Shown here: in pieces, positions 1 to 64,000 of the stretch
Layout of the letters: the number at the start of each line of letters is the position of its first letter
Position numbering within the stretch: the stretch's first letter is position 1
DNA from: Burkholderiaceae bacterium
Lineage (GTDB): Bacteria; Pseudomonadota; Gammaproteobacteria; Burkholderiales; Burkholderiaceae_D
Length of the DNA stretch: 64,000 nucleotides
Direction: 5' to 3'
Assembly: GCA_004298905.1 (NCBI GenBank)
Contig: SCTK01000014.1
Coordinates: 62,001-126,000, forward strand
Program-made: the position numbers and the translations under genes
Notes under the pieces: model-generated
The model's input: the letters and a program-made list of their open reading frames with translations, nothing else
The model's database searches: none
Told to the model about the DNA's origin: nothing

Positions 1-44
1 AGGCAGCCATGGCCGCCGTCGCTGCACAGGGCAAAGCCAAGTAA
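1..44 (+). CDS. gpmA: C-terminal end of probable phosphoglycerate mutase (partial)
   Basis: Only the last 13 codons and the TAA stop are present, reading AAMAAVAAQGKAK. This alanine-rich tail ending in QGKAK resembles the C-terminus of 2,3-bisphosphoglycerate-dependent phosphoglycerate mutases of betaproteobacteria, where gpmA is commonly followed by envC and ctpA as here. The rest lies outside the window, so the call rests on the tail and on gene order. The stop is two bases before the envC start, so the two are probably cotranscribed. Confidence 0.5.
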   Translation, partial: AAMAAVAAQGKAK

Positions 45-46
45 GG

Positions 47-1420
47 ATGTCCCAAAAACCGGCGCTCACGCTGCTCCTCGCGTTATGGTTTGCGCTGAGC
101 AGCGTGTCGGCGTCGGCCGCAGCAGCAACGGTAAAAAAGAAAAAACATCCGGCAACGTCACACAAGACGGTTGCATCCCACCCTACCCATACCCGCAAGC
201 GTAGTCCTTCTGCACCCGCAGCCCCGGCTGCCGCTGCGCAGCCCACCGCTTCGCCGGAAGAGTTGAATGCGCGGCGCGAAGAATTGCGCGCGCGGCTGGA
301 GCAACTCAAACAAGAGATTGCCAAATCCGAGGCCCATCGCAGTGAAGCGGCCGATGCGCTGGCACAAAGCGAAAAGGCGATTTCGGATACCAACCGCCAG
401 TTGCGCAAGCTGGAAGATCAGCAACGCGCCGTCAATACGCGTCTGGACGGTGCGCGGCAACAGCAGCAGCAGGCCACGCAAACCCTGCAACATCAGCAGG
501 CGCAACTGGGCGAGCTGCTGCGCCAGCGCTACATGAGCGGCAGCAGCGAATCGCTGCGCCTGTTTCTCAGTGGCGGCAACCCCAATCAGGAGCAGCGCGA
601 CGCGCAATATCTGCAGTATGTGGCGCAGGGACAGGCTGATCTGCTCAAGGCCTTGCAAGCCACGCTGACCCAGTTACAACAACTGGAACAGCAACAGGCT
701 TCGCAGCAGGCCGAACTGGCGCAGCTGCGCAAAACCCAGGAGCAACAGAAACAGCAGCTGGTGCAGGACAAGCAGTCGCGCCGCAAAACGCTCGATCAGA
801 TTGCCAGCAAGATCAAGACACAAAAACGTGAAGCGGGCGCGTTGCAACGCGATGAGCAACGGCTGGCCAACCTGGTCCAGCAGATTGCCCGCGTGCTGGA
901 ACAGCAAAAACAGCAACAGGCGCAACGCCGCGCGCAAGCCACACGCAACAACCAAACACCACAGGAAAACGTGGTGGCGCGCAACGATGCGGTGCCGGAT
1001 GACGACCTGCCCGCCGGTGCCTTTGCCAAGCTCAAGGGCCGCCTGCACTTGCCGGTGCGCGGCGATGTGATCGGCCGCTTTGGCGCGTCGCGCAGCGGCG
1101 GCGGGCCGTCCTGGAAAGGTTTGTTCATCCGCGCCGAGGATGGCGCCAGGATTCACGCCATTGCCGCTGGACGGGTGGTTTTTGCCGAATGGCTGCGCGG
1201 CTTTGGCAATTTACTGATCATCGATCATGGTGGTCAGTATCTGAGCATTTATGGCAACAACGAAGCCTTGCTCAAGGAAGTCGGCGAAGCGGTGAGTCCG
1301 GGCGAAATCGTTGCCAGCGTTGGCAATAGCGGGGGAAACCCGGAAACCGGTTTATACTTTGAATTGCGTTACAAAGGCCAGCCTATTGACCCGATGCAGT
1401 GGGTGACTTTGCGGAATTAA
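47..1420 (+). CDS. envC: Murein hydrolase activator EnvC
   Basis: A periplasmic activator of cell-separation amidases (AmiA/AmiB family) at the septum. The 457-residue protein starts with a signal peptide (about residues 1-26), then a basic proline/alanine-rich linker, then a long glutamine-rich coiled coil (about 70-300), then a C-terminal LytM/M23-like domain (about 330-455). The metal-binding motifs of active M23 peptidases are degenerate: the region SWKGLFIRA replaces the first His motif and LYFELR replaces HxH. That is the EnvC signature of an activator rather than a hydrolase. The ATG lies two bases after the upstream stop, with AAGG overlapping that stop as ribosome-binding site. ctpA follows on the same strand after about 115 bases. 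Confidence 0.9.
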   Translation: MSQKPALTLLLALWFALSSVSASAAAATVKKKKHPATSHKTVASHPTHTRKRSPSAPAAPAAAAQPTASPEELNARREELRARLEQLKQEIAKSEAHRSEAADALAQSEKAISDTNRQLRKLEDQQRAVNTRLDGARQQQQQATQTLQHQQAQLGELLRQRYMSGSSESLRLFLSGGNPNQEQRDAQYLQYVAQGQADLLKALQATLTQLQQLEQQQASQQAELAQLRKTQEQQKQQLVQDKQSRRKTLDQIASKIKTQKREAGALQRDEQRLANLVQQIARVLEQQKQQQAQRRAQATRNNQTPQENVVARNDAVPDDDLPAGAFAKLKGRLHLPVRGDVIGRFGASRSGGGPSWKGLFIRAEDGARIHAIAAGRVVFAEWLRGFGNLLIIDHGGQYLSIYGNNEALLKEVGEAVSPGEIVASVGNSGGNPETGLYFELRYKGQPIDPMQWVTLRN

Positions 1421-1535
1421 TCGTCCAAAATCGAGTCAGACCCTAGAGTTATTTCATCACGGAAAACATCAGTTTTTTGAGTGTGCTTCTTTCCCCCGTT
1501 CTCCGTGGCCCCATTTGTCTTTTTCAGAGAGTCTC

Positions 1536-2966
<1,431 letters not shown>

Positions 2967-2987
2967 TCGGGGCGCGGGGGCCCGGCC

Positions 2988-3740
2988 ATGAATGATGACA
3001 GCCTGCTGCGCTATTCGCGCCATCTTCTGCTGGATGGCTGGGGCGTGGAAGCGCAGCAGCGCATCACTGCTGCCCATGTGCTGATCATCGGCGCCGGCGG
3101 GCTCGGTTGCCCGGCGGCGCAGTACCTCGCTGCGGCCGGTGTCGGCACCTTGACTCTGGTCGATGATGACAACGTTGATCTGACCAATCTGCAGCGCCAA
3201 ATCCTGCACACCACCGCGCGCATCGGCCAAGCCAAAGTCAACTCTGCTGCGGCCGCACTGACGGAACTCAATCCAGAAATTCAGATTCACGCCCTGGCGC
3301 AACGCGCCAGCGGCGAAGCACTTGACGCGCTCGTCGCCCAAGCCGATGTAGTGCTCGATTGCAGCGACAACTTCGCCACCCGCCATGCCGTCAATCGCGC
3401 TTGCGTGGCGGCACGCACCCCGCTGGTCTCGGGTGCCGCGATCCGCTGGGAAGGTCAACTGGCAGTATTCGATTTGCGCCGTTCGGACTCACCCTGCTAC
3501 CACTGCCTGTTTCCCGAAGGCGCGAGCGTGGAAGAATTGCGCTGCGCCACCACCGGCGTGTTTGCGCCCTTGACCGGCATCATCGGCACGCTGCAAGCGG
3601 CTGAGGCGCTCAAGCTGCTGGCCGGACTGGATACGGTGTCACGCCTGCAATTGTTCGATGCGCGCAGCCATCAATGGCGCAGCATCGGCTTTACCCGCGA
3701 TCCGCAGTGCGCGGTATGCAGCACTCGAGCTGGTGACTAG
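2988..3740 (+). CDS. ThiF/MoeB/HesA-family E1-like adenylyltransferase
   Basis: A 250-residue E1-like enzyme that adenylates the C-terminal glycine of a small sulfur-carrier protein (ThiS or MoaD type). It has the Rossmann nucleotide motif IIGAGGLG at about residues 28-35, the VDDDNVDLTNLQRQ segment (about 54-67) with the ATP-contacting Asn, Arg and Gln, and two zinc cysteine pairs, CYHC (about 171-174) and CAVC (about 242-245). The length fits MoeB (about 250). There is no rhodanese domain. It follows ctpA by 21 bases, suggesting one transcript. Whether the partner is MoaD, ThiS or another carrier cannot be told because none is encoded nearby, so no gene symbol is given. Confidence 0.85.
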   Translation: MNDDSLLRYSRHLLLDGWGVEAQQRITAAHVLIIGAGGLGCPAAQYLAAAGVGTLTLVDDDNVDLTNLQRQILHTTARIGQAKVNSAAAALTELNPEIQIHALAQRASGEALDALVAQADVVLDCSDNFATRHAVNRACVAARTPLVSGAAIRWEGQLAVFDLRRSDSPCYHCLFPEGASVEELRCATTGVFAPLTGIIGTLQAAEALKLLAGLDTVSRLQLFDARSHQWRSIGFTRDPQCAVCSTRAGD

Positions 3741-3752
3741 AATCTATTGAGA

Positions 3753-4520
3753 TTAGAAGCGCAGCGTAAACCCACCGCCGAATTTCGTTGCACGCACATC
3801 CCCCTGAACATCGCGCCGCAGGCCGAGATCGAAATCGAGCGTGCCCTGCGGCGAGTAAATAACCCCCAGCAAAAAATAGCGCGCCGCTGCGGCGCTGCCT
3901 GTGCCGCCTTGCATACTGCCCGCATCCATCAACACGCGCCATTGACCCGTCAGTGCATACAGCGCCGCCGCCGACAGCCCGCCGATCACGGCGCGGTGAT
4001 CGTCCGCCGGATTTGCACTGCGATTGCTGTTCAGCGTGACATTGGCGAGCAACATCCAGTGCTCACGCGTGTATTGGAGCAATCCGGTGAGACCCAGATT
4101 GGCGCGGCCTGCGCCCAGACCGCGCGTGTCATCGCCGGTGGGCAGGGTGAGTTCGGCTTTCGCGCCGAGCGAGATCTCGTCTTGTCTCCACGCGCGCCAC
4201 TTCAAGCCCACGGCTTGATCGCCGTGACCCGCGGCAAGGCTGCGGCCACCGGCACCATCGTCATCGTCCTGACGGTTCCAGGGCAGATTGGTATATACAT
4301 CAAGGGTGGCCGCTGCGCCATAGGTGAGCGTGGCATTCACTTCGCGCGTGCGGCTGCTGGTCTCGGCGATGCGGTCTTCGCTGTGCGTGCGGTCGGTGTT
4401 CAGTTCGAGTTGCCAATTGCCGGTGTGCTGCGTGCCGGTATCGTCGGTTTGCAGCGGGTGGGCGGCATACGCCAAACACGGCGCCAGCCACAGCAAAAGA
4501 ATGAAGGTGAGACGGTTCAT
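3753..4520 (-). CDS. Exported protein, putative outer-membrane beta-barrel (Phenol_MetA_deg-like)
   Basis: A 255-residue protein with a clear signal peptide cleaved after AYA (about residue 19) and many short alternating-hydrophobic stretches ending in a terminal Phe, as expected for an outer-membrane barrel. The opening segment HPLQTDDTGTQHTGNWQLE and the repeated 'AELTLPTGD' type strands resemble the Phenol_MetA_deg/transporter family (PF13557). That assignment is by eye, and the transported substrate, if any, is unknown. The gene is convergent with the E1-like gene (12 bases between stops) and lies 20 bases downstream of slmA on the same strand. Confidence 0.55.
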   Translation of the reverse strand: MNRLTFILLLWLAPCLAYAAHPLQTDDTGTQHTGNWQLELNTDRTHSEDRIAETSSRTREVNATLTYGAAATLDVYTNLPWNRQDDDDGAGGRSLAAGHGDQAVGLKWRAWRQDEISLGAKAELTLPTGDDTRGLGAGRANLGLTGLLQYTREHWMLLANVTLNSNRSANPADDHRAVIGGLSAAALYALTGQWRVLMDAGSMQGGTGSAAAARYFLLGVIYSPQGTLDFDLGLRRDVQGDVRATKFGGGFTLRF

Positions 4521-4540
4521 TCCAGCAACCCGAAGAAACC

Positions 4541-5113
4541 TCAGGCCAGCAGCTGCATTAACTGTGTTTCAAAAAACTCCGTCGGTTTTTTGGTAAAGCC
4601 GGTTTTGACAAAGCGCAACCAGCGGCCCGCCACATAGGCGACCAAAATGCTGGCGCGCGCCGCCGCGTCGGTGTCCGGTGGCAAGGGTTGCTGGCTTTGC
4701 GCCAGACGCAGGCTTTGCTTGAGCGACACTTCGATGCGGTCGAACAATTGATTCATGCGTTCCTGCAGACGTTCGTTCTCGTGCACCAGCGCATCGCCCA
4801 CCAGCACCCGCGTCATGCCGGGATTTTTTTCGGCGAAGTTGAGCAGCATGCGCACGATTTGCTGTGCCTGTTTCAGGCCATTGTCTTCGCTGCCGGTGAT
4901 CTGGTTGATCAAGCCGAAAATCGTGGTTTCGATGAATTCGATCAAGCCCTCGAACATTTGCGCCTTGCTGGCGAAATGCCGGTACAGCGCGGCTTCGGAC
5001 ACATCCAGCCGAGCAGCCAGTGCGGCTGTCGTGATTTTTTCCCCACGCGGGTCTTCCAGCATGGTGGCCAGGACTTGCAGGATCTGATGTTTGCGTTCAC
5101 CGGGTTTGCTCAT
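4541..5113 (-). CDS. slmA: Nucleoid occlusion factor SlmA (TetR family)
   Basis: A 190-residue TetR-family DNA-binding protein that blocks FtsZ ring assembly over the unsegregated nucleoid. The N-terminal helix-turn-helix is visible (about residues 25-50, ALAARLDVSEAALYRHFASK), followed by FEGLIEFIETTIFGLINQI, which matches SlmA rather than metabolite-sensing TetR proteins. The C-terminal part (AGRWLRFVKTGFTKKPTE) also fits SlmA. Length is close to the 190-200 usual. It is separate from ftsZ by about 19 kb. Confidence 0.9.
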   Translation of the reverse strand: MSKPGERKHQILQVLATMLEDPRGEKITTAALAARLDVSEAALYRHFASKAQMFEGLIEFIETTIFGLINQITGSEDNGLKQAQQIVRMLLNFAEKNPGMTRVLVGDALVHENERLQERMNQLFDRIEVSLKQSLRLAQSQQPLPPDTDAAARASILVAYVAGRWLRFVKTGFTKKPTEFFETQLMQLLA

Positions 5114-5160
5114 TTTTCGGCTCTTTTCTAAGTGAAAGTCGCATCAGCGACCCGATCTTT

Positions 5161-5199
5161 TCCCCTCGCCCTCTGGGAGAGGGGGAAGGGGTGAGGGAA
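5161..5199. repeat. Dispersed palindromic repeat, CCCTCTGGGAGAGGG type
   Basis: The segment contains CCCTCTGGGAGAGGG flanked by CCCCTCGCC and GGGGTGAGGG. A near-identical unit lies at 8061-8100, so it is one of several copies of an intergenic palindromic repeat in this genome. It sits in the 135-base gap between slmA and the HAD gene. Confidence 0.8.
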
Positions 5200-5248
5200 A
5201 CGGGCATGGCGCGGTTTTCATTTTCCGGGTTGGTTCAAAACATGCCCG

Positions 5249-5968
5249 TTATTGGAATGATCGGAGTGCGCGCCAGCGCTGCGACAGTGCGGACACCGAT
5301 TGTATTTTAAGATCGACATACTGCGGGCGATTTTGCGGATGATTTTTTTGCTGCAGGCCGGGGACATCGGGCCGCAGCAGCCGGGTAACCCAGACAGTCG
5401 CCATCCCGCACGCCTTGGCGCAGCGCAAGTTTGCCAGCGTGTCCTCGACCAGAATGCAGCGCTGCGGCCGCACCCCTTCGCGGCGCACAATGGCGCGCAG
5501 CATGGCGCGCGAGGGCTTGGGCCGATACTGGCCAAACAAGCGCATCTGTTCCACGGCATAACTGCGCTGAAAATGGCGGTCGATGCCCAGATGCTGCAGG
5601 ATCGCGCGCGCGTAACGTTGCGGCGCGTTGGTCAGCAGCACCTTGCGTCCCGGCAGCCGTGCAAACAACTGACGCAGCCCGCGCTCGGCGCGCACCATGC
5701 TGCCCAGATCGTCGAATTGATGGGTGTGGTGCAGAAAGTGATCGGCGTCGATGGCGTGGTGACGCAGCAATCCCAGCAGCGTTGCACCGTAGCGCTGCCA
5801 GTAGTGCATCCGTAAAGCGCTGGCCGCCACAGGGTCGAGCGCCAGATGCTGTGCGATATAGTGCGTCATCGATTGATTGATGTGCGGAAAGATCGCGTGC
5901 CCGGCGTCGTGCAGGGTATTGTCCAGATCGAACAGCCAGACAGGAGTGGAGCGAGATGTTGCAATCAT
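5249..5968 (-). CDS. HAD-family pyrimidine 5'-nucleotidase
   Basis: A HAD hydrolase of the Sdt1/pyrimidine 5'-nucleotidase type, which removes phosphate from nucleoside monophosphates or similar small substrates. The 239-residue product has motif I FDLDNTLHDA at its N-terminus (nucleophile and acid Asp), motif II LLTNAP, the conserved Lys in YRPKPS and motif III EDTLANL. A start at 5968 places motif I about 12 residues in, as in relatives. An in-frame ATG at 6007 would add 13 residues and has a slightly better purine stretch upstream. With either start the coding region overlaps the divergent lipoprotein gene that begins at 5956. Confidence 0.8.
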   Translation of the reverse strand: MIATSRSTPVWLFDLDNTLHDAGHAIFPHINQSMTHYIAQHLALDPVAASALRMHYWQRYGATLLGLLRHHAIDADHFLHHTHQFDDLGSMVRAERGLRQLFARLPGRKVLLTNAPQRYARAILQHLGIDRHFQRSYAVEQMRLFGQYRPKPSRAMLRAIVRREGVRPQRCILVEDTLANLRCAKACGMATVWVTRLLRPDVPGLQQKNHPQNRPQYVDLKIQSVSALSQRWRALRSFQ

Positions 5969-6516
5969 GGCGCAGGAAAATTCGGGCAGCGGCCATTGTA
6001 ACGGCATGCTTGTGCCTGCTGGCCGCGTGCAGTCCGCGCTTCGATTGGCGCGAAATTGCCAACAGCGAAGCAGGCTATGCCGCCCTGTTCCCCGCGCGTC
6101 CGGCGCTCGTCACACGAACCTTGCCGCACGGCGCGCAAACCCTCACGCTGACCTTGCAGGCGGCCCCCGTGGGACAGCGCTATTTTGCGGTCGGCAGCGC
6201 GCCCCTCCCTGCCACCACTGAAGCTGCACTGTTCTGGCAAAGTCAGCTTGAAGCCGCTTTGCTGAGCAACCTTGACGCCCAGGTCACACAAGCCCATGCC
6301 CCGCAAGCGCCGGTGCTACGCGATATCAGCGCCAGCGGTACCCTGCGTGCACAGCGTGGCGACGCAGCGGGCGTACCCGCGAAATTGCGCGCGCGCTTCT
6401 ACCTGCATCACGATCGTCTCTATGAAGTTTTTGTGATGGCGCCTGCCGCAGAATGGGACGACGAAGCGGTGGAAACCTTTTTCACGGGGTTCAAGCTGCT
6501 GGATCAACAATCCTGA
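5956..6516 (+). CDS. Hypothetical lipoprotein
   Basis: A 186-residue protein with a lipoprotein signal: basic start (SWRRKIR), hydrophobic stretch and lipobox LLAAC (Cys about residue 25). The mature part (FDWREIANSEAGYAALFPARP) has the look of small exported proteins of betaproteobacteria whose function is unknown. AGGAG lies nine bases before the ATG. The start overlaps that of the divergent HAD gene by 13 bases, an unusual arrangement unless one of the starts is different. It is convergent with comM, with two bases between stop codons. No function can be assigned. Confidence 0.7.
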   Translation: MLQSWRRKIRAAAIVTACLCLLAACSPRFDWREIANSEAGYAALFPARPALVTRTLPHGAQTLTLTLQAAPVGQRYFAVGSAPLPATTEAALFWQSQLEAALLSNLDAQVTQAHAPQAPVLRDISASGTLRAQRGDAAGVPAKLRARFYLHHDRLYEVFVMAPAAEWDDEAVETFFTGFKLLDQQS

Positions 6517-6518
6517 GC

Positions 6519-8027
6519 TTAGTGCTGCGCCAGTGCGCGGCGGTATTGAATCGCTTCACCGATATGGCTGGCACTCAGGCTGACCGCCGCTTCCAGATCG
6601 GCAATCGTGCGCGCGAGTTTCAGGATGCGGTGATAGGCGCGCGCTGACAGACCCAGTTGATTGATCGCCGAGCGCGCCAATTTCTCGCCCGCCGCGTCGG
6701 GCTGTGCATGCTGTTCCAGTTCACCAGGTTCCAGGTGCGCATTCAATTTGTCTTGCCGCTGCAGTTGCAGGGTTTGCGCCTGTGACACCCGCGCGGCGAC
6801 GGCGGCTGTGGCTTCGCCCGGTGCAGCATGCAACAGTTCTGCTTCGCTCAGATTCGGCACTTCGATGCGAATGTCGATGCGGTCCAGCAGCGGCCCGGAA
6901 ATTTTTCCCTGATAGCGCGCCACCTGATCGGGTGTACAGCGACAGCGTGGCTGCCCCAGATAACCGCAGGGGCAGGGATTCATCGCCGCCAGCAGTTGAA
7001 AACGCGCCGGAAACTCGGCCTGCTGGGCCGCGCGCGAAATGGTGATGCGACCCGACTCCAGCGGTTCGCGCAAGACTTCCAGCACACGCCGGTCGAACTC
7101 GGGCAATTCATCGAGAAACAGAACGCCATGATGTGCGAGCGAAATTTCGCCCGGTCGTGGCGTACCACCACCCCCCACCAGGGCCACGGCCGACGCTGTG
7201 TGGTGCGGATTTCTCAGCACGCGCTGACGCCAGCGCTGCGCATCGAACGCCCCGGTCAGGCTCAGCACCGCCGCCGATTCCAGCGCCTGCCGCTCATCCA
7301 GCGGCGGCAGCAGACCGGCGAAACGTTGCGCCAGCATGGACTTGCCGGTGCCTGGCGGGCCCAGCATCAGCAGATGATGGCCGCCCGCCGCCGCGACTTC
7401 CAGCGCCCGGCGCGCCTGCATTTGCCCCTTGACCTCGGCCAGGTCGGGATAATTGGGCAAGATATTTCTCACTTCAGCCTGGAAACGTTGCAAACTCTTT
7501 TCCGCCGGATTCAAACCGGCAGTGAAATGCGCCGCCACCTGCAACAGACTGGCCGCCGGATAAATTTCCGCCGCCTGTACCAGTGCGGCCTCGGCGGCAT
7601 TCTCTTGCGGCAAGATCAAACGTCGCGGCGCGTTGCTGCGCGTCAGCGCCAGCGCAATCGGCAACACGCCGCGCGTGGGCAGCAGCGCGCCAGTGAGCGA
7701 AAGCTCGCCGATGAATTCATAGGCGGGAAATTGTTCGGCCGAGATTTGACCACTGGCAGCGAGTATGCCCAGCGCAATCGGCAGATCAAAACGGCCCGAT
7801 TCCTTTTGCAGATCAGCGGGCGCAAGGTTAACCGTGATGCGCTTGGCGGGAAAATCGAAACCTGAATTCTGGATCGCGGCACGCACCCGGTCGCGCGCCT
7901 CCTTGACCTCGGTTTCCGGCAAACCAACGATAGTGAAGGACGGCAGCCCATTGGCCAGATGCGCCTCCACACTCACCAACGGCGCCTGCATTCCTGTGAG
8001 CGCGCGGCTGTGCAGAACCGCGAGCAT
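6519..8027 (-). CDS. comM: YifB/ComM family Mg-chelatase-like AAA+ ATPase
   Basis: A 502-residue AAA+ protein of the ComM/YifB family. Its studied member ComM is a hexameric helicase promoting branch migration during natural transformation. Visible elements are an N-terminal Lon-like substrate domain (SVEAHLANGLPSFTIVGLPE), Walker A GPPGTGKS, Walker B VLFLDELPEF, the arginine-finger segment LREPLESGRI, a cysteine cluster CPCGYLGQPRCRC and a C-terminal Mg_chelatase_C region. The start at 8027 (MLAVLHSRAL) matches the family. An in-frame ATG at 8108 would read through a dispersed repeat and is rejected. ubiK lies about 100 bases upstream on the same strand. Confidence 0.92.
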   Translation of the reverse strand: MLAVLHSRALTGMQAPLVSVEAHLANGLPSFTIVGLPETEVKEARDRVRAAIQNSGFDFPAKRITVNLAPADLQKESGRFDLPIALGILAASGQISAEQFPAYEFIGELSLTGALLPTRGVLPIALALTRSNAPRRLILPQENAAEAALVQAAEIYPAASLLQVAAHFTAGLNPAEKSLQRFQAEVRNILPNYPDLAEVKGQMQARRALEVAAAGGHHLLMLGPPGTGKSMLAQRFAGLLPPLDERQALESAAVLSLTGAFDAQRWRQRVLRNPHHTASAVALVGGGGTPRPGEISLAHHGVLFLDELPEFDRRVLEVLREPLESGRITISRAAQQAEFPARFQLLAAMNPCPCGYLGQPRCRCTPDQVARYQGKISGPLLDRIDIRIEVPNLSEAELLHAAPGEATAAVAARVSQAQTLQLQRQDKLNAHLEPGELEQHAQPDAAGEKLARSAINQLGLSARAYHRILKLARTIADLEAAVSLSASHIGEAIQYRRALAQH

Positions 8028-8060
8028 GTCAGGTCGCAGGCACGCGTGGCGTGCCTCCGA

Positions 8061-8100
8061 TCTCACCCTCTCCCTCTGGGAGAGGGCCGGGGTGAGGGAA
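8061..8100. repeat. Dispersed palindromic repeat, CCCTCTGGGAGAGGG type (second copy)
   Basis: TCTCACCCTCTCCCTCTGGG continues into AGAGGGCCGGGGTGAGGG, the same palindromic unit as at 5161-5199. It lies directly upstream of the comM start and creates an artificial N-terminal extension of that reading frame. Confidence 0.8.
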
Positions 8101-8126
8101 TGCGGCACTTGGTTTTAAGCGCCGCA

Positions 8127-8372
8127 TCAGTCTTTTTGTTCCAGCTCAGCGACGCGCGTCTCCAGGGCCTGAACCTGGCTGCGCAGCCGTTCGACCAACT
8201 GACGCTGCAGTTCAAACTCTTCGCGGGTCACCAGATCGAGCTTGCCGAAACTCTGTTGCAACAGAGCGCGCAGGTTTTTTTCGATGTCTTGCGCCGGTGT
8301 GTTTTGCAGTGCTGCGCTGATGCGCTGCTGAATTTGCTGCAAAAAATCCAGTGGCGATGCTTTGGTATCCAT
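8127..8372 (-). CDS. ubiK: Ubiquinone biosynthesis accessory factor UbiK (YqiC, BMFP family)
   Basis: An 81-residue protein of the BMFP/YqiC family. UbiK works with UbiJ in the aerobic O2-dependent ubiquinone pathway, and ubiJ is present at 56788. The N-terminal part (FLQQIQQRISAAL) is amphipathic and the C-terminal third (LVERLRSQVQALETRVAELE) is a coiled coil that trimerises in relatives. The ATG is preceded by GGGGGGAAC, a strong ribosome-binding site, on the minus strand. It is divergent from the torF unit; the regulatory dyads start about 75 bases upstream of this gene. Confidence 0.88.
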   Translation of the reverse strand: MDTKASPLDFLQQIQQRISAALQNTPAQDIEKNLRALLQQSFGKLDLVTREEFELQRQLVERLRSQVQALETRVAELEQKD

Positions 8373-8446
8373 GTTCCCCCCGTTGGCTGCCAGCCCTGAT
8401 GTGGGTTGAGTGTAGCACGGGGCATTGCAGGAAAACGACAGATTGA

Positions 8447-8492
8447 TGCACCACTTTGGTGTAAATAAAAAATAATGCACCAGAATTGAAAA
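8447..8492 (+). promoter_or_regulatory. Tandem NtrC-like binding sites
   Basis: TGCACC-ACTTT-GGTGTA at 8447-8463 matches the NtrC dyad TGCACC-N5-GGTGCA at 11 of 12 arm positions. A second half-conserved site, TGCACC-AGAAT-TGAAAA, lies at 8476-8492, 29 bases on. They are about 75-120 bases upstream of the sigma-54 promoter, the usual enhancer position. Confidence 0.75.
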
Positions 8493-8564
8493 TTGCTGCT
8501 TTGCACGATTCCCTTTATGGGACGCCAAACCGTAAGATTGCAGCATCCGAGACCTGCATTTTAG

Positions 8565-8581
8565 TTGGCATACAAGATGCA
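8565..8581 (+). promoter_or_regulatory. Sigma-54 promoter for torF-glnK-amtB
   Basis: TTGGCATACAAGATGCA has GG at 8567-8568 and GC at 8579-8580, exactly the 12-base separation of the -24/-12 elements, and matches TTGGCAC-N5-TTGCA well. Transcription would start near 8592, about 63 bases before torF. Confidence 0.78.
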
Positions 8582-8654
8582 ATAAAAGAGTTCCGGTATC
8601 CGCATTTTTTGTTTGGCTTCCTTCAACACTTGATAAGAGATCAGGAGAATCACC

Positions 8655-9491
8655 ATGAAACGTTCCATTCTTTCCGCGCTGGTACTGGCGGCCCTCGCGG
8701 CCCCGGCTGCGCTGATGACCACCAGCGCCTATGCTGATGATGCTGCCGCAGCACCACCGCCGTCCCCATTTACCGGCAACATGACGCTGGCATCCGAGTA
8801 TCTGTATCGCGGCATCGCGCAAACGCGCGGCAAACCGGCCCTGCAAGGCGGGTTTGACTATGCCCACAGCAGTGGTTTTTATGTGGGTACCTGGGCATCC
8901 ACCATCAGCTGGATCGGTGATGCGACTGCGGGTGCAAGCGCCCCGCTGGAAATTGACCTCTATGGTGGCTTCAGAGGCAGCTTTGGCGGTAGTGACTTGG
9001 GTTACGACGTAGGTGTGTTGACCTATAACTACCCCGGTAGCGGCAAACCGACCGGTAACGCCAAGCCCGACACAACCGAGATTTACGCCGCGCTGAGCTG
9101 GACATGGCTGTCCGTGAAATATTCCCGCTCGACCGGCAGCTTGTTTGGCTGGGTCACGGCCAGCGGCGATAAAACCAGTGGTTCGGGCTACCTCGAAGTG
9201 AATGGCACCTGGGATCTGGGTAACGGTTGGGGTCTGACCGCGCACGGTGGCCATCAAACAGTCAAGGGTCTTAGCGACGCTTCGTATAGTGACTACAAAA
9301 TTGGCGTGACTAAGGACGTTGGTTTTGGCACACTCGGCCTGGCCATGTCCGGCACCAATGCCAAAGACAACTGTAGTGGCGCTGCGGCTGCGACGGCGTC
9401 GGATGTCTACTGTTTTGTCAATAACAACGGCACGAACGCCTATTCGTCCGGCAAAACCCGCGCCGTGTTGACCTTTGGCAAGACGTTCTAA
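8655..9491 (+). CDS. TorF family putative porin
   Basis: A 278-residue outer-membrane barrel of the TorF family (TIGR02001). It has a signal peptide cleaved after AYA (about residue 27) and the family's typical beginning, NMTLASEYLYRGIAQT, followed by glycine- and aromatic-rich strands (GGFDYAHSSGFYVGTWAS, EIDLYGGFRG) and a terminal Phe. In betaproteobacteria such porins commonly precede glnK-amtB, suggesting outer-membrane entry of ammonium or other nitrogen solutes, but this substrate is an inference. AGGAG lies seven bases before the ATG. It is the first gene after the sigma-54 promoter at 8565. Confidence 0.85.
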   Translation: MKRSILSALVLAALAAPAALMTTSAYADDAAAAPPPSPFTGNMTLASEYLYRGIAQTRGKPALQGGFDYAHSSGFYVGTWASTISWIGDATAGASAPLEIDLYGGFRGSFGGSDLGYDVGVLTYNYPGSGKPTGNAKPDTTEIYAALSWTWLSVKYSRSTGSLFGWVTASGDKTSGSGYLEVNGTWDLGNGWGLTAHGGHQTVKGLSDASYSDYKIGVTKDVGFGTLGLAMSGTNAKDNCSGAAAATASDVYCFVNNNGTNAYSSGKTRAVLTFGKTF

Positions 9492-9544
9492 GTTTGGGTA
9501 GACTGGGGTGGTCTGTTTTTTCAGGCGCCCCATATTTTCAATAA

Positions 9545-9895
<351 letters not shown>

Positions 9896-9911
9896 CAATC
9901 GCGAGGCACTC

Positions 9912-11414
9912 ATGAAAAAATTTATCGCAAAAATGTTTGCGTCGATGCTGGTCGTCGGTGCGCTGGGATTTTCGGCTACTGCTGTTTACGCCGATGAACC
10001 AACCGCCGCGCCTGCTGCCGCAGCACCCGCCGCCGCTCCTGCTGCGGCCCCTGCTGCTCCTGCTGCTGCGCCCGCTCCGGTTCCCAACAAGGGCGACGTG
10101 GCCTGGATGAGCGTTTCCACCCTGCTGGTGCTGATGATGGCTGTTCCCGGCCTGGCCCTGTTTTACGGTGGTCTGGTCCGCAGCAAAAACATGCTGTCGA
10201 TCCTGATGCAAGTGTTCGTTATATTCTCCCTGATCTCCGTGCTGTGGTGCATTTATGGCTATAGCCTGGCATTCACGGAGGGCAATCAGTACATCGGTGG
10301 CTTCAGTCGTCTGTTCCTGAACGGCATTTTCGATCCGGCTACGGGCAACTTTTCCACCGCAGCCACCTTCAGCAAGGGCGTCGTCCTGCCTGAACTGACC
10401 TATGTGGCTTTCCAGGCAACCTTCGCCGCCATTACCGTGACCCTCATCGTCGGCGCTTTTGCCGAACGCGCCAAGTTCTCGGCCGTGCTGTTGTTCTCGG
10501 TACTGTGGTTTACCTTCGCCTATCTGCCGATCGCGCACATGGTCTGGTTCTGGGCGGGTCCCGATGCCTATACGTCGGCAGATGTGGTTGACAAGGTTAA
10601 CGCCACCGCTGGTCTGGCCTGGCAGTGGGGCGCGCTGGACTTCGCGGGTGGCACCGTGGTGCACATCAACGCCGGTATCGCTGGCTTGGTGGGTGCTTAC
10701 GTGATCGGCAAGCGCATCGGCTACGGCAAGGAATCGATGGCACCGCATAGCCTGACCATGACCATGATCGGCGCTTCGTTGCTGTGGGTGGGCTGGTTCG
10801 GTTTCAATGCCGGTTCCGCACTCGAAGCCGGTAACTCTGCCGCCTTGGCCTTCATCAACACCTTCTCTGCTACCGCCGCTGCTGTGATCTCGTGGACCTT
10901 TGCCGAATGGCTGCTCAAGGGCAAGCCTTCCATGCTGGGTGCCGCATCCGGCGCTGTCGCTGGCTTGGTGGCGATTACGCCTGCAGCCGGTAACGTCGGC
11001 ATGATGGGCGGCATCATCATCGGTCTGCTGGCTGGTGTGGTCTGCCTGTGGGGTGTGAACGGTCTGAAGAAACTGCTCGGCGCAGATGACTCGCTGGATG
11101 TGTTCGGCGTGCATGGCACCGGCGGTATCCTCGGCGCACTGTTGACCGGCGTGTTCAACTCGCCGGCCCTGGGCGGCCCTGGCTTCGTCACTGACTGGGT
11201 CAAGGGCACGGTCACCACCGCCGCCGAATACTCGATCAGTGGCCAGTTGCTGATTCAAGCCAAGGCGGTTCTGCTTACCTTGATCTGGTCCGGTGTTGTA
11301 GCGTTCATCTCGTACAAACTGGTTGACATGGTCATCGGTCTGCGCGTGTCGGAAGAAGAAGAGCGCGAAGGTCTGGATATCAGCTCGCACGGCGAGTCTG
11401 CCTACCATTCCTGA
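9912..11414 (+). CDS. amtB: Ammonium transporter AmtB
   Basis: A 500-residue inner-membrane ammonium channel. The N-terminus is a signal peptide (VYADE, cleavage near residue 27) followed by an unusually long alanine/proline linker (about residues 29-55) before the first membrane helix. The core shows the Amt signature: GDVAWMSVSTLLVLMMAVPG, the YGGLVRSKN segment, the twin-histidine pore region around HINAGIAG and DVFGVHGTGGILG, and the C-terminal cytoplasmic tail that contacts GlnK. Start chosen at the ATG after GCGAGGCACTC. It ends the torF-glnK-amtB unit; two hairpins follow. Confidence 0.95.
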   Translation: MKKFIAKMFASMLVVGALGFSATAVYADEPTAAPAAAAPAAAPAAAPAAPAAAPAPVPNKGDVAWMSVSTLLVLMMAVPGLALFYGGLVRSKNMLSILMQVFVIFSLISVLWCIYGYSLAFTEGNQYIGGFSRLFLNGIFDPATGNFSTAATFSKGVVLPELTYVAFQATFAAITVTLIVGAFAERAKFSAVLLFSVLWFTFAYLPIAHMVWFWAGPDAYTSADVVDKVNATAGLAWQWGALDFAGGTVVHINAGIAGLVGAYVIGKRIGYGKESMAPHSLTMTMIGASLLWVGWFGFNAGSALEAGNSAALAFINTFSATAAAVISWTFAEWLLKGKPSMLGAASGAVAGLVAITPAAGNVGMMGGIIIGLLAGVVCLWGVNGLKKLLGADDSLDVFGVHGTGGILGALLTGVFNSPALGGPGFVTDWVKGTVTTAAEYSISGQLLIQAKAVLLTLIWSGVVAFISYKLVDMVIGLRVSEEEEREGLDISSHGESAYHS

Positions 11415-11432
11415 TTCAAACTCCTGAAATTG

Positions 11433-11450
11433 CCCCCTCCACAGAGGGGG
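11433..11450 (+). terminator. Hairpin after amtB
   Basis: CCCCCTC-CACA-GAGGGGG forms a 7-bp GC-rich stem 19 bases after the amtB stop. It has no T-run, so it may protect the mRNA end or act together with the terminator at 11457. Confidence 0.55.
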
Positions 11451-11456
11451 CTTGCA

Positions 11457-11491
11457 AAGGCGCTGACCGGTTTTCCGGCAGCGCCTTTTTT
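11457..11491 (+). terminator. Rho-independent terminator of the amtB unit
   Basis: GGCGCTGACCGG-TTTT-CCGGCAGCGCC forms a stem of about 11 bp (one bulged A) followed by six Ts. Confidence 0.9.
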
Positions 11492-11576
11492 ACTGCAAGC
11501 TGCTCGGTGACGACCGCTGTCCGATTTATCAGGAAAGGTACAATAAGGCGGCGGAAACAGAAATAAAGAGATCGCA

Positions 11577-12545
11577 ATGGGAGAAAAAATACGTTATCTA
11601 GGCTGTGATGGGTTAGGTCCGAAAGAGATCACCCTGATCAAGTCGATGCTGCGCTTGTTTGAAGGCAAGACGCAGGGACGCTGGCAATTTTCCGAGCAGC
11701 AGCCTTTCGATGCGCTGCTGGTACCGGATGGCCGCACGCTGGGCGCCGATGCCGAAACGGAACATGAATCGCTGTTCATTCGCACGGCGCTGGGGCATGT
11801 GCACATCGACAACCCCAATACCGAAGAACGGCGGCGCAACAAGGCCTTTGTGTTGCGGCCGATCCGCGCGCTCACGCTGCTGGAAAAGCTGAACCAGATC
11901 AGTGTCATGCTCGACGATGAGGAAACGCAACAGGCGCTGCGCGAGCAAGGCTGGGGCGATATGCGCAACTGGCGCGAGCAGCTCTTCGAATGGGGCCGGA
12001 CCGGTGACAGCTTCATGGTGGACACGACCCTATGCAAGTTCGTCATCTTCCCGCAAGCGCGGCGCTTCCTGTGCGAAAAGAGCGACGCCTCCGCGCGCGA
12101 CCTGGCCGCCGCCAAGATCCGCCGCTACGAACGCATCGACCCGGAACGCGCCACCGACATCTTGCGTACCAAACGCACCGAGTCGCTGGCGTGGCTGGGC
12201 TGGCATACCGGGCACTATGGCGACGGCCGTTTGCTGCCGGTGTTCGACGAGGAAAAAAATTTCAAATTGCAACGCTGGCCCGATTTCGGCTCACTCGATC
12301 ACGAAGCGATTTATGTCCCGATCGCCGGCATCCTCACCCAGCGCGTGGTTTCCCTCGGCCAGCTGCGACAGATGGGCAACTTTCCGCCGGAAGTGTTGCA
12401 TCGTTTTCTCAATGCCGCGTTACTGACCGGCTATCTCGAATTTGTCAGCGAACGTTCAGGCGGCTGGCTGTTCGGCCGCCGTTCGGAAAATTCAAGCGAA
12501 CGCCTCGGCATGTTCGCGCGCATCCGCCAGAAACTTGGGCTGTGA
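11577..12545 (+). CDS. Unknown protein, possible degenerate receiver plus C-terminal helical domain
   Basis: A 322-residue cytoplasmic protein not matched to a named family by eye. The N-terminal third has the rhythm of a response-regulator receiver fold: strand IRYLGC, DALLVPDG where the phosphorylated Asp loop would be, and VLRPIRALTLLEKLNQI like the K/T-P-loop and last helix. The acidic pocket is not evident, so phosphorylation is doubtful. The C-terminal segment (VSLGQLRQMGNFPPEVLHRFL, about 260-290) looks like a winged-helix or helical module. The gene starts a tight cassette: the MglA-like GTPase begins one base after this stop and a Roadblock protein follows, suggesting this is an input or output partner of the GTPase. 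Confidence 0.7.
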   Translation: MGEKIRYLGCDGLGPKEITLIKSMLRLFEGKTQGRWQFSEQQPFDALLVPDGRTLGADAETEHESLFIRTALGHVHIDNPNTEERRRNKAFVLRPIRALTLLEKLNQISVMLDDEETQQALREQGWGDMRNWREQLFEWGRTGDSFMVDTTLCKFVIFPQARRFLCEKSDASARDLAAAKIRRYERIDPERATDILRTKRTESLAWLGWHTGHYGDGRLLPVFDEEKNFKLQRWPDFGSLDHEAIYVPIAGILTQRVVSLGQLRQMGNFPPEVLHRFLNAALLTGYLEFVSERSGGWLFGRRSENSSERLGMFARIRQKLGL

Positions 12546-12546
12546 C

Positions 12547-13089
12547 GTGGAGCACAACGGCGCCTACAAAATTGTTTTCTCCGGCAGCATGGGCGCCGGC
12601 AAAACCACCGCCATCGGCGTCGTCAGTGACATCCCGCCTATCATCACCGATGTGATGAACACCGACACTACCCAGCACACCAAAGCCACCACCACCGTCG
12701 GCATCGACTACGGCGAAGTCGATCTGGGCCAGGGCGAAAAGCTCTTGCTCTTCGGCACGCCCGGTCAGGAACGCTTCGACTTCATGTGGGAAATTCTTGC
12801 GCGTCGCGCGCTCGGCATCATCCTCCTCGTCGACAATAGCCGCCCCGATCCGATGGCTGACATGAACCGCTTTCTGGATGTGTTCGCACAATTCAGCGAA
12901 GAGGGCGCCATCGTCATCGGTATCGGCCGCACCGAAGGCCACCCCAAACCGGGCGTCGAGGACTATCATCGCGAAGTCGAAAAACGCAAACTCGTGCTGC
13001 CCGTGTTTGCGGTCGATGTGCGGCGCAAGAAGGATGTCAAACTCTTGCTCAACGCCATGCTCAGCACACTCGAAGCGCGCGAACGTTAA
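12547..13089 (+). CDS. Small Ras/MglA-like GTPase (COG2229 type)
   Basis: A 180-residue P-loop GTPase. G1 is GSMGAGKT (residues 13-20), a switch-I threonine-rich region is TTTVGIDYGEV (48-57), G3 is GTPGQERF (70-77) with the usual Asp replaced by Gly, and G5 may be AVDVR (155-159). The expected G4 [N/T]KxD is absent; GIGRTEG (125-131) occupies its place, so nucleotide choice may be altered. The GTG start at 12547 is one base after the preceding stop, implying translational coupling; upstream starts inside the previous gene would add unrelated sequence. Small GTPases of this group usually pair with a Roadblock protein, which follows at 13120. Confidence 0.85.
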   Translation: MEHNGAYKIVFSGSMGAGKTTAIGVVSDIPPIITDVMNTDTTQHTKATTTVGIDYGEVDLGQGEKLLLFGTPGQERFDFMWEILARRALGIILLVDNSRPDPMADMNRFLDVFAQFSEEGAIVIGIGRTEGHPKPGVEDYHREVEKRKLVLPVFAVDVRRKKDVKLLLNAMLSTLEARER

Positions 13090-13119
13090 CCGTGTCAACA
13101 CACTGCAACTGAACTCATC

Positions 13120-13521
13120 ATGAAACTCAGCCGTACCAGCCAAGCCGTGTTTGATTCTTTGCTCAAAGACCTGCTCGAAAAAGCCAGCGGCCTGCAAGCC
13201 GCATCGATCTCCAGCATCGACGGTTTTCAAATCGCCATGGCACCCGCCACGCACGGCCGCACCACCGGAAAAATGGCCGCCATGAGCAGCTCCCTGCACG
13301 CACTCGGCCAAGCGCTCACGCGTGAAGCCAAATGCGGTCACTGCCGCAGCCTGGCTGTGCAAGGCGACAAAGGCTTTGCCATCGTCATCGAAATCCCCGG
13401 GCAGAATCCGCCGCTGCTGCTCAACCTCATCACCCATGCAGATTCCGATCTCGCCCGCCTCCTGCAAGTTGCGCAGGCTTGCGCCAAACGCATCGCCGAT
13501 AAGCTCGCGCTGATGCAGTAG
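13120..13521 (+). CDS. Roadblock/LC7 domain protein
   Basis: A 133-residue protein with the Roadblock/LC7 pattern: an N-terminal helix (SLLKDLLEKASGLQAA), strand-turn SISSIDGFQIAM, a helix with KMAAMSSSLHALGQALTRE, strands SLAVQGDKGFAIVIEIP and LLLNLITHADSDLARLL. Proteins of this type act as GAP or co-GAP for MglA-like GTPases in polarity systems, and the adjacent GTPase gene is 30 bases upstream. The pairing is by analogy to MglA/MglB, not shown here. A strong palindromic terminator follows at 13606. Confidence 0.82.
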   Translation: MKLSRTSQAVFDSLLKDLLEKASGLQAASISSIDGFQIAMAPATHGRTTGKMAAMSSSLHALGQALTREAKCGHCRSLAVQGDKGFAIVIEIPGQNPPLLLNLITHADSDLARLLQVAQACAKRIADKLALMQ

Positions 13522-13605
13522 AGCAATCAATAGTTGCCGGCAAAGACTGCGTGACACAGGCAGCGCGCAAGCCGCTTGCTGCCTTGCTTCCAAGGCATCC
13601 ACAGA

Positions 13606-13637
13606 AAAATTCTGTCGGCCTGGGCCGACAGAATTTT
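13606..13637. terminator. Perfect 15-bp palindromic terminator
   Basis: AAAATTCTGTCGGCC and GGCCGACAGAATTTT are perfect inverted copies separated by TG. A-rich and T-rich ends on both sides allow termination in either direction. It closes the GTPase-Roadblock transcript. Confidence 0.85.
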
Positions 13638-13837
13638 ATTGCGCGTCCACGAAAATGCGCGGGCAAATGTTGTAAACTCCACGCACTTGTCAGCGCATCG
13701 CAATTTCTTTTTTGTTCTTGCTTGAGACGAAAATAGAAATCAAAAGAATGCGCGCCAAACGATCCATGCAGAATAATTTGTCGCAACCTGTCGCGGTTTG
13801 TGCAGCCCTGATTTATAAACCGTCACGGAGTTGAAAC

Positions 13838-13859
13838 GGCGCATTCTCAAAAATGCGCC
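13838..13859 (+). promoter_or_regulatory. Leader hairpin before the small unknown gene
   Basis: GGCGCATT-CTCAAA-AATGCGCC forms an 8-bp stem ending 33 bases before the ATG at 13893. There is no T-run, so it is more likely a leader structure than a terminator. Confidence 0.5.
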
Positions 13860-13892
13860 CGCGCTCCAAAGCTTTTTGTCTGGAGATCGACA

Positions 13893-14258
13893 ATGCATCA
13901 CAAGCTCGCCCATCCCACCGATTACAGTTACACCATCGAACATGGTGTCGTCTGCGTTGTTGATCATGCGCCGGTACGTTGCGTGACCGACGATGTCGAA
14001 AACATCATCGCCCACCTCAAACGCGTCAATGTCGACCTCACCGCCGCACCGCTCATCTACCGCAATACGCTAGGCATCTGGCACCAGATCGCCATCAAGG
14101 ATGGGCAGTTCGATGGCTTCTGGGCCATCGGCGAACGCAACAAGGCCGTCGCCATCGGCACCGTCTATCCCGGGTTTGAATTGGCCGCCTCCATTGTGGA
14201 TCTGATGGAAGAAGACATGCCAGCAGTGCATTATCTCGGCGAAAGCGTTACTTCATAA
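13893..14258 (+). CDS. Small protein of unknown function
   Basis: A 121-residue soluble protein with no signal peptide or membrane segment. Its composition is normal for this genome and the frame is preceded by CTGGAG nine bases before the ATG. Features include DDVENIIAHLKRVNVD and a compact mixed alpha/beta pattern (IYRNTLGIWHQIAIKDGQFDG, then a C-terminal helix ELAASIVDLMEEDMP). I do not recognise a family. It stands alone between a terminator and convergent genes, downstream of the GTPase-Roadblock cassette, so a role with that cassette is only possible. Confidence 0.6.
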   Translation: MHHKLAHPTDYSYTIEHGVVCVVDHAPVRCVTDDVENIIAHLKRVNVDLTAAPLIYRNTLGIWHQIAIKDGQFDGFWAIGERNKAVAIGTVYPGFELAASIVDLMEEDMPAVHYLGESVTS

Positions 14259-14358
14259 GCCCGACTGAACGCAGTGCGCTGGTCGGCGCAGTGACACATG
14301 CCATTGGGAACACGTTTGCGGCCAGGCTTGCGCCGCGCCCTCGCAAAAGCAATATCAC

Positions 14359-14817
14359 TTACGCATGCATACTTTCCATGCGCCGCCTGATTTCATCCTT
14401 CGACACATCTTCCTTGTGCGTGGCAAGCGTCCAAACATGGCCGAAGGGATCTTCGAGGGTTCCGCAGCGGTCGCCATAGAACTGATCCTGCACCGGGCGC
14501 TGCGCTTTTGCCCCGGCCTTCACCGCTTGCGCAAAGCGCGTATCGACATCTTCCACGTAGACCAGCATGCTGACTCCCGCCGCACCGGGTCTGGCGGGCC
14601 CCAGGCAGCCCATCTCAGGATGTTCGTCGGCCAGCATGACGACTGAATTACCGATCCTGATTTCAGCGTGACCGATCTTGCCGCCGGGTTCATCAAAGCG
14701 CATTATTTCTTCGGCGCCGAATGCCTTGCCGTAAAACTCCAGCGCCCGTGCGGCGCCCTTGACGACCAGATAGGGAGTGACGGAATGATAGCCGTCAGGT
14801 ATAGGTTTCGCAGCCAT
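14359..14817 (-). CDS. VOC family (PhnB-like glyoxalase fold) protein
   Basis: A 152-residue protein of the vicinal oxygen chelate superfamily, closest by eye to the PhnB/YdcA-type group: HSVTPYLVVKGAARALEFYG at the start, DEPGGKIGHAEIRIGNSVVM in the middle and YGDRCGTLEDPFGHVWTLAT near the end. The metal-binding His and Glu positions of glyoxalases are partly present, but the reaction is unknown. The ATG at 14817 is preferred over 14829 because GGAGG sits six bases before it. It lies 17 bases after a DUF1428 gene on the same strand, a pairing often seen among small detoxification-like genes. Confidence 0.85.
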   Translation of the reverse strand: MAAKPIPDGYHSVTPYLVVKGAARALEFYGKAFGAEEIMRFDEPGGKIGHAEIRIGNSVVMLADEHPEMGCLGPARPGAAGVSMLVYVEDVDTRFAQAVKAGAKAQRPVQDQFYGDRCGTLEDPFGHVWTLATHKEDVSKDEIRRRMESMHA

Positions 14818-14834
14818 GGTTGCCTCCATGAAAA

Positions 14835-15194
14835 TTAAAGATCGATCATCATTTCGAACCCACCATAGATCATGCGCTTGCCATCAAATGGCAGCTTCGC
14901 CGGATCCATCATATCGGCCATGCGCGGATCACTCATCACCTTGTCGTTGACGGCATCCCGCTGCGCGCGCGATTCGTACACGATCCACGAAAACACCACC
15001 GTCTCATCGTCTTTCAAATCCACGCTTTGCGGAAACGAAGTCCACTTGCCGGGCTTCACATCATCCGCAATGCACTCGCGAAATTGCAGCGCCCCATGCT
15101 CGCGCCAGATCGCGCCGCACTTCTCCGACATCGCACGATAAGCATCGATATTTTTCTTGGGAACCGGAACAACAAAACCATCGACATAAGCCAT
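14835..15194 (-). CDS. DUF1428 (YbaA-like) protein
   Basis: A 119-residue protein of the DUF1428 family with a dimeric ferredoxin-like fold. The opening YVDGFVVPVPKKNIDAYR and the phrases ALQFRECIADDV and KRMIYGGFE are diagnostic. The biochemical role of the family is unknown. AGGAGG precedes the ATG. It forms a two-gene unit with the VOC gene downstream. Confidence 0.88.
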   Translation of the reverse strand: MAYVDGFVVPVPKKNIDAYRAMSEKCGAIWREHGALQFRECIADDVKPGKWTSFPQSVDLKDDETVVFSWIVYESRAQRDAVNDKVMSDPRMADMMDPAKLPFDGKRMIYGGFEMMIDL

Positions 15195-15294
15195 AGCATC
15201 CTCCCTCAGTCGTCAATCTGTTGAACATGAATGGATGGCCTCGCATCCACCCGTCCAGATTAGCCAGGGTCGGCGAGAAAACAAGTGCGGATAT

Positions 15295-15738
15295 TTAATG
15301 CGGCAGATCCTTATACGCCACACGCGATTCAAATAAATGAATCTCCGCATGTCGATAGCGCGTCAAATTCGCCACCGCTTGTCCGGCCGGGTCGATGAAG
15401 TTGACGAAACACAGCACCGCCACCGCACGCCGTGCTTGCGCAGGCAGCGCCACTTGCTCAATCACAACACCGGGCGGCACTTGCAGCGACACTACATCAA
15501 TCTGCCTGCCAAGGCCGCCAAGCAGCGCCGCCTTTTTCTCAAACCACTCCGCGCCACTCTTCGGCAATGTGGCAATCGCCGTCTTGTCATACACAAACAC
15601 CAAGTCCAGTGATGTTGCAGTGGAATTGTTTGCTGCCACGTCGGCAGTCACACGGACAGAACGCAGTGCGCTGGCCGGCTCAGCAGCGTGAGCAATCGGG
15701 GTCAGCAGCAATAGGATGGAGAGGATCAGTTTTTTCAT
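15295..15738 (-). CDS. Hypothetical exported protein
   Basis: A 147-residue protein with a signal peptide cleaved after AHA (about residue 18) and no lipobox. The mature part is a single beta-rich domain (VRVTADVAANNSTATSLDLV, then AVAVLCFVNFIDPAG). The sequence VALPAQARRAVAVLCFVNF is slightly reminiscent of the TssJ lipoprotein domain of type VI secretion, but no other secretion gene is nearby and the acylated Cys is absent, so that identity is not claimed. It lies 100 bases upstream of the DUF1428 gene on the same strand. Confidence 0.6.
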   Translation of the reverse strand: MKKLILSILLLLTPIAHAAEPASALRSVRVTADVAANNSTATSLDLVFVYDKTAIATLPKSGAEWFEKKAALLGGLGRQIDVVSLQVPPGVVIEQVALPAQARRAVAVLCFVNFIDPAGQAVANLTRYRHAEIHLFESRVAYKDLPH

Positions 15739-15964
15739 TGGGAGGAATCTACTCCATGTTCATGATGTGATATTGAAAGACCCGATGCTTGCTCGCCACG
15801 AAGCTACGTTGCTCTCTGGTTTGAGTTAATCATTATCTTACTGGTATGCATATAAGCCGATTCTGACCCCGCCCGCTGCCTTTGCTTTTCTAAAATTGAG
15901 CAAGGATCAAAATTCTTCCGCAACAAACTCTGAGCCCGGCAGCAGCATAAGGTAGGCACTCGAA

Positions 15965-17980
15965 GTGAAATACCGCAAGACCATGATTGGCGTCGGCGTT
16001 TTCGCTGCCGTCATTGCAGGCATCGTTGCCATTCTGGCCGTGGTCGGCTTGAACTGGCTGCGCGGGCCCATTGAACGGCATGTGTATGACAAGACCGGAC
16101 GCCATTTGCAGATCGAAGGCGACGTCAGCGTCAAGTGGGGTTGGCCGCCGTTGATTCATATCGGCAGAATGCGCTACGAAAACCCGGAGTGGTCGCAGGA
16201 AGCGCAGATGGGAACGGTGGAAGTGCTGGAGTTTGCGCCTCATCTGCGTTCACTGTTTGGCGGTCACATCGTACTCGAACGTTTGCGCGTGGTCGGCCCC
16301 GATGTGGTGCTGGAACGCACGCGAGACGGCAAGCGTAACTGGGTGTTTGCCAAATCGGATGACTACCGCGCATATACACCGGAAATCCGCATGCTGACGC
16401 TGGAAAACGGCGTGGTGCGCGTGCGCGATGAATTAGAAAATATTGAAGCGCGTGCCGAGGTGAGCACGACCGACACATCAGCCAGTCCCGCAACAAACCC
16501 CGCAGAAAACCCACTACCCACGGCAATTACTTTCACCGGAAAATATCAGGATCTGCCGTTCTCAGGCCAGGCGCACACCGGCAGCGTGATGGCGTTGCAG
16601 CATTCGAACGTGGCGTTTCCATTGCGCGTGCAAGGCAAAATCGGCGAGACGGCGTTCGATGCCGACGGCAGCTTTACCGATCTGCTGCAATTGAAAGGTG
16701 TCGATGCACGCGTGAAGATTTCCGGGCCGGATGCATCCAAACTCTATCCCCTGTTGCCGGTGGTGCTTCCACATTCGCCGCCTTTTTCAATCGAAGGCCG
16801 TCTGCGTAATCAACACGATGCGCAATATTCCTATGAAGAGTTCAAGGGCTTGCTCGGCGGCAGCGATATCGCCGGCTCGGCAATCTTCACGCACAAAAAA
16901 CCGCGTTCACATCTGGCCGCCAACTTTCACAGCCGGATACTCGACCTGAAGGATCTCGGGCCGATGATTGGCCTGCAAACCAGTGGCGCGGCGGATGCGG
17001 GACGAGGAGCGATTGCCAGCCAGACAGAAAAGCGGGTCTTGCCCCCGGACGCCAGAGTCTTGCCGGACAAGCCTTTTCGCCTGGAGCGCTTGCGCGCGAT
17101 GGACGCGGACGTGACGATCAAGGCCGAACAGGTGCGGCGCCCCGCAGCGCTTGCGCTGGAACACCTGGAGGCGAAACTGAAACTGGATGACGCAGTGCTG
17201 ACGCTGGAACCGTTGAACTTCGGTTTTGCGGGCGGCAACATTCTGTCGAATATTCAAATGAATGCACGCCAGGATCCCATCCACACGCAAGCCACGATTT
17301 CGTTGCGCTCGGTCAAACTCAAGCAACTGCTGCCCACCGTCAAGCTGATGCAGGAAAGCGAAGGCGCGCTGGGTGCGCAGATGAAAATTTCGGGGCACGG
17401 TAACAGCCTCGCGCGCACACTGGCCACCGCCGATGGCGAAGCGCACTTTGCAACCTCGGGTGGAGCGATGTCCAACATTCTGATCGAGTTCATGGGGCTG
17501 GATGCCGGCGAGATCATCAAGTTCAAGTTAACCGGCGATCGCCAGACCGCCATCCGCTGCGGCGTGGCGTCGTTCGTTCTGAAGGATGGCGAGGCCACCG
17601 CCCAGACGCTGGTGTTCGATACCAACGATACGCGCATCGATGGCAGCGGCCAGATCGATTTGCGCGACGAGCAATGGAATCTGTTGCTCGAACCGCACCC
17701 CAAAGATCGCAGCATTCTGGTGTTGCGCAGCCCGCTGCATATTGTCGGCACCTTTGCTCATCCGGCAGTGAAGGTGGACAAGGAAGGATTGCTCAAGCGC
17801 GCCGGCGGCGCCCTCGTGCTCGCACTGGCCAATCCGCTGGCGGCCTTGCTGCCGTTGATTGAAACCGGCACCGGCACGGATGCCAACTGCAAGCAATTGC
17901 TGGCATCGGCGCAACCCGCGCAACGCGAAGAGCGCAAGCCTCCGGTCAAGCCGTCCGGCAACGCTGGATCAGCTCCATAA
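15965..17980 (+). CDS. AsmA family protein
   Basis: A 671-residue inner-membrane protein of the AsmA family, whose members are implicated in lipid transport across the periplasm and outer-membrane assembly. There is one N-terminal membrane segment (about residues 7-30), an AsmA N-terminal region with LRGPIERHVYDKTGRHLQIE, a long beta-rich periplasmic part and a C-terminal AsmA repeat around SGHGNSLARTLATADGEAHF and FDTNDTRIDGSGQIDLRDE. The start is GTG at 15965; an ATG at 15983 would remove six basic residues before the membrane segment. It stands alone, with a direct-repeat copy starting 21 bases after its stop. Confidence 0.85.
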   Translation: MKYRKTMIGVGVFAAVIAGIVAILAVVGLNWLRGPIERHVYDKTGRHLQIEGDVSVKWGWPPLIHIGRMRYENPEWSQEAQMGTVEVLEFAPHLRSLFGGHIVLERLRVVGPDVVLERTRDGKRNWVFAKSDDYRAYTPEIRMLTLENGVVRVRDELENIEARAEVSTTDTSASPATNPAENPLPTAITFTGKYQDLPFSGQAHTGSVMALQHSNVAFPLRVQGKIGETAFDADGSFTDLLQLKGVDARVKISGPDASKLYPLLPVVLPHSPPFSIEGRLRNQHDAQYSYEEFKGLLGGSDIAGSAIFTHKKPRSHLAANFHSRILDLKDLGPMIGLQTSGAADAGRGAIASQTEKRVLPPDARVLPDKPFRLERLRAMDADVTIKAEQVRRPAALALEHLEAKLKLDDAVLTLEPLNFGFAGGNILSNIQMNARQDPIHTQATISLRSVKLKQLLPTVKLMQESEGALGAQMKISGHGNSLARTLATADGEAHFATSGGAMSNILIEFMGLDAGEIIKFKLTGDRQTAIRCGVASFVLKDGEATAQTLVFDTNDTRIDGSGQIDLRDEQWNLLLEPHPKDRSILVLRSPLHIVGTFAHPAVKVDKEGLLKRAGGALVLALANPLAALLPLIETGTGTDANCKQLLASAQPAQREERKPPVKPSGNAGSAP

Positions 17981-18000
17981 AAAATGGTGGCCGCAATTTA

Positions 18001-18059
18001 AAAGACCCTGCGCATTTGCAAAAAAAAACAAATGCACTCCGGTACTTTTGATCTGCTGA
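18001..18059. repeat. Direct repeat A beside the DUF3943 gene
   Basis: AAAGACCCTGCGCATTTGCA...CACTCCGGTACTTTTGATCTGCTGA, directly abutting the stop of the DUF3943 gene. A second copy (53 bases, same orientation, about 45 matching positions allowing a gap) lies at 19798-19850. Copy A also contains GCATTTG and CAAATGC arms around an A-run. Confidence 0.85.
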
Positions 18060-19463
18060 TTAGCGCCAGTCGACGGTTCCGAAGCGCTGATGACTAAGCA
18101 GCGTGTAGTAAATTCCGATCGTGCCGCGCGTCTGAGTCTGATCGGCAAGATTAGGATAGCTGGCATCGCGGCGCGACCAGAGATAGCGCAGTGAAATGGC
18201 ATGTTGTTGATGCACCCGCAGCGTGAATGAGAGATCGACACGGGCGATGTTATCGTAGCCTTTGCCGGCAACTCCGCCGACGAAATAGTCACGCGCCGTT
18301 AAATCAAGTGAGGCCCGCTCGCCCAGAATCAGGCGCAAGGCGAGAAGTGCTTGCGGCGTTCTGCCGTAATGGTAGTCCTGGTCGCTAGTGCCACGCATTG
18401 TGCCGACGGCAGAGTAGCCGAGTCCCAGCATGCCGGTTCCCTGCAAGACGATAGCGTCCGACAGCCAGCATTGTGCGGTGGTGCCGAGCGATAGGGCGGT
18501 CGTTGAGATGCGGAAGATTTGTGGCGAGATGTAATCATAGCTGCCATAAAATCCCCACACGCCACGATAATTATTACCGACCGCATAATCAGTGCCCACC
18601 AGCAACCCACGGACCATGATGTTTTCAAAGATATTGGCGCTGGAACCGGTAGTCTGAAAACTAAAATAATCGAACGGGCGCGTATAGGTGTACCCCGGTT
18701 TTCCCGGCAGCCCGTATTCCATGGAAAAATCCGCGAGCACTTCGTTGCGTTTCACCTGGGTTGAGTTACCTTGCTCATTTTGCAGCGTGCCGCTCAAGCC
18801 GAGATGCAGACGCGCGAAATAGGCCGGATCTCCACTGGCAAAGATCGGTTTGAAACGGTCGCCAAAAGCCAGTCGATTGAAACCCATCGACGGAGAAATA
18901 ACCGCTGCTGTTGTTTCGCGCCAGAACGGTGTCATATCGCTGCGTTCCAGCACCAGATTGGCCATGCGGAATAGCGCCTCACCCAGGAAGGTGCCGCCGA
19001 CGCCGGTGGCGATCTGGTCGTTTTTCGAAGGCGGTGTGCGCTCCCCGGCAATCTCCCATGCGGCGCTACCGGCAAAGCTGTAGCCCAGCGACTCCCAGTA
19101 ATTCAGGCCCGCCGAACGTGCAAAACCGTGATACATCGATCCTTGATAGGGATGGAGGAACTGGTTGATTTTGAAGGGATCGTTGTCGACCACCCAACCG
19201 TTGCGCAAGTTGTGCCGGATGGTCGACAGGTTGGATTTGTAATCGTCGTCGATAAAGTGCCGATTGAACTGATTCAGCAGAAAGTCATAACCCAGAATTT
19301 CAGCAGCGGGGATCGCGTAGCTTTTGGATGATTCTATTTCCGCCAATTTAGGCAGGGATGAATTGTCTGCAGCGCATGCTCGATGGGGTGTGATGAGGCC
19401 AAGCATACAGCCCATGCTGACCAGCGCGATGCGGAATCGACTGTTAGAAACTGCTTCCCTCAT
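18060..19463 (-). CDS. DUF3943 domain protein, putative outer-membrane barrel
   Basis: A 467-residue exported protein. The signal peptide ends near ACAAD (residue 32). The DUF3943 signature is visible: FLHPYQGSMYHGFARSAGLN (about residues 102-121) followed by YWESLGYSFAGSAAWEIAGE. The remainder consists of amphipathic strands (FSFQTTGSSANIFEN, YGSYDYISPQIFRIS), consistent with an outer-membrane barrel. Function is unknown. It is bracketed by the direct repeats at 18001 and 19798, suggesting it was inserted or duplicated as a cassette. Confidence 0.8.
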   Translation of the reverse strand: MREAVSNSRFRIALVSMGCMLGLITPHRACAADNSSLPKLAEIESSKSYAIPAAEILGYDFLLNQFNRHFIDDDYKSNLSTIRHNLRNGWVVDNDPFKINQFLHPYQGSMYHGFARSAGLNYWESLGYSFAGSAAWEIAGERTPPSKNDQIATGVGGTFLGEALFRMANLVLERSDMTPFWRETTAAVISPSMGFNRLAFGDRFKPIFASGDPAYFARLHLGLSGTLQNEQGNSTQVKRNEVLADFSMEYGLPGKPGYTYTRPFDYFSFQTTGSSANIFENIMVRGLLVGTDYAVGNNYRGVWGFYGSYDYISPQIFRISTTALSLGTTAQCWLSDAIVLQGTGMLGLGYSAVGTMRGTSDQDYHYGRTPQALLALRLILGERASLDLTARDYFVGGVAGKGYDNIARVDLSFTLRVHQQHAISLRYLWSRRDASYPNLADQTQTRGTIGIYYTLLSHQRFGTVDWR

Positions 19464-19670
19464 GGCAGCCCCCGGCCGATTTCTGAGATTGGGTCAGTTG
19501 TGTCCCAACGTTCTCACAAGAGACCGATGTAAGTTAATGATTTACTCACGTGACTTGTCTTGAACGAGCGATTGAAGATTGTAGTCGAGTAGATAGCTAT
19601 CCTTAACTTCAGATTCTGGCTTGGCTTTTGATTATTGTTTCATCATTTCCATAAATCAAGTACTTCGAAG

Positions 19671-19707
19671 GTGCCCTGCGGGGGAGGCATCCCGCAGAGC
19701 ACTTTTT
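19671..19707 (+). terminator. Terminator-like hairpin, copy of the ftsZ-distal hairpin
   Basis: GTGCCCTGCGGG and CCCGCAGAGCAC form a 12-bp stem with one mismatch, followed by TTTTT on the plus strand. The core CCCTGC-GGGGAGGC-CCCGCAG is shared with the hairpin at 23879-23909, at the far side of the restriction island. Confidence 0.75.
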
Positions 19708-19797
19708 CTATAGGTTTCGAAAGGTATCGGGGGTACCTTTGATCTTATGCCCGGCTTCTTTGGAAAATGTGGTCTGCCCCCCCGATTATTTGTAATC

Positions 19798-19850
19798 AAA
19801 GACTCTGCGCATTTGCAAAAAAATATACTCCGGTACTTTTGATCTCCTGA
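19798..19850. repeat. Direct repeat B beside the mcrC-like gene
   Basis: AAAGACTCTGCGCATTTGCA...ACTCCGGTACTTTTGATCTCCTGA, a same-orientation copy of the repeat at 18001-18059. It ends 15 bases before the stop of the mcrC-like gene, as copy A abuts the stop of the DUF3943 gene. Confidence 0.85.
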
Positions 19851-19864
19851 CTGTGGTGACTTTA

Positions 19865-21130
19865 TTAATTCTTAATTTCTAGTAGAGAAGCAATTTCGCT
19901 GACCATAGCAGCACCAGTTGAAGTCAGATCGCCGGCGATGTTTAATCGATAATGATAAAACTTCGCGCCAGTCGCGATCGAGCCTATATATTCCATACCG
20001 GCATCGTTGTTTAGGGCAGGCGATATCCAGACTCCCACTGGCGCGCGAAGGGCGACGACATGGCTGATGACCTGATACCGATCAGTTTCCTCAATTCTCG
20101 ACTTGTATTTGATCTCGCCGATACCGAGCACCCTGTTGCTCTTTCGGAAAATTAGGTCCGGCTTGATGGGAAAACGTTTATTGTCAAGAAAGAGCGGGTG
20201 CTGGTGCCGCGATATGTTGCCGTCTAGAACTGCTATTTCTCGTTCCCGAAGAGCTATCCGAAAGGTATTGCGAACGAAGCTTTCGAAAATGCTGTCCAAC
20301 GAAAAGAGAAACGAGGGCATTTTGCTGCCCTGTGCTTCATAAGAGAACCCGACTTTTGTGAAGCCTAAAAGCACTGCATATGTAGTGAGGGCGCCGAGAT
20401 ATGCATCCCGAACCCATATAGGTAATGAGGTGGTAAGCGCGTGATCGCCGAACTGCATCCGCGCTGGCGTCACCGAGTGCAATGCATTTAACGCTCCCAT
20501 GAGCAGGCGTCGTTCGTTTTGCCAGCGGTCATTTCGTGGCATCACGCGCATAAAAGCGACGCAGGCTGACTTTATCAATCCGTTGGCATAGAGGTTTGCC
20601 GAAAATGCAAAAGCATCGGACGCCACGCTCACGTCATCCCCTCTTGATAGGTGGTTCGCGACAGTTCTACCGAAATTGACCTTTGGCCTGAAATGCCCTC
20701 TATAAGATTCTTGATAGTAGCCCCGTGCTACACCCCCAGTCAGAATTTCGCGGAGGTAGTGGCAAAAGGCTCGGGCGAGCAATTGATGAGGTGCCGAGAC
20801 ATTTTCGGTTTCATATGACCGTAGCACTGGCAATACCCGGTCATAGGTTTCGTCGGCGACTGCCAGCATTCCCCATAGATTTTTGAGCGGAAACTTTGGT
20901 CGAAGGTTGAGAGCAATACCAGTCGTCAGGGGCAGATAACCGATCAGGCCTAGTGCCCTCAGTTCGACTCCTGAAACCACTTCGCGCAGATCTACAGCAG
21001 ACAGATCACGAGTTTCAGGCAGTAAAAGCGACTGTCCCCGGGAATCAAATAACTCATCTCTAGGAAAGATGCGAGCTTCCCGTTCATGCAGGTCGATGAT
21101 GCGCGTATGCCCGACCTGAAGAGCGGCCAA
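19865..21130 (-). CDS. McrC-like restriction endonuclease subunit
   Basis: A 421-residue McrC-family nuclease that would cut DNA together with the adjacent McrB-like motor. The N-terminal half (GYLPLTTGIALNLRPKFP, then HYLREILTGGVARGYYQ) matches McrC. LDSIFESFVRNTF (about 278-290) is the conserved helix before the catalytic core. The PD-(D/E)xK site is visible as D325 (KPDLIF), E339 and K341 (GEIKYK), so the nuclease looks intact. The stop lies 15 bases beyond a direct repeat. The start is two bases after the mcrB-like stop, so the two are translated together. Confidence 0.88.
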   Translation of the reverse strand: MAALQVGHTRIIDLHEREARIFPRDELFDSRGQSLLLPETRDLSAVDLREVVSGVELRALGLIGYLPLTTGIALNLRPKFPLKNLWGMLAVADETYDRVLPVLRSYETENVSAPHQLLARAFCHYLREILTGGVARGYYQESYRGHFRPKVNFGRTVANHLSRGDDVSVASDAFAFSANLYANGLIKSACVAFMRVMPRNDRWQNERRLLMGALNALHSVTPARMQFGDHALTTSLPIWVRDAYLGALTTYAVLLGFTKVGFSYEAQGSKMPSFLFSLDSIFESFVRNTFRIALREREIAVLDGNISRHQHPLFLDNKRFPIKPDLIFRKSNRVLGIGEIKYKSRIEETDRYQVISHVVALRAPVGVWISPALNNDAGMEYIGSIATGAKFYHYRLNIAGDLTSTGAAMVSEIASLLEIKN

Positions 21131-21132
21131 GG

Positions 21133-22728
21133 CTAAGCTCCTGGAGTGGCGAGAGACGGATTGCCCACTTGATCAACATCATCCCTAGTTTTTAGCAACA
21201 ACTCAATGTCGGCCACCGTTGCCTCAAAGGCTGGCCGATCATGAATAAATGCTCGCCGAAGAGCGAGACGGACACGCCCGATCCAAACTGCAGCCAAATC
21301 ATCTATCGACCGAACCCGAAGGAAATTGGTGTGACCGAAACCGTGAGGGAACGCTTGGTTCAGGATTGTGAATACCTGCACAGTTCGATTGACTATCCCT
21401 TCTTCGACTTTTTTGTCTTGCAAATAGCTTTTGAGAAAGACGCCATCAGGCTCAAGTTCGATAACCCAAAACCGGCGTAGTAACGCGTCGTCCAGATCAG
21501 TCACGGAACGGTCGTAAGGATTAGCGGTGGCAACAATGATCAGATTCTTTGGCAGCATCGCAGGCTTGCCGGAGAACGGCAAAATGAACTCACGCCCACG
21601 GTAATCCACTTCCAGATATGTGAGGACCTCACCGAATATTCGTGCTACGTCTCCACGATTTAGTTCGTCGATAACAGCAACGTAATTGTCCTCTGGATTT
21701 CCGGCAGCTAACTTAGCAAAATTTAAAAATAGTCGCGACGCGAGGTCATACTTAACCCCTGAACCATCAGCCGACTGGATCGGACGAAAGCCTTCAATGA
21801 AGTCGTCGTAGCCGATAGCTGGATGAAACTGTAGAAAAAGGATTTTCGCGCTGTCGTCTTTGGTAAGACTCTTAGCCAGCGCGCGAGCGTAGCTTGTCTT
21901 GCCAGTGCCGGGAGGGCCTGCTAATAAAAAAGCAAGGCTTTCGCCTGCTTGGATAGCAGCGGTAACAGTCGCGAAGACTGGGTCATCAATACTTAGGCCT
22001 ATCAGACTCGTTTCTACAGCCGCTGCGTCCTTGTCATCTGTTACTGGGTTTGCCAGATACGCGACAAGCTTGGGAGCAAGTTGCTGAAGGAATTGCTCGT
22101 TTGAAGGCCTCTCTGAAAGTAGCGATGGCCACGATACTACCGGATTAGATAGCCTGAACCGCCCCCGATATGGAGGCTTGAACTCAGTTAGCTTAAGTTC
22201 TTTTTTTAACAGATGGTCAAACAGGCTTGGCCAATTGGTCACCTCGTCGGGGACCCCTTCGAATGCGAACAGCCAGACCAAGAAATCCTCGAATCGGAAA
22301 GCATGCGGCAGTTCTTCTTCAAACCTAGGCTGGAAGGCGTCGGTGAGTATTGCGATGGCTTTTTCGCCTCCAATTAACCCTTCAAGTCGCATCTCGCGAT
22401 AGCCTCGAGATGAGAATAGATTGCCCCACATTTTGGTATCTTGCCGGATCATATAATCGCCAGCGAAGTCCCCGCGATCCCAATTGATGCCCTTCAGTCT
22501 TGGCCGAAGGAGGTTATTACCATGGGGCATAGGGGGTAAATCGAGGCGTCGACCATTGAAGTATCGATCTAGGAACTGGTCAGTTCCTAGCTTCTTCGAC
22601 ATGTCAACGAGCGCATCAGTGCCGACGTCGTTCGCGGCGAACACGAAGGCAGGAAGCAACCAATTGGCGCTATAGTTTTGTAATTTTTCGATCGCCTGCT
22701 GGATCGTTGGTATGTCAAAGTATCTCAC
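21133..22728 (-). CDS. McrB-like AAA+ GTPase/ATPase restriction subunit
   Basis: A 531-residue motor subunit. The AAA+ core has Walker A GPPGTGKT (271-278), the McrB-family YDDFIEGFRP (307-316), Walker B AVIDELNRGD (351-360) and TANPYDRSVTDLD (401-413) with RR at 418-419. The E. coli family motif MNTADRS is here ATANPYDRS. The N-terminal 230 residues do not resemble the methyl-cytosine-binding DUF3578 of E. coli McrB and presumably read a different target. Base composition is low in GC for this genome (26 of 60 in line 21661). It lies between the mcrC-like and methyltransferase genes with gaps of two and three bases. Confidence 0.88.
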   Translation of the reverse strand: MRYFDIPTIQQAIEKLQNYSANWLLPAFVFAANDVGTDALVDMSKKLGTDQFLDRYFNGRRLDLPPMPHGNNLLRPRLKGINWDRGDFAGDYMIRQDTKMWGNLFSSRGYREMRLEGLIGGEKAIAILTDAFQPRFEEELPHAFRFEDFLVWLFAFEGVPDEVTNWPSLFDHLLKKELKLTEFKPPYRGRFRLSNPVVSWPSLLSERPSNEQFLQQLAPKLVAYLANPVTDDKDAAAVETSLIGLSIDDPVFATVTAAIQAGESLAFLLAGPPGTGKTSYARALAKSLTKDDSAKILFLQFHPAIGYDDFIEGFRPIQSADGSGVKYDLASRLFLNFAKLAAGNPEDNYVAVIDELNRGDVARIFGEVLTYLEVDYRGREFILPFSGKPAMLPKNLIIVATANPYDRSVTDLDDALLRRFWVIELEPDGVFLKSYLQDKKVEEGIVNRTVQVFTILNQAFPHGFGHTNFLRVRSIDDLAAVWIGRVRLALRRAFIHDRPAFEATVADIELLLKTRDDVDQVGNPSLATPGA

Positions 22729-22731
22729 TAC

Positions 22732-23751
22732 TTACTCCGACTTCGCTCGGCCTGGTTTGCGGAAATTTTCCTTATTGCCTGCCCAGCTTGACCAGATGGC
22801 GGAGGGCTGCTGAATACGCTTTAGTAAGTGAGGCCACGCAAGGGCTTGGTGTCCGTCCGCCTCTAGGGCAGATTGGATGTAGTCTACATAGTCCGCGCTC
22901 ATGTCGATCCCCACCACGTTGCGGTCATGTGCTAACGCTGTGAAGATCGTAGTGCCACTACCGACGAATGGGTCGAGCACGTGTCCGCCGACCGGACTAC
23001 CGGCCTCAATACACCGACGCACTAACTCAGATGGGAACGCCGCGTTGTGGTTGGCACGACGGCTGCGCTCAATTGGAATATTCCAGACATCCTCCTCGAC
23101 GAGCATCGAGCGGTCGAAACTATAAAAGCGGCTTTTTGTGAACATGAAGACAAATTCGTATTGCCGATGTGGCCGGTCACGTGCAGTCGGCTCGACGAAG
23201 GCGTTGCAGCGGTTCCAGATGATTGAGCTTCGCAGCGTCCACCCACGCGCCTGCATTGCGAATGCGACTTTCCATGGGATGCCAATCATGCTCTTTTTGG
23301 GGATGTCCCATCCGCTAACGTCGACTGAGCGGACTTTGGTGCGTAGAAAATTCCGTGATGAGCACTTTGGGTCACTACCATGAGGTTGTCCATTGCCCGA
23401 ATAATAGGTGTCTCCGATATTTAAGAAAAACATCCCCTCCGGATGCAGTGTCCGTTTCACTTCATCAAAAACTTCCATGAGTTTCTCGATATAAGTCTCG
23501 ACGGATTCTTCGTGCCCTAGCTGTCCATCATATCCGTAGTCGCGCACCCAGTAGTAAGGCGGCGAAGTAACGGCGACGTTGAAAGTGTCGGATGGCAGCT
23601 GGCGCAGCGATGCCGCCGAGTCACCTTGAATTAATCCCGCAACATGGTGGGCACCAGTCATGAAGCTAGATCGATCTGACGGAAGTAATAATTCCGACTG
23701 ATGATTTTTCTTGCTGCGAACGATCTCGGCAGCACCAGTTTTTGCGTTCAT
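22732..23751 (-). CDS. DNA methyltransferase, probable N4-cytosine type
   Basis: A 339-residue S-adenosylmethionine-dependent DNA methyltransferase. The catalytic motif IV TSPPYY (residues 62-67) is near the N-terminus and the cofactor motif DPFVGSGTT (260-268) is near the C-terminus, the beta-class order. TSPPY rather than DPPY favours N4-cytosine methylation over N6-adenine. The target-recognition region lies between about 120 and 240. It is first in a three-gene unit with mcrB-like and mcrC-like genes, implying that it protects host DNA from them. Confidence 0.9.
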   Translation of the reverse strand: MNAKTGAAEIVRSKKNHQSELLLPSDRSSFMTGAHHVAGLIQGDSAASLRQLPSDTFNVAVTSPPYYWVRDYGYDGQLGHEESVETYIEKLMEVFDEVKRTLHPEGMFFLNIGDTYYSGNGQPHGSDPKCSSRNFLRTKVRSVDVSGWDIPKKSMIGIPWKVAFAMQARGWTLRSSIIWNRCNAFVEPTARDRPHRQYEFVFMFTKSRFYSFDRSMLVEEDVWNIPIERSRRANHNAAFPSELVRRCIEAGSPVGGHVLDPFVGSGTTIFTALAHDRNVVGIDMSADYVDYIQSALEADGHQALAWPHLLKRIQQPSAIWSSWAGNKENFRKPGRAKSE

Positions 23752-23878
23752 TATCTAACCTCTGAGATAAATAAAAATTCACACTCCAAATCCTTGGAGG
23801 GTCCGCGCAAGATAGCCAGAACCATTAGTTGGATATGCCTGAATACGCAACTGTAACTTGAGAAACAATAACAGCAAA

Positions 23879-23909
23879 ACACCCTGCAGGGGAGGCTCCC
23901 GCAGGGTGT
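23879..23909. terminator. ftsZ-distal hairpin
   Basis: ACACCCTGC and GCAGGGTGT form a 9-bp stem around an inner GGGAGGCTCCC. On the minus strand, 23 bases after the ftsZ stop, it is followed by TTTTGC; on the plus strand by CTTCTTT. It probably ends the dcw transcript. A sister copy lies at 19671-19707. Confidence 0.7.
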
Positions 23910-23931
23910 CTTCTTTACAGCTACCGCTTGC

Positions 23932-25122
<1,191 letters not shown>

Positions 25123-25155
25123 GATTGCCTCCTAGCTCACAAAAAGTGCGACGGG

Positions 25156-25219
25156 TGACTGGTGACCAGTGACACACTGCCAACGGCCGGAGCGGTTGCT
25201 TGTCACTGTTCACCAGTCA
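25156..25219. repeat. 19-bp inverted repeat in the ftsA-ftsZ gap
   Basis: TGACTGGTGACCAGTGACA (25156-25174) and TGTCACTGTTCACCAGTCA (25201-25219) are inverted copies with one mismatch, separated by 26 bases. It lies in the leader of ftsZ. It looks like a dispersed intergenic repeat rather than an operator. Confidence 0.8.
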
Positions 25220-25259
25220 TGCGTCACGGAAAAAACTGACTACTAAAAAACTACTGCCT

Positions 25260-25292
25260 TTCACTCCCTCACTTTCAAGGGGAGGGAGTGAA
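25260..25292. repeat. 11-bp hairpin at the ftsA 3' end
   Basis: TTCACTCCCTC and GAGGGAGTGAA are perfect inverted copies abutting the ftsA stop codon. On the minus strand a T-rich tract (TTTTTTAG) follows about ten bases later, so it could attenuate ftsZ transcription. Confidence 0.7.
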
Positions 25293-26525
25293 TTAGAAGT
25301 TGCCCAAAAACCATTCCTTCATTCTGCGCACCACCGACTTCACCGAACCGGTCTGCTGCGCGACGCGACGGCCGCGCAGGCGTTGCAGGCGCGCTTCTTC
25401 GAGCAGGCCCATGACGGTGGAAAAGCGCGGATTGCGCACGACGTCGGCCAGGCCGCCGTCGTAGTCCGGGGTGCCGATGCGCACCGGCTTGAGAAAAATG
25501 TCTTCGCCCAGTTCGACCATGCCGGGCAGCAGGCTGGTGCCGCCGGTGATGACGACGCCGGAGGACAGCAGTTCTTCGTAACCGGATTGGCGGATCACTT
25601 CATGCACCAGCGAAAACAATTCTTCGACACGTGGCTCGATCACGGCGCCGAGCGCCTGCCGCGACAGCACACGCGGTGCGCGATCACCGAGGCCGGGCAC
25701 GTCGATCTTGGCGTCGGCATCGGCCAGCACTTGCTTGGCGACGCCGTGATGCAGCTTGATGTCTTCGGCATCCAGCGTCGGTGTGCGCAGCGCCATGGCG
25801 ATGTCGTTGGTGATCTGGTCTCCCGCGATGGGAATCACTGCCGTGTGACGGATCGCGCCGCCGGTGAAGATGGCCACATCGGTGGTGCCGCCGCCGATAT
25901 CGACCAGGCACACGCCGAGTTCTTTCTCATCTTCGGTCAGCACCGCCAGACTGGAGGCGAGCGGTTGCAGAATCAGATCGGTCACTTCCAGCCCGCAGCG
26001 GCGCACGCACTTGACGATGTTTTGCGCCGCGCTGACCGCGCCGGTGACGATGTGCACTTTCACTTCGAGGCGGATGCCGCTCATGCCGATGGGTTCGCGG
26101 ATGTCTTCCTGACCATCGACGATGAATTCCTGCGTCAGCACGTGCAGCACTTGCTGGTCGGTGGGAATGTTGACGGCCTGCGCGGTTTCCATCACGCGCG
26201 CCACATCGGGCGTGCTCACTTCCTTGTCCTTGATCGCCACCATGCCGCTGGAGTTGAAACTGCGGATGTGATTGCCGGCGATGCCGGTGTAGACGTAGCG
26301 AATCTTGCAATCGGCCATCAGCTCGGCTTCTTCGAGTGCGCGCTGAATCGAATTGACGGTCGATTCAATGTTGACCACCACGCCTTTTTTCAGCCCCTTC
26401 GATTCGTGCTGGCCCATGCCGATCACTTCATAGCGGCCATCGGGCATCAACTCCGCCACCACGGCGACGACCTTGGAGGTGCCGATATCCAACCCCACCA
26501 GCAGATCCTTGATTTCCTTTGTCAT
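25293..26525 (-). CDS. ftsA: Cell division protein FtsA
   Basis: The actin-like ATPase that tethers FtsZ to the membrane. The 410-residue protein has the phosphate-1 motif LVGLDIGTSKVVAVV (about 8-22), the SHS2/1C domain in the first third, phosphate-2 LVDIGGGTTDVAIF and the C-terminal amphipathic anchor VRRMKEWFLGNF. All parts are intact. Its start overlaps the end of ftsQ by four bases (ATGA), as in most dcw clusters. Confidence 0.97.
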   Translation of the reverse strand: MTKEIKDLLVGLDIGTSKVVAVVAELMPDGRYEVIGMGQHESKGLKKGVVVNIESTVNSIQRALEEAELMADCKIRYVYTGIAGNHIRSFNSSGMVAIKDKEVSTPDVARVMETAQAVNIPTDQQVLHVLTQEFIVDGQEDIREPIGMSGIRLEVKVHIVTGAVSAAQNIVKCVRRCGLEVTDLILQPLASSLAVLTEDEKELGVCLVDIGGGTTDVAIFTGGAIRHTAVIPIAGDQITNDIAMALRTPTLDAEDIKLHHGVAKQVLADADAKIDVPGLGDRAPRVLSRQALGAVIEPRVEELFSLVHEVIRQSGYEELLSSGVVITGGTSLLPGMVELGEDIFLKPVRIGTPDYDGGLADVVRNPRFSTVMGLLEEARLQRLRGRRVAQQTGSVKSVVRRMKEWFLGNF

Positions 26526-27358
26526 TGCTTGCGTCCCCTGCCTGTCGTTACTGTCATTCGTGCCTCAAGCTGATTCATCACGCGCAATCCGGCGGCGCGG
26601 ATGGCAAAACCATTCGGGTAGCGCAGATCGACGCTGTCGATTTTTTTTGCCAGCGTACGTGTCACTTCCGGCGCGGCGGCGACATAACGCAGCACGCGCG
26701 CCTGGATCGATTCACCGGCCTGCGCGTTTGGTGACTCGCGCGACTCGCGGCCCAATTCCATCTGCATACCATCGTCCAACACGACGTGCCAACCATTGCG
26801 TTCACTCAAACTGAGCGTCTGCACCGTGCGTTGCAGGGGTGCCAGCCATTGCTGCAATTGCCGGTAACGCTGCGTCACTTGCATTGCCGCATCGGCTTGA
26901 TCCTGCGGGCCGGAGAATTCGCGCAGATCGCCGTCTTCCTCCGCCTCTGCCGGGTTGGCGACAAACAGTTCGCCAAAACTGTTGACCAGCCGGCCGTCGG
27001 GCCAGGCCGCCAGCGCCTGATGTTCTTCCACCTGCACCTGCAAACGGTTGGGCCAGATGCGGCGCACGCTGGCGTGCCGCACCCAGGGCACCGCTTCAAA
27101 CGCCACACGCATTTTTTCCAGATTCACGTTAAAAAAACTCCCGTGCAATTGCCGTTCCTGCAACAGTGCCGAAGCGCGAATCGACGGCAGATTTACATGC
27201 CGCAACGGCTGGCCCGACTGACCCACCACATCGATCTCGCGCAAAACAAACATGGGCCGCTGCGCAATCCAACGCAGCACGCCGCCCACCAGCACCAGCA
27301 CCGCCGCTGCAAACAGCAGATTGGCGATGAGGTTCAACAGTTTTGCGTTGTGCCACAT
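26522..27358 (-). CDS. ftsQ: Cell division protein FtsQ
   Basis: A bitopic inner-membrane protein of the FtsQBL complex. The 278-residue sequence has a short cytoplasmic start, one membrane segment (about residues 10-30, LFAAAVLVLVGGVLRWI), a POTRA domain starting VLREIDVVGQSG and the beta domain with WHVVLDDGMQMELG. Overlaps ftsA by four bases. A 136-base gap with a palindromic repeat separates it from ddlB. Confidence 0.95.
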   Translation of the reverse strand: MWHNAKLLNLIANLLFAAAVLVLVGGVLRWIAQRPMFVLREIDVVGQSGQPLRHVNLPSIRASALLQERQLHGSFFNVNLEKMRVAFEAVPWVRHASVRRIWPNRLQVQVEEHQALAAWPDGRLVNSFGELFVANPAEAEEDGDLREFSGPQDQADAAMQVTQRYRQLQQWLAPLQRTVQTLSLSERNGWHVVLDDGMQMELGRESRESPNAQAGESIQARVLRYVAAAPEVTRTLAKKIDSVDLRYPNGFAIRAAGLRVMNQLEARMTVTTGRGRKQ

Positions 27359-27410
27359 TTACTTCTCATCTCTTGCCTTGTTACTTGAGTATTCCTTGCT
27401 GCAAACGCCT

Positions 27411-27475
27411 TCACCTCAGCCCTTCTCCCGCAGGCGGGAGAAGGTGGCGCATAGCGCCGGATGAGGGCGTGTGAG
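27411..27475. repeat. Dispersed palindromic repeat, CTTCTCCCGCAGGCGGGAGAAG type
   Basis: CCTTCTCCCG-CAGG-CGGGAGAAGG (27421-27444) is a perfect 10-bp inverted repeat inside flanking TCACCTCAGC and GGATGAGGGCG. A shorter relative occurs at 47519-47547. It sits between ftsQ and ddlB. Confidence 0.8.
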
Positions 27476-27494
27476 GCGAAGACAACTTTCCGCA

Positions 27495-28451
27495 TCACGC
27501 CCTCGCCCCACTTGCTGCAATCTTCAAACTCGCCATTTTCAAAATCTCCAGCACCAGCGCGTCATACGTAATCCCCGCCGCCCGCGCCGCCATTGGCACC
27601 AGCGAGTGATCGGTCATGCCGGGCGAGGTGTTGACTTCGAGCAGGAAGGGTTTGTCGTCACGTGCACGCAGCATCACATCGACGCGACCCCAGCCGCTAC
27701 AGTCGAGGGCGCGATAGGCTTGCAGCGCGAGATGCTGAATCGCTTCGGTCAATTCGGAGTCGAGCGCTGCCGGGCAGACGTACTGCGTGGCGTTGCCGAT
27801 GTATTTGTTCTGGTAGTCGTAGTTGCCGCCGGGGGCAATGATTTCGATGATCGGCAATGCGCGGGCTTGCATGCCTTCGCCGAGAATGGCGACGGTCAGT
27901 TCGCGGCCATCGATGAATTGCTCGGCCAGTGCGCAGGTGTCGCATTGCAAGGCCAGCGCCACGGCGGCGGCCAGTTGATTTTCTTCCGTCACCTTGGTCA
28001 CGCCGATACTGGAACCTTCATGCGGCGGCTTGACGAACAACGGCAATTGCAGATCGGTGGTGACGCCACTCAAATCGCTGTCGGCTGTCAGCGCTACGCT
28101 GATCGGCGTGGACAGACCGGCGCCTTCCCAGATGCGTTTGGTCAACACCTTGTCCATCGCCACACTCGACGCCATCACGCCACTACCGGTGTAGGGAATG
28201 CGCAGCAATTCGAGCACGCCCTGCATCGCGCCGTCTTCGCCGAAGCGGCCATGCAGCGCGATGAACGCGCGGTCGAATTTTTCTGCGGCCAGTTCCACCA
28301 GGCCGCGTGCGCCAGTATCGAAGGCGTGCGCATTCACACCCTGCCGCTTGAGCGCCTCCAGCACCATGCCACCCGACTTGAGCGACACCTCGCGCTCGGC
28401 GGAAGTCCCACCGTAGAGCACGCCAACTTTTCCGAAATCAATTTCGTCCAT
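27495..28451 (-). CDS. ddlB: D-alanine--D-alanine ligase
   Basis: An ATP-grasp ligase that makes the D-Ala-D-Ala dipeptide for the peptidoglycan stem. The 318-residue protein has VGVLYGGTSAEREVSLKSG at the start, the ATP-grasp segments LPLFVKPPHEGSSIGVTKV and DGRELTVAILGE, and the C-terminal metal/ATP site FLLEVNTSPGMTDHSLVP. Full length. It follows murC across an inverted-repeat gap of 89 bases. Confidence 0.97.
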   Translation of the reverse strand: MDEIDFGKVGVLYGGTSAEREVSLKSGGMVLEALKRQGVNAHAFDTGARGLVELAAEKFDRAFIALHGRFGEDGAMQGVLELLRIPYTGSGVMASSVAMDKVLTKRIWEGAGLSTPISVALTADSDLSGVTTDLQLPLFVKPPHEGSSIGVTKVTEENQLAAAVALALQCDTCALAEQFIDGRELTVAILGEGMQARALPIIEIIAPGGNYDYQNKYIGNATQYVCPAALDSELTEAIQHLALQAYRALDCSGWGRVDVMLRARDDKPFLLEVNTSPGMTDHSLVPMAARAAGITYDALVLEILKMASLKIAASGARA

Positions 28452-28465
28452 GATTAAAACCTTTC

Positions 28466-28541
28466 ACCGCAGAGACGCAGAGAACGCAGAGAAAGAGCAA
28501 AGTCAAAAGACTTTTCTCCGCGCTCTCTGCGTCTCTGCGGT
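28466..28541. repeat. 76-bp inverted repeat, ACCGCAGAGACGCAGAG type
   Basis: ACCGCAGAGACGCAGAGAAC on the left is mirrored by GCTCTCTGCGTCTCTGCGGT on the right. The right end runs into the murC stop codon. Another copy lies at 57372-57440. Confidence 0.85.
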
Positions 28542-29944
28542 TATGCATTTGTCTTTCCCACAATTTTCCCAGGCACCGCGCCAATCGAACCGGCACCCAT
28601 CGTGATCACTACATCGTTCGCTTGCGCCGCATCGAGAATCGCCTGCGGCATGTCTTTGATGTCTTCCACGAATACCGGCTCTACCGGCCCGGCCACGCGC
28701 ACGGCGCGAATCAGTGCGCGGCCGTCGGCGGCGACGATGGGGGCTTCGCCGGCGGCATAGATTTCGCCGAGCAGCAGCGCATCGACCGTGGACAACACTT
28801 TCACGAAATCTTCAAAGCAGTCGCGCGTGCGCGTGAAGCGGTGCGGCTGGAACGCCAGCACCAGACGGCGACCGGGAAACGCGCCGCGCGCAGCGGCCAG
28901 CGTGGCGGCCATTTCGACCGGGTGGTGGCCGTAATCGTCCACCAGCGTGAATGTGCCGTTGCCGTCTTTGCACGCGACTTCGCCGTAGCGCTGGAAGCGG
29001 CGGCCCACGCCGTGGAAGGTGGCGAGCGCTTCGACGATGGCGCTGTCGGGCACGCCCAGCTCGGTGCCGACCGCAATCGCCGCCAGCGCATTGAGCACGT
29101 TGTGATGGCCGGGCAGATTGAGGGTGACATCGAGATCGGGCAGCGACACCCCATTGCGACGCTGCACGCGGAATTTCATCTGGCCACCGTCGGCGCGCAC
29201 ATCGAGTGCACGTACTTGCGCATCTTCCGAGACGCCATACGGTGTCACCGGACGCGCAATCTGCGGCATGATTTCGCGCACGTTGGGGTCGTCCACACAC
29301 ACCACCGCTGTGCCGTAAAACGGCAGGTGTTGGGTGAATTGCACGAAGGCTTGCTTGAGCTTGCCGAAGTCGTGCTCGTAGGTTTCCATGTGATCGGCAT
29401 CGATGTTGGTGATCACCGCGATCATCGGCAGCAGATTCAGGAAAGAAGCATCCGACTCATCGGCCTCGACCACGATGAAATCGCCCCGGCCGAGCTTGGC
29501 ATTGGCGCCCGCACTGTTGAGCCGACCGCCGATCACGAAAGTGGGGTCGAGTCCGCTGTGCGCGAGCACGCTGGCGACCAGACTGGTGGTGGTGGTTTTG
29601 CCGTGCGTGCCGGCAATCGCTATGCCGCGCTTCAGGCGCATCAGTTCGGCCAGCATGACGGCGCGCGGCACGATGGGAATCTTGCGGTCGCGTGCAGCGA
29701 TCACTTCGGGGTTGTCGGCTTTCACAGCGGTAGAGGTCACCACCGCATCGGCGTCGGTCACATGTTCTGCGGCGTGTCCAATTACAACGCGTGCGCCCAA
29801 CCCCGCCAACCGGTCGGTGGCGCTGCTGCGCGCCAGGTCGGAACCGCTGATCTGATAACCCAGATTGAGCAACACTTCGGCAATGCCGCTCATGCCCGAG
29901 CCGCCAATGCCGACGAAGTGGATATGTTGAATTTTATGTTTCAT
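28541..29944 (-). CDS. murC: UDP-N-acetylmuramate--L-alanine ligase
   Basis: The first Mur ligase, adding L-Ala to UDP-MurNAc. The 467-residue protein starts [19 protein letters not shown] (nucleotide-sugar binding), has the ATP motif [14 protein letters not shown] (about 110-123), the carbamylated-Lys region and [14 protein letters not shown] in the C-terminal domain. The start at 29944 is preferred over an in-frame upstream ATG inside murG. It is 16 bases after murG. Confidence 0.97.
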
Positions 29945-29960
29945 GACATGCTGTTCCTGC

Positions 29961-31022
29961 TCATTTCGCCACCGCCTCGCAAATATCCGCCACGGTTTCC
30001 GCCGCTTCGGGTTTGCCCAGTGCGCGCGCCTTGATGGCCATTTCCAGCAACTCTTCGCGCGTGGTGTTTTGCAGCACCTCGGCCAGGCTGCTTGCATTCA
30101 ATTGCTTTTGCGGGATCAGCAGCGCCGCGCCCGCCTCGCTCAAAAACTTTGCATTGGTGGTCTGGTGATCGTCCACCGCGTAGGGAAACGGCACCAGCAT
30201 GCTGGCCACACCCGCGGCGGCCAGCTCGGCCACCGTCATGGCACCAGCGCGGCAAATCACCAGATCGGCCTGCGCATATTCGCTCGCCATGTTGTCGATG
30301 AAGGCCACCAGATCGCCGCTCACACCCGCCTCCCGATAACTCTGTTGCAAGGTGGCCAGATGTTTTTCGCCCGCCTGATGCGTGACCAGCGGGCGCTGCG
30401 CCGGAGGAATCAAGGCCAGCGCTTGCGGCACCGTTGCATTCAACGCTTGCGCGCCCAGGCTGCCGCCCACCACCAGCAGGCGCAGCGGGCCGCTGCGGCC
30501 AATGAATCGTTCGGCTGGCGGCGCCACCTGGCGAATTTCCTTGCGCACCGGATTGCCGGTCAGCGTGCCATCCGGCAAGGACAGCGGGAACGCCTCCAGC
30601 GTGCGATCGGCCACGCGTGCCAGCACCCGGTTGGTCAAACCGGCAATCGAATTTTGTTCATGCACCACCAGCGGCTTGCCCAGCAGCGCCGCCATCATGC
30701 CGCCGGGAAAAGCGATGTAGCCGCCCATGCCGAGCACCACATTCGGCTGCACACGCAACACGGCGCGCACGCTTTGCCAAAAAGCGCGCAGCAGATTGAG
30801 CGGCAGCAGTAATTTGGTCAGCACGCCCTTGCCACGCACGCCGCCGAAACGCACCAGCTGCACCGGAATACCATGCTGCGGCACCAACGTCGTTTCCATG
30901 CCGCCCGGATTACCGAGCCAGACGATGTTCCAGCCGCGTGTGCGCAACACCTCGGCCACCGCGAGGCCGGGGAACACATGACCGCCGGTGCCACCGGCCA
31001 TGATGAGCGCGGTCTTGCTCAT
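29961..31022 (-). CDS. murG: UDP-GlcNAc:lipid I N-acetylglucosaminyltransferase
   Basis: Membrane-associated GT28 transferase that turns lipid I into lipid II. The 353-residue protein has the glycine-rich loop [16 protein letters not shown] near the start, a second G-loop [14 protein letters not shown] (about 190) and the C-terminal donor site [16 protein letters not shown]. Complete. The 97-base gap to ftsW is partly taken by a hairpin. Confidence 0.97.
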
Positions 31023-31109
31023 GCGCGCCCTCCCCGCAAATAATGATTTTGGCTGCGGCCGCTCACTGCTGTTCGCTTAACTTCGCTGCGCGAAGTGAGC
31101 CTGTGCCGA

Positions 31110-31152
31110 AATAGAAAGCTCATGCGCGACCTCCGCGCATAAGCTTTCTATT
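31110..31152. repeat. 19-bp inverted repeat over the ftsW 3' end
   Basis: AATAGAAAGCTCATGCGCG and CGCGCATAAGCTTTCTATT are inverted copies with one mismatch and a short loop. One arm is the last codons of ftsW and the other lies beyond its stop, so the 3' end of ftsW appears copied in reverse. Confidence 0.85.
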
Positions 31153-32307
31153 TTCAAAATCCACCCGCAGCAACACTGCAATCGCAATACAACTCACGAG
31201 AACGCTGCTGCCGCCATAACTCATCAGCGGCAGAGTCAGCCCCTTGGTGGGCAGGATGCCGAGGTTGACGCCCATGTTGATGAAGGTCTGGATGCCGATC
31301 CAGATGCCAACGCCCTTGGCGAGCAGACCGGCGAACACGCGCTCGAGCGCGATGGCCTGACGGCCGATTTCAAAGGCGCGCCAGACGATGAAGAAGAACA
31401 ATGCGACGACGAGAGCCACGCCGACAAAGCCAAGTTCCTCGCCCACCACGGCGAGAATGAAATCGGTATGCGCTTCCGGCAGGTAATGTAGTTTCTCGAC
31501 GCTGCCGCCCAGACCCACGCCAAACAATTCGCCACGTCCGAAGGCAATCAGCGAATGCGTGAGTTGATAGGCCTTGCCCAGCGCATTCTGTTCATCCCAG
31601 GGATTGAGGTAGGCGAAGATGCGTTCGCGCCGCCAGGGCGAGAGCCAGATCACGCTCATGAAGGTCAGCGTCAGCAAACCGAAAATGCTGGAGAAGATCA
31701 GCCCGTTGGCGCCGCCGAGGAAGAGGATGCCCATGGCGATGCAGACGATGACACCGAAGGCGCCGAGATCGGGTTCGAGCAACAGCAGACAGCCCACCAT
31801 GGCAATCGCTGTCGCCAGCGGCAGGAAACCTTTGGAGAAACGGTGCATCACTTCCTGCTTGCGCACGGTGAAGTCGGCGGCGTAAACAACGGCGGCGAGC
31901 TTCATGAACTCCGACGGTTGCAGATTCATGAAATACAGCGACAACCAGCGTCGCGCGCCATTGACGCCTTTGCCGATACCGGGAATCAACACCACGATCA
32001 GCAGCGCCAGGGTGCCGAGAAACAACAAGGGTGCAATCCGTTGCCACACTGACAGCGGCAAGGAAAACGCCACCAAGCCGCCGATCAAACCCATGCCAAT
32101 CGCCAGCACATGCCGCAACAGAAAATGTGTGGGCAGGTAGTTGGCGTACTTGGGCGAATCAGGCAGCGCCACAGAGGCGGAATACACCATCACCAGACCC
32201 AGTGCGAGTAACAACACGACGACCCACAACAACGCCTGATCGAAATTCGGCTGCACCGTGCGGCGGGTGGGCTGATTCAGCACGCGGTTGAAAGTCTGGC
32301 TCAGCAT
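31120..32307 (-). CDS. ftsW: Septal peptidoglycan glycosyltransferase FtsW
   Basis: SEDS-family polymerase that makes septal glycan strands with FtsI. The 395-residue protein has about ten membrane segments and SEDS hallmarks: VKGARRWL-like segment [41 protein letters not shown] and the catalytic-loop region [17 protein letters not shown], then [13 protein letters not shown]. The ATG at 32307 overlaps the murD end by seven bases. The C-terminus lies inside an inverted repeat. Confidence 0.95.
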
Positions 32308-33770
32308 TGGCCCGCCTCCAGCGCCAGTTCGCGCACCGCAGCGGCAAACACGCTGGCGCGATGGGCGTAGTCGCGGAACATGTCGAGGCTGGCGCACGCG
32401 GGCGAGAGCAACACGGCATCGCCGGGTTGCGCTTTGTGCGCAGCCAGTTTCACGGCACGTGGCAAAGAGGTTTCATCCTGCCCGCAGTCGATCAACTCCA
32501 CACCCGTGTCGGCCAGCGTGGTGCGCAACCGTAACGCATCGCGCCCCAGCAGCAGCACGGCGCGCGCATAGCGCTGCACCGGCGCGGCCAGCGGCGCGAA
32601 GTCCTGCCCCTTGCCATCGCCACCCGCAATCAACACCACCTGTTTTTCCAGCCCTTCCAGCGCGGCCACGGTGGCGCCGACATTGGTGCCCTTGCTGTCG
32701 TCGATGTATTGCACTTCGTTGACGGTGGCAATCAGTTCGACGCGATGCGGCTCGCCCGCGTAGTCGCGCAAGGCATGCAGCAAGCTCGCCATCGGCAGCC
32801 CAATCGCGCGGCACAGTGCAAGCGCCGCCAGCGCGTTGGCCATGTTGTGTGTGCCGCGAATGCGCAGCGCGTCAGCGGGCATCAAGCGGTTGAGATAGAT
32901 TTCCGCCGGCGCGGTATTTTTTTTGCGGCCACGCTTTTCGGCTTCTTCCCCCACCGCTTCCACCAGCCAGCGCATGCCGCCTTCCTGTTGCAAACCGAAA
33001 CTGCCGGGGTGCGTGGGCAGATGGATGCCAAACCACGCGACCTGCGCGTCGTCACGCTGCATGCGGGCGACGATGGCATCGTCGGCGTTGAGCACTTGCA
33101 CGGTGTTGCCGCCAAAAATTCTTTCCTTGGCCGCCGCATAGTCGGCCATGTCGCTGTGCCAGTCGAGATGATCCTGAGTGATGTTGAGCACCGCCGCTGC
33201 ATCCGGGTGCAGGCTGTGTGTGGTGGCGAGCTGGAAGCTGGATAATTCCAGCACCCAAACCTCTGGTAGTGCTTGCGCATCCATGGCCTCTGCCAGCACG
33301 TCCAGTGCGGCCGGGCTGATATTGCCCGCCACCGCAACCGTCTTGCCCGCACGCTCGCACAACAACCCGGTCAGGCGCGTGGTGGTGGTCTTGCCATTGG
33401 TGCCGGTGATCGCCAACACCTTGGGTGCATAGTCTTGCGTTGCACGCAATTGCGCCAGGGCTTGTGCAAACAATTCAATCTCACCCACCACGGCGATCTG
33501 ATGTGTATTGGCATGGTCAAGCAAAAGCTTGATGTCGTCCTGATGCAGCGACAGCCCCGGGCTCAAGGCCAGCGTATCGCAACCCGTCAGTAATTCCGTG
33601 GCGAACGCGCCGCCCACAAATTCAGCCTGCGGACACTGTGCGCGCAGCGAAGCCAGCTGCGGCGGCGCGCTGCGGCTATCGGCCACGCGCACGGCTGCGC
33701 CCTGACGCGTCAACCACTTGGCCATCGCCAGACCGCTTGCACCCAATCCGAGAATCAAAACTTTTTGCAC
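32301..33770 (-). CDS. murD: UDP-N-acetylmuramoyl-L-alanine--D-glutamate ligase
   Basis: Mur ligase adding D-Glu. The 489-residue protein starts [19 protein letters not shown], has the ATP motif [13 protein letters not shown] (about 122-134) and [15 protein letters not shown] and [11 protein letters not shown] in the C-terminal part. The GTG at 33770 is chosen because AAGGAAAG precedes it and it places the Rossmann motif at the N-terminus; an ATG at 33809 lies within a repeat. One insertion ([18 protein letters not shown], about 255) is longer than in E. coli. Overlaps ftsW by seven bases. Confidence 0.95.
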
Positions 33771-33795
33771 ACTCTTTCCTTCTTGCTTCTCGTAG

Positions 33796-33823
33796 GGTGG
33801 GTTAGCCACAGGCGTAACCCACC
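33796..33823. repeat. Hairpin repeat GGTGGGTTA...TAACCCACC
   Basis: GGTGGGTTA and TAACCCACC form a 9-bp stem in the murD-mraY gap, preceded by TCGTAGG. The TCGTAGG-TGGGTT start is shared with the longer inverted repeat at 47058-47151. Confidence 0.75.
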
Positions 33824-33827
33824 GTAT

Positions 33828-35003
33828 TCAACGCAACTTCAACGTGGACAGACCTACCAATACCAACATCATCGTAATAATCCAGAAGCGCACGACGACC
33901 TGCGTTTCCTTCCAACCCTTCTGTTCGTAGTGGTGATGTAGCGGCGCCATTAAAAAGATGCGCCGCCCTTCGCCATATCTTCGTTTGGTGTATTTGAAGT
34001 AGGCGACCTGGATCATCACCGACACGGTTTCGGCGACGAACACGCCGCCCATGATGAACAGCACGATTTCCTGGCGCACGATCACGGCGATGGTGCCGAG
34101 CGCGCCGCCCAGTGCGAGTGCGCCGACATCGCCCATGAACACTTGCGCCGGATAGGCGTTGAACCAGAGGAAAGCGAGCCCGGCGCCGGAGATGGCGGCG
34201 CAGAACACCAGCAATTCGCCCGCGCCGGGGATGTGCGGGAACAGCAGGTACTTGGAGTAATCGACGCGACCGACGACATAGGCGAACACGCCGAGCGCGG
34301 AGCCGATCAGCACGGTGGGCATGATGGCCAGACCGTCGAGACCATCGGTCAGATTGACGGCGTTGCTGGTACCCACGATGACGAAGTAGGTGAGCAGAAT
34401 GAAGCCCCAGATGCCGATCGGGTAGGCGACGTTCTTGAACAGCGGCACGATCAGATCGATCTTGGACGGCAGCGGCAAGGTAAAGCCACTCTTGACCCAA
34501 TCGAGAATCAGCGGCAGCACGGCCTCTGTGCTGGGCGCGGAAATGGCGAAGGCGAGATAGATCGACGCCGTCAGGCCGATCAGGGTTTGCCAGAAAAATT
34601 TCTCGCGCGACGCCATGCCGTTGGGATCGCGATAGACCACCTTGCGATAATCGTCGACCCAACCGATCATGCCGAAGCCCAGCGTGACGATCAGCACCAC
34701 CCAGATGAAACGGTTGGACAGATCCGCCCACAGCAAGGTTGCAGCGGCGATACCGATCAGAATCAACGCGCCGCCCATGGTTGGCGTGCCACTCTTGATC
34801 AAGTGGGTTTGCGGGCCATCGGTGCGCACCGCCTGACCGATTTTCAACGCAGCGAGTTTGCGGATCACGGCAGGACCCGCGATCAGGCCGATCAACAACG
34901 CCGTCCCGCACGCCATCACCGCGCGCAGCGTCAGATAGTTGAATACCGCGAAAAAGCGCAGGTGCAAATCCTGCGCCAGCCATTGCATCAGTTCCAGCAA
35001 CAT
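33828..35003 (-). CDS. mraY: Phospho-N-acetylmuramoyl-pentapeptide-transferase
   Basis: Integral membrane enzyme transferring phospho-MurNAc-pentapeptide to undecaprenyl phosphate (lipid I). The 391-residue protein has about ten membrane helices, KSGTPTMGG (about 71-79), the metal-binding [26 protein letters not shown] and the [13 protein letters not shown] signature close to the C-terminus. All catalytic Asp residues are present. The start codon directly follows the murF stop. Confidence 0.97.
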
Positions 35004-36383
35004 TTAATGCGTCTCCTTGGTTGGATTGGTTTCGCCCAACAATGTTTGCACCACGCGTTCCATGCGCATGAAGCGCGAGCCTTTGATCAACACTGTCATG
35101 CCTGGTTGCACCAAGGGTTGTACGCACGCGATCAAGTCTTCAATTTGCTCGAAATGCTGCGCCTGACCACCGCAAGTGGCTACGGCATCGCGCATCAGCG
35201 GGCCGGTGGCGAGCAAAACGTCGATGCCTTTGCTACGCGCATAGGCGCCGATTTCGCGATGGAATTGCGGGCCCTGATCGCCGACTTCGCCCATGTCGCC
35301 CAGCACCAGCACGCGTAGCGTGGGCGCGGCGGCGAGCACGTCGATGGCGGCGCGCACGGAATCCGGATTGGCGTTGTAGGTGTCGTCGATCACGGTCACC
35401 CCCTGCGTGCTGCGTTTGAATTGCAGGCGGCCCGGCGCCGGTTGAAACGCGGACAGGCCGGCGCGAATCGCCGCCAGCGGCACATCGGCGGCCAGCGCAC
35501 ACGCTGTGGCGGCGAGCGCATTGCGCACATTGTGTTCGCCCTGTGCGGGCAACAGGCATTCGAGATCGCCTTGCGGCGTAAACATTTTCAATTGCGTGCC
35601 ACCCGGCACAGCATGACCATAGCCGGTGACAGCCGCAGTGCTGTGCTGGGCGAAATCGATCACCCGGCGCGCACCCGCAAGTTCGCGCCAGATCGGTGTG
35701 TGTTCTTCGTCGGCCGGGAACACGGCGATGCCGTCGGGGCCAAGCGCGCTGATGACGTTGCCATTTTCGCGCGCCACCGCCGCGACACTCTGCATGAATT
35801 CCTGATGCTCGCGCTGCGCGTTGTTGACCAGCGCTACGGTCGCTTGCGTGATCTTTGCCAGCGTGTCGATTTCGCCGATGTGGTTCATGCCCAGCTCGAT
35901 CACTGCGGCGCGATGTTGCGCATTCATGCGGAACAGGGTCAGCGGCACGCCGATTTCATTGTTGAAATTGCCTTGCGTCGCCAGCCGCTGCGCTTCGCCA
36001 CAATGCGCAGCAAGAATCGCAGCGATCATTTCTTTCACCGTCGTTTTACCGTTGCTGCCGGTGACGGCAATCACCGGCAACGTGAACTGGCTGCGCCAAC
36101 CGGCGGCCAGCGCGCCGAGTGCATGCAGCGTGTTGTCCACCAGCAAGGCGGGTTTGTTGAAACCCGACGGCAGATGTTCGGCCACCACGGCGGCGGCACG
36201 TTGCTGCAAAGTAGTGTCAGTCAGAAAATTGTGCGCATCGAAACGCTCACCCTTGAGCGCGATAAACAGTTCGCCGTCTTTCAGGCTGCGACTATCGGTG
36301 GACACACTCGCCAGCACCGTGTTGCCGTCGCCTTGCAGGCGGCTGCCGGGAATCCAGCGCTGTGCTTGTTGCAGGCTCATCAT
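35004..36383 (-). CDS. murF: UDP-MurNAc-tripeptide--D-Ala-D-Ala ligase
   Basis: The last Mur ligase, attaching D-Ala-D-Ala. The 459-residue protein has an N-terminal UDP-binding domain (VSTDSRSLKDGELFIALKGE), the ATP motif VTGSNGKTTVKEMI (about 109-122) and VIDDTYNANPDSVRAAID in the central domain. Two adjacent ATG codons (36383 and 36380) could start it. It overlaps murE by four bases, so it is translationally coupled. Confidence 0.96.
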   Translation of the reverse strand: MMSLQQAQRWIPGSRLQGDGNTVLASVSTDSRSLKDGELFIALKGERFDAHNFLTDTTLQQRAAAVVAEHLPSGFNKPALLVDNTLHALGALAAGWRSQFTLPVIAVTGSNGKTTVKEMIAAILAAHCGEAQRLATQGNFNNEIGVPLTLFRMNAQHRAAVIELGMNHIGEIDTLAKITQATVALVNNAQREHQEFMQSVAAVARENGNVISALGPDGIAVFPADEEHTPIWRELAGARRVIDFAQHSTAAVTGYGHAVPGGTQLKMFTPQGDLECLLPAQGEHNVRNALAATACALAADVPLAAIRAGLSAFQPAPGRLQFKRSTQGVTVIDDTYNANPDSVRAAIDVLAAAPTLRVLVLGDMGEVGDQGPQFHREIGAYARSKGIDVLLATGPLMRDAVATCGGQAQHFEQIEDLIACVQPLVQPGMTVLIKGSRFMRMERVVQTLLGETNPTKETH

Positions 36384-37933
36384 TGATCCGCTCCTGGCTC
36401 CGGTTTGGATACGCTACGCGTCCGCCGATGCAAGGCAGCACGCGCCTGTTCGATATCCGAGAAGGGATACTTGATGCCGCTGATTTCCTGATACGGTTCG
36501 TGGCCTTTGCCCGCGATCAAGATGACATCGCCCGGCTCGGCATTGGCGATGGCCATCTCAATCGCCCGGGCGCGATCTTCGATGACAAACAGTGTCTGCT
36601 CAACATGTGCGGCCGGTACGCCCTGACGAATGTCGTCGAGAATTTGCTTGGGATCTTCATTGCGCGGGTTGTCGCAAGTGAGAATCACGAGATCGGCCAG
36701 TTGCGCCGCGATATCGCCCATCTGCGGCCGCTTGCCGGGATCACGGTCGCCGCCGCAACCGAACACCACCACCAGCTCGCCGTCGCGCGCTTGTGCGACC
36801 GGACGCAAGGCTTCGAGTACATTCTGCAAGGCATCGGGCGTGTGCGCGTAATCTATGATCACCATCGGCTCGCCTTCAATACCGAGGCGTTGCATCCGTC
36901 CGGGCGGCGGCTGCAACTGCGTGAGAATGCGCGCGACCGCGTCGAGCTTGTAACCCGCGGTCAGCAGCACGCCAGAAACGCCAAGCAAATTGCTGAGGTT
37001 GAAATCGCCCAGCAGTGCCACTTCGAGTTCAACCTGTCCCCAATCGGATTGCAGCGTAAACGCCGTGCCGCGCGGCGTGGCGCGCACATGATTGGCACGA
37101 ATCAGTGTTTCGGTGGGCGCGCCCTGCACGCCGAGTTGATAGCCCACGCGCGCAACGCCTTTTCTTTTGGCCAATCGCGTCGCCAACCGATGGCCCATCG
37201 GATCGTCCAGATTGATCACGGCACATTGCAGACCGGGCCAGTCGAACAGGATGGACTTGGCCGCTTCGTAACGCTCCAGCGTGTGGTGATAGTCGAGGTG
37301 ATCGCGCGTCAGATTGGTGAACAACGCGGTATGAAATTGCATGCCGTTGACGCGACCTTGATCGAGCCCGATCGACGAAACTTCCATCGACAAGGCTTGC
37401 GCGCCCTGCTGGCATAACTGCACCAGACTGCGATGCAAGTGCAGCGCATCGGGCGTGGTGTTCGAAGTCGGCAGCAGCGGACGCGCGGCCTCGCCCGAAA
37501 AACCAATGCCGAGCGTGCCCACCACGGCGCATTTTTTTCCCAGCAGGGTGAGCGATTGCGCGATCCACTGGCTGCAGGTGGTTTTGCCATTGGTGCCGGT
37601 GACGGCGATGTTGTGCAGCTGACGGCTGGGATGACCATAGTAGGCATCGGCGATCCAGCCGCATTGCTGTTTCAAATCCTGCACTGCTTGCTGGCGGCAG
37701 TTCCATTGCGGCTGCCATTCAAACTGCTGCGCATCCCAGACCACCGCGCCCGCACCATTGGCCAGCGCCTGGGGAATATACGCGCGCCCGTCGGCCGCCA
37801 GGCCGGGATAAGCGAAAAACACATCGCCCGGTTTGATGGCGCGGCTGTCGCTGGTGAGCTGCGCCTGCGGCGGGCATTGTGCGCGCAACCAGCGGGCGAT
37901 TTGTTCGGCTTGTTCCGTGTGCACGCTTTTCAT
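36380..37933 (-). CDS. murE: UDP-MurNAc-dipeptide--meso-diaminopimelate ligase
   Basis: Adds the third residue to the peptidoglycan stem. The 517-residue protein has TSDSRAIKPGDVFFAYPG near the start, the ATP motif [14 protein letters not shown] (about 116-129), and DNPRNEDPKQILDDI (near residue 430), where DNPR is the meso-diaminopimelate recognition motif, so lysine is not used. ATG at 37933 overlaps the ftsI stop by one base (TGATG); an upstream TTG is rejected. Confidence 0.97.
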   Translation of the reverse strand: MKSVHTEQAEQIARWLRAQCPPQAQLTSDSRAIKPGDVFFAYPGLAADGRAYIPQALANGAGAVVWDAQQFEWQPQWNCRQQAVQDLKQQCGWIADAYYGHPSRQLHNIAVTGTNGKTTCSQWIAQSLTLLGKKCAVVGTLGIGFSGEAARPLLPTSNTTPDALHLHRSLVQLCQQGAQALSMEVSSIGLDQGRVNGMQFHTALFTNLTRDHLDYHHTLERYEAAKSILFDWPGLQCAVINLDDPMGHRLATRLAKRKGVARVGYQLGVQGAPTETLIRANHVRATPRGTAFTLQSDWGQVELEVALLGDFNLSNLLGVSGVLLTAGYKLDAVARILTQLQPPPGRMQRLGIEGEPMVIIDYAHTPDALQNVLEALRPVAQARDGELVVVFGCGGDRDPGKRPQMGDIAAQLADLVILTCDNPRNEDPKQILDDIRQGVPAAHVEQTLFVIEDRARAIEMAIANAEPGDVILIAGKGHEPYQEISGIKYPFSDIEQARAALHRRTRSVSKPEPGADQ

Positions 37934-39687
37934 CAAGTGCGCTCCTCGATGGTGGCGCTGGGCACGACCAGGGTTTTGAAGGGGGCGTCAGGGGAAATCT
38001 GCAAGGCACGCATGGCGCCACCGGCAATCTCGGCAAACACAGGCGCGGCGACGTCGCCCGCATAATATTGCGCGCCGCTCGGCTCATCGATCATCACTGC
38101 AATGATCAAGCGCGGATCCGAGGCCGGAGCAAAACCGATGAAGGACACCACATAACGGTCTTCATAACCGTGGCCGCCCAGCTTGTGCGCGGTGCCGGTT
38201 TTGCCGCCGACACGGTAGCCGACGATCTGCGCTTTCGGCGCCGTGCCTTCCGGGCTGACCACCATTTCCATCATCTTGCGCATGGCTTGTGCAGTGGCCG
38301 CTGAAAACACGCGCGTGCCGACCGGCATCGTGGACTCCGGCTGGCGCTGCAATTGCAGCGGCAACAGCACACCGTCATTGGTAAAGACGGTGTAGGCGCG
38401 TGCCATTTGCAGCAGCGATACGGAAATGCCGTGACCATAGGCCATGGTCGCCTGTTCGATCGGCCGCCAGCTCTTGTAGGGACGCACGCGGCCCGCTACC
38501 GCACCAGGCAGGTCGACATTCGGCGCCTGACCAAAACCCACTTGCGTAAACAATTCCCACATCGTTTGCGGCGACATGCGCAGCGCAATTTTTGCGGCGC
38601 CGACGTTGCTCGATTTTTGCAGCACCTCTTCCACCGTCAACGCGCCATGCACATGCGCATCGTTGATGGTGGCAGGGCCGATGGACAACTTGCCGGGTGC
38701 CGTTTCAATCACCGTCGTGGGCTTGACCAGTTGCTGATCGAGCGCCAGACCGAGCACCAGCGGTTTCATCACCGAGCCCAGTTCGTAGCTGTTGGCCACG
38801 GCGCGGTCGCGCAGCGCAGCGCTGGAAAATTGATCGCGGTCATTGGGGTTGAAGCTGGGCAGATTGGCGAGCGCGAGAATCTCGCCCGTCCTGGCATCGA
38901 GCACCACCGCCGCGCCCGCTTTGGCGTGATGGGCCAATATCCCTTCCTTCAATTTCGCATACGCGAGATATTGCAGCCTGGCATCCAGCGCCAGCGCGAT
39001 GTCGTTGCCGTCGTGCGGTGGACGCGCCGCGCCCAGATCATCGACGATGTTCCCGAGACGATCCTTGATCACGCGGCGGGTGCCACTCTTGCCCGCCAGA
39101 TCTTGATTCAGCGCAAATTCGAGACCGTCCAAACCATTGCCGTCGATATTGGTCAGTCCGAGCAATTGCACCGTGCTTTCGGCTTCGGGGTAAAAGCGCT
39201 TGTATTCGCGGCGTTCATAGATGCCGCCGATCTTCAGCGCCTTGACCTGCTCGGCCACTTCGTCGGTCACCTGACGTTTGAGATAGACAAAGCCGCGATC
39301 CTCATCCGCCAATTTTTTGCGCAACTCCGTTACGGGCAACTCAAGCAATTGCGCCAGGCGCGTCAGTTGTCCGGCGTCGGCCTGCACATCTTCGGGAATC
39401 GCCCACAATGTTTTGACCGGCAGGCTGGTGGCGAGCACGGCGCCATGCCGGTCGGTGATCTTGCCGCGCGTGGCGGGCAGTTCCAGCGTGCGCGCGTAAC
39501 GCGACTCACCCTGTTTTTGCAGGAAGTCGGTGGACAGGGCCTGTAACTGAAACGCGCGGCCGAGCAAGGCAAAGAACAGTAGCGCCAGCAAGACAAACAC
39601 CAGCCGCGAGCGCCACGGCTTGAGACTGAGCGTCAGCAGAGGATTGTGGGCGAAGGGCAGGGCGCGGGCGCCGGTCGGTGCGGCCAT
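37933..39687 (-). CDS. ftsI: Septal transpeptidase FtsI (PBP3)
   Basis: Class B penicillin-binding protein that crosslinks septal peptidoglycan. The 584-residue protein has one N-terminal membrane segment (about 32-50), a pedestal domain with RGKITDRHGAVLATS, and the transpeptidase domain: SXXK as SVMK in ELGSVMKPL (about residue 307), SxN as SSN in LQKSSNVGAAKI and KTG in VGGKTGTAHKL. The ATG overlaps the ftsL stop by one base. The ORF extends upstream antisense to no gene but through ftsL in another frame; that extension is rejected. Confidence 0.96.
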   Translation of the reverse strand: MAAPTGARALPFAHNPLLTLSLKPWRSRLVFVLLALLFFALLGRAFQLQALSTDFLQKQGESRYARTLELPATRGKITDRHGAVLATSLPVKTLWAIPEDVQADAGQLTRLAQLLELPVTELRKKLADEDRGFVYLKRQVTDEVAEQVKALKIGGIYERREYKRFYPEAESTVQLLGLTNIDGNGLDGLEFALNQDLAGKSGTRRVIKDRLGNIVDDLGAARPPHDGNDIALALDARLQYLAYAKLKEGILAHHAKAGAAVVLDARTGEILALANLPSFNPNDRDQFSSAALRDRAVANSYELGSVMKPLVLGLALDQQLVKPTTVIETAPGKLSIGPATINDAHVHGALTVEEVLQKSSNVGAAKIALRMSPQTMWELFTQVGFGQAPNVDLPGAVAGRVRPYKSWRPIEQATMAYGHGISVSLLQMARAYTVFTNDGVLLPLQLQRQPESTMPVGTRVFSAATAQAMRKMMEMVVSPEGTAPKAQIVGYRVGGKTGTAHKLGGHGYEDRYVVSFIGFAPASDPRLIIAVMIDEPSGAQYYAGDVAAPVFAEIAGGAMRALQISPDAPFKTLVVPSATIEERT

Positions 39688-39962
39688 CACGGCGTCTCCA
39701 ACGGCAAGTAATGCGTTTGAGCCGGTGTCACGTTTTGCATGCCCAGCGTTTGGCGCGCGGTCTGCTCCACCCGGTCGTGCTGCGTCAGCGTGCCTTGCTC
39801 GAGTTGCAGCTGATTCCATTGCACTTCGAGTTGGCGTTGCTGCTGCTGCGCCCGCTCCAGATCGACGAACACGTGGCGCGCACGCTGCTGCGCACTGACC
39901 AGCAGCAGCGCACAAATGATGAGCGCACACAGCAGGACGAGGTTGAGATTGAGGCGATTCAT
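39687..39962 (-). CDS. ftsL: Cell division protein FtsL
   Basis: A 91-residue bitopic membrane protein of the FtsQBL complex. It has a short cytoplasmic start, one membrane helix (about residues 4-23, [19 protein letters not shown]) and a leucine/glutamine-rich coiled coil ([20 protein letters not shown]) ending with [12 protein letters not shown]. Identity rests on size, topology and position between rsmH and ftsI, since FtsL is poorly conserved. It overlaps rsmH by four bases. Confidence 0.92.
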
Positions 39963-40936
39963 CGCGACGATGCTCCCGGCGCCAGTTTTTCCGCGACGCG
40001 CATCACGGCCGAACGCGCGCGCGGATTGCCGGCCACTTCCTGTGCGCCGGGATGGACACGTTTGAGCAGACGCAATTGCGGTTGCGGCAACTGGTCGGCA
40101 CGCAAAGGCAGGTGGCGCGGCACGGCAAGATGGGCCTCCGGCTTGGCATGCTGTTGCATGAAGCGCTTCACGATCCGGTCTTCCAGCGAATGGAAACTGA
40201 TCACCACCAAGCGTCCCCCCGGACGTAATAAATCGAATGCCTGATTCAGACCGAGCGGGAGCTCCGCAAGCTCCCGATTGATGTGAATCCGTATAGCCTG
40301 AAAGGTGCGCGTGGCCGGATCCTGGCCCGGCTCTTTTTTGCGCACGACGGACGCAACGAGAGCGGCAAGCTCACCGGTGCTGTCACATGGCGCAACAGGC
40401 CCGCTTGCGCCCCCACCTTGTGCAGCCTGCTTTGCAAGGCGGCGAGCAACAAGCGCCTTTGCAATCGAAACAGCATACCGTTCTTCCCCATAGTCTTTGA
40501 TGACCTCCGTCAATTCCTGCACATCCACTTGCGCCAGCCAATCCGCCGCACTGATGCCACGCGTCGGATCCATGCGCATATCGAGCGGGCCGTCGTGGCG
40601 AAAACTGAAACCGCGTTGTGCATCGTCAATCTGCGGCGATGAAATACCCAGATCGAGCAACACGCCATCCACCGCCGTCACGCCGCGTTCTGTCAACGCC
40701 GTCTGCATCTGCGCAAAGCTGTCGTGCACGATTTCAAACCGTGCATCTTTTATTTCTGCGGCAGCGGCAATCGCTGCCGGGTCTTTGTCGAAAGCAATCA
40801 AGCGCGCCACATCGGTCTGCAAGATCCGGCGGCTATGCCCGCCGCGCCCGAAGGTGCCATCGACATACACGCCGCCCGCGCACAGCGCCAAGGCTGCAAC
40901 CGCCTCGTCCAGCAAAACGGTGGTGTGCGCGAACAT
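39959..40936 (-). CDS. rsmH: 16S rRNA (cytosine-1402 N4)-methyltransferase
   Basis: Methylates C1402 in the ribosomal P site. The 325-residue protein starts with [15 protein letters not shown], has the SAM motif [44 protein letters not shown] and near the end [15 protein letters not shown]. It begins directly after the mraZ stop. The region around 205-215 ([17 protein letters not shown]) is a low-complexity insertion compared with shorter relatives. Confidence 0.97.
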
Positions 40937-41365
40937 TCAGAACGTGAAATCTTTCAAGCCGTCGGGCAACCCGGCGGCGATCGTTTCCTGTTCGTGCTGC
41001 GCCAGCGTCGCGCTATTCCACAACTCGAAGTGGCTACCCATGCCGAGCAGCATCACTTCTTTTTCCAGCCGCGCCGCCGTGCGCAATTCCGGGCTCACCA
41101 GAATGCGGTCGGCGCTATCGAAATCGACATCGGTGGCACTACCGAGAAAGATGCGTTGCCAGGAACGCGCGGCCAGCGGCCAGGCGGCAATTCGGACGCG
41201 ATGCTCTTCCCACACCGGACGGGGAAACAGCAGCAGGCAGCCATGCGGATGCTTGGTCAGTGTCAGTTGTCCGCCACACTGCGCGCGCAAGGCGTCACGA
41301 TGCCGCGCCGGAATCGACATCCGGCCCTTGGCATCCAGCGTGAGAGAAGAACAACCTTGATACAT
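40937..41365 (-). CDS. mraZ: Transcriptional regulator MraZ
   Basis: AbrB-like DNA-binding protein that heads and represses the dcw cluster in studied bacteria. The 142-residue protein has the two SpoVT/AbrB-type halves: [20 protein letters not shown] (about 7-26) and [23 protein letters not shown]. Dodecameric rings bind repeated GTG-containing boxes; such boxes lie upstream at 41447-41483. Complete and in the usual place. Confidence 0.96.
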
Positions 41366-41416
41366 TCCTGATCCCGTTTGAAAGTGCTTACTGACTTGAA
41401 ACCTATTGTGGCAGCT

Positions 41417-41434
41417 TGACTTAACTAAAAGTCA
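41417..41434. promoter_or_regulatory. Inverted repeat between the mraZ boxes and mraZ
   Basis: TGACTT-AACTAA-AAGTCA is a perfect 6-bp dyad about 52 bases upstream of the mraZ start, close to where the promoter or transcription start would be. No convincing -35/-10 pair was identified. Confidence 0.4.
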
Positions 41435-41446
41435 GGCAACAGTAAA

Positions 41447-41483
41447 CCCACACATAAGTACACTTTTTCACACAAGTTCCCAC
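41447..41483 (-). promoter_or_regulatory. MraZ-box array upstream of mraZ
   Basis: Read on the minus strand, four units starting GTGGG, GTGTG, GTGTA and GTGTG occur every ten bases (41483, 41473, 41463, 41453). MraZ binds tandem boxes of this kind with ten-base period, so this is the likely autoregulatory operator of the dcw cluster, about 82-118 bases upstream of the start codon. Confidence 0.75.
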
Positions 41484-41998
41484 TTTAGAGCAAGGCTGGT
41501 GGGAGGTCAAGTTGAAAACAAGCGGTTTTCCCAATCGAGACAATGACTTAGGCGCTTTGCCCAGAAGATTCTTTAAAATAAAAATCAATAAAAATAAGAA
41601 GATAGGCAACAAATCAAAAGTTAAACTTTAGGAGTTTCGTTAGGTGGGCGAGCGATGTACCGAAGCGTGCCTGCGCAGACGTAAAAAAGGCTGCGCCGTT
41701 TGCCTGCGGTGCGACCCTTCCGGATTGGTGGCAACACCGGTTTTTTCGCGAGTCGTTACCCCGCGCCTGCAAACCGATCGGCCGAGATCAACGGCTTCTG
41801 CCAGTGCCCATCGAAAAATTGGGCACCGCCTGTGGCACTGGAATTACCGGCGGTCGAACAAAGGGGCGTACAGACAACAGCCATCTTGTTGTGCCGAACG
41901 AATCTGGTTACGCTAGTGCTCCGCATAGCCATTCGACCAAGCGCCATGAGACCTGCGCCAAGTCGCGGGCTGGCCCACTCGACACCGTCCTCCATCAC
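41484..41998. other. Long gap between the mraZ boxes and the GYF-domain gene
   Basis: The part at 41575-41640 is AT-rich (TAAAATAAAAATCAATAAAA) and may serve promoters in either direction. From 41640 on, GC content rises sharply and several overlapping short frames exist in both directions with no plausible protein, which looks like a dispersed noncoding repeat. A terminator-like hairpin with a GCAA loop lies at 41721-41746. Confidence 0.6.
41721..41746 (+). terminator. Terminator-like hairpin, GCAA loop
   Basis: ATTGGTG-GCAA-CACCGGT followed by TTTTTT: a 7-bp stem including two G-U pairs with a GNRA-type loop. No gene upstream explains it, so it may end a small RNA or belong to a repeat. 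Confidence 0.5.
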
Positions 41999-43777
41999 AT
42001 GGATCACGCCGCAGCTCAGCCACCAGCTCCACCCTCTGCGCCCCCAGCACCCGCCCCCAGCACGCCCGGCTGGTATGTGTTTGTCGGCGGTGAAAAGAAG
42101 GGGCCTTTGCCGTCGGCCATGTTGCGGCAGTTGATGAAACAAGGATTGGCCGGGCCGGATTCCTATGTGCAACGCACCGAGGATATGACGCCACGGCCAC
42201 TGCGCGATTTCGACCCCCACTCCCTGCAACTGCTGCCGCACTTTCTGCCGCCCCTGCCACCCCCACCCGAACCACCGCCACCACCACCAGCCTGGCGCTC
42301 CTGGCAATATTTTCCCAAGCACTGGAGCGGCACCTTGCCGCCCCACCTGACACTGGGATTGAGCGCTGTGCCACCCATGGTGTTACTGGCGCTGGTGCTG
42401 GCTGCGGGACAGTTGCGCGATCTCGGTGCACAAGGCCGCTGGGTGGCCGCCGGGCTAGCGCTGTTTCTGCTGGTACTACTAGGAACGCTGTTCTGGTACG
42501 CCGTGGGTTGCAAGCGCTGCCTCGCCAAACTGGCGCAAGCACCCGCCCCAGCGCCAAAGCGGCAGCGACAACTGCTGAACGCCGCGACGATGCTGATCGT
42601 TGCCTTGACGCTGCTGGTGAGTTTGCCGCTGGGCTGGGATTGGCTGCGCATCGCTGTCGGACACGACCCGCAAGGTCAATATCAAACCACCGTGGATGCA
42701 ACGCAAAAAATACTGCGCATCCAGGGTCGCATTGGCTATGGCTTGCAAGAACGCCTGATCTGGCAGCTGCAACGCACCCCGGACCTGCGCATTGTGCAGC
42801 TGGAGTTGAATGGCGGCCGCGTCGCGGAGGCACAGCGACTGGCCGCGGTGGTGCATGCGCGCAAACTGGCCACCTATGTCGAGCAATACTGCAGCGGCCC
42901 TTGCACAACGGTGTATGTCGCGGGCAATCAACGTCTGCTGGGGCCGAAGGCGCAGTTGGCGTTTCATCGTTACGCCGATCCGCGCCAACCGTCACGTACG
43001 CTGTACGCAGCACAGTCGTTCGACAATTCCTTTTTCCAATCGCAGGGTGTCTTGTTTGGCGTCACGCTGAAGATGTTCGACCTGCCGCCGGAACAACCCT
43101 GGATTCCATCGCACAAGATATTGCTGGATGCGCGTGTGGCCGATCTGGTCGCTGAGGCGGATGAAGTGCAACTGGCCGTCGCGGCCCCGGCACAATTCGA
43201 AGTCTTGCATCACCCCGTCATGCGTGTGCTTAAAACCCTGGCACCGGAACGCTATGCCGCACTGGCGCAGGATCTGCGACACGCCGAAGGCGCACAAGCC
43301 GAACCGGTTGTTGCGGCCACGTTGCTGACACTGGAAACGCTGGTGCGCCAGCAGGCGCGCAGCGCACCCGACGCCCCCTTGCATGCCTATGTGCAAAGCC
43401 TGATCGCGCAAGCACGTGCCGTGCAAACGGACGACCCGGCCCTGTGTTACCGCATTCTGTTTGATGTGGGAAATGAAGCGGCGCTGCACGCGCGCATCAG
43501 CAGCTTCGCGCTGTTTGAACATCGCCAGCGCGCTGCCGCCGTGGTCGAAGCCAGCCTGCAAAGCCCCGTCACGGAAGTTGTTACCGGCGGACGCGGCGTG
43601 CAAGTGTTTCGCATGGCGCTGACGAAAAAAATCGATGAAGACATCGACGTGCTCGGCACCCCGCGCGCCGAACAACTCAGTCCGGAGCGGCGCTGCGAAG
43701 CCGCCATCACCTATTTCGACAATGCCTTGCGCATGCCGCAGGAATATCGTTACGGTCTGCTGCGCAGCTTGTTGTAG
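41999..43777 (+). CDS. GYF-domain membrane protein with degenerate ClpP-like domain
   Basis: A 592-residue protein of unknown function. After an Ala/Pro-rich start comes a GYF_2-type domain (WYVFVGGEKKGPLPSAMLRQ, about 24-43), a polyproline linker (about 105-122), two membrane helices near 145-200, a third near 235-250, then a soluble domain resembling the ClpP/SppA fold: GRIGYGLQERLIWQL, VQLELNGGRVAEAQRLAAVV and CSGPCTTVYVAGNQRLL with FHRYA. In active relatives the third residue of CxSxC is the Ser nucleophile; here it is Gly, so catalysis is doubtful. The ATG at 41999 is preferred over 41804 because the extra 65 residues look noncoding. Confidence 0.7.
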   Translation: MDHAAAQPPAPPSAPPAPAPSTPGWYVFVGGEKKGPLPSAMLRQLMKQGLAGPDSYVQRTEDMTPRPLRDFDPHSLQLLPHFLPPLPPPPEPPPPPPAWRSWQYFPKHWSGTLPPHLTLGLSAVPPMVLLALVLAAGQLRDLGAQGRWVAAGLALFLLVLLGTLFWYAVGCKRCLAKLAQAPAPAPKRQRQLLNAATMLIVALTLLVSLPLGWDWLRIAVGHDPQGQYQTTVDATQKILRIQGRIGYGLQERLIWQLQRTPDLRIVQLELNGGRVAEAQRLAAVVHARKLATYVEQYCSGPCTTVYVAGNQRLLGPKAQLAFHRYADPRQPSRTLYAAQSFDNSFFQSQGVLFGVTLKMFDLPPEQPWIPSHKILLDARVADLVAEADEVQLAVAAPAQFEVLHHPVMRVLKTLAPERYAALAQDLRHAEGAQAEPVVAATLLTLETLVRQQARSAPDAPLHAYVQSLIAQARAVQTDDPALCYRILFDVGNEAALHARISSFALFEHRQRAAAVVEASLQSPVTEVVTGGRGVQVFRMALTKKIDEDIDVLGTPRAEQLSPERRCEAAITYFDNALRMPQEYRYGLLRSLL

Positions 43778-43798
43778 TGCAGTCTGATTAGCCCCGGC

Positions 43799-45010
43799 TC
43801 AAACCCTGAACCGCGCCACCTGCGCTTGCAGACCGGACGCCAGCACGCGCAAGGACTCTGCAGTGGCGGTGGTCTGGCCGGCCACGGCACTGTTTTCTTC
43901 GGTCATCTGGGTAATCTGCTCGATATTTCTGGCAATGTCGGCATTGGCGCGGCTTTGTTCTTCGAGCGCCGATGAAATATGGCTGATGGTTTCGACCACT
44001 CTGGCGCTTTCCTCCGACACGCGTGACATCGTATTGCCCGCCTGATTGGCCATTTGCACACCCTCGGTCACACAGGCCACGCCTTCCTGCATGGTAAAGG
44101 TTGCGGCGATGGTGCTTTCCTGAATCGCCGCCACCATATTGCTGATTTCCTGCGTCGAGTTGGCCGTGCGCTCGGCCAGCTTGCGCACTTCATCGGCCAC
44201 GATCGAAAAACCACGCCCCGCTTCGCCCGCCCGCGCGGCTTCAATAGCGGCGTTCAGCGCCAACAGATTGGTCTGTTCGGCAATGCCGCGAATCGTCATG
44301 ACAATCTCGGTGATGGTTTGCGAGCGCTGGCCGAGTTCATCCATTTGTTCCGACGATTTGGTGACCGCATCGGAAATGCGCATGATCTCGGACGCCGTGC
44401 CGGACGCCTCACCCGCGCCCGTGCGCGACAGTTCGCCCGATTGCTGCGACAGCGCCTGCGCCTCGCTGGCGCTGTGCGAGATGGCATCGACGCTGGAGGT
44501 CATCTGCTGGATGGCAACCGCAATAGTGGCGGCGGCCGTGTGCTGCGTGCCGGATTTCTGCGTGATCGTGTCCGACACTTGGTTCAGTTCGTCGGCCGCA
44601 GCGGCCAGATCGACCGCATTGTCTTGAATCGTGTGCACCAATTGGGAAACTGCGCCGGCCAGCGTATTGTAGTTTTCCGCCGCCGCGTGCAATTCGTCAT
44701 GGCCGGACAACTGCACCTGCGTATCCAGCTGGCCTGCGGCCAGCGCAGCGCTGCCCTCGGCAATGCCCTTGATGCTGTCCATCATGGCCACATAGGCCCC
44801 CAGACACAGGTACACATAGAGCGCCGCGGCAACGATGACGGGCACCCCCACTGCATAAAGCTGCGTCTCTTGCTGCGCGGGCCAGGCCCAGATCAAGCCG
44901 GCAAGCAAGCCGCCGATGGCGGCAAAGGACACCACCCCAAGCAAGATGAATTTGAGGTGAAAACTGAGGCGGTTGATCAATCCAATCGCGGGTGCCAGTA
45001 AAAAGCGCAT
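43799..45010 (-). CDS. Methyl-accepting chemotaxis protein without periplasmic sensor
   Basis: A 403-residue chemoreceptor. Two membrane helices (about 18-42 and 52-74) are joined by only about ten residues, so there is no periplasmic ligand domain. A HAMP-like segment ([22 protein letters not shown]) and a full methyl-accepting coiled coil follow. The hairpin tip with [26 protein letters not shown] is highly conserved, so it should couple to CheA/CheW. No C-terminal NWETF-type pentapeptide. GGAGG precedes the ATG at 45010 by about five bases. No other chemotaxis genes are in the window. Confidence 0.88.
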
Positions 45011-45106
45011 ATTGCCTCCTGTGCGCACCGGAGGTACCTCCGGGCTACCCGGATTTACGGCTGATTATTGGAAAGCTTGAATATGCTGAGGCTGAAAATC
45101 ACATTT

Positions 45107-45709
45107 TTAAATGCTTACCCCGAAGCGGTACAGGGCCAGCGTGCTGCGCAGGTTGGGTAACACCCGGACCGGCGCACCGTTATCGTAGGCAGCCCGGGCG
45201 ATGATATCCAGGCCGATCTTGTCCGCCAGCTTTTCAAAGTCCTTCAACGTGCACAGGTGGATGTTGGGCGTGTCATACCACTGGTAAGGGATCTGCCGCG
45301 ACACCGGCATGCGTCCCCGCACAATCGACACCACATGGCGCCAATAGCCAAAGTTGGGGAAGGACACGATGCCCTGCTTGCCCACCCGGGCGATCTCGCG
45401 CAGGATACTTTCGGTGTTGTGCATCGCCTGCAGGGTTTGCGACAGCACCACCACATCAAACGAACGGTCGGCAAACAGCGCCAGCCCGGCGTCGAGGTTT
45501 TGCTGGATCACGTCCACGCCGCTACGCACGCAAGTCAGCACATTGGCATCGTCGATCTCGACGCCGTAACCGCTGCATTGCTTGTGTTGCCGCAACCAGG
45601 ACAACAGGCTGCCGTCGCCGCAACCGAGGTCGAGCACATGCGCGCCGGGGGGAATCCAGTCGGCAATCTGCTGCAAGTCGAATCGTAGTGGATTAGGCAG
45701 TGCACTCAT
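45107..45709 (-). CDS. metW: Methionine biosynthesis protein MetW
   Basis: A 200-residue SAM-methyltransferase-fold protein that partners MetX in homoserine acetylation in proteobacteria. The SAM-type motif is [16 protein letters not shown] (about 24-39), followed by [21 protein letters not shown] and [20 protein letters not shown], the MetW signature. Complete. Its start overlaps the metX end by four bases. Confidence 0.95.
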
Positions 45710-46851
45710 GCGCCCACCTCCTGCGCGATGCGTTCAAAGTATGTGCGCACCAGTGCGTGATAACGCGCATCGTCCAGCAAAAAGGCGTCGTGGCCGTGCG
45801 GCGCGTCGATCTCGGCATAGGTGACGGCGCGCTTGTTGTTGAGCAGGGCGCGCACAATTTCATGCGAACGCGCCGGAGAGAAACGCCAGTCGGTGCTGAA
45901 CGACACCACCAGAAAATCCGTCTGCGTCTGCGCCAGTGCACGCGTCAGATCGCCGCCATGCTCAGCCGCCGGATCAAAATAATCCAGCGCCTTGGTGATG
46001 CGCAAATACGTGTTGGCATCGAAGTAATCGGAAAACTTGTCGCCTTGATAGCGTAGATAGGATTCGATTTCGAAGTCCACCTCGAAATCAAAACCGTAGT
46101 TCCCCGCGCGCAGCGCACGGCCGAATTTCTCCGCCATGTCGTCATCGGACAAATAAGTGATGTGGCCGATCATGCGCGCCACGCGCAGGCCGCGCCGCGG
46201 CACCACGCCGTGCTCGTAATAATGACCGCCATGAAAATCCGGATCGGTGATGATGGCTTGCCGCGCCACGTCGTTAAAGGCGATGTTTTGCGCCGACAAT
46301 TTGGGCGTCGACGCAATCACCAGCGCATGACGAATTCGCTGCGGATACGACAGACTCCACTGCATCGCCTGCATGCCACCCAGACTGCCGCCCATCACGG
46401 CGGCAAAGGTTTCAATGCCCAGCGCATCGGCCAGCCGCGCCTGCGCCGCCACCCAATCTTCCACTGTCACCACCGGGAAATCCGCGCCCCAGGGTTTGCC
46501 CGTCCCGGGGTTGATGCTCTTGGGCCCGGTGGAACCAAAACAACTGCCCGGATTGTTCACGCCGATGACAAAAAAGCGATTCGTGTCGAGCGGCTTGCCC
46601 GGGCCCACCATGTTGTCCCACCAGCCCACGTTCTTCGGCGCATCGGCGTAAGTGCCAGCGACATGGTGCGAGGCATTGAGCGCGTGACACACCAGCACGG
46701 CGTTGGAGCGCTCCGCGTTGAGCGTGCCGTAGGTTTCATAGGTGAGATCGAACGCGGGTAGCACCGCCCCGCTCTTGAGCGGCAGCGGCGTATCGAAGTG
46801 CAGCGTCTGCGGCGTCACGACGCCGACGGAATTGGAAGAAACAGTGTGCAT
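45706..46851 (-). CDS. metX: Homoserine O-acetyltransferase MetX
   Basis: Alpha/beta-hydrolase enzyme that acylates homoserine in methionine synthesis. The 381-residue protein has [20 protein letters not shown], the nucleophile elbow [16 protein letters not shown] (Ser about residue 148), catalytic Asp in FSTDWRFSP and His in [11 protein letters not shown]. Some MetX-type enzymes use succinyl-CoA; the sequence seen here does not settle this. The ATG at 46851 is eight-odd bases after a strong terminator hairpin, so expression is probably controlled by attenuation. An ATG at 46953 in frame through the hairpin is rejected as the main start. Confidence 0.95.
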
Positions 46852-46865
46852 ATTCCAAAAATGAA

Positions 46866-46896
46866 AAAGCCCGGTCAGCACTTGCGACCGGGCTTT
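46866..46896 (-). promoter_or_regulatory. Attenuator-like terminator in the metX leader
   Basis: AAAGCCCGGTC and GACCGGGCTTT are perfect 11-bp inverted copies. On the minus strand TTTTTCATTTTT follows, giving an intrinsic terminator that ends about ten bases before the metX start codon. Its place implies conditional read-through; the ligand or signal is unknown. Confidence 0.75.
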
Positions 46897-47057
46897 AAGA
46901 AATTCAACGCCGCTCGCTTTAGCCGTATTTATCCGAGGGAGACGTTGCAACATGCGCCCTCCGCGCCCGCAAGCTGACTATCAAATCGGCGCCAGAACAG
47001 AAGGTAATGGAGTTTTACGGCGGCGTCAATTGGAAACCCCAACGGCCTTCGTAACCT

Positions 47058-47151
47058 TCGTAGGCTGGGTTGCTAAACCCAGCGTTGTTGTTGACGCTGC
47101 CCATGCGTCGCGTGGCGGATTGATTGCTGGGTTTTGCAACCCTGCCTACGA
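47058..47151. repeat. 26-bp inverted repeat, TCGTAGGCTGGGTTGC type
   Basis: 47058-47083 and 47126-47151 are inverted copies matching at 24 of 26 positions. Each arm is itself a hairpin (GCTGGGTT-GCT-AAACCCAGC). The same head sequence recurs at 33791. It lies in the metX upstream region. Confidence 0.85.
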
Positions 47152-47159
47152 GCTTGGTG

Positions 47160-47429
47160 TCATGGAGAAGCGATGAAAACCAAGTAAATAGCAGCAACCA
47201 AGATGGTTGCCATGAAGAAGCCTATGGCGATTCTTAGCGCTCGGGGCGAGACGAAGCCAAAGAAACGAAATGCTGTTGCCTGAAAAACATTGCCGCAACT
47301 TGGGCATTGCACACGTGTATCCAAATCTTGCAGAGCGGGCGCAAGGATAAGCATTGTGACTGTACGATTTGCCCAAGCGCGACTAGCGGGGAACACCGCT
47401 CCACACTTAGGGCATTGTTCATCATTCAT
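47160..47429 (-). CDS. Small zinc-ribbon membrane protein
   Basis: An 89-residue protein with two CxxC pairs, CPKC (about residues 5-8) and CPSC (about 42-45), likely forming one zinc ribbon, and a C-terminal membrane helix (about 65-87, ALRIAIGFFMATILVAAIYLV). Function unknown. The start is uncertain: ATG codons at 47504, 47456 and 47429 are in frame and none has a good ribosome-binding site; 47429 places the zinc motif at the N-terminus as in other zinc-ribbon membrane proteins. The gene is isolated. Confidence 0.55.
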   Translation of the reverse strand: MNDEQCPKCGAVFPASRAWANRTVTMLILAPALQDLDTRVQCPSCGNVFQATAFRFFGFVSPRALRIAIGFFMATILVAAIYLVFIASP

Positions 47430-47518
47430 ATCCAGCACCCAACCAAAAACAGACATCGTAAAAGGCACCGCATAAGGCACGTGAATATCGATCACTCCAT
47501 CCACGTAACGCTTGTGAC

Positions 47519-47547
47519 TCCCCTCGCCCGCAGGCGGGAGAAGGGGA
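47519..47547. repeat. Short copy of the CTCCCGCAGGCGGGAG repeat
   Basis: CCCTCGCCCGCAGGCGGGAG followed by AAGGGG resembles the repeat at 27411-27475 with one arm changed. Confidence 0.7.
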
Positions 47548-47570
47548 TTTTTGCCGGCCGCCGACCACCC

Positions 47571-49313
47571 TCACATCCGATTCAACTCTTCCAGCAATTC
47601 ACGAATTTTCCCCGGCTCTTGCGCGCGCAAAATCTTGCGCACCTGGGCTTCGATGCCGTGGCGGTCGGTGCGGAGAATTTCCTGCTTGACGGGGAGCAGG
47701 CGGGTGGGGTGCATGGAGAATTGGCGCAGGCCCATGCCGAGCAAGAGGCGCGTGAATTTGGGTTCGCCAGCCATTTCACCGCACACGGATACGGGCAGGC
47801 CGGCTTTCTGACCGGTCTGAATGGTGAGCGCCATCAGGTACAGCACCGCGGGGTGCAGCGGGTCGAAGAGATGGGCGACGCTGCTGTTGGCGCGATCGAT
47901 GGCGAGCGTGTATTGCACCAGATCGTTGGTGCCAATCGACAGAAAATCGAGCCGCTTGACGAACAGGCCGAGGGAGAGCGCGGCGGCAGGAATCTCGATC
48001 ATGCCGCCGATCTGGATGGTGCTGTCGTAAGCTTGTCCGCGCGCATCGAGCTGGGCCTTGGCGTGCTGGATCATTTGCATGGATTGCTCGATCTCATGCG
48101 CGTGCGCGAGCATGGGGATCATCAGCTTGACCGGACCCAGGGCGGAGGCGCGCAGGATGGCGCGCAATTGCGTCATGAAAATCAGCGGCTCGGAAATACA
48201 GAAGCGGATCGCACGCAGGCCCAGCGCCGGGTTGGTGGCCACCACGGCATCTTTGTCGACGCTGCCGCCCAGCGTCTTGTCGGCGCCGATGTCGAGCGTG
48301 CGGATGGTCACCGGCTGACCTTTCAGTTTTTTCACCACGTCGGCGTAGGACTCGAACTGTTCTTCTTCGCTGGGCAACGTGGCGCGGTTCATGAACAGAT
48401 ATTCGGTACGGAACAGGCCGACGCCCTCGCCACCTTCCTCGACCATGTCATCCACGTCATCCACCAGTTCGATATTGCCGAGCATTTCGATGCTGGCGCC
48501 GTCGAGCGTTTGCGCGGGCATATTGCGCAAACGCCGCAGGCGCTTGCGCTCGAGCACGATTTCGCTCAATCGGTGGCGATATTCCTCCAACACCAGCGGC
48601 GGCGGATCAACCACCACGACGCCAACATCGCCATCGATGATGATGGTCTCGCCCTGCGCGATCAGCTGATGCGCATTCTGCAAACCGACCACAGCCGGAA
48701 TGTCGAGACTGCGCGCGACGATGGCGGTGTGTGACGTGGCGCCGCCCAGATCGGTGATGAAACCGGCGAAGCCGGTGTCGCGCAGCCGCAGCATGTCTGC
48801 GGGGGAAATATCATGTGCGACCAAAATCATTTCCGCGGCGGCGGTGGCGTCGTACTGCGGCAGGATTGCGGTGGACCCAATCAGCGCATGCAAGATGCGC
48901 TCGACCACCTGGCGCACATCGCCACCCCGTTCGCGCAGGTATTCATCCTCGATCGTTTCAAACTGACCGATCACCTCAACCATCTGGGTGGTGATCGCCC
49001 ATTCGGCGTTGTAGCGGTGGGTGCGAATCAGCGCGGCGGGCGCATCGGCCAGCAGGGGGTCGTGCAGGATCAATTCATGCAGCTCAAGAAAAGCCGCCAG
49101 TTCCGCCGGCGCCTTCTCCGGCAGGTCACGCTTGATCTGATGCAGTTCGCGTTCCACCTGCGCCACGGCCGTGCGAAAACGCCGCACTTCGCGCGAGATC
49201 GAAGCCTCGGGAATCAGATAGCGCGGCACATCGGCAATGGCCGGATTGAGCCGGTGGCTGTGGCCAATAGCCACGCCACGCGAAACGGGGATGCCGTGCA
49301 GGGTGAAAGACAT
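47571..49313 (-). CDS. ptsI: PTS enzyme I (phosphoenolpyruvate-protein phosphotransferase)
   Basis: Transfers phosphate from phosphoenolpyruvate to HPr. The 580-residue protein has GIPVSRGVAIG at the start, the phosphorylated His in GGATSHTAIVARSLDIPAVVG (about 190), the DGDVGVVVVDP loop, and in the C-terminal PEP-binding domain EGVGLFRTEYLFM and SIGTNDLVQYTLAIDR followed by VCGEMA. Complete. The start at 49313 is chosen because residues from there match the family; upstream sequence lies in the repeat-rich intergenic gap. With ptsH and an EIIA gene upstream and no EIIB/EIIC it is a regulatory-type PTS. Confidence 0.95.
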   Translation of the reverse strand: MSFTLHGIPVSRGVAIGHSHRLNPAIADVPRYLIPEASISREVRRFRTAVAQVERELHQIKRDLPEKAPAELAAFLELHELILHDPLLADAPAALIRTHRYNAEWAITTQMVEVIGQFETIEDEYLRERGGDVRQVVERILHALIGSTAILPQYDATAAAEMILVAHDISPADMLRLRDTGFAGFITDLGGATSHTAIVARSLDIPAVVGLQNAHQLIAQGETIIIDGDVGVVVVDPPPLVLEEYRHRLSEIVLERKRLRRLRNMPAQTLDGASIEMLGNIELVDDVDDMVEEGGEGVGLFRTEYLFMNRATLPSEEEQFESYADVVKKLKGQPVTIRTLDIGADKTLGGSVDKDAVVATNPALGLRAIRFCISEPLIFMTQLRAILRASALGPVKLMIPMLAHAHEIEQSMQMIQHAKAQLDARGQAYDSTIQIGGMIEIPAAALSLGLFVKRLDFLSIGTNDLVQYTLAIDRANSSVAHLFDPLHPAVLYLMALTIQTGQKAGLPVSVCGEMAGEPKFTRLLLGMGLRQFSMHPTRLLPVKQEILRTDRHGIEAQVRKILRAQEPGKIRELLEELNRM

Positions 49314-49417
49314 ATCTAAATGACGAATGACTGCGCTGCGCGCAAGGCTGCTGCGCAGCAAAGAATTCTTGCCGCGCAAGCGGCGTCTTGCGGCGAAGCC
49401 GCGTCATTTTTCATGCT
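49314..49417. repeat. Repeat-rich gap between ptsH and ptsI
   Basis: Outer arms AAATGACG (49319-49326) and CGTCATTT (49403-49410) enclose nested GC-rich hairpins (GCTGCTGCGCAGC, GCCGCGCAAGCGGC). It separates ptsI from the ptsH-EIIA pair and may modulate read-through. Confidence 0.6.
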
Positions 49418-49687
49418 TTACTCACCTTCATCAAACTTGTTAGCAATCAAGGTTTGGATTGCTGAAATCGCTTCGGCCTCATCGGTACCATCGGCTTCCA
49501 GCGTCACCATGGTGCCGTTACCGGCCGCCAGCATCATGACCCCCATGATGCTCTTGGCGTTGACGCGACGGCCACTGCGGGCGAGCCAGACTTCGGCCTG
49601 GAAGCGGCTGGCCAATTGCGTCAGCTTGGCCGAAGCCCGTGCGTGCAGACCCAGCTTGTTACTGATCAATACTTCGGCTTGCTGCAT
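49418..49687 (-). CDS. ptsH: Phosphocarrier protein HPr
   Basis: An 89-residue HPr. The phosphorylated His is in NKLGLHARASAKL (residue 15) and the region around the regulatory Ser is NAKSIMGVMML (Ser about 46). The fold is otherwise canonical. Its start overlaps the end of the EIIA gene by 29 bases, suggesting tight coupling. A repeat-rich gap follows before ptsI. Confidence 0.95.
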   Translation of the reverse strand: MQQAEVLISNKLGLHARASAKLTQLASRFQAEVWLARSGRRVNAKSIMGVMMLAAGNGTMVTLEADGTDEAEAISAIQTLIANKFDEGE

Positions 49688-50114
49688 CTTGCTTGTCTCC
49701 CGTCGTGATGGTTTGCTGCTGCGGCGCGGTTGCGCGCGTATTCAATATGGCATTGCGGCCGCCGAGCATGACTTTCTCCGTCAACTCCTCCAGCGGCAGA
49801 TTGCGATGGTTGAGGGCACGCAGCAGCATAGGCAGGTTGATGCCGGTCAACACGTTGGCCTGCTGGTCCTGCGCGAGGCTGCTGGCGATGTTGGACGGTG
49901 TGCTGCCAATGATGTCGGTCAACACCAGCACACCGCTGCCGTCATTCAAGAGGGCCAGCAATTCGCGCAGCTGGCGCGCCAACGCTGCCGGGTCAGTGTC
50001 GGGCAACACATCCACCGCCACCAACCGTTCCGGCCGCTGGCCAAATACATGCTCCACACAGAGCAACATCGCATCTCCCAAGGGAGCATGCGCGACAATC
50101 AAAACACCGACCAT
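49659..50114 (-). CDS. PTS mannose-type EIIA-like protein
   Basis: A 151-residue EIIA of the Man family. The phosphorylated His is in GVLIVAHAPLGDAM (residue 9), followed by the EIIA-Man pattern VLTDIIGSTPSNIASSL. ATG at 50114 is seven bases from GGAGAGG; the ATG at 50120 is an alternative. No EIIB/EIIC partner is in the window. In betaproteobacteria such EIIA-HPr-EI sets beside gshB are thought to be regulatory, for example sensing carbon or nitrogen state. Confidence 0.88.
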   Translation of the reverse strand: MVGVLIVAHAPLGDAMLLCVEHVFGQRPERLVAVDVLPDTDPAALARQLRELLALLNDGSGVLVLTDIIGSTPSNIASSLAQDQQANVLTGINLPMLLRALNHRNLPLEELTEKVMLGGRNAILNTRATAPQQQTITTGDKQDAASRSIDQ

Positions 50115-50135
50115 ACTCATTCCTCTCCAGCGGCG

Positions 50136-51083
50136 CTAACCTGATTCAACAAGCCGCTCCAACGCATCCAGCATCATGCCGGCCACATTGCAATCACTCC
50201 CCTGACTGATTTCCTGAAAACAGGTCGGGCTGGTGACATTCAATTCGGTCATGTAGTCGCCAATCACGTCCAGCCCCACCAGCACCAAACCGCGCTGGAG
50301 CATTTGCGGCGCCAGGGCGCGCGCAATGTCCCAGTCGCGCGGCGACAGCGGCCGCACTTCCGACCGGGCCCCGGCCGCCAGATTGCCGCGATGCTCGCCC
50401 GCCACCGGGATGCGCGCCAGCAAATATGGCACCACTTCACCACCGATCAGCAGAATGCGCTTGTCACCGTCGGCGATCTCCGGCACGTAGCGCTGCACCA
50501 TGATCGTGTGGTGGCCGTGCTGCGTCAAGGTTTCCATGATGACATTCAGATTCAGGTCGCCGTGGCGCACCCGGAAAATACGGCTGCCGCCCATGCCATC
50601 GAGCGGCTTGAGGATAGCATCGCCCTGTTGCGCCACAAAGGCACGAATGCGACCCGCATCGCGCGTCACCAGCGTCGGTGGAATCAGATCGGGAAATTCG
50701 GTGATGGCGAATTTTTCATTATGGTCGCGCAGCGCGCGCGGATCGTTGACGACTTTCACGCCTTGCTGTTGCGCGCGTTCGAGCAGGTAGGTGGAATAAA
50801 TGTATTCCATGTCGAACGGCGGATCCTTGCGCATCAATACGACATCCAGAGCATTCAGCGGCAGCTCGAGCGGCGCCTGCGCGGCATACCAGTGCGTCTT
50901 GTCGTGCGTGATCTGCAGCGGCGTCATCTGTGCCAGCACGCGGCCGTCGGCATAGGCCAGATCGCCTTGCTGCATGGTGAAAATTTCATGGCCGCGCTGC
51001 TGCGCCTCGACCATCATCGCGTAGGTGGAATCCTTCTTGGTATTGATGCGATCCAGTGGATCGAGAATGATGCCGAGCTTCAT
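50136..51083 (-). CDS. gshB: Glutathione synthetase
   Basis: ATP-grasp enzyme that adds Gly to gamma-glutamylcysteine. The 315-residue protein has MRKDPPFDMEYIYSTYLLE (about 88-106), the ATP-grasp motif AILKPLDGMGGSRIFRV and IGDYMTELNVTSPTCFQEI at the metal site. Complete. It overlaps gshA by four bases and is followed by the PTS genes. Confidence 0.96.
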   Translation of the reverse strand: MKLGIILDPLDRINTKKDSTYAMMVEAQQRGHEIFTMQQGDLAYADGRVLAQMTPLQITHDKTHWYAAQAPLELPLNALDVVLMRKDPPFDMEYIYSTYLLERAQQQGVKVVNDPRALRDHNEKFAITEFPDLIPPTLVTRDAGRIRAFVAQQGDAILKPLDGMGGSRIFRVRHGDLNLNVIMETLTQHGHHTIMVQRYVPEIADGDKRILLIGGEVVPYLLARIPVAGEHRGNLAAGARSEVRPLSPRDWDIARALAPQMLQRGLVLVGLDVIGDYMTELNVTSPTCFQEISQGSDCNVAGMMLDALERLVESG

Positions 51084-52384
51084 ACGGCTCCAAACTTTTC
51101 CTGATCCGGGTCGGTGCGTTCCATTTCAATGGACGCGGCCAGCGCTGCCAGACGGCCGATCACGCCATACATGTAGAAACGGTTGGCCGCCGCCTCCGGA
51201 TGCGCGCGCCGATCGGGCATACAGCAACTGGAAGCAAACGCCAGCGGCACAAACTGCATGCCCGGCGCATTCAGATTTTCATCGGCGGCGCGTGCTGCAT
51301 GCACGCGATAAAAGCCGCCGACGACAAAGCGGTCGATCATGTACACCACCGGCTCGGCGGCACTCTGATCGAGGGTCTCGATGGTATGCACACCTTCCTG
51401 AATGATGACCTGCTGTACTTCCAAGCCTTCTTTCACGACCGACATCTTGTTGCGCTGCTTGCGGTTCAGATCCTTCACCTCGGAGGCGTCGCGCACCGTC
51501 ATCACACCCATGCCGTAGGTGCCCGCATCGGCCTTGACCACCACATAGGGCGTCTGCTCGATGCCGTATTCCTTGTATTTGTGGCGGATTTTTCTCAGCA
51601 GGCTGTCGACGTTGGCGGCCAGACATTCTTCGCCGACCCGTTCATGAAAATTGATTTCGCCGCACAGGCCGAAATAGGGATTGATCATCCAGGGATCGAC
51701 ATCGATCAGCTTGGCAAAGCGTTTGGCGACATCGTCGTAAGCGGCGAAATGGTTCGACTTGCGCCGCACCGACCAGCCCGCATGCAGCGGCGGCAGGACA
51801 AACTGCTCACGAAGATCTTGCAGAATGGCCGGGGTGCCGGAGGACAAATCGTTGTTGAGCAGAATCGCGCAGGGATCGAAATCGGCCAACCCCAAACGGC
51901 GGCCATTACCGCTACGCTGCAGCGGTTCCAGCACGAGATGCTGACCATCGGCCAGTTCCAGCCGCGTCGGTTCATGCACCTCGGGCGACAGGCTGCCCAG
52001 CCGCACGTTCAAGCCAGTCTGGCGAAAGATTTGCACCAGCTGAGCGACGTTTTGCAGATAGTACTGATTGCGCGTGTGGTTCTCGGGAATCAGCAACAGG
52101 TTGCGCGCATCGGGGCAGATTTTTTCAATCGCCGCCATGGCGGCCTGCACGGCCAGCGGCAACATTTCCGGGGCCAGATTGTTGAAGCCGCCGGGGAAAA
52201 GGTTGGTATCGACCGGCGCCACCTTGAAGCCGCTGTTGCGCACATCGACGGAAGAATAAAACGGCGGCGTGTGTTCCTGCCATTCCAGGCGCAACCAGCG
52301 CTCGACGGCGGGCGTCGCCTCCAGCATCTTGCGCTCCAGCTCCAGCAGCGGGCCATGCAGGGCAGTCACCAAATGAGGGACCAT
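51080..52384 (-). CDS. gshA: Glutamate--cysteine ligase, beta/acidithiobacillus type
   Basis: First step of glutathione synthesis. The 434-residue protein belongs to the TIGR02049 type, distinct from E. coli GshA. Visible segments are TPPFYSSVDVRNSGFKVAPV near residues 38-57, FPGGFNNLAPEML, LLIPENHTRNQYYLQN and VVVKADAGTYGMGVMTVRD (about 270), probably the nucleotide site. Together with gshB it gives a full glutathione pathway. Overlapping by four bases indicates cotranslation. Confidence 0.93.
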   Translation of the reverse strand: MVPHLVTALHGPLLELERKMLEATPAVERWLRLEWQEHTPPFYSSVDVRNSGFKVAPVDTNLFPGGFNNLAPEMLPLAVQAAMAAIEKICPDARNLLLIPENHTRNQYYLQNVAQLVQIFRQTGLNVRLGSLSPEVHEPTRLELADGQHLVLEPLQRSGNGRRLGLADFDPCAILLNNDLSSGTPAILQDLREQFVLPPLHAGWSVRRKSNHFAAYDDVAKRFAKLIDVDPWMINPYFGLCGEINFHERVGEECLAANVDSLLRKIRHKYKEYGIEQTPYVVVKADAGTYGMGVMTVRDASEVKDLNRKQRNKMSVVKEGLEVQQVIIQEGVHTIETLDQSAAEPVVYMIDRFVVGGFYRVHAARAADENLNAPGMQFVPLAFASSCCMPDRRAHPEAAANRFYMYGVIGRLAALAASIEMERTDPDQEKFGAV

Positions 52385-52483
52385 GATTTTCTTTCGGATG
52401 AAGGTGGTTCAAGTCCGATTGTAGCCAATCATGGCCAAGCCGGTATGCGGAGAAAAGCGGGAATGAGCGACTTGCGCGCAGCC

Positions 52484-53173
52484 TTACGCAGCCTGTTGCA
52501 TGCGATAGCCCGCACCACGCACAGTTTCGATCAGATCCTGATGACCGGTGGGCGTCAGCGCCAGACGCAGGCGGCGAATGTGAACATCGATGGTGCGCTC
52601 TTCCACAAACACATGGTCGCCCCATACCTGGTCGAGCAGTTGCGCGCGGCTGTAGACACGGCCGGGATGGGTCATGAAGAAATGCAGCAGGCGGAACTCC
52701 GTCGGCCCGATGTCGATGGGCTTGCCCTGCCCGCTCACCACATGGCTGGACGGTTCCAGCCGCAAGCCGCCGATTTCCACCGCATCGTCAGTCAACTGCG
52801 GCGCACGGCGGCGCATCACCGCCTTGATGCGGGCGTTCAATTCCTTGGGCGAAAAAGGCTTGGTCAGGTAATCGTCGGCACCCACATCCAGGCCATGAAT
52901 CTTGTCGGCCTCGGCGCTGCGCGCGGTCAGCATGATGACCGGAATCTCGCGGGTGCGCGGATCGCCGCGCAATTGCCGCAGCAAGTCGATGCCCGGCATG
53001 CCCGGCAGCATCCAGTCGAGCAGGATCAAGTCCGGCAACACCGCGGCGACCTGCGAACGCGCCCGTTCGGCGCTATCCGCCGCCAAAACCGTATGCCCGG
53101 CCAGACGCAGGTTGACGCTGATCAACTCGCTGATGGCAATTTCATCTTCAACAACTAGAATCGTGCTTGACAT
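52484..53173 (-). CDS. phoB: Phosphate regulon response regulator PhoB
   Basis: OmpR-family activator of phosphate genes. The 229-residue protein has a receiver domain with phosphorylated Asp in LILLDWMLPGMPG (about residue 53), the Thr/Lys pair in IMLTAR and LTKPF, and a winged-helix domain with GPTEFRLLHFFMTHPGRVYS and RTIDVHIRRLRLAL, matching PhoB closely. Its usual histidine kinase PhoR is not adjacent: upstream is a divergent cyclase gene, downstream gshA. A 15-bp dyad lies 43 bases upstream. Confidence 0.92.
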   Translation of the reverse strand: MSSTILVVEDEIAISELISVNLRLAGHTVLAADSAERARSQVAAVLPDLILLDWMLPGMPGIDLLRQLRGDPRTREIPVIMLTARSAEADKIHGLDVGADDYLTKPFSPKELNARIKAVMRRRAPQLTDDAVEIGGLRLEPSSHVVSGQGKPIDIGPTEFRLLHFFMTHPGRVYSRAQLLDQVWGDHVFVEERTIDVHIRRLRLALTPTGHQDLIETVRGAGYRMQQAA

Positions 53174-53215
53174 GGATCAACTCATTCAGTTTTACGGGCA
53201 CAGTGCTTTGCATAG

Positions 53216-53256
53216 CCAGCCGACTAGTGGACTATTACAGCCCACTAGTCGGCTGG
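53216..53256. promoter_or_regulatory. Perfect 15-bp inverted repeat upstream of phoB
   Basis: CCAGCCGACTAGTGG and CCACTAGTCGGCTGG are exact inverted copies separated by 11 bases. It lies between divergent phoB and the diguanylate cyclase gene. It could be an operator or a dispersed repeat; it has no T-run on either side. Confidence 0.6.
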
Positions 53257-53427
53257 TTAAGTCTATTGCAGTTTGGTGACAAATCTGTGACACTGGCCTC
53301 ACTTTGAGGCTGCCGGAATTAACCTGAGTCGGCCCGAGCAGAGGGCGGCACCGACCGCTCAGAAACAATAACACCAATAACCATTTGTTTCATTTGGTCC
53401 ACGGCGCAGTGGGGGGAGTCGATCGAA

Positions 53428-54438
53428 ATGAAAGTCAGCGGCAAACTCATCCGCGCCATCGGCGCGGCGAGTTGGCTCGATCAGGCGGTGGACGTCAGTC
53501 CGGTGCCCATGTTCGTGATCGACCGTCAGCATCGCATCACTCACTGGAATCGTGCCTGCGCAGCGCTCACCGGCGCTTGCTCCGCCGACATGATAGGCCG
53601 CGGCAGCCCCTGGCGAATTTTCTATCCCAACGAACGGCCTCTGCTGGCCGATCTGGTGGTGGATGGCGTCACCGATACCCTGCTGAAACGGTATTACCAC
53701 TACCCGGTGCAGCGCTCCGAATTGATTGAAGGCGCTTACGAAGCCGAGGATTATTTTCCGCAGCTCAAGGGTGGCGGGCGCTGGCTGTTTTTCACCGCCG
53801 CCCCGCTGCGCGACGACAAGGGCAATGTCGTCGGCGCGATCGAAACGATTCAGGATTTCACCGCACGACGCAATGCCGAAGCCGCGCTGCGCGACAGCGA
53901 AGAACGCTATCGCGAACTGTCGATCACCGATGCGCTCACCGGCCTGTACAACTCGCGCCACTTCTGGGAACAGTTGAACCTGGAAATGGAGCGCGCCCAG
54001 CGTTATGGCACGCCCTTATCACTCATCCTGCTCGATGTCGATCATTTCAAGCAATTGAACGACACCTATGGGCATTTGGTGGGTGACCATGTGCTGGGCA
54101 CACTGGGGAGCGTCATCCGGCGCAATCTGCGCAGCCCCGACAGCGCCTACCGCTACGGCGGTGAAGAATTCGCCCTGATCCTGCCGGAAACATCGCTGGA
54201 AGGCGCGCTGGCAACCGCTGAACGCTTGCGTACCGAATTTGCGCTGTCCCCTCTATCCGGCGATCTTGGCTGCAAGGGCTTGACCAGCACCGTCAGCATC
54301 GGCGTGACCAATCACGGCGCCAATGACACGCCGCACTCTTTCGTCAAGCGTGCTGATCAAGCGGTGTACGACGCCAAGCATCGCGGCCGCGATACGGTGG
54401 TCGGTATGGACGTTACCGTGACGGCCCGGCAAGCTTAG
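53428..54438 (+). CDS. PAS-domain diguanylate cyclase
   Basis: Makes cyclic di-GMP. The 336-residue cytoplasmic protein has a PAS domain (about 22-150, VDVSPVPMFVIDRQHRITHW) with a PAC segment, then a GGDEF domain (about 165-330) starting SITDALTGLYNSRHFWEQL. The active site is GGEEF in YRYGGEEFALIL. An RSPD inhibitory I-site is placed five residues before GGEEF, so product inhibition is likely. No EAL domain or membrane helix. Confidence 0.92.
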   Translation: MKVSGKLIRAIGAASWLDQAVDVSPVPMFVIDRQHRITHWNRACAALTGACSADMIGRGSPWRIFYPNERPLLADLVVDGVTDTLLKRYYHYPVQRSELIEGAYEAEDYFPQLKGGGRWLFFTAAPLRDDKGNVVGAIETIQDFTARRNAEAALRDSEERYRELSITDALTGLYNSRHFWEQLNLEMERAQRYGTPLSLILLDVDHFKQLNDTYGHLVGDHVLGTLGSVIRRNLRSPDSAYRYGGEEFALILPETSLEGALATAERLRTEFALSPLSGDLGCKGLTSTVSIGVTNHGANDTPHSFVKRADQAVYDAKHRGRDTVVGMDVTVTARQA

Positions 54439-54552
54439 CCCACTGAAGCACCCATCGAACCGCATCATTGAGCCACCTCATTGAGCCACCTACGGCTTGC
54501 GCTACACTACGGCTTTGCTTGCACTCTATAGATGCGCTCCGGCGCACGCATC

Positions 54553-54969
54553 ATGGCTGGACTGACCTCAACCTCCCCGCTTCCCACTCGCATCGTTTTG
54601 CATCAGCAGAGCCGCCGGCTCGAAATTGAATTCGACGATGGTCGCGTTTTTTCGCTGCCCTTCGAATATCTGCGCGTCTACTCGCCCAGCGCCGAAGTCA
54701 AAGGCCATGGCGCGGGCCAGGAAGTCTTGCAAACCGGCAAGCGCAATGTCGTCGTCGAACGCATTGAGCAAATCGGCCACTACGCGATACAACCGATTTT
54801 TTCCGATGGCCATGCGACCGGGCTGTATTCCTGGGACTATCTTTACCAGCTCGGCGCAGAACAGGAAGCCCGCTGGCAGGACTATCTGAACCAGCTCGCC
54901 GCCGCTGGCGCCAGCCGCGATGTCGACACCAGCACCCCGCCCGCGGCCGGGTGTGGGCATCATCACTGA
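54553..54969 (+). CDS. DUF971 (GBBH-like N-terminal domain) protein
   Basis: A 138-residue protein of the DUF971 family, related to the N-terminal domain of gamma-butyrobetaine hydroxylase. [20 protein letters not shown] and [19 protein letters not shown] followed by [19 protein letters not shown] are typical. The C-terminus ends CGHHH, possibly a metal-binding tail. It is 25 bases upstream of ubiE, an association common in betaproteobacteria, but its role is unknown. ATG at 54553 is preferred to 54532. Confidence 0.88.
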
Positions 54970-54994
54970 TGAGCGGCCACATAGCAGCGCGTCC

Positions 54995-55732
54995 ATGACC
55001 AACAAAACCCATTTCGGTTATCAGGAAGTCGAGGAAAACAAAAAGGCGGAGAAAGTCGCCGAAGTGTTTCATTCCGTCGCGCAACGCTACGACGTCATGA
55101 ACGATCTGATGTCGGCCGGGCTGCATCGTCTCTGGAAAAAATTCACCATCGGTCAGGCCGCCGTGCGCCCCGGCGCCAAGGTACTGGATATTGCCGGCGG
55201 CACCGGCGATCTGGCCCGCGAATTTGCCCGTCAAGCCGGCCCGCAGGGCGAAGTCTGGCTCACCGACATCAACGAATCCATGCTACGCGTCGGCCGCGAT
55301 CGTTTGCTGGACGACGGCTTGCTTACACCGGCGAGCCTGTGCGATGCAGAGAAACTGCCATTCCCCAGCGATTACTTTGATGTTGTCACCGTGGCTTTCG
55401 GGCTGCGCAACATGACGCACAAGGATCGCGCGCTGGCGGAAATGCGCCGCGTTATCAAACCGGGCGGTAAAGTATTTGTACTCGAGTTTTCCAAGTTGTG
55501 GCAACCACTGCAGCCCATGTATGACTTATATTCATTCAAGGTGTTGCCCAAACTGGGCGCACTGATTGCAGGCGACGCCGACAGCTACCGCTATCTGGCC
55601 GAATCGATCCGCATGCATCCGGATCAGGAAGGTCTGAAGTCATTGATGGAACAGGCAGGATTAGAGAATGTGCAGTATTGGAATCTGACGGGCGGCGTGG
55701 TCGCCCTACATCAGGGAACCAAACTGAGTTGA
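54995..55732 (+). CDS. ubiE: Demethylmenaquinone/2-polyprenyl-benzoquinol methyltransferase UbiE
   Basis: C-methyltransferase of ubiquinone and menaquinone synthesis. The 245-residue protein has [37 protein letters not shown], the SAM motif [16 protein letters not shown] and [19 protein letters not shown]. Complete. The start at 54995 matches the family; an upstream ATG overlaps the DUF971 gene in another frame. Two further ubiquinone genes (ubiJ, ubiB) follow after the Tim44-like gene. Confidence 0.96.
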
Positions 55733-55777
55733 TGAGTTGAGTGAAGCGGGATGTGTGAGCAACGACGCGAGGATGAA

Positions 55778-56707
55778 ATGAAATTGAAACAATGGTGGAG
55801 TCGCAGCCTGCGCATACTGGCAATGTCGGGCGCGGTGCTGTGTATCGTGGCCTTGACAATGGAAGACGCCGCCGCAGTGCGGCTGGGTGGTGGCCGTTCG
55901 ATCGGCCGGCAATCGTCCGGTATTTCGCAACAACGTCAGGCCATGCCACCGCCGTCATCCGCGCCCCAGGCGGCGCCTTCCCCCGCGCCTGCTTCGGCCC
56001 CATCGCCGGGCAATCGCTGGCTCGGCCCGCTGGCCGGTCTGGCGGCCGGTCTGGGGCTGGCGGCGCTGTTCTCGCACTTCGGCATGGGCGGCGAGTTTTC
56101 CAATTTCATTCTGCTGGCGCTGATGATCATGGCGGGTCTATTCGTCGTGTCATTCCTGTTGCGCAAGCTGGCGGGCAATCCCGCGCCACGCCGTCTGGGG
56201 TATCAAGCCGAATATCACACCTCGTATCTGGGGCAGGAAACCGTGGCCGGCCCGGCGCCGCAAGCGACTGAGGGCTATCGCCCGCCCAATCCGCTGACGG
56301 AGCAGCATCCGGTCGCCGCCAGCGCGCTCAGCATCCCGGCCGGGTTCGACAAGGAGAGTTTCGTGCACAGCGCCAAGGTGGTATTCCTGCGCTTGCAAGC
56401 CGCCTTCGATGCGGGCAATCAGGACGACTTGCGTGAGTTCACCTCGCCGGAAATGTTTGCCGAACTGAAACTGCAATTGCAGGAACGCGGCAGCACACCG
56501 CAGAAAACCGATGTCGTCACCATCAACGCCGACTTGCTGACGGTGGAAACACAGAACAACGACCAACTCGCCAGCGTGCGCTTCTCAGGTCTGCTGCGCG
56601 AGGAAACCGAAGCTAGCGCGACGCCGATCGACGAGGTATGGAACTTCGCCCGCCCCAGCGGCGCTTCCGGTGGCTGGGTGCTGGCAGGCATTCAGCAGTT
56701 GAATTAA
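55778..56707 (+). CDS. Tim44-like domain protein
   Basis: A 309-residue protein with an N-terminal signal or anchor (about 10-33), an alanine/proline/serine-rich linker, one or two membrane helices (about 82-130) and a C-terminal Tim44-like domain (about 195-305, FVHSAKVVFLRLQAAFDAGN and DLREFTSPEMFAELKLQLQE). In betaproteobacteria such proteins are commonly between ubiE and ubiJ; function is unknown. ATG at 55778 is chosen for GAGG six bases upstream. A terminator follows at 56735. Confidence 0.88.
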   Translation: MKLKQWWSRSLRILAMSGAVLCIVALTMEDAAAVRLGGGRSIGRQSSGISQQRQAMPPPSSAPQAAPSPAPASAPSPGNRWLGPLAGLAAGLGLAALFSHFGMGGEFSNFILLALMIMAGLFVVSFLLRKLAGNPAPRRLGYQAEYHTSYLGQETVAGPAPQATEGYRPPNPLTEQHPVAASALSIPAGFDKESFVHSAKVVFLRLQAAFDAGNQDDLREFTSPEMFAELKLQLQERGSTPQKTDVVTINADLLTVETQNNDQLASVRFSGLLREETEASATPIDEVWNFARPSGASGGWVLAGIQQLN

Positions 56708-56734
56708 CGACTGCGTTACACTTCGCCTGTCCTG

Positions 56735-56763
56735 AAAAGCCCGTCTCTGGACGGGCTTTTTTA
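56735..56763 (+). terminator. Rho-independent terminator after the Tim44-like gene
   Basis: AAAAGCCCGTC-TCTG-GACGGGCTTTTTT forms a stem of about 11 bp followed by a T-run. It lies between the Tim44-like gene and ubiJ. Confidence 0.88.
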
Positions 56764-56787
56764 TCGGGCTTTTTATTTCCCCTGCCC

Positions 56788-57354
56788 ATGATCCAAGCCT
56801 CGCTGCTGCTCATCGTCAATCATCTGCTGACCCAGGAACCCTGGGCGCAGGACAAGGTGCGCGCGCAGGCTGGGAAAATCGTCGCCATCAAAACCGGCAC
56901 GTTGGAGTTGCGTGTGGAGTTGACGGGCAACGGCACCGTCATCGCCGCCGCCAACGACGCAACCCCGCACGCCACCCTGACGTTCGCTCCCGACCTGCTG
57001 CCGCACATCCTGCAACACGGCATGGCCGCCGCCGCGCAAAAAGTGCACATCGCTGGTGAGGCCGAATTGGTGGCCGTGGTCGGCGATGTGCTGCAACACT
57101 TGCGCTGGGATGCAGAACAGGATTTGAGCCGCCTGGTGGGCGACATCCCCGCGCGCCGCCTGACGCAAGCCGCCAAAACATTCGCGGCGCATAGCGAGGA
57201 AGCCGCGCAACGCCTGCGCGAAAATTTCGCCGAGTACTTCACCGAAGAAAATCCCATGCTCGTCACCCGGCCGCAACTGGAAGCCCACCGCACCGACCTG
57301 CACGCGCTGCGCGATCAGATTGCACGGCTGGAAAAACGGATGCAGAAGCTGTGA
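56788..57354 (+). CDS. ubiJ: Ubiquinone biosynthesis protein UbiJ (SCP2 domain)
   Basis: Accessory protein that binds ubiquinone intermediates with UbiK. The 188-residue protein has an SCP2-like lipid-binding domain (about 30-110, LRVELTGNGTVIAAANDATP) and a C-terminal helical region (ALRDQIARLEKRMQK) for UbiK contact. The start at 56788 is chosen over 56638, which lies in the preceding gene. Position between ubiE and ubiB is typical. A dispersed inverted repeat fills the gap to ubiB. Confidence 0.92.
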   Translation: MIQASLLLIVNHLLTQEPWAQDKVRAQAGKIVAIKTGTLELRVELTGNGTVIAAANDATPHATLTFAPDLLPHILQHGMAAAAQKVHIAGEAELVAVVGDVLQHLRWDAEQDLSRLVGDIPARRLTQAAKTFAAHSEEAAQRLRENFAEYFTEENPMLVTRPQLEAHRTDLHALRDQIARLEKRMQKL

Positions 57355-57371
57355 CCACACTAAAAATCTTC

Positions 57372-57440
57372 ACCGCAGAGACGCAGAGAACGCAGAGAAA
57401 CCCTTCAAGATTTTCTCTGCGTTCTCTGCGTCTCTGCGGT
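57372..57440. repeat. 69-bp inverted repeat, ACCGCAGAGACGCAGAG type (second copy)
   Basis: ACCGCAGAGACGCAGAGAAC on the left is mirrored by GTTCTCTGCGTCTCTGCGGT on the right. It is the same family as 28466-28541 and fills the ubiJ-ubiB gap. Confidence 0.88.
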
Positions 57441-57465
57441 GGATTTTGACTTTCAAAAAACATTC

Positions 57466-59013
57466 ATGCGACTGTTCCGTTTACTGAAAATTCTCTACGT
57501 TGTCTGGCGTCACGGCTTGCTGGTGCCTGTCGCCGCCAGTCTGAAACGTCCGTGGATGACGGCGCTGGCGCGTGTGTTGTCGGTCGGCACACGCACGGGG
57601 ACGCGCGGCGAACGCTTGCGTACCGCGCTGGAACGGCTCGGCCCGATCTTCGTCAAGTTCGGCCAGGTGTTATCGACGCGCGGTGATCTGCTGCCGGATG
57701 ACGTGGCGCTGGAGTTGGCAAAATTGCAGGATCGCGTACCGCCTTTCGACAGCCGTCTGGCGATTGCCGAAATCGAACGTGCGCTGGGCCAGCATCCCGA
57801 ACAATTGTTCGCCAGCTTCGAGGTACAGCCGGTCGCCAGCGCGTCGATTGCGCAAGTGCATCTGGCCGTCCTGCACGACGGCCATGGTGAACGTGAGGTG
57901 GCAGTCAAGGTCTTGCGCCCCGGTATGCTGGCGGCGATTGAAAAGGATCTTGCTGTGCTGCGCATGCTGGCACGGCTGGTCGAATGGCTCTGGGCCGATG
58001 GCAAGCGGCTGAAGCCGCGCGCGGTGGTGGCCGAGTTCGACACCCATCTGCACGACGAGCTCGATCTGATGCGCGAAGCGGCCAACGGCAGCCAGTTGCG
58101 CCGCAACTTCATGGACTCGCCCCTGCTGCGCGTGCCGGAAATGCTGTGGGATTACTGCAGCTCCTCGGTGATCGTGATGGAGCGCATGCACGGTATCCCG
58201 ATCAGCCAGACCGCGCGGCTCGAAGCTGCGGGCATCGACCGCAAGCAACTGGGCCGGCACGGCGTGGAGATTTTTTTCACGCAAGTGTTCCGCGATGGTT
58301 TCTTTCACGCCGACATGCACCCTGGCAACATCTATGTCGATGATCGCGAACCGCAACTGGCGCGCTATATCGCGCTCGACTTTGGTATCGTCGGCACGCT
58401 GTCGGACTACGACAAGAATTATCTGGCGCAGAATTTCCTCGCCTTCTTCCGGCGCGATTACAAGCGCGTCGCGCAAGCGCATATCGAATCGGGCTGGGCG
58501 CCCGCCGACACCCGTGTCGATGAACTGGAAGCCGCCGTGCGCGCCTGTTGCGAACCGATCTTCGACCGGCCGCTGAAAGAGATTTCGCTCGGCCAGGTGT
58601 TGCTGCGTCTGTTTCAGGCCTCGCGCCGTTTCAATATCGAAATTCAACCGCAACTGGTGCTGCTGCAAAAAACCCTGCTCAACATCGAAGGGTTGGGCCG
58701 CCAGCTCGACCCCGATCTCGATCTGTGGAGCACCGCCCAACCTTTTCTGGAGCGCTGGATGAAAGAACGCATCGGCTTGAAAGGCTTGCTGGAAAAACTG
58801 CGCACCGAAGCGCCGCAATGGGCGCAACTGCTGCCCGAACTGCCGCGCCTGCTGCATCAGCGTTTGCAGGCGGAACACGATCACTCGCAACAGCAATTGC
58901 TGGCGCAACTGATTGAAGAACACCGCAAGACCCGCCGCTGGATCGCACTCGGCGCAGTCATGTTGTTTGCCACGGCCGCAGGCCTGGCTTTGTTATACTT
59001 CCGCGCGCTTTAA
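57466..59013 (+). CDS. ubiB: Ubiquinone biosynthesis protein UbiB (ABC1/ADCK family)
   Basis: Atypical kinase-like ATPase needed for ubiquinone synthesis. The 515-residue protein has the family motif [16 protein letters not shown] (KxGQ, about 66-81), [11 protein letters not shown] replacing the glycine loop, catalytic-loop HADMHPGN (about 283-290) and DFG in [11 protein letters not shown] membrane helix lies at the C-terminus (about 494-514). ATG at 57466 is used; the GTG at 57439 lies within a dispersed repeat. Confidence 0.95.
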
Positions 59014-59046
59014 ACCGCTGACCACCTGCCTCTGGAGCCCGTTGCC

Positions 59047-60498
59047 ATGTTACTGACTTTGGTTATTTTCTATCTGCTGATCACCATCGCCATCGGCCTG
59101 TGGGCCGCCAAGCGCGTGAAGAACACGGCGGACTTTGCCATCGCCGGCCGCCATCTGCCGCTGATCATGATTGTCACCACCACCTTTGCGACCTGGTTCG
59201 GTTCGGAAACGGTGCTGGGCATTCCAGCCAAATTCGTCAACGGCGGCTTGAACAGTGTGGTCGAAGATCCCTTTGGCGCGGGCACCTGTCTGATTCTGGT
59301 CGGCCTGTTTTTCGCCAGCAAGTTGTACAAGATGACGCTGTTGACCATCAGCGATTATTACCGCGAACGTTTTGGTCGCAAGGTTGAAGTAATTTGCTCG
59401 CTCATCATCATCCTCAGTTATCTCGGCTGGGTATCGGCGCAGATCACGGCCCTCGGTCTGGTGTTCAATGTGTTGTCGGGCGGTGCGATTCCGATACCGG
59501 TGGGCATGGTCATCGGCACCGTGTCGATTCTCGCCTACACGCTGTTTGGCGGGATGTGGTCGGTCGCCGTGACCGACTTCATCCAGATGATCATCCTGGT
59601 CGTGGGTCTGTTTATCCTGGCCGTGTTCGCAGGCCATCAGGCCGGTGGCTTCGACAAGGTGGTCTCGCTGGCGGTCAGCAAAGACATGTTCCGCTTTCTG
59701 CCGGAGCCCAGCTTCAAAGACGTGGTGTTCTTCATCGCCGCCGCCATCACCATGATGCTCGGTTCGATTCCGCAACAGGACGTGTTTCAGCGCGTGATGT
59801 CAGCCAAGAATCAGAGCGCTGCCACCAAAGGCCCGGTGATCGGCGGCATCTGCTACATTCTGTTCGCCTTCGTGCCCATGTTCCTTGTCACCAGCGCGCT
59901 GATCATCATGCCGGAACAAGCCATGACGCTGATCAAGGATGATCCGCAGCGCGTGTTGCCCACACTGGTACTGACGCAAATGCCGTTCGTCATGCAGGTG
60001 CTGTTCTTTGGCGCCTTGCTCTCGGCCATCAAATCCACCGCCTCGGCCACCTTGCTCGCGCCGTCGGTCACGTTCACGGAAAACATCTGGCGTCAGTTCC
60101 GTCCGCGCCAGAGCGACAAGTCAGAATTGAAAACCATGCGGATCACCGTGCTGATCTTCAGTGCGTGCGTCTGCACCTACGCCATCGCCTTGCAAGGCAC
60201 CTCGATCTACGAACAAGTGTCCGGCGCGTATCAAGTGACGCTGGTCGGCGCCTTCGTGCCGCTGGCCGCTGGCCTCTACTGGAAACGCGCGACCACACAA
60301 GGCGCGATTTTTTCCATCGTGCTGGGCATTGTGTCCTGGCTGCTGTTCCTCTACACCCCGGCGGGCGAAGAATTTCCGCCGCAATTGGCGGGTGTCCTGC
60401 TCGCCATCGTCGGCATGGTGGTAGGTTCGCTCGGCCCGCAAGCGATCAAAGAAGTGCATGGCTCGCACCACCACGTTGTCGGGGTGGGCGCCAACTGA
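59047..60498 (+). CDS. Sodium:solute symporter (SSS family)
   Basis: A 483-residue inner-membrane transporter of the SSS family with about 13 membrane helices. Visible segments: NTADFAIAGRHLPLIMIVTT, TWFGSETVLGIPAKF near helix 2 and the conserved GSIPQQDVFQRVMSAKN in the middle. The transported solute cannot be assigned. It begins 33 bases after ubiB, and ends before a strong terminator, so it may be part of the ubi transcript. Confidence 0.88.
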   Translation: MLLTLVIFYLLITIAIGLWAAKRVKNTADFAIAGRHLPLIMIVTTTFATWFGSETVLGIPAKFVNGGLNSVVEDPFGAGTCLILVGLFFASKLYKMTLLTISDYYRERFGRKVEVICSLIIILSYLGWVSAQITALGLVFNVLSGGAIPIPVGMVIGTVSILAYTLFGGMWSVAVTDFIQMIILVVGLFILAVFAGHQAGGFDKVVSLAVSKDMFRFLPEPSFKDVVFFIAAAITMMLGSIPQQDVFQRVMSAKNQSAATKGPVIGGICYILFAFVPMFLVTSALIIMPEQAMTLIKDDPQRVLPTLVLTQMPFVMQVLFFGALLSAIKSTASATLLAPSVTFTENIWRQFRPRQSDKSELKTMRITVLIFSACVCTYAIALQGTSIYEQVSGAYQVTLVGAFVPLAAGLYWKRATTQGAIFSIVLGIVSWLLFLYTPAGEEFPPQLAGVLLAIVGMVVGSLGPQAIKEVHGSHHHVVGVGAN

Positions 60499-60520
60499 AG
60501 CCTGCTTTCCAGGTCAAGCT

Positions 60521-60548
60521 AAAACGCCAGCATTGTTGCTGGCGTTTT
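60521..60548 (+). terminator. Rho-independent terminator after the symporter
   Basis: AAAACGCCAGCA-TTGT-TGCTGGCGTTTT is a perfect 12-bp stem with four trailing Ts, 22 bases after the symporter stop. A-rich left arm also allows termination in reverse. Confidence 0.9.
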
Positions 60549-60670
60549 ACATTGCGATGACGGGTAAATGACGCATACAGCCCGATTTCCGGCCAAGACC
60601 TGCATGCTAGAATCGTTGCAAACAAAAACTTACTTAACAGGGTTGCCGTCGTGTTGAATTTCCGCGTCTC

Positions 60671-62032
60671 ATGAACATCGTCATCCTCGCTGCCGGCATG
60701 GGCAAACGCATGCGTTCCGCGCTGCCCAAGGTGCTGCATCCGCTGGCGGGCAAGCCGCTGCTGCAGCATGTGCTCGACACGGCGCGGCAACTCAAGCCGA
60801 CGCGCATCTGCATCGTCTATGGTCATGGCGGCGAAGCCGTGCTGCAGCAGATCAAGGGTGACGATCTGCACTGGGCCAAACAGGAACCGCAACTCGGCAC
60901 CGGCCACGCCGTGCAGCAAGCGGTACCGTTTCTCGACGACGCGCAGCCCACGCTGATTCTTTATGGCGACGTGCCGCTCACGCGCCTGTCCACGTTGCAA
61001 ACCCTGACTGCGCAGGTGAGCACGGCCCAAATGGCGCTGCTCACCGTCGAGCTCGACGACCCGACCGGCTACGGCCGCATCGTGCGCGACGCCAACGACA
61101 CCGTGCAGCAGATTGTCGAACACAAGGACGCCACGCCCGCGCAGCGCATGCTGTCCGAAATCAATACCGGCATCATGGTCGTGCCCACGGCACAATTGAA
61201 ACGCTGGCTGACCCGTCTTTCCAACAACAATGCGCAGGGCGAGTACTACCTGACCGACATCGTGGCCAGCGCCGTCGCCGAGGGTGTCACCGTTGCCACC
61301 GCCGCACCACAGGACGAATGGGAAACGCTGGGCGTGAACAGCCGCCTGCAAATGGCCGAGCTGGAACGCATTTACCAAAACAACCTCGCCGAAGAATTAC
61401 TGGAGCAAGGCGTGGCGCTCGCCGACCCGGCCCGCATCGACGTGCGCGGCACGCTGACTTGCGGGCGCGATGTCTTCATCGACGTCAACTGCGTGTTTGA
61501 AGGCGAAGTGGTGCTAAGCGACGGCGTGCAGATCGCCGCCAATTGCGTGATCCGCAATGCGCACATCGATGCCGGCACGCAGATCGCGCCGTTCACGCAT
61601 ATCGACGATGCGCGCGTCGGCGCCGGCGGCAAGGTCGGCCCCTTTGCGCGGCTGCGCCCCGGCACGGTGTTGGCCGAAGACGTGCACATCGGCAACTTCG
61701 TCGAAGTAAAAAACAGCGCCATCGCCGCGCACTCCAAAGCCAATCATCTGGCCTATGTCGGCGATGCCGATGTCGGCAGCAACGTCAATATCGGCGCGGG
61801 CACCATCACCTGCAACTACGACGGCGCCAACAAATTTCGCACCACGATCGAAGATGATGTCTTCATCGGCTCGGATACGCAACTGGTCGCGCCGGTGCGC
61901 GTCGGCAAAGGTGCAACACTGGGTGCGGGCACGACACTGACCAAGGATGCGCCCGCCGGAAAATTGACCGTGTCGCGTACCAAGCAGGTCACGTTGGAAA
62001 ACTGGCAACGGCCCAGGAAGCAGGACAAATGA
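60671..62032 (+). CDS. glmU: Bifunctional GlmU: GlcN-1-P acetyltransferase / GlcNAc-1-P uridyltransferase
   Basis: Makes UDP-GlcNAc for peptidoglycan and LPS. The 453-residue protein has the uridyltransferase domain with [20 protein letters not shown] (GMGKRM replacing the common GxGTRM) and YGDVPLT with the metal-binding Asp, and a C-terminal left-handed beta helix with [19 protein letters not shown] and [17 protein letters not shown]. Both domains are complete. It precedes glmS by 88 bases, so both steps of UDP-GlcNAc synthesis are grouped. Confidence 0.97.
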
Positions 62033-62039
62033 TTGAAGC

Positions 62040-62087
62040 ATGACGAAAGGTGAATGACGGAAGCAGTGCACCCCAGCCTTTCGTCAT
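62040..62087. repeat. 11-bp inverted repeat in the glmU-glmS gap
   Basis: ATGACGAAAGG and CCTTTCGTCAT are exact inverted copies separated by 26 bases. A glmS-ribozyme is not apparent. It may form a leader hairpin or be a dispersed repeat. Confidence 0.7.
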
Positions 62088-62120
62088 CCGTCTTTAGTCA
62101 TGTTTTCCGTAGGAAAAACT

Positions 62121-63935
62121 ATGTGTGGAATCGTCGGCGCGGTCGCGCAAAACAATATCGTCCCCATCCTGCTCCAGGGTCTGAAGCGGCTGGAATATCG
62201 CGGCTATGATTCCTGTGGCGTCGCGGTTCTCAATGACGGCTTGCAGCGTGCGCGCAGCGTGTCGCGCGTGGCTGAGCTGGAGCATCAGATCGAAGGCAGT
62301 GGCTTGAGCGGCACGGTCGGCATTTCGCACACGCGCTGGGCCACGCACGGCGCACCAGCGACCAACAACGCGCATCCGCATTTCTCGCGCGACACCATCG
62401 CGCTGGTGCACAACGGCATCATCGAAAACTATGAAGAGCTGCGCCGCGAACTGAAAGCGCAAGGCTATGTGTTCGAGAGCCAGACCGATACCGAAGTCGT
62501 GGCGCATCTGATTCATCAAATGTACGACGGCGATCTGTTCCGCACCGTGCAACACGCCGCCAAACGCTTGCACGGCGCCTATGCGATTGCCGTGTTTTGC
62601 AAGGATGAACCCGGCCGCGTCGTCGGCGCGCGTTTCGGCAGCCCCTTGATTCTCGGCGTCGGCGCCGATGGCAACTACCTCGCCTCGGATGCGATGGCGC
62701 TGGCGGGTGTCACCGATCAGATCGTCTATCTCGAAGAAGGCGATGTCGTCGATCTGCGTCTGGATCGCTACACCATCACCGATCAGGACAACCAGCCGGT
62801 CGCGCGCGAAGTGCGCACCGTGCACGCGCACAGCGGCGCGGCCGAACTCGGCCCCTATCGCCACTACATGCAGAAAGAAATTTTCGAGCAGCCGCGCGCC
62901 GTGGCCGATACGCTCGAAGGCGTCGAGCAGATCACACCGGAAATTTTCGGTACCGATGCGCAAGCCACGTTCGCGCAAATCGATTCGCTGCTCATCCTCG
63001 CCTGCGGCACCAGCTACTACTCCGGCCTCACCGCCAAATACTGGCTCGAATCCATCGCCAAGATTCCCACGCAAGTCGAAATCGCCAGCGAATATCGCTA
63101 CCGCGACAGCGTGCCAAATCCCAAAACACTGGTCGTCGTGATCTCGCAATCCGGCGAAACCGCCGACACCCTGGCCGCACTCAAACACGCGCAAGCACTG
63201 GGCATGCAGCACACGCTCGCCATCTGCAACGTCGGCACCAGCGCGATGGTGCGGCAAACCAAACTGCACTACCTCACGCGCGCGGGCGTGGAAATCGGCG
63301 TCGCCTCCACCAAGGCCTTCACCACCCAGCTCGCCGCGTTGTTCCTGCTCACGCTCACGCTCGCCAAACTGCGCGGCCACCTGCCCGCTGCGCAAGAACA
63401 GACCTATCTCAAACTGCTGCGCCACGTCCCCGCCGCACTGCAAAGCGTGCTCGCGCTGGAACCGCAAATCATTGCCTGGGCCGAAGAATTCGCGCGCAAG
63501 GAAAACGCGCTCTTCCTCGGCCGCGGCCTGCACTACCCCATCGCCCTCGAAGGCGCGCTCAAGCTCAAGGAAATTTCCTACATCCACGCCGAAGCGTATC
63601 CCGCCGGAGAACTCAAACACGGCCCGCTCGCGCTGGTGACCGAACACATGCCCGTCGTCACCGTCGCCCCCAACGACGCTCTGCTGGAAAAACTCAAATC
63701 CAACATGCAGGAAGTCCGCGCCCGCAGCGGCCAGCTCTACGTCTTCGCCGACGGCGACACGCAAATCCAATCCGAACCCGGCCTGCACGTCATCCGCATG
63801 CCCGAACACTACGGCGCCCTGTCACCGATCCTGCACGTCGTCCCCCTGCAATTGCTCGCGTATCACACAGCGCTGGCGCGCGGGACGGATGTGGATAAAC
63901 CGCGCAATCTTGCGAAATCAGTCACCGTAGAGTGA
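62121..63935 (+). CDS. glmS: Glutamine--fructose-6-phosphate aminotransferase
   Basis: First step of UDP-GlcNAc synthesis. The 604-residue protein begins MCGIVGAV, so Cys is the nucleophile after Met removal; the glutaminase half has [13 protein letters not shown] and [12 protein letters not shown]. The two SIS domains have [24 protein letters not shown] and [20 protein letters not shown], ending in [13 protein letters not shown]. Start at 62121 is required for Cys1; an ATG at 62100 is rejected. Confidence 0.97.
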
Positions 63936-64000
63936 CAGATTTCGCCCGCAGCTTGGCGTGATTCCGAACACAATAAAGTCTGTCGGCAAAATCTACTGTA
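63936..64000. other. Sequence after glmS to the window end
   Basis: Sixty-five bases with no supported gene. No terminator is visible before the window ends. Confidence 0.6.

Follow-up and report, generated by a model that had tools for sequence, protein, structure and literature searches.

A mobile gene unit pairing an McrBC-like motor nuclease with one methyltransferase is probably a self-contained restriction-modification system

McrBC-like nucleases and their methyltransferase partners

McrBC is the textbook example of restriction that requires methylated DNA. The E. coli system EcoKMcrBC (NC_000913.3) combines an McrB AAA motor with a DUF3578-type reader of modified cytosine and has no dedicated methyltransferase (PMC7680126). 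LlaI, BsuMI and LlaJI, on the other hand, each come with two type IIS methyltransferases (PMC2614495), and LlaI requires two MTases (PMC3874153). LlaJI is plasmid-borne and modification-blocked, with an McrB-like specificity and motor subunit and an McrC-like nuclease encoded beside methyltransferase genes (PMC1459862); the McrB-like subunit carries a B3 reader domain (PMC12707154). A system that directs an McrBC-like pair with a single methyltransferase against unmethylated DNA has been shown in vivo: PcaI (PcaRCI) from Pectobacterium carotovorum RC5297, which protects against unmethylated plasmids and phages and is sparse and thought to be mobile (PMC8989522). More broadly, Bell et al. describe methyltransferase-associated McrBC branches, in which NxxD GTPases stand by predicted DNA methyltransferases, as prevalent and probably ancestral; a detailed description was deferred, and the methyltransferase type, operon and reader domain are not given in the accessible part of that report (PMC11090510).

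Here, we describe three genes, M, B and C, that lie in the window, the whole 64,000-nucleotide stretch of DNA analysed. We consider it likely, with a probability of roughly 80%, that M-B-C is a self-contained mobile restriction-modification system in which an McrBC-type nuclease, accompanied by its own methyltransferase, cuts unmodified DNA.

The probable M-B-C operon and its three products

All three genes lie on the minus strand with intact reading frames: M (22732-23751, 339 aa, ATG start), B (21133-22728, 531 aa, GTG start) and C (19865-21130, 421 aa, TTG start). The coordinates and frames of this close-packed arrangement had been given exactly in the initial annotation. The gaps are 3 nt between M and B and 2 nt between B and C, a spacing that suggests a single operon. 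A strong terminator-like stem on the minus strand after ftsZ (23876..23912; 15 pairs, then a T-rich tail) appears to set this operon apart from the upstream division genes, with the ftsZ ORF at 23932-25122. The listing of terminator-like sites also contained, within the M leader (23784..23799, minus strand), a small 6-pair inverted repeat, CTCCAA-GGAT-TTGGAG, which is a possible operator. Words shared between the leaders of M-B-C loci, sought as a recognition site or operator, were clade-specific only and were seen without a control. The block has a GC content of 0.50-0.52, compared with about 0.55-0.63 in the flanks, and terminator-like stems stand near both island ends; a search for a long direct repeat flanking the island, as from insertion by duplication, found none. 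The usual ftsZ neighbour, lpxC, lies at C4:20278, about 40 kb outside the window, so the broken ftsZ gene order is not explained by the M-B-C island alone.

M carries motif IV (TSPPYY, residues 62-67) ahead of motif I (DPFVGSGTT, residues 260-268), which is the beta-type order, and both motifs were as first annotated. It matches N6_N4_Mtase (PF01555, 1e-39) and the PADLOC model MTase_II (PDLC03387, 5e-77), with no C5 methylase match in Pfam at E values up to 1. TSPPY[YF] and DPFxGxG recur in 11/11 family members, and by family rule SPPY enzymes make m4C, [DN]PPY being the alternative motif form. Judged from these motifs and matches, M is probably a beta-class SPPY DNA methyltransferase of the cytosine-N4 type. 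That M instead makes m6A is improbable, and this would be a variant of our explanation rather than exclusive of it, leaving the mechanism otherwise unchanged. PF01555 spans both activities, and several NCBIfam and PDB relatives of M are adenine enzymes; however, no family member has [DN]PPY in place of TSPPY[YF], and in the PDB the first relatives with a name, ranking behind a putative methylase, are cytosine-N4 enzymes ('DNA cytosine-N4 methyltransferase' 8s9m, 4e-17; M.PvuII 1boo, 2e-5). Moreover, in 3/5 plasmid loci viewed that encode relatives of about 40% identity (L021, which we take to be Pac25I, L122 and L123), the methyltransferase gene adjoins that of a single XcyI-family endonuclease rather than a motor pair; these relatives presumably act on CCCGGG, a site without adenine, and their partners indicate that the M family serves ordinary restriction systems too. 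The most conserved part of M is its specificity half, with a mean pairwise identity of 0.91 vs 0.83 and 0.76 in the other core parts.

The AAA+ motor of B (residues about 235-515) matches AAA_5 at 3e-14 and, in the PDB, chains of E. coli McrB at 5e-32. Its Walker A (GPPGTGKT, residues 271-278) and Walker B (VIDELNR) are both intact, in line with the original reading of an McrB-like motor, and the Walker A (GPPGTGK), Walker B and NxxD residues are invariant in 11 family members. The MNxxDRS consensus that marks type IV McrBC in place of sensor I is absent from the B family: B has TANPYDR, and TANP[YF]DR is found in 8 members vs MNTADR in 6 McrB controls. The motor scored 3e-33 with classical McrB vs 3e-13 with LlaJI R1, so that, by pairwise and profile scores, B appears nearer to classical McrB than to LlaJI. 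An AAA-domain tree recovered the family as one supported clade (8 rows, support 98/99) and, having many long branches, gave no resolved place for this clade relative to classical McrB and LlaJI.

The N-terminal domain of B (residues 1-235, about 225 residues; 22024..22728, minus strand; conserved core QDTKMWGNLFSSRGYREM) is the presumed site reader and is nearly as conserved as the motor (identity 0.64 vs 0.68). Pfam offered no credible match for it in any of 11 members, and the PDB no sequence match. The MrcB_N/DUF3578 reader had no Pfam match in any of these members, whereas the only classical McrB control scanned (L115) matched PF12102 at 8e-45; a B3 domain was likewise unmatched, but here the LlaJI-type control showed none either, so the Pfam test has no power for B3. 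The best of five predicted models of the domain had a mean pLDDT of 79.8 (the five span 79.8 to 41.5, and two of them are confident) and gave no Foldseek match below 0.001. A second fold comparison returned weak matches (Z 4.3 and below), mostly to winged-helix regulators (MarR, CRP, PadR) and to some ribosomal proteins. B3, YTH, EVE, SRA and DUF3578 readers were absent among the 50 matches listed per fold search, which excludes none of them.

C matches PF10117 'McrBC' (5e-18), its only Pfam match, which completes the Pfam check suggested at the outset: PF01555 for M, AAA_5 for B and PF10117 for C. The catalytic residues D325, E339 and K341 picked out in the initial annotation were borne out in an 11-member alignment, in which D325 and K341 never vary and position 339 holds E in 10 members and D in one. 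Neither the single sequence nor the profile gave a significant PDB sequence match, PADLOC gave no match, and profile scores were weak: three McrC controls gave E values of 7e-9, 1e-4 and 3e-3, and LlaJI R2 gave 0.43. The C model, on the other hand, aligned with McrC of T. gammatolerans at Z 24.3 over 343 residues and with E. coli McrC at Z 16.9 over 288, and matched the YdjA-YdiS model 9a5m at 5e-7; we take YdjA-YdiS to be the BsuMI proteins. Based on the predicted model, C appears to be a PD-(D/E)xK nuclease with the McrC fold.

Set against the described systems, M-B-C shares with EcoKMcrBC the Walker A, Walker B and NxxD elements of the motor and, by model, the same McrC fold, but differs in its dedicated methyltransferase, in the DUF3578-type reader of the E. 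coli protein and in TANPYDR in place of MNTADR. Compared by description, it is like PcaI in joining a single methyltransferase to an McrB-like (PcaIA) and an McrC-like (PcaIB) partner, and in both the McrB partner carries an unrelated domain for DNA binding, a role presumed for B. In contrast, M.PcaI, which acts on CCNGG, is of the Dcm-like C5 kind whereas M belongs to PF01555, and the likeness of PcaIB to McrC is confined to the nuclease domain, beside large extensions (PMC8989522), whereas in the C model it extends over most of the protein. The NxxD form and methyltransferase association also liken the locus, again by description, to the branches of Bell et al. (PMC11090510).

The locus had initially been read as restriction-modification of the LlaJI/BsuMI type rather than classic type IV; restriction-modification stands as the best reading, but the LlaJI/BsuMI type does not. 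An LlaJI-type control locus (L111) has two annotated DNA cytosine methyltransferases, the one scanned matching PF00145, and a nuclease matching RE_LlaJI (PF09563, 4e-31). The window instead has one SPPY methyltransferase, a PF10117 McrC and a motor that scores better with classical McrB, and we rejected membership of the LlaJI family. What M-B-C does have in common with the LlaJI/BsuMI group is the grouping of an McrB-like and an McrC-like gene with a methyltransferase gene in what, by spacing, is probably one operon.

Distribution and co-inheritance of the family

Searching with C yielded 15 loci (3 plasmids, 10 genome loci and 2 viral contigs), 13 of them distinct (L011 and L012 are identical, and L019 is identical to L012). 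M, B and C occur in the same order and on the same strand in 15/15, which excludes a chance arrangement, and M identity across these loci is 69-85%. Among 201 plasmid records with a match to M, the relatives above 60% identity are in M-B-C units in 3/3 cases. A viral-contig scan with M, using the patterns TSPPYYW and DYGY[DE]GQ, gave 1/78 loci above 54%, on the same contig as L018; it was not exhaustive, since it missed the M of L019 (TSPPYFW, DYGYDDQ). In genomes of the phylum, 2/398 passed E 1e-45 with M, namely the genome of the window itself and another with a match at 42%. M homologues standing mostly without mcrBC would have counted against the original reading; across the plasmid, phylum genome and (non-exhaustive) viral-contig searches, no M relative above 60% identity was found without B-C.

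The unit is sparse in genomes, with 1/274 in the class and 1/60 among relatives, both being the window's own. No C homologue was found in 50,697 phage records; in viral contigs, a single-sequence scan found none and an alignment scan two. One of these two contigs is identical to a Roseibium genome locus. The distance matrices of M, B and C correlate (r 0.73-0.89), with 0/2000 permutations as high. M-B-C is probably a coherent family that moves horizontally.

Proposed working, alternatives and meaning

Modification-blocked restriction, rather than a stand-alone type IV McrBC, is the best reading because M accompanies B-C at every locus found and the plasmid, phylum genome and (non-exhaustive) viral-contig searches gave no close M relative without it. 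For this reading we infer m4C chemistry, a recognition sequence shared by M and B, the use of GTP, and methylation that prevents cutting instead of provoking it. M would methylate one recognition sequence wherever it occurs in the cell, probably at cytosine N4, and the N-terminal domain of B would read the same sequence in its unmethylated form; strong conservation of both this domain and the M specificity half is expected if both must keep one site. B would form an AAA+ ring in which nucleotide hydrolysis, probably of GTP, moves DNA, and C would bind this ring and cut through its PD-(D/E)xK site, perhaps upon the meeting of two complexes as in McrBC. LlaJI R1 and R2 showed neither GTPase activity nor cleavage in vitro (PMC1459862), which makes the motor-cutter mechanism a hypothesis for relatives associated with a methyltransferase. 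Markov counts of palindromes in the window, three plasmids and ten loci pointed to no avoided recognition site and showed only a general palindrome shortage; CCCGGG, at 72 observed vs 98.6 expected, was not outstanding.

An unlikely alternative is a type IV defence with a bodyguard, in which B-C cuts modified DNA (e.g. m5C, hm5C) and the m4C made by M shields overlapping host sites or tunes expression. It would fit a C that falls in PF10117 like classical McrC, a motor that scores best with classical McrB, and an N-terminal domain without Pfam, PDB or firm fold match, the weak fold matches of which are mostly winged-helix, a domain that can sense m6A (PMC11037411). Methyltransferase genes also lie near some ordinary McrBC loci: in L113, a site-specific methyltransferase and a helicase are just upstream of the McrB-like gene; in E. 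coli K-12 (L116), EcoKI hsdS and hsdM are nearby; and in L115, a SAM-dependent methyltransferase is about 1.7 kb beyond mcrC, with none in the incomplete annotation of the other 3/6 control loci (L112, L118, L119). However, M is directly linked in 15/15 loci with a specificity half that is near-invariant in 11 members, and the MrcB_N/DUF3578 reader matched in the classical control is unmatched in 11/11. A reader of modified cytosine beside an m4C enzyme could also be hazardous, depending on the site, since E. coli McrBC acts against cells acquiring M.PvuII (CAGm4CTG) while tolerating M.BamHI (GGATm4CC) (PMC2614495). A point against our own reading is that E. coli McrB accepts m4C (PMC7680126): to coexist with an m4C enzyme, a motor of the McrB type would need either an altered reader or a site that the reader does not reach, as the tolerance of M.BamHI illustrates.

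A selfish plasmid addiction cassette, maintained by post-segregational killing and of little use in defence, is very unlikely: the three plasmids, the two viral contigs (one identical to the Roseibium locus) and the sparse occurrence in genomes are compatible with it, but the three frames and catalytic residues are intact and conserved, and addiction needs restriction and so does not exclude it.

Among the systems that pair McrBC-like genes with methyltransferases, LlaI uses an adenine-type enzyme. A single methyltransferase other than C5 had been expected to be a different pairing: one m4C-type enzyme with McrBC-like genes was not found in the mostly open-access literature searched, which yielded PcaI, LlaJI/LlaI/BsuMI and the remark of Bell et al., but a single methyltransferase is known from PcaI, and the association itself from Bell et al. 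(PMC11090510). The arrangement is thus known in principle, and what is probably new is a methyltransferase of probable m4C type, a reader domain that lacks matches, and a coherent mobile family. Tentatively, and with somewhat less than even confidence, we suggest that a classical-branch McrBC turned from modification-dependent to modification-blocked by a swap to a new N-terminal reader guarded by a single m4C enzyme, and that the M lineage recruited simple XcyI-type endonucleases and, more than once, motor-nuclease pairs (the PF10117 type of the window and a DUF2357 type seen at L022 and L030).

M-B-C offers a compact, mobile and probably sequence-specific motor nuclease, and, its specificity being uniform, the methylome of one member would probably be enough to assign all the others. 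Since its motor and nuclease look classical while every locus found has one m4C-type enzyme and a different reader, the family gives a clean setting in which to ask how motor nucleases switch from modification-dependent to modification-blocked.

A three-gene unit beside ftsZ

The unit lies on the minus strand, flanked by ftsZ (23932-25122) on one side and a DUF3943 gene (18060-19463) on the other, and consists of the methyltransferase gene (M, 22732-23751), the McrB-like motor gene (B, 21133-22728) and the McrC-like nuclease gene (C, 19865-21130). Gaps of 3 bases between M and B and 2 bases between B and C bore out the close spacing of three minus-strand genes described in the initial annotation. 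GC content was 0.50-0.52 in the M-B-C stretch versus about 0.55-0.63 in the surroundings. At the thresholds used, B and C each had one match in the window's own genome (2.48 Mb, 26 contigs), and M had, besides itself, two weak matches at 28-30% identity.

A direct repeat of 53-59 bp (83% identity; 18001-18059 and 19798-19850) flanks the DUF3943 gene, with one copy directly 3' of the C stop codon. On the other side, the gene that usually follows ftsZ, lpxC, is missing from that position. We found lpxC on the same contig (G000:C4:20278-21093), about 40 kb ahead of the window start, so a rearrangement has taken place at the end of the division cluster.

Co-inheritance of M, B and C and the partners of distant M relatives

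Searches with C identified 3 plasmid records, 10 genome loci and 2 viral contigs, and as two genome loci and one viral contig were identical (L011, L012 and L019), the 15 loci comprised 13 distinct ones. The genome loci came from scanning 84,980 species genomes for either of two peptide patterns, an approach that can miss members; further genome samples were partial (274, 398 and 60 genomes). In all 15 loci, M and B immediately preceded C and were read in the same direction as it. Hosts named in the records were Pseudomonas borbori, a Latescibacterota MAG and several Alphaproteobacteria. Compared with the proteins of the window, M was 69-85% identical, B 55-68% and C 43-67%. Among 11 aligned family members, the distance matrices of the three proteins were correlated (M-B r 0.73, M-C r 0.89, B-C r 0.87), and 0 of 2000 permutations gave correlations as high.

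All three plasmids carry a recombinase-family gene within about 1 kb of the unit (L005:8263-8808, L006:4635-5198, L007:9653-10210; 39-53% mutual identity), a possible means of movement or of plasmid resolution. Clade-specific leader words precede M, one a GAAAAACGTCGTTTTTC-like near-palindrome common to L009, L010 and L018, the other GTTCTTGTTATGTTC-like and common to L007, L013, L014 and L015; these are possible operators or promoters.

We then considered whether M occurs without B and C. The initial annotation had named methyltransferase homologues found mostly without mcrBC as a finding that would count against the pairing; this is not so for plasmid relatives above 60% identity, while distant relatives do have other partners. 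An M relative was present in 201 plasmid records, and the only 3 above 60% identity were the three M-B-C plasmids. Only 1 of 78 viral loci exceeded 54%, on the M-B-C contig of L018, in a scan that missed M of L019 and so was not exhaustive. In the phylum sample of 398 genomes, two had matches passing E 1e-45: one was the window's own, and the other carries an M relative at 42% identity followed by a 339-aa gene, a candidate nuclease gene.

Among the more distant relatives, an XcyI-family endonuclease adjoins M at L021, L122 and L123, and no nuclease was annotated next to M on plasmids L121 and L124. At three loci with M relatives at 38-50% identity, the neighbours are an AAA motor plus a DUF2357/PDDEXK_7 protein (L022:3839-8845), a 669-aa protein not assigned to any family (L020:4064-8716) or a DUF2357 protein on the opposite strand, a weak match (L030:4896-9093). 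In L022 and L020 these genes come after M. These are apparently further methyltransferase-motor-nuclease units that arose as independent pairings. AAA-type genes also lie near M relatives at L027 and L029. On three viral contigs the M relative had no motor gene seen nearby (L024:4983-5798, L025:5043-5861, L026:4980-5810; 52-54% identity over the matched part), and the alignment showed L024 and L025 to have much of M's specificity half in common. Such stand-alone enzymes could shield phage DNA from M-B-C-like systems.

Domain composition of the three proteins

M matched N6_N4_Mtase (PF01555, 1e-39), with TSPPYY ahead of DPFVGSGTT, the motif order of the beta class. In the PDB, its relatives were the putative methylase 2zie (3e-19) and the cytosine-N4 methyltransferase 8s9m (4e-17), followed more weakly by adenine enzymes and M.PvuII. 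Because m4C enzymes are typically marked by SPPY in motif IV, M is probably one of them. Residues 119-234, which we take to be the part holding the target-recognition region in beta-class enzymes, had a mean pairwise identity of 0.91 among the 11 members, versus 0.83 (38-118), 0.76 (235-300) and 0.51 (tail) elsewhere.

The McrB motor spans B residues about 235-515 (E. coli McrB chains in the PDB at 5e-32), with Walker A GPPGTGKT, Walker B VIDELNR and an NxxD reading TANPYDR where McrB has MNTADR. B lacks a DUF3578 reader at the sequence level: residues 1-225 gave no credible Pfam match across the 11 members (best E 0.03, not reaching that family's cut-off) and no PDB sequence match. The AlphaFold model of this domain (mean pLDDT 79.8, only two of the five models being at about this value) had no Foldseek match under 0.001, and its weak fold matches, mostly winged-helix regulators (Z ≤4.3), give a hint of winged-helix likeness. 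The domain is nearly as conserved as the motor (0.64 and 0.68, 11 members). By simple inference, the whole family would have one recognition sequence in common; palindrome counts gave no recognition site.

C matched PF10117 (5e-18) and no other family, like the McrC controls L112, L113 and L115, and had no PADLOC match and no significant PDB sequence match. Its best model (mean pLDDT 78.7; remaining four 68 to 52) aligned with T. gammatolerans McrC (Z 24.3, rmsd 3.8, 343 residues) and E. coli McrC (Z 16.9, 288 residues). Foldseek matched it to T. gammatolerans McrC (E 4e-15) and to a model of YdjA-YdiS, presumably the BsuMI proteins (5e-7). D325 and K341 were invariant in the 11 members, and residue 339 was E in 10 of them and D in the eleventh.

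Relation to known systems and proposed mechanism

Neighbours were viewed at six McrBC-like control loci, with plasmid gene tables incomplete. At L112, L118 and L119, the part covered by annotation contained no methyltransferase. At L113, genes for a helicase and a site-specific methyltransferase lie just upstream; at L115, a SAM-dependent methyltransferase is encoded on the opposite strand, some 1.7 kb past mcrC; and in E. coli K-12 (L116) EcoKI hsdS and hsdM are close by. Methyltransferases near McrBC are thus not rare in themselves, and the M-B-C family is set apart by its constant, directly adjoining single methyltransferase gene.

The initial assignment to the LlaJI/BsuMI type did not hold. 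At the LlaJI-type control locus (L111), an AAA subunit and a nuclease of the RE_LlaJI family are accompanied by two genes annotated as DNA cytosine methyltransferases, of which the one scanned matched PF00145, whereas C is a PF10117 protein; we rejected LlaJI membership because two defining features of that group are absent. B scored 3e-33 against a DUF3578-McrB, 4e-33 against Sinorhizobium McrB and 3e-13 against LlaJI R1, and the profile of C gave weak matches to three McrC controls (7e-9 to 3e-3) and no significant one to LlaJI R2 (0.43). The tree left the deep order unsettled.

The way of working may nevertheless be alike. By analogy with PcaI and LlaJI, the best-supported mechanism is that the motor nuclease would restrict DNA and that modification would block cutting. 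An indirect argument comes from m4C. E. coli McrB is described as accepting m4C beside a purine (PMC7680126), and plasmids carrying M.PvuII, the product of which is CAGm4CTG, are reported to establish about ten-thousand-fold less well with E. coli McrBC, with no such loss for M.BamHI (GGATm4CC) (PMC2614495). As the unit always carries an m4C-type enzyme, its reader should by this argument ignore or be blocked by m4C, or its site should fall outside the RmC rule.

PcaI of Pectobacterium carotovorum is described as combining one C5 methyltransferase (CCNGG) with McrB-like and McrC-like proteins and as guarding against unmethylated plasmids and phages (PMC8989522). Bell et al. report an association of some McrBC branches with predicted DNA methyltransferases, which they hold to be likely ancestral and whose description they defer (PMC11090510); LlaI, BsuMI and LlaJI have been named a type II R-like subfamily (PMC2614495). 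Together, these precedents suggest that M-B-C is a variant of an already known kind.
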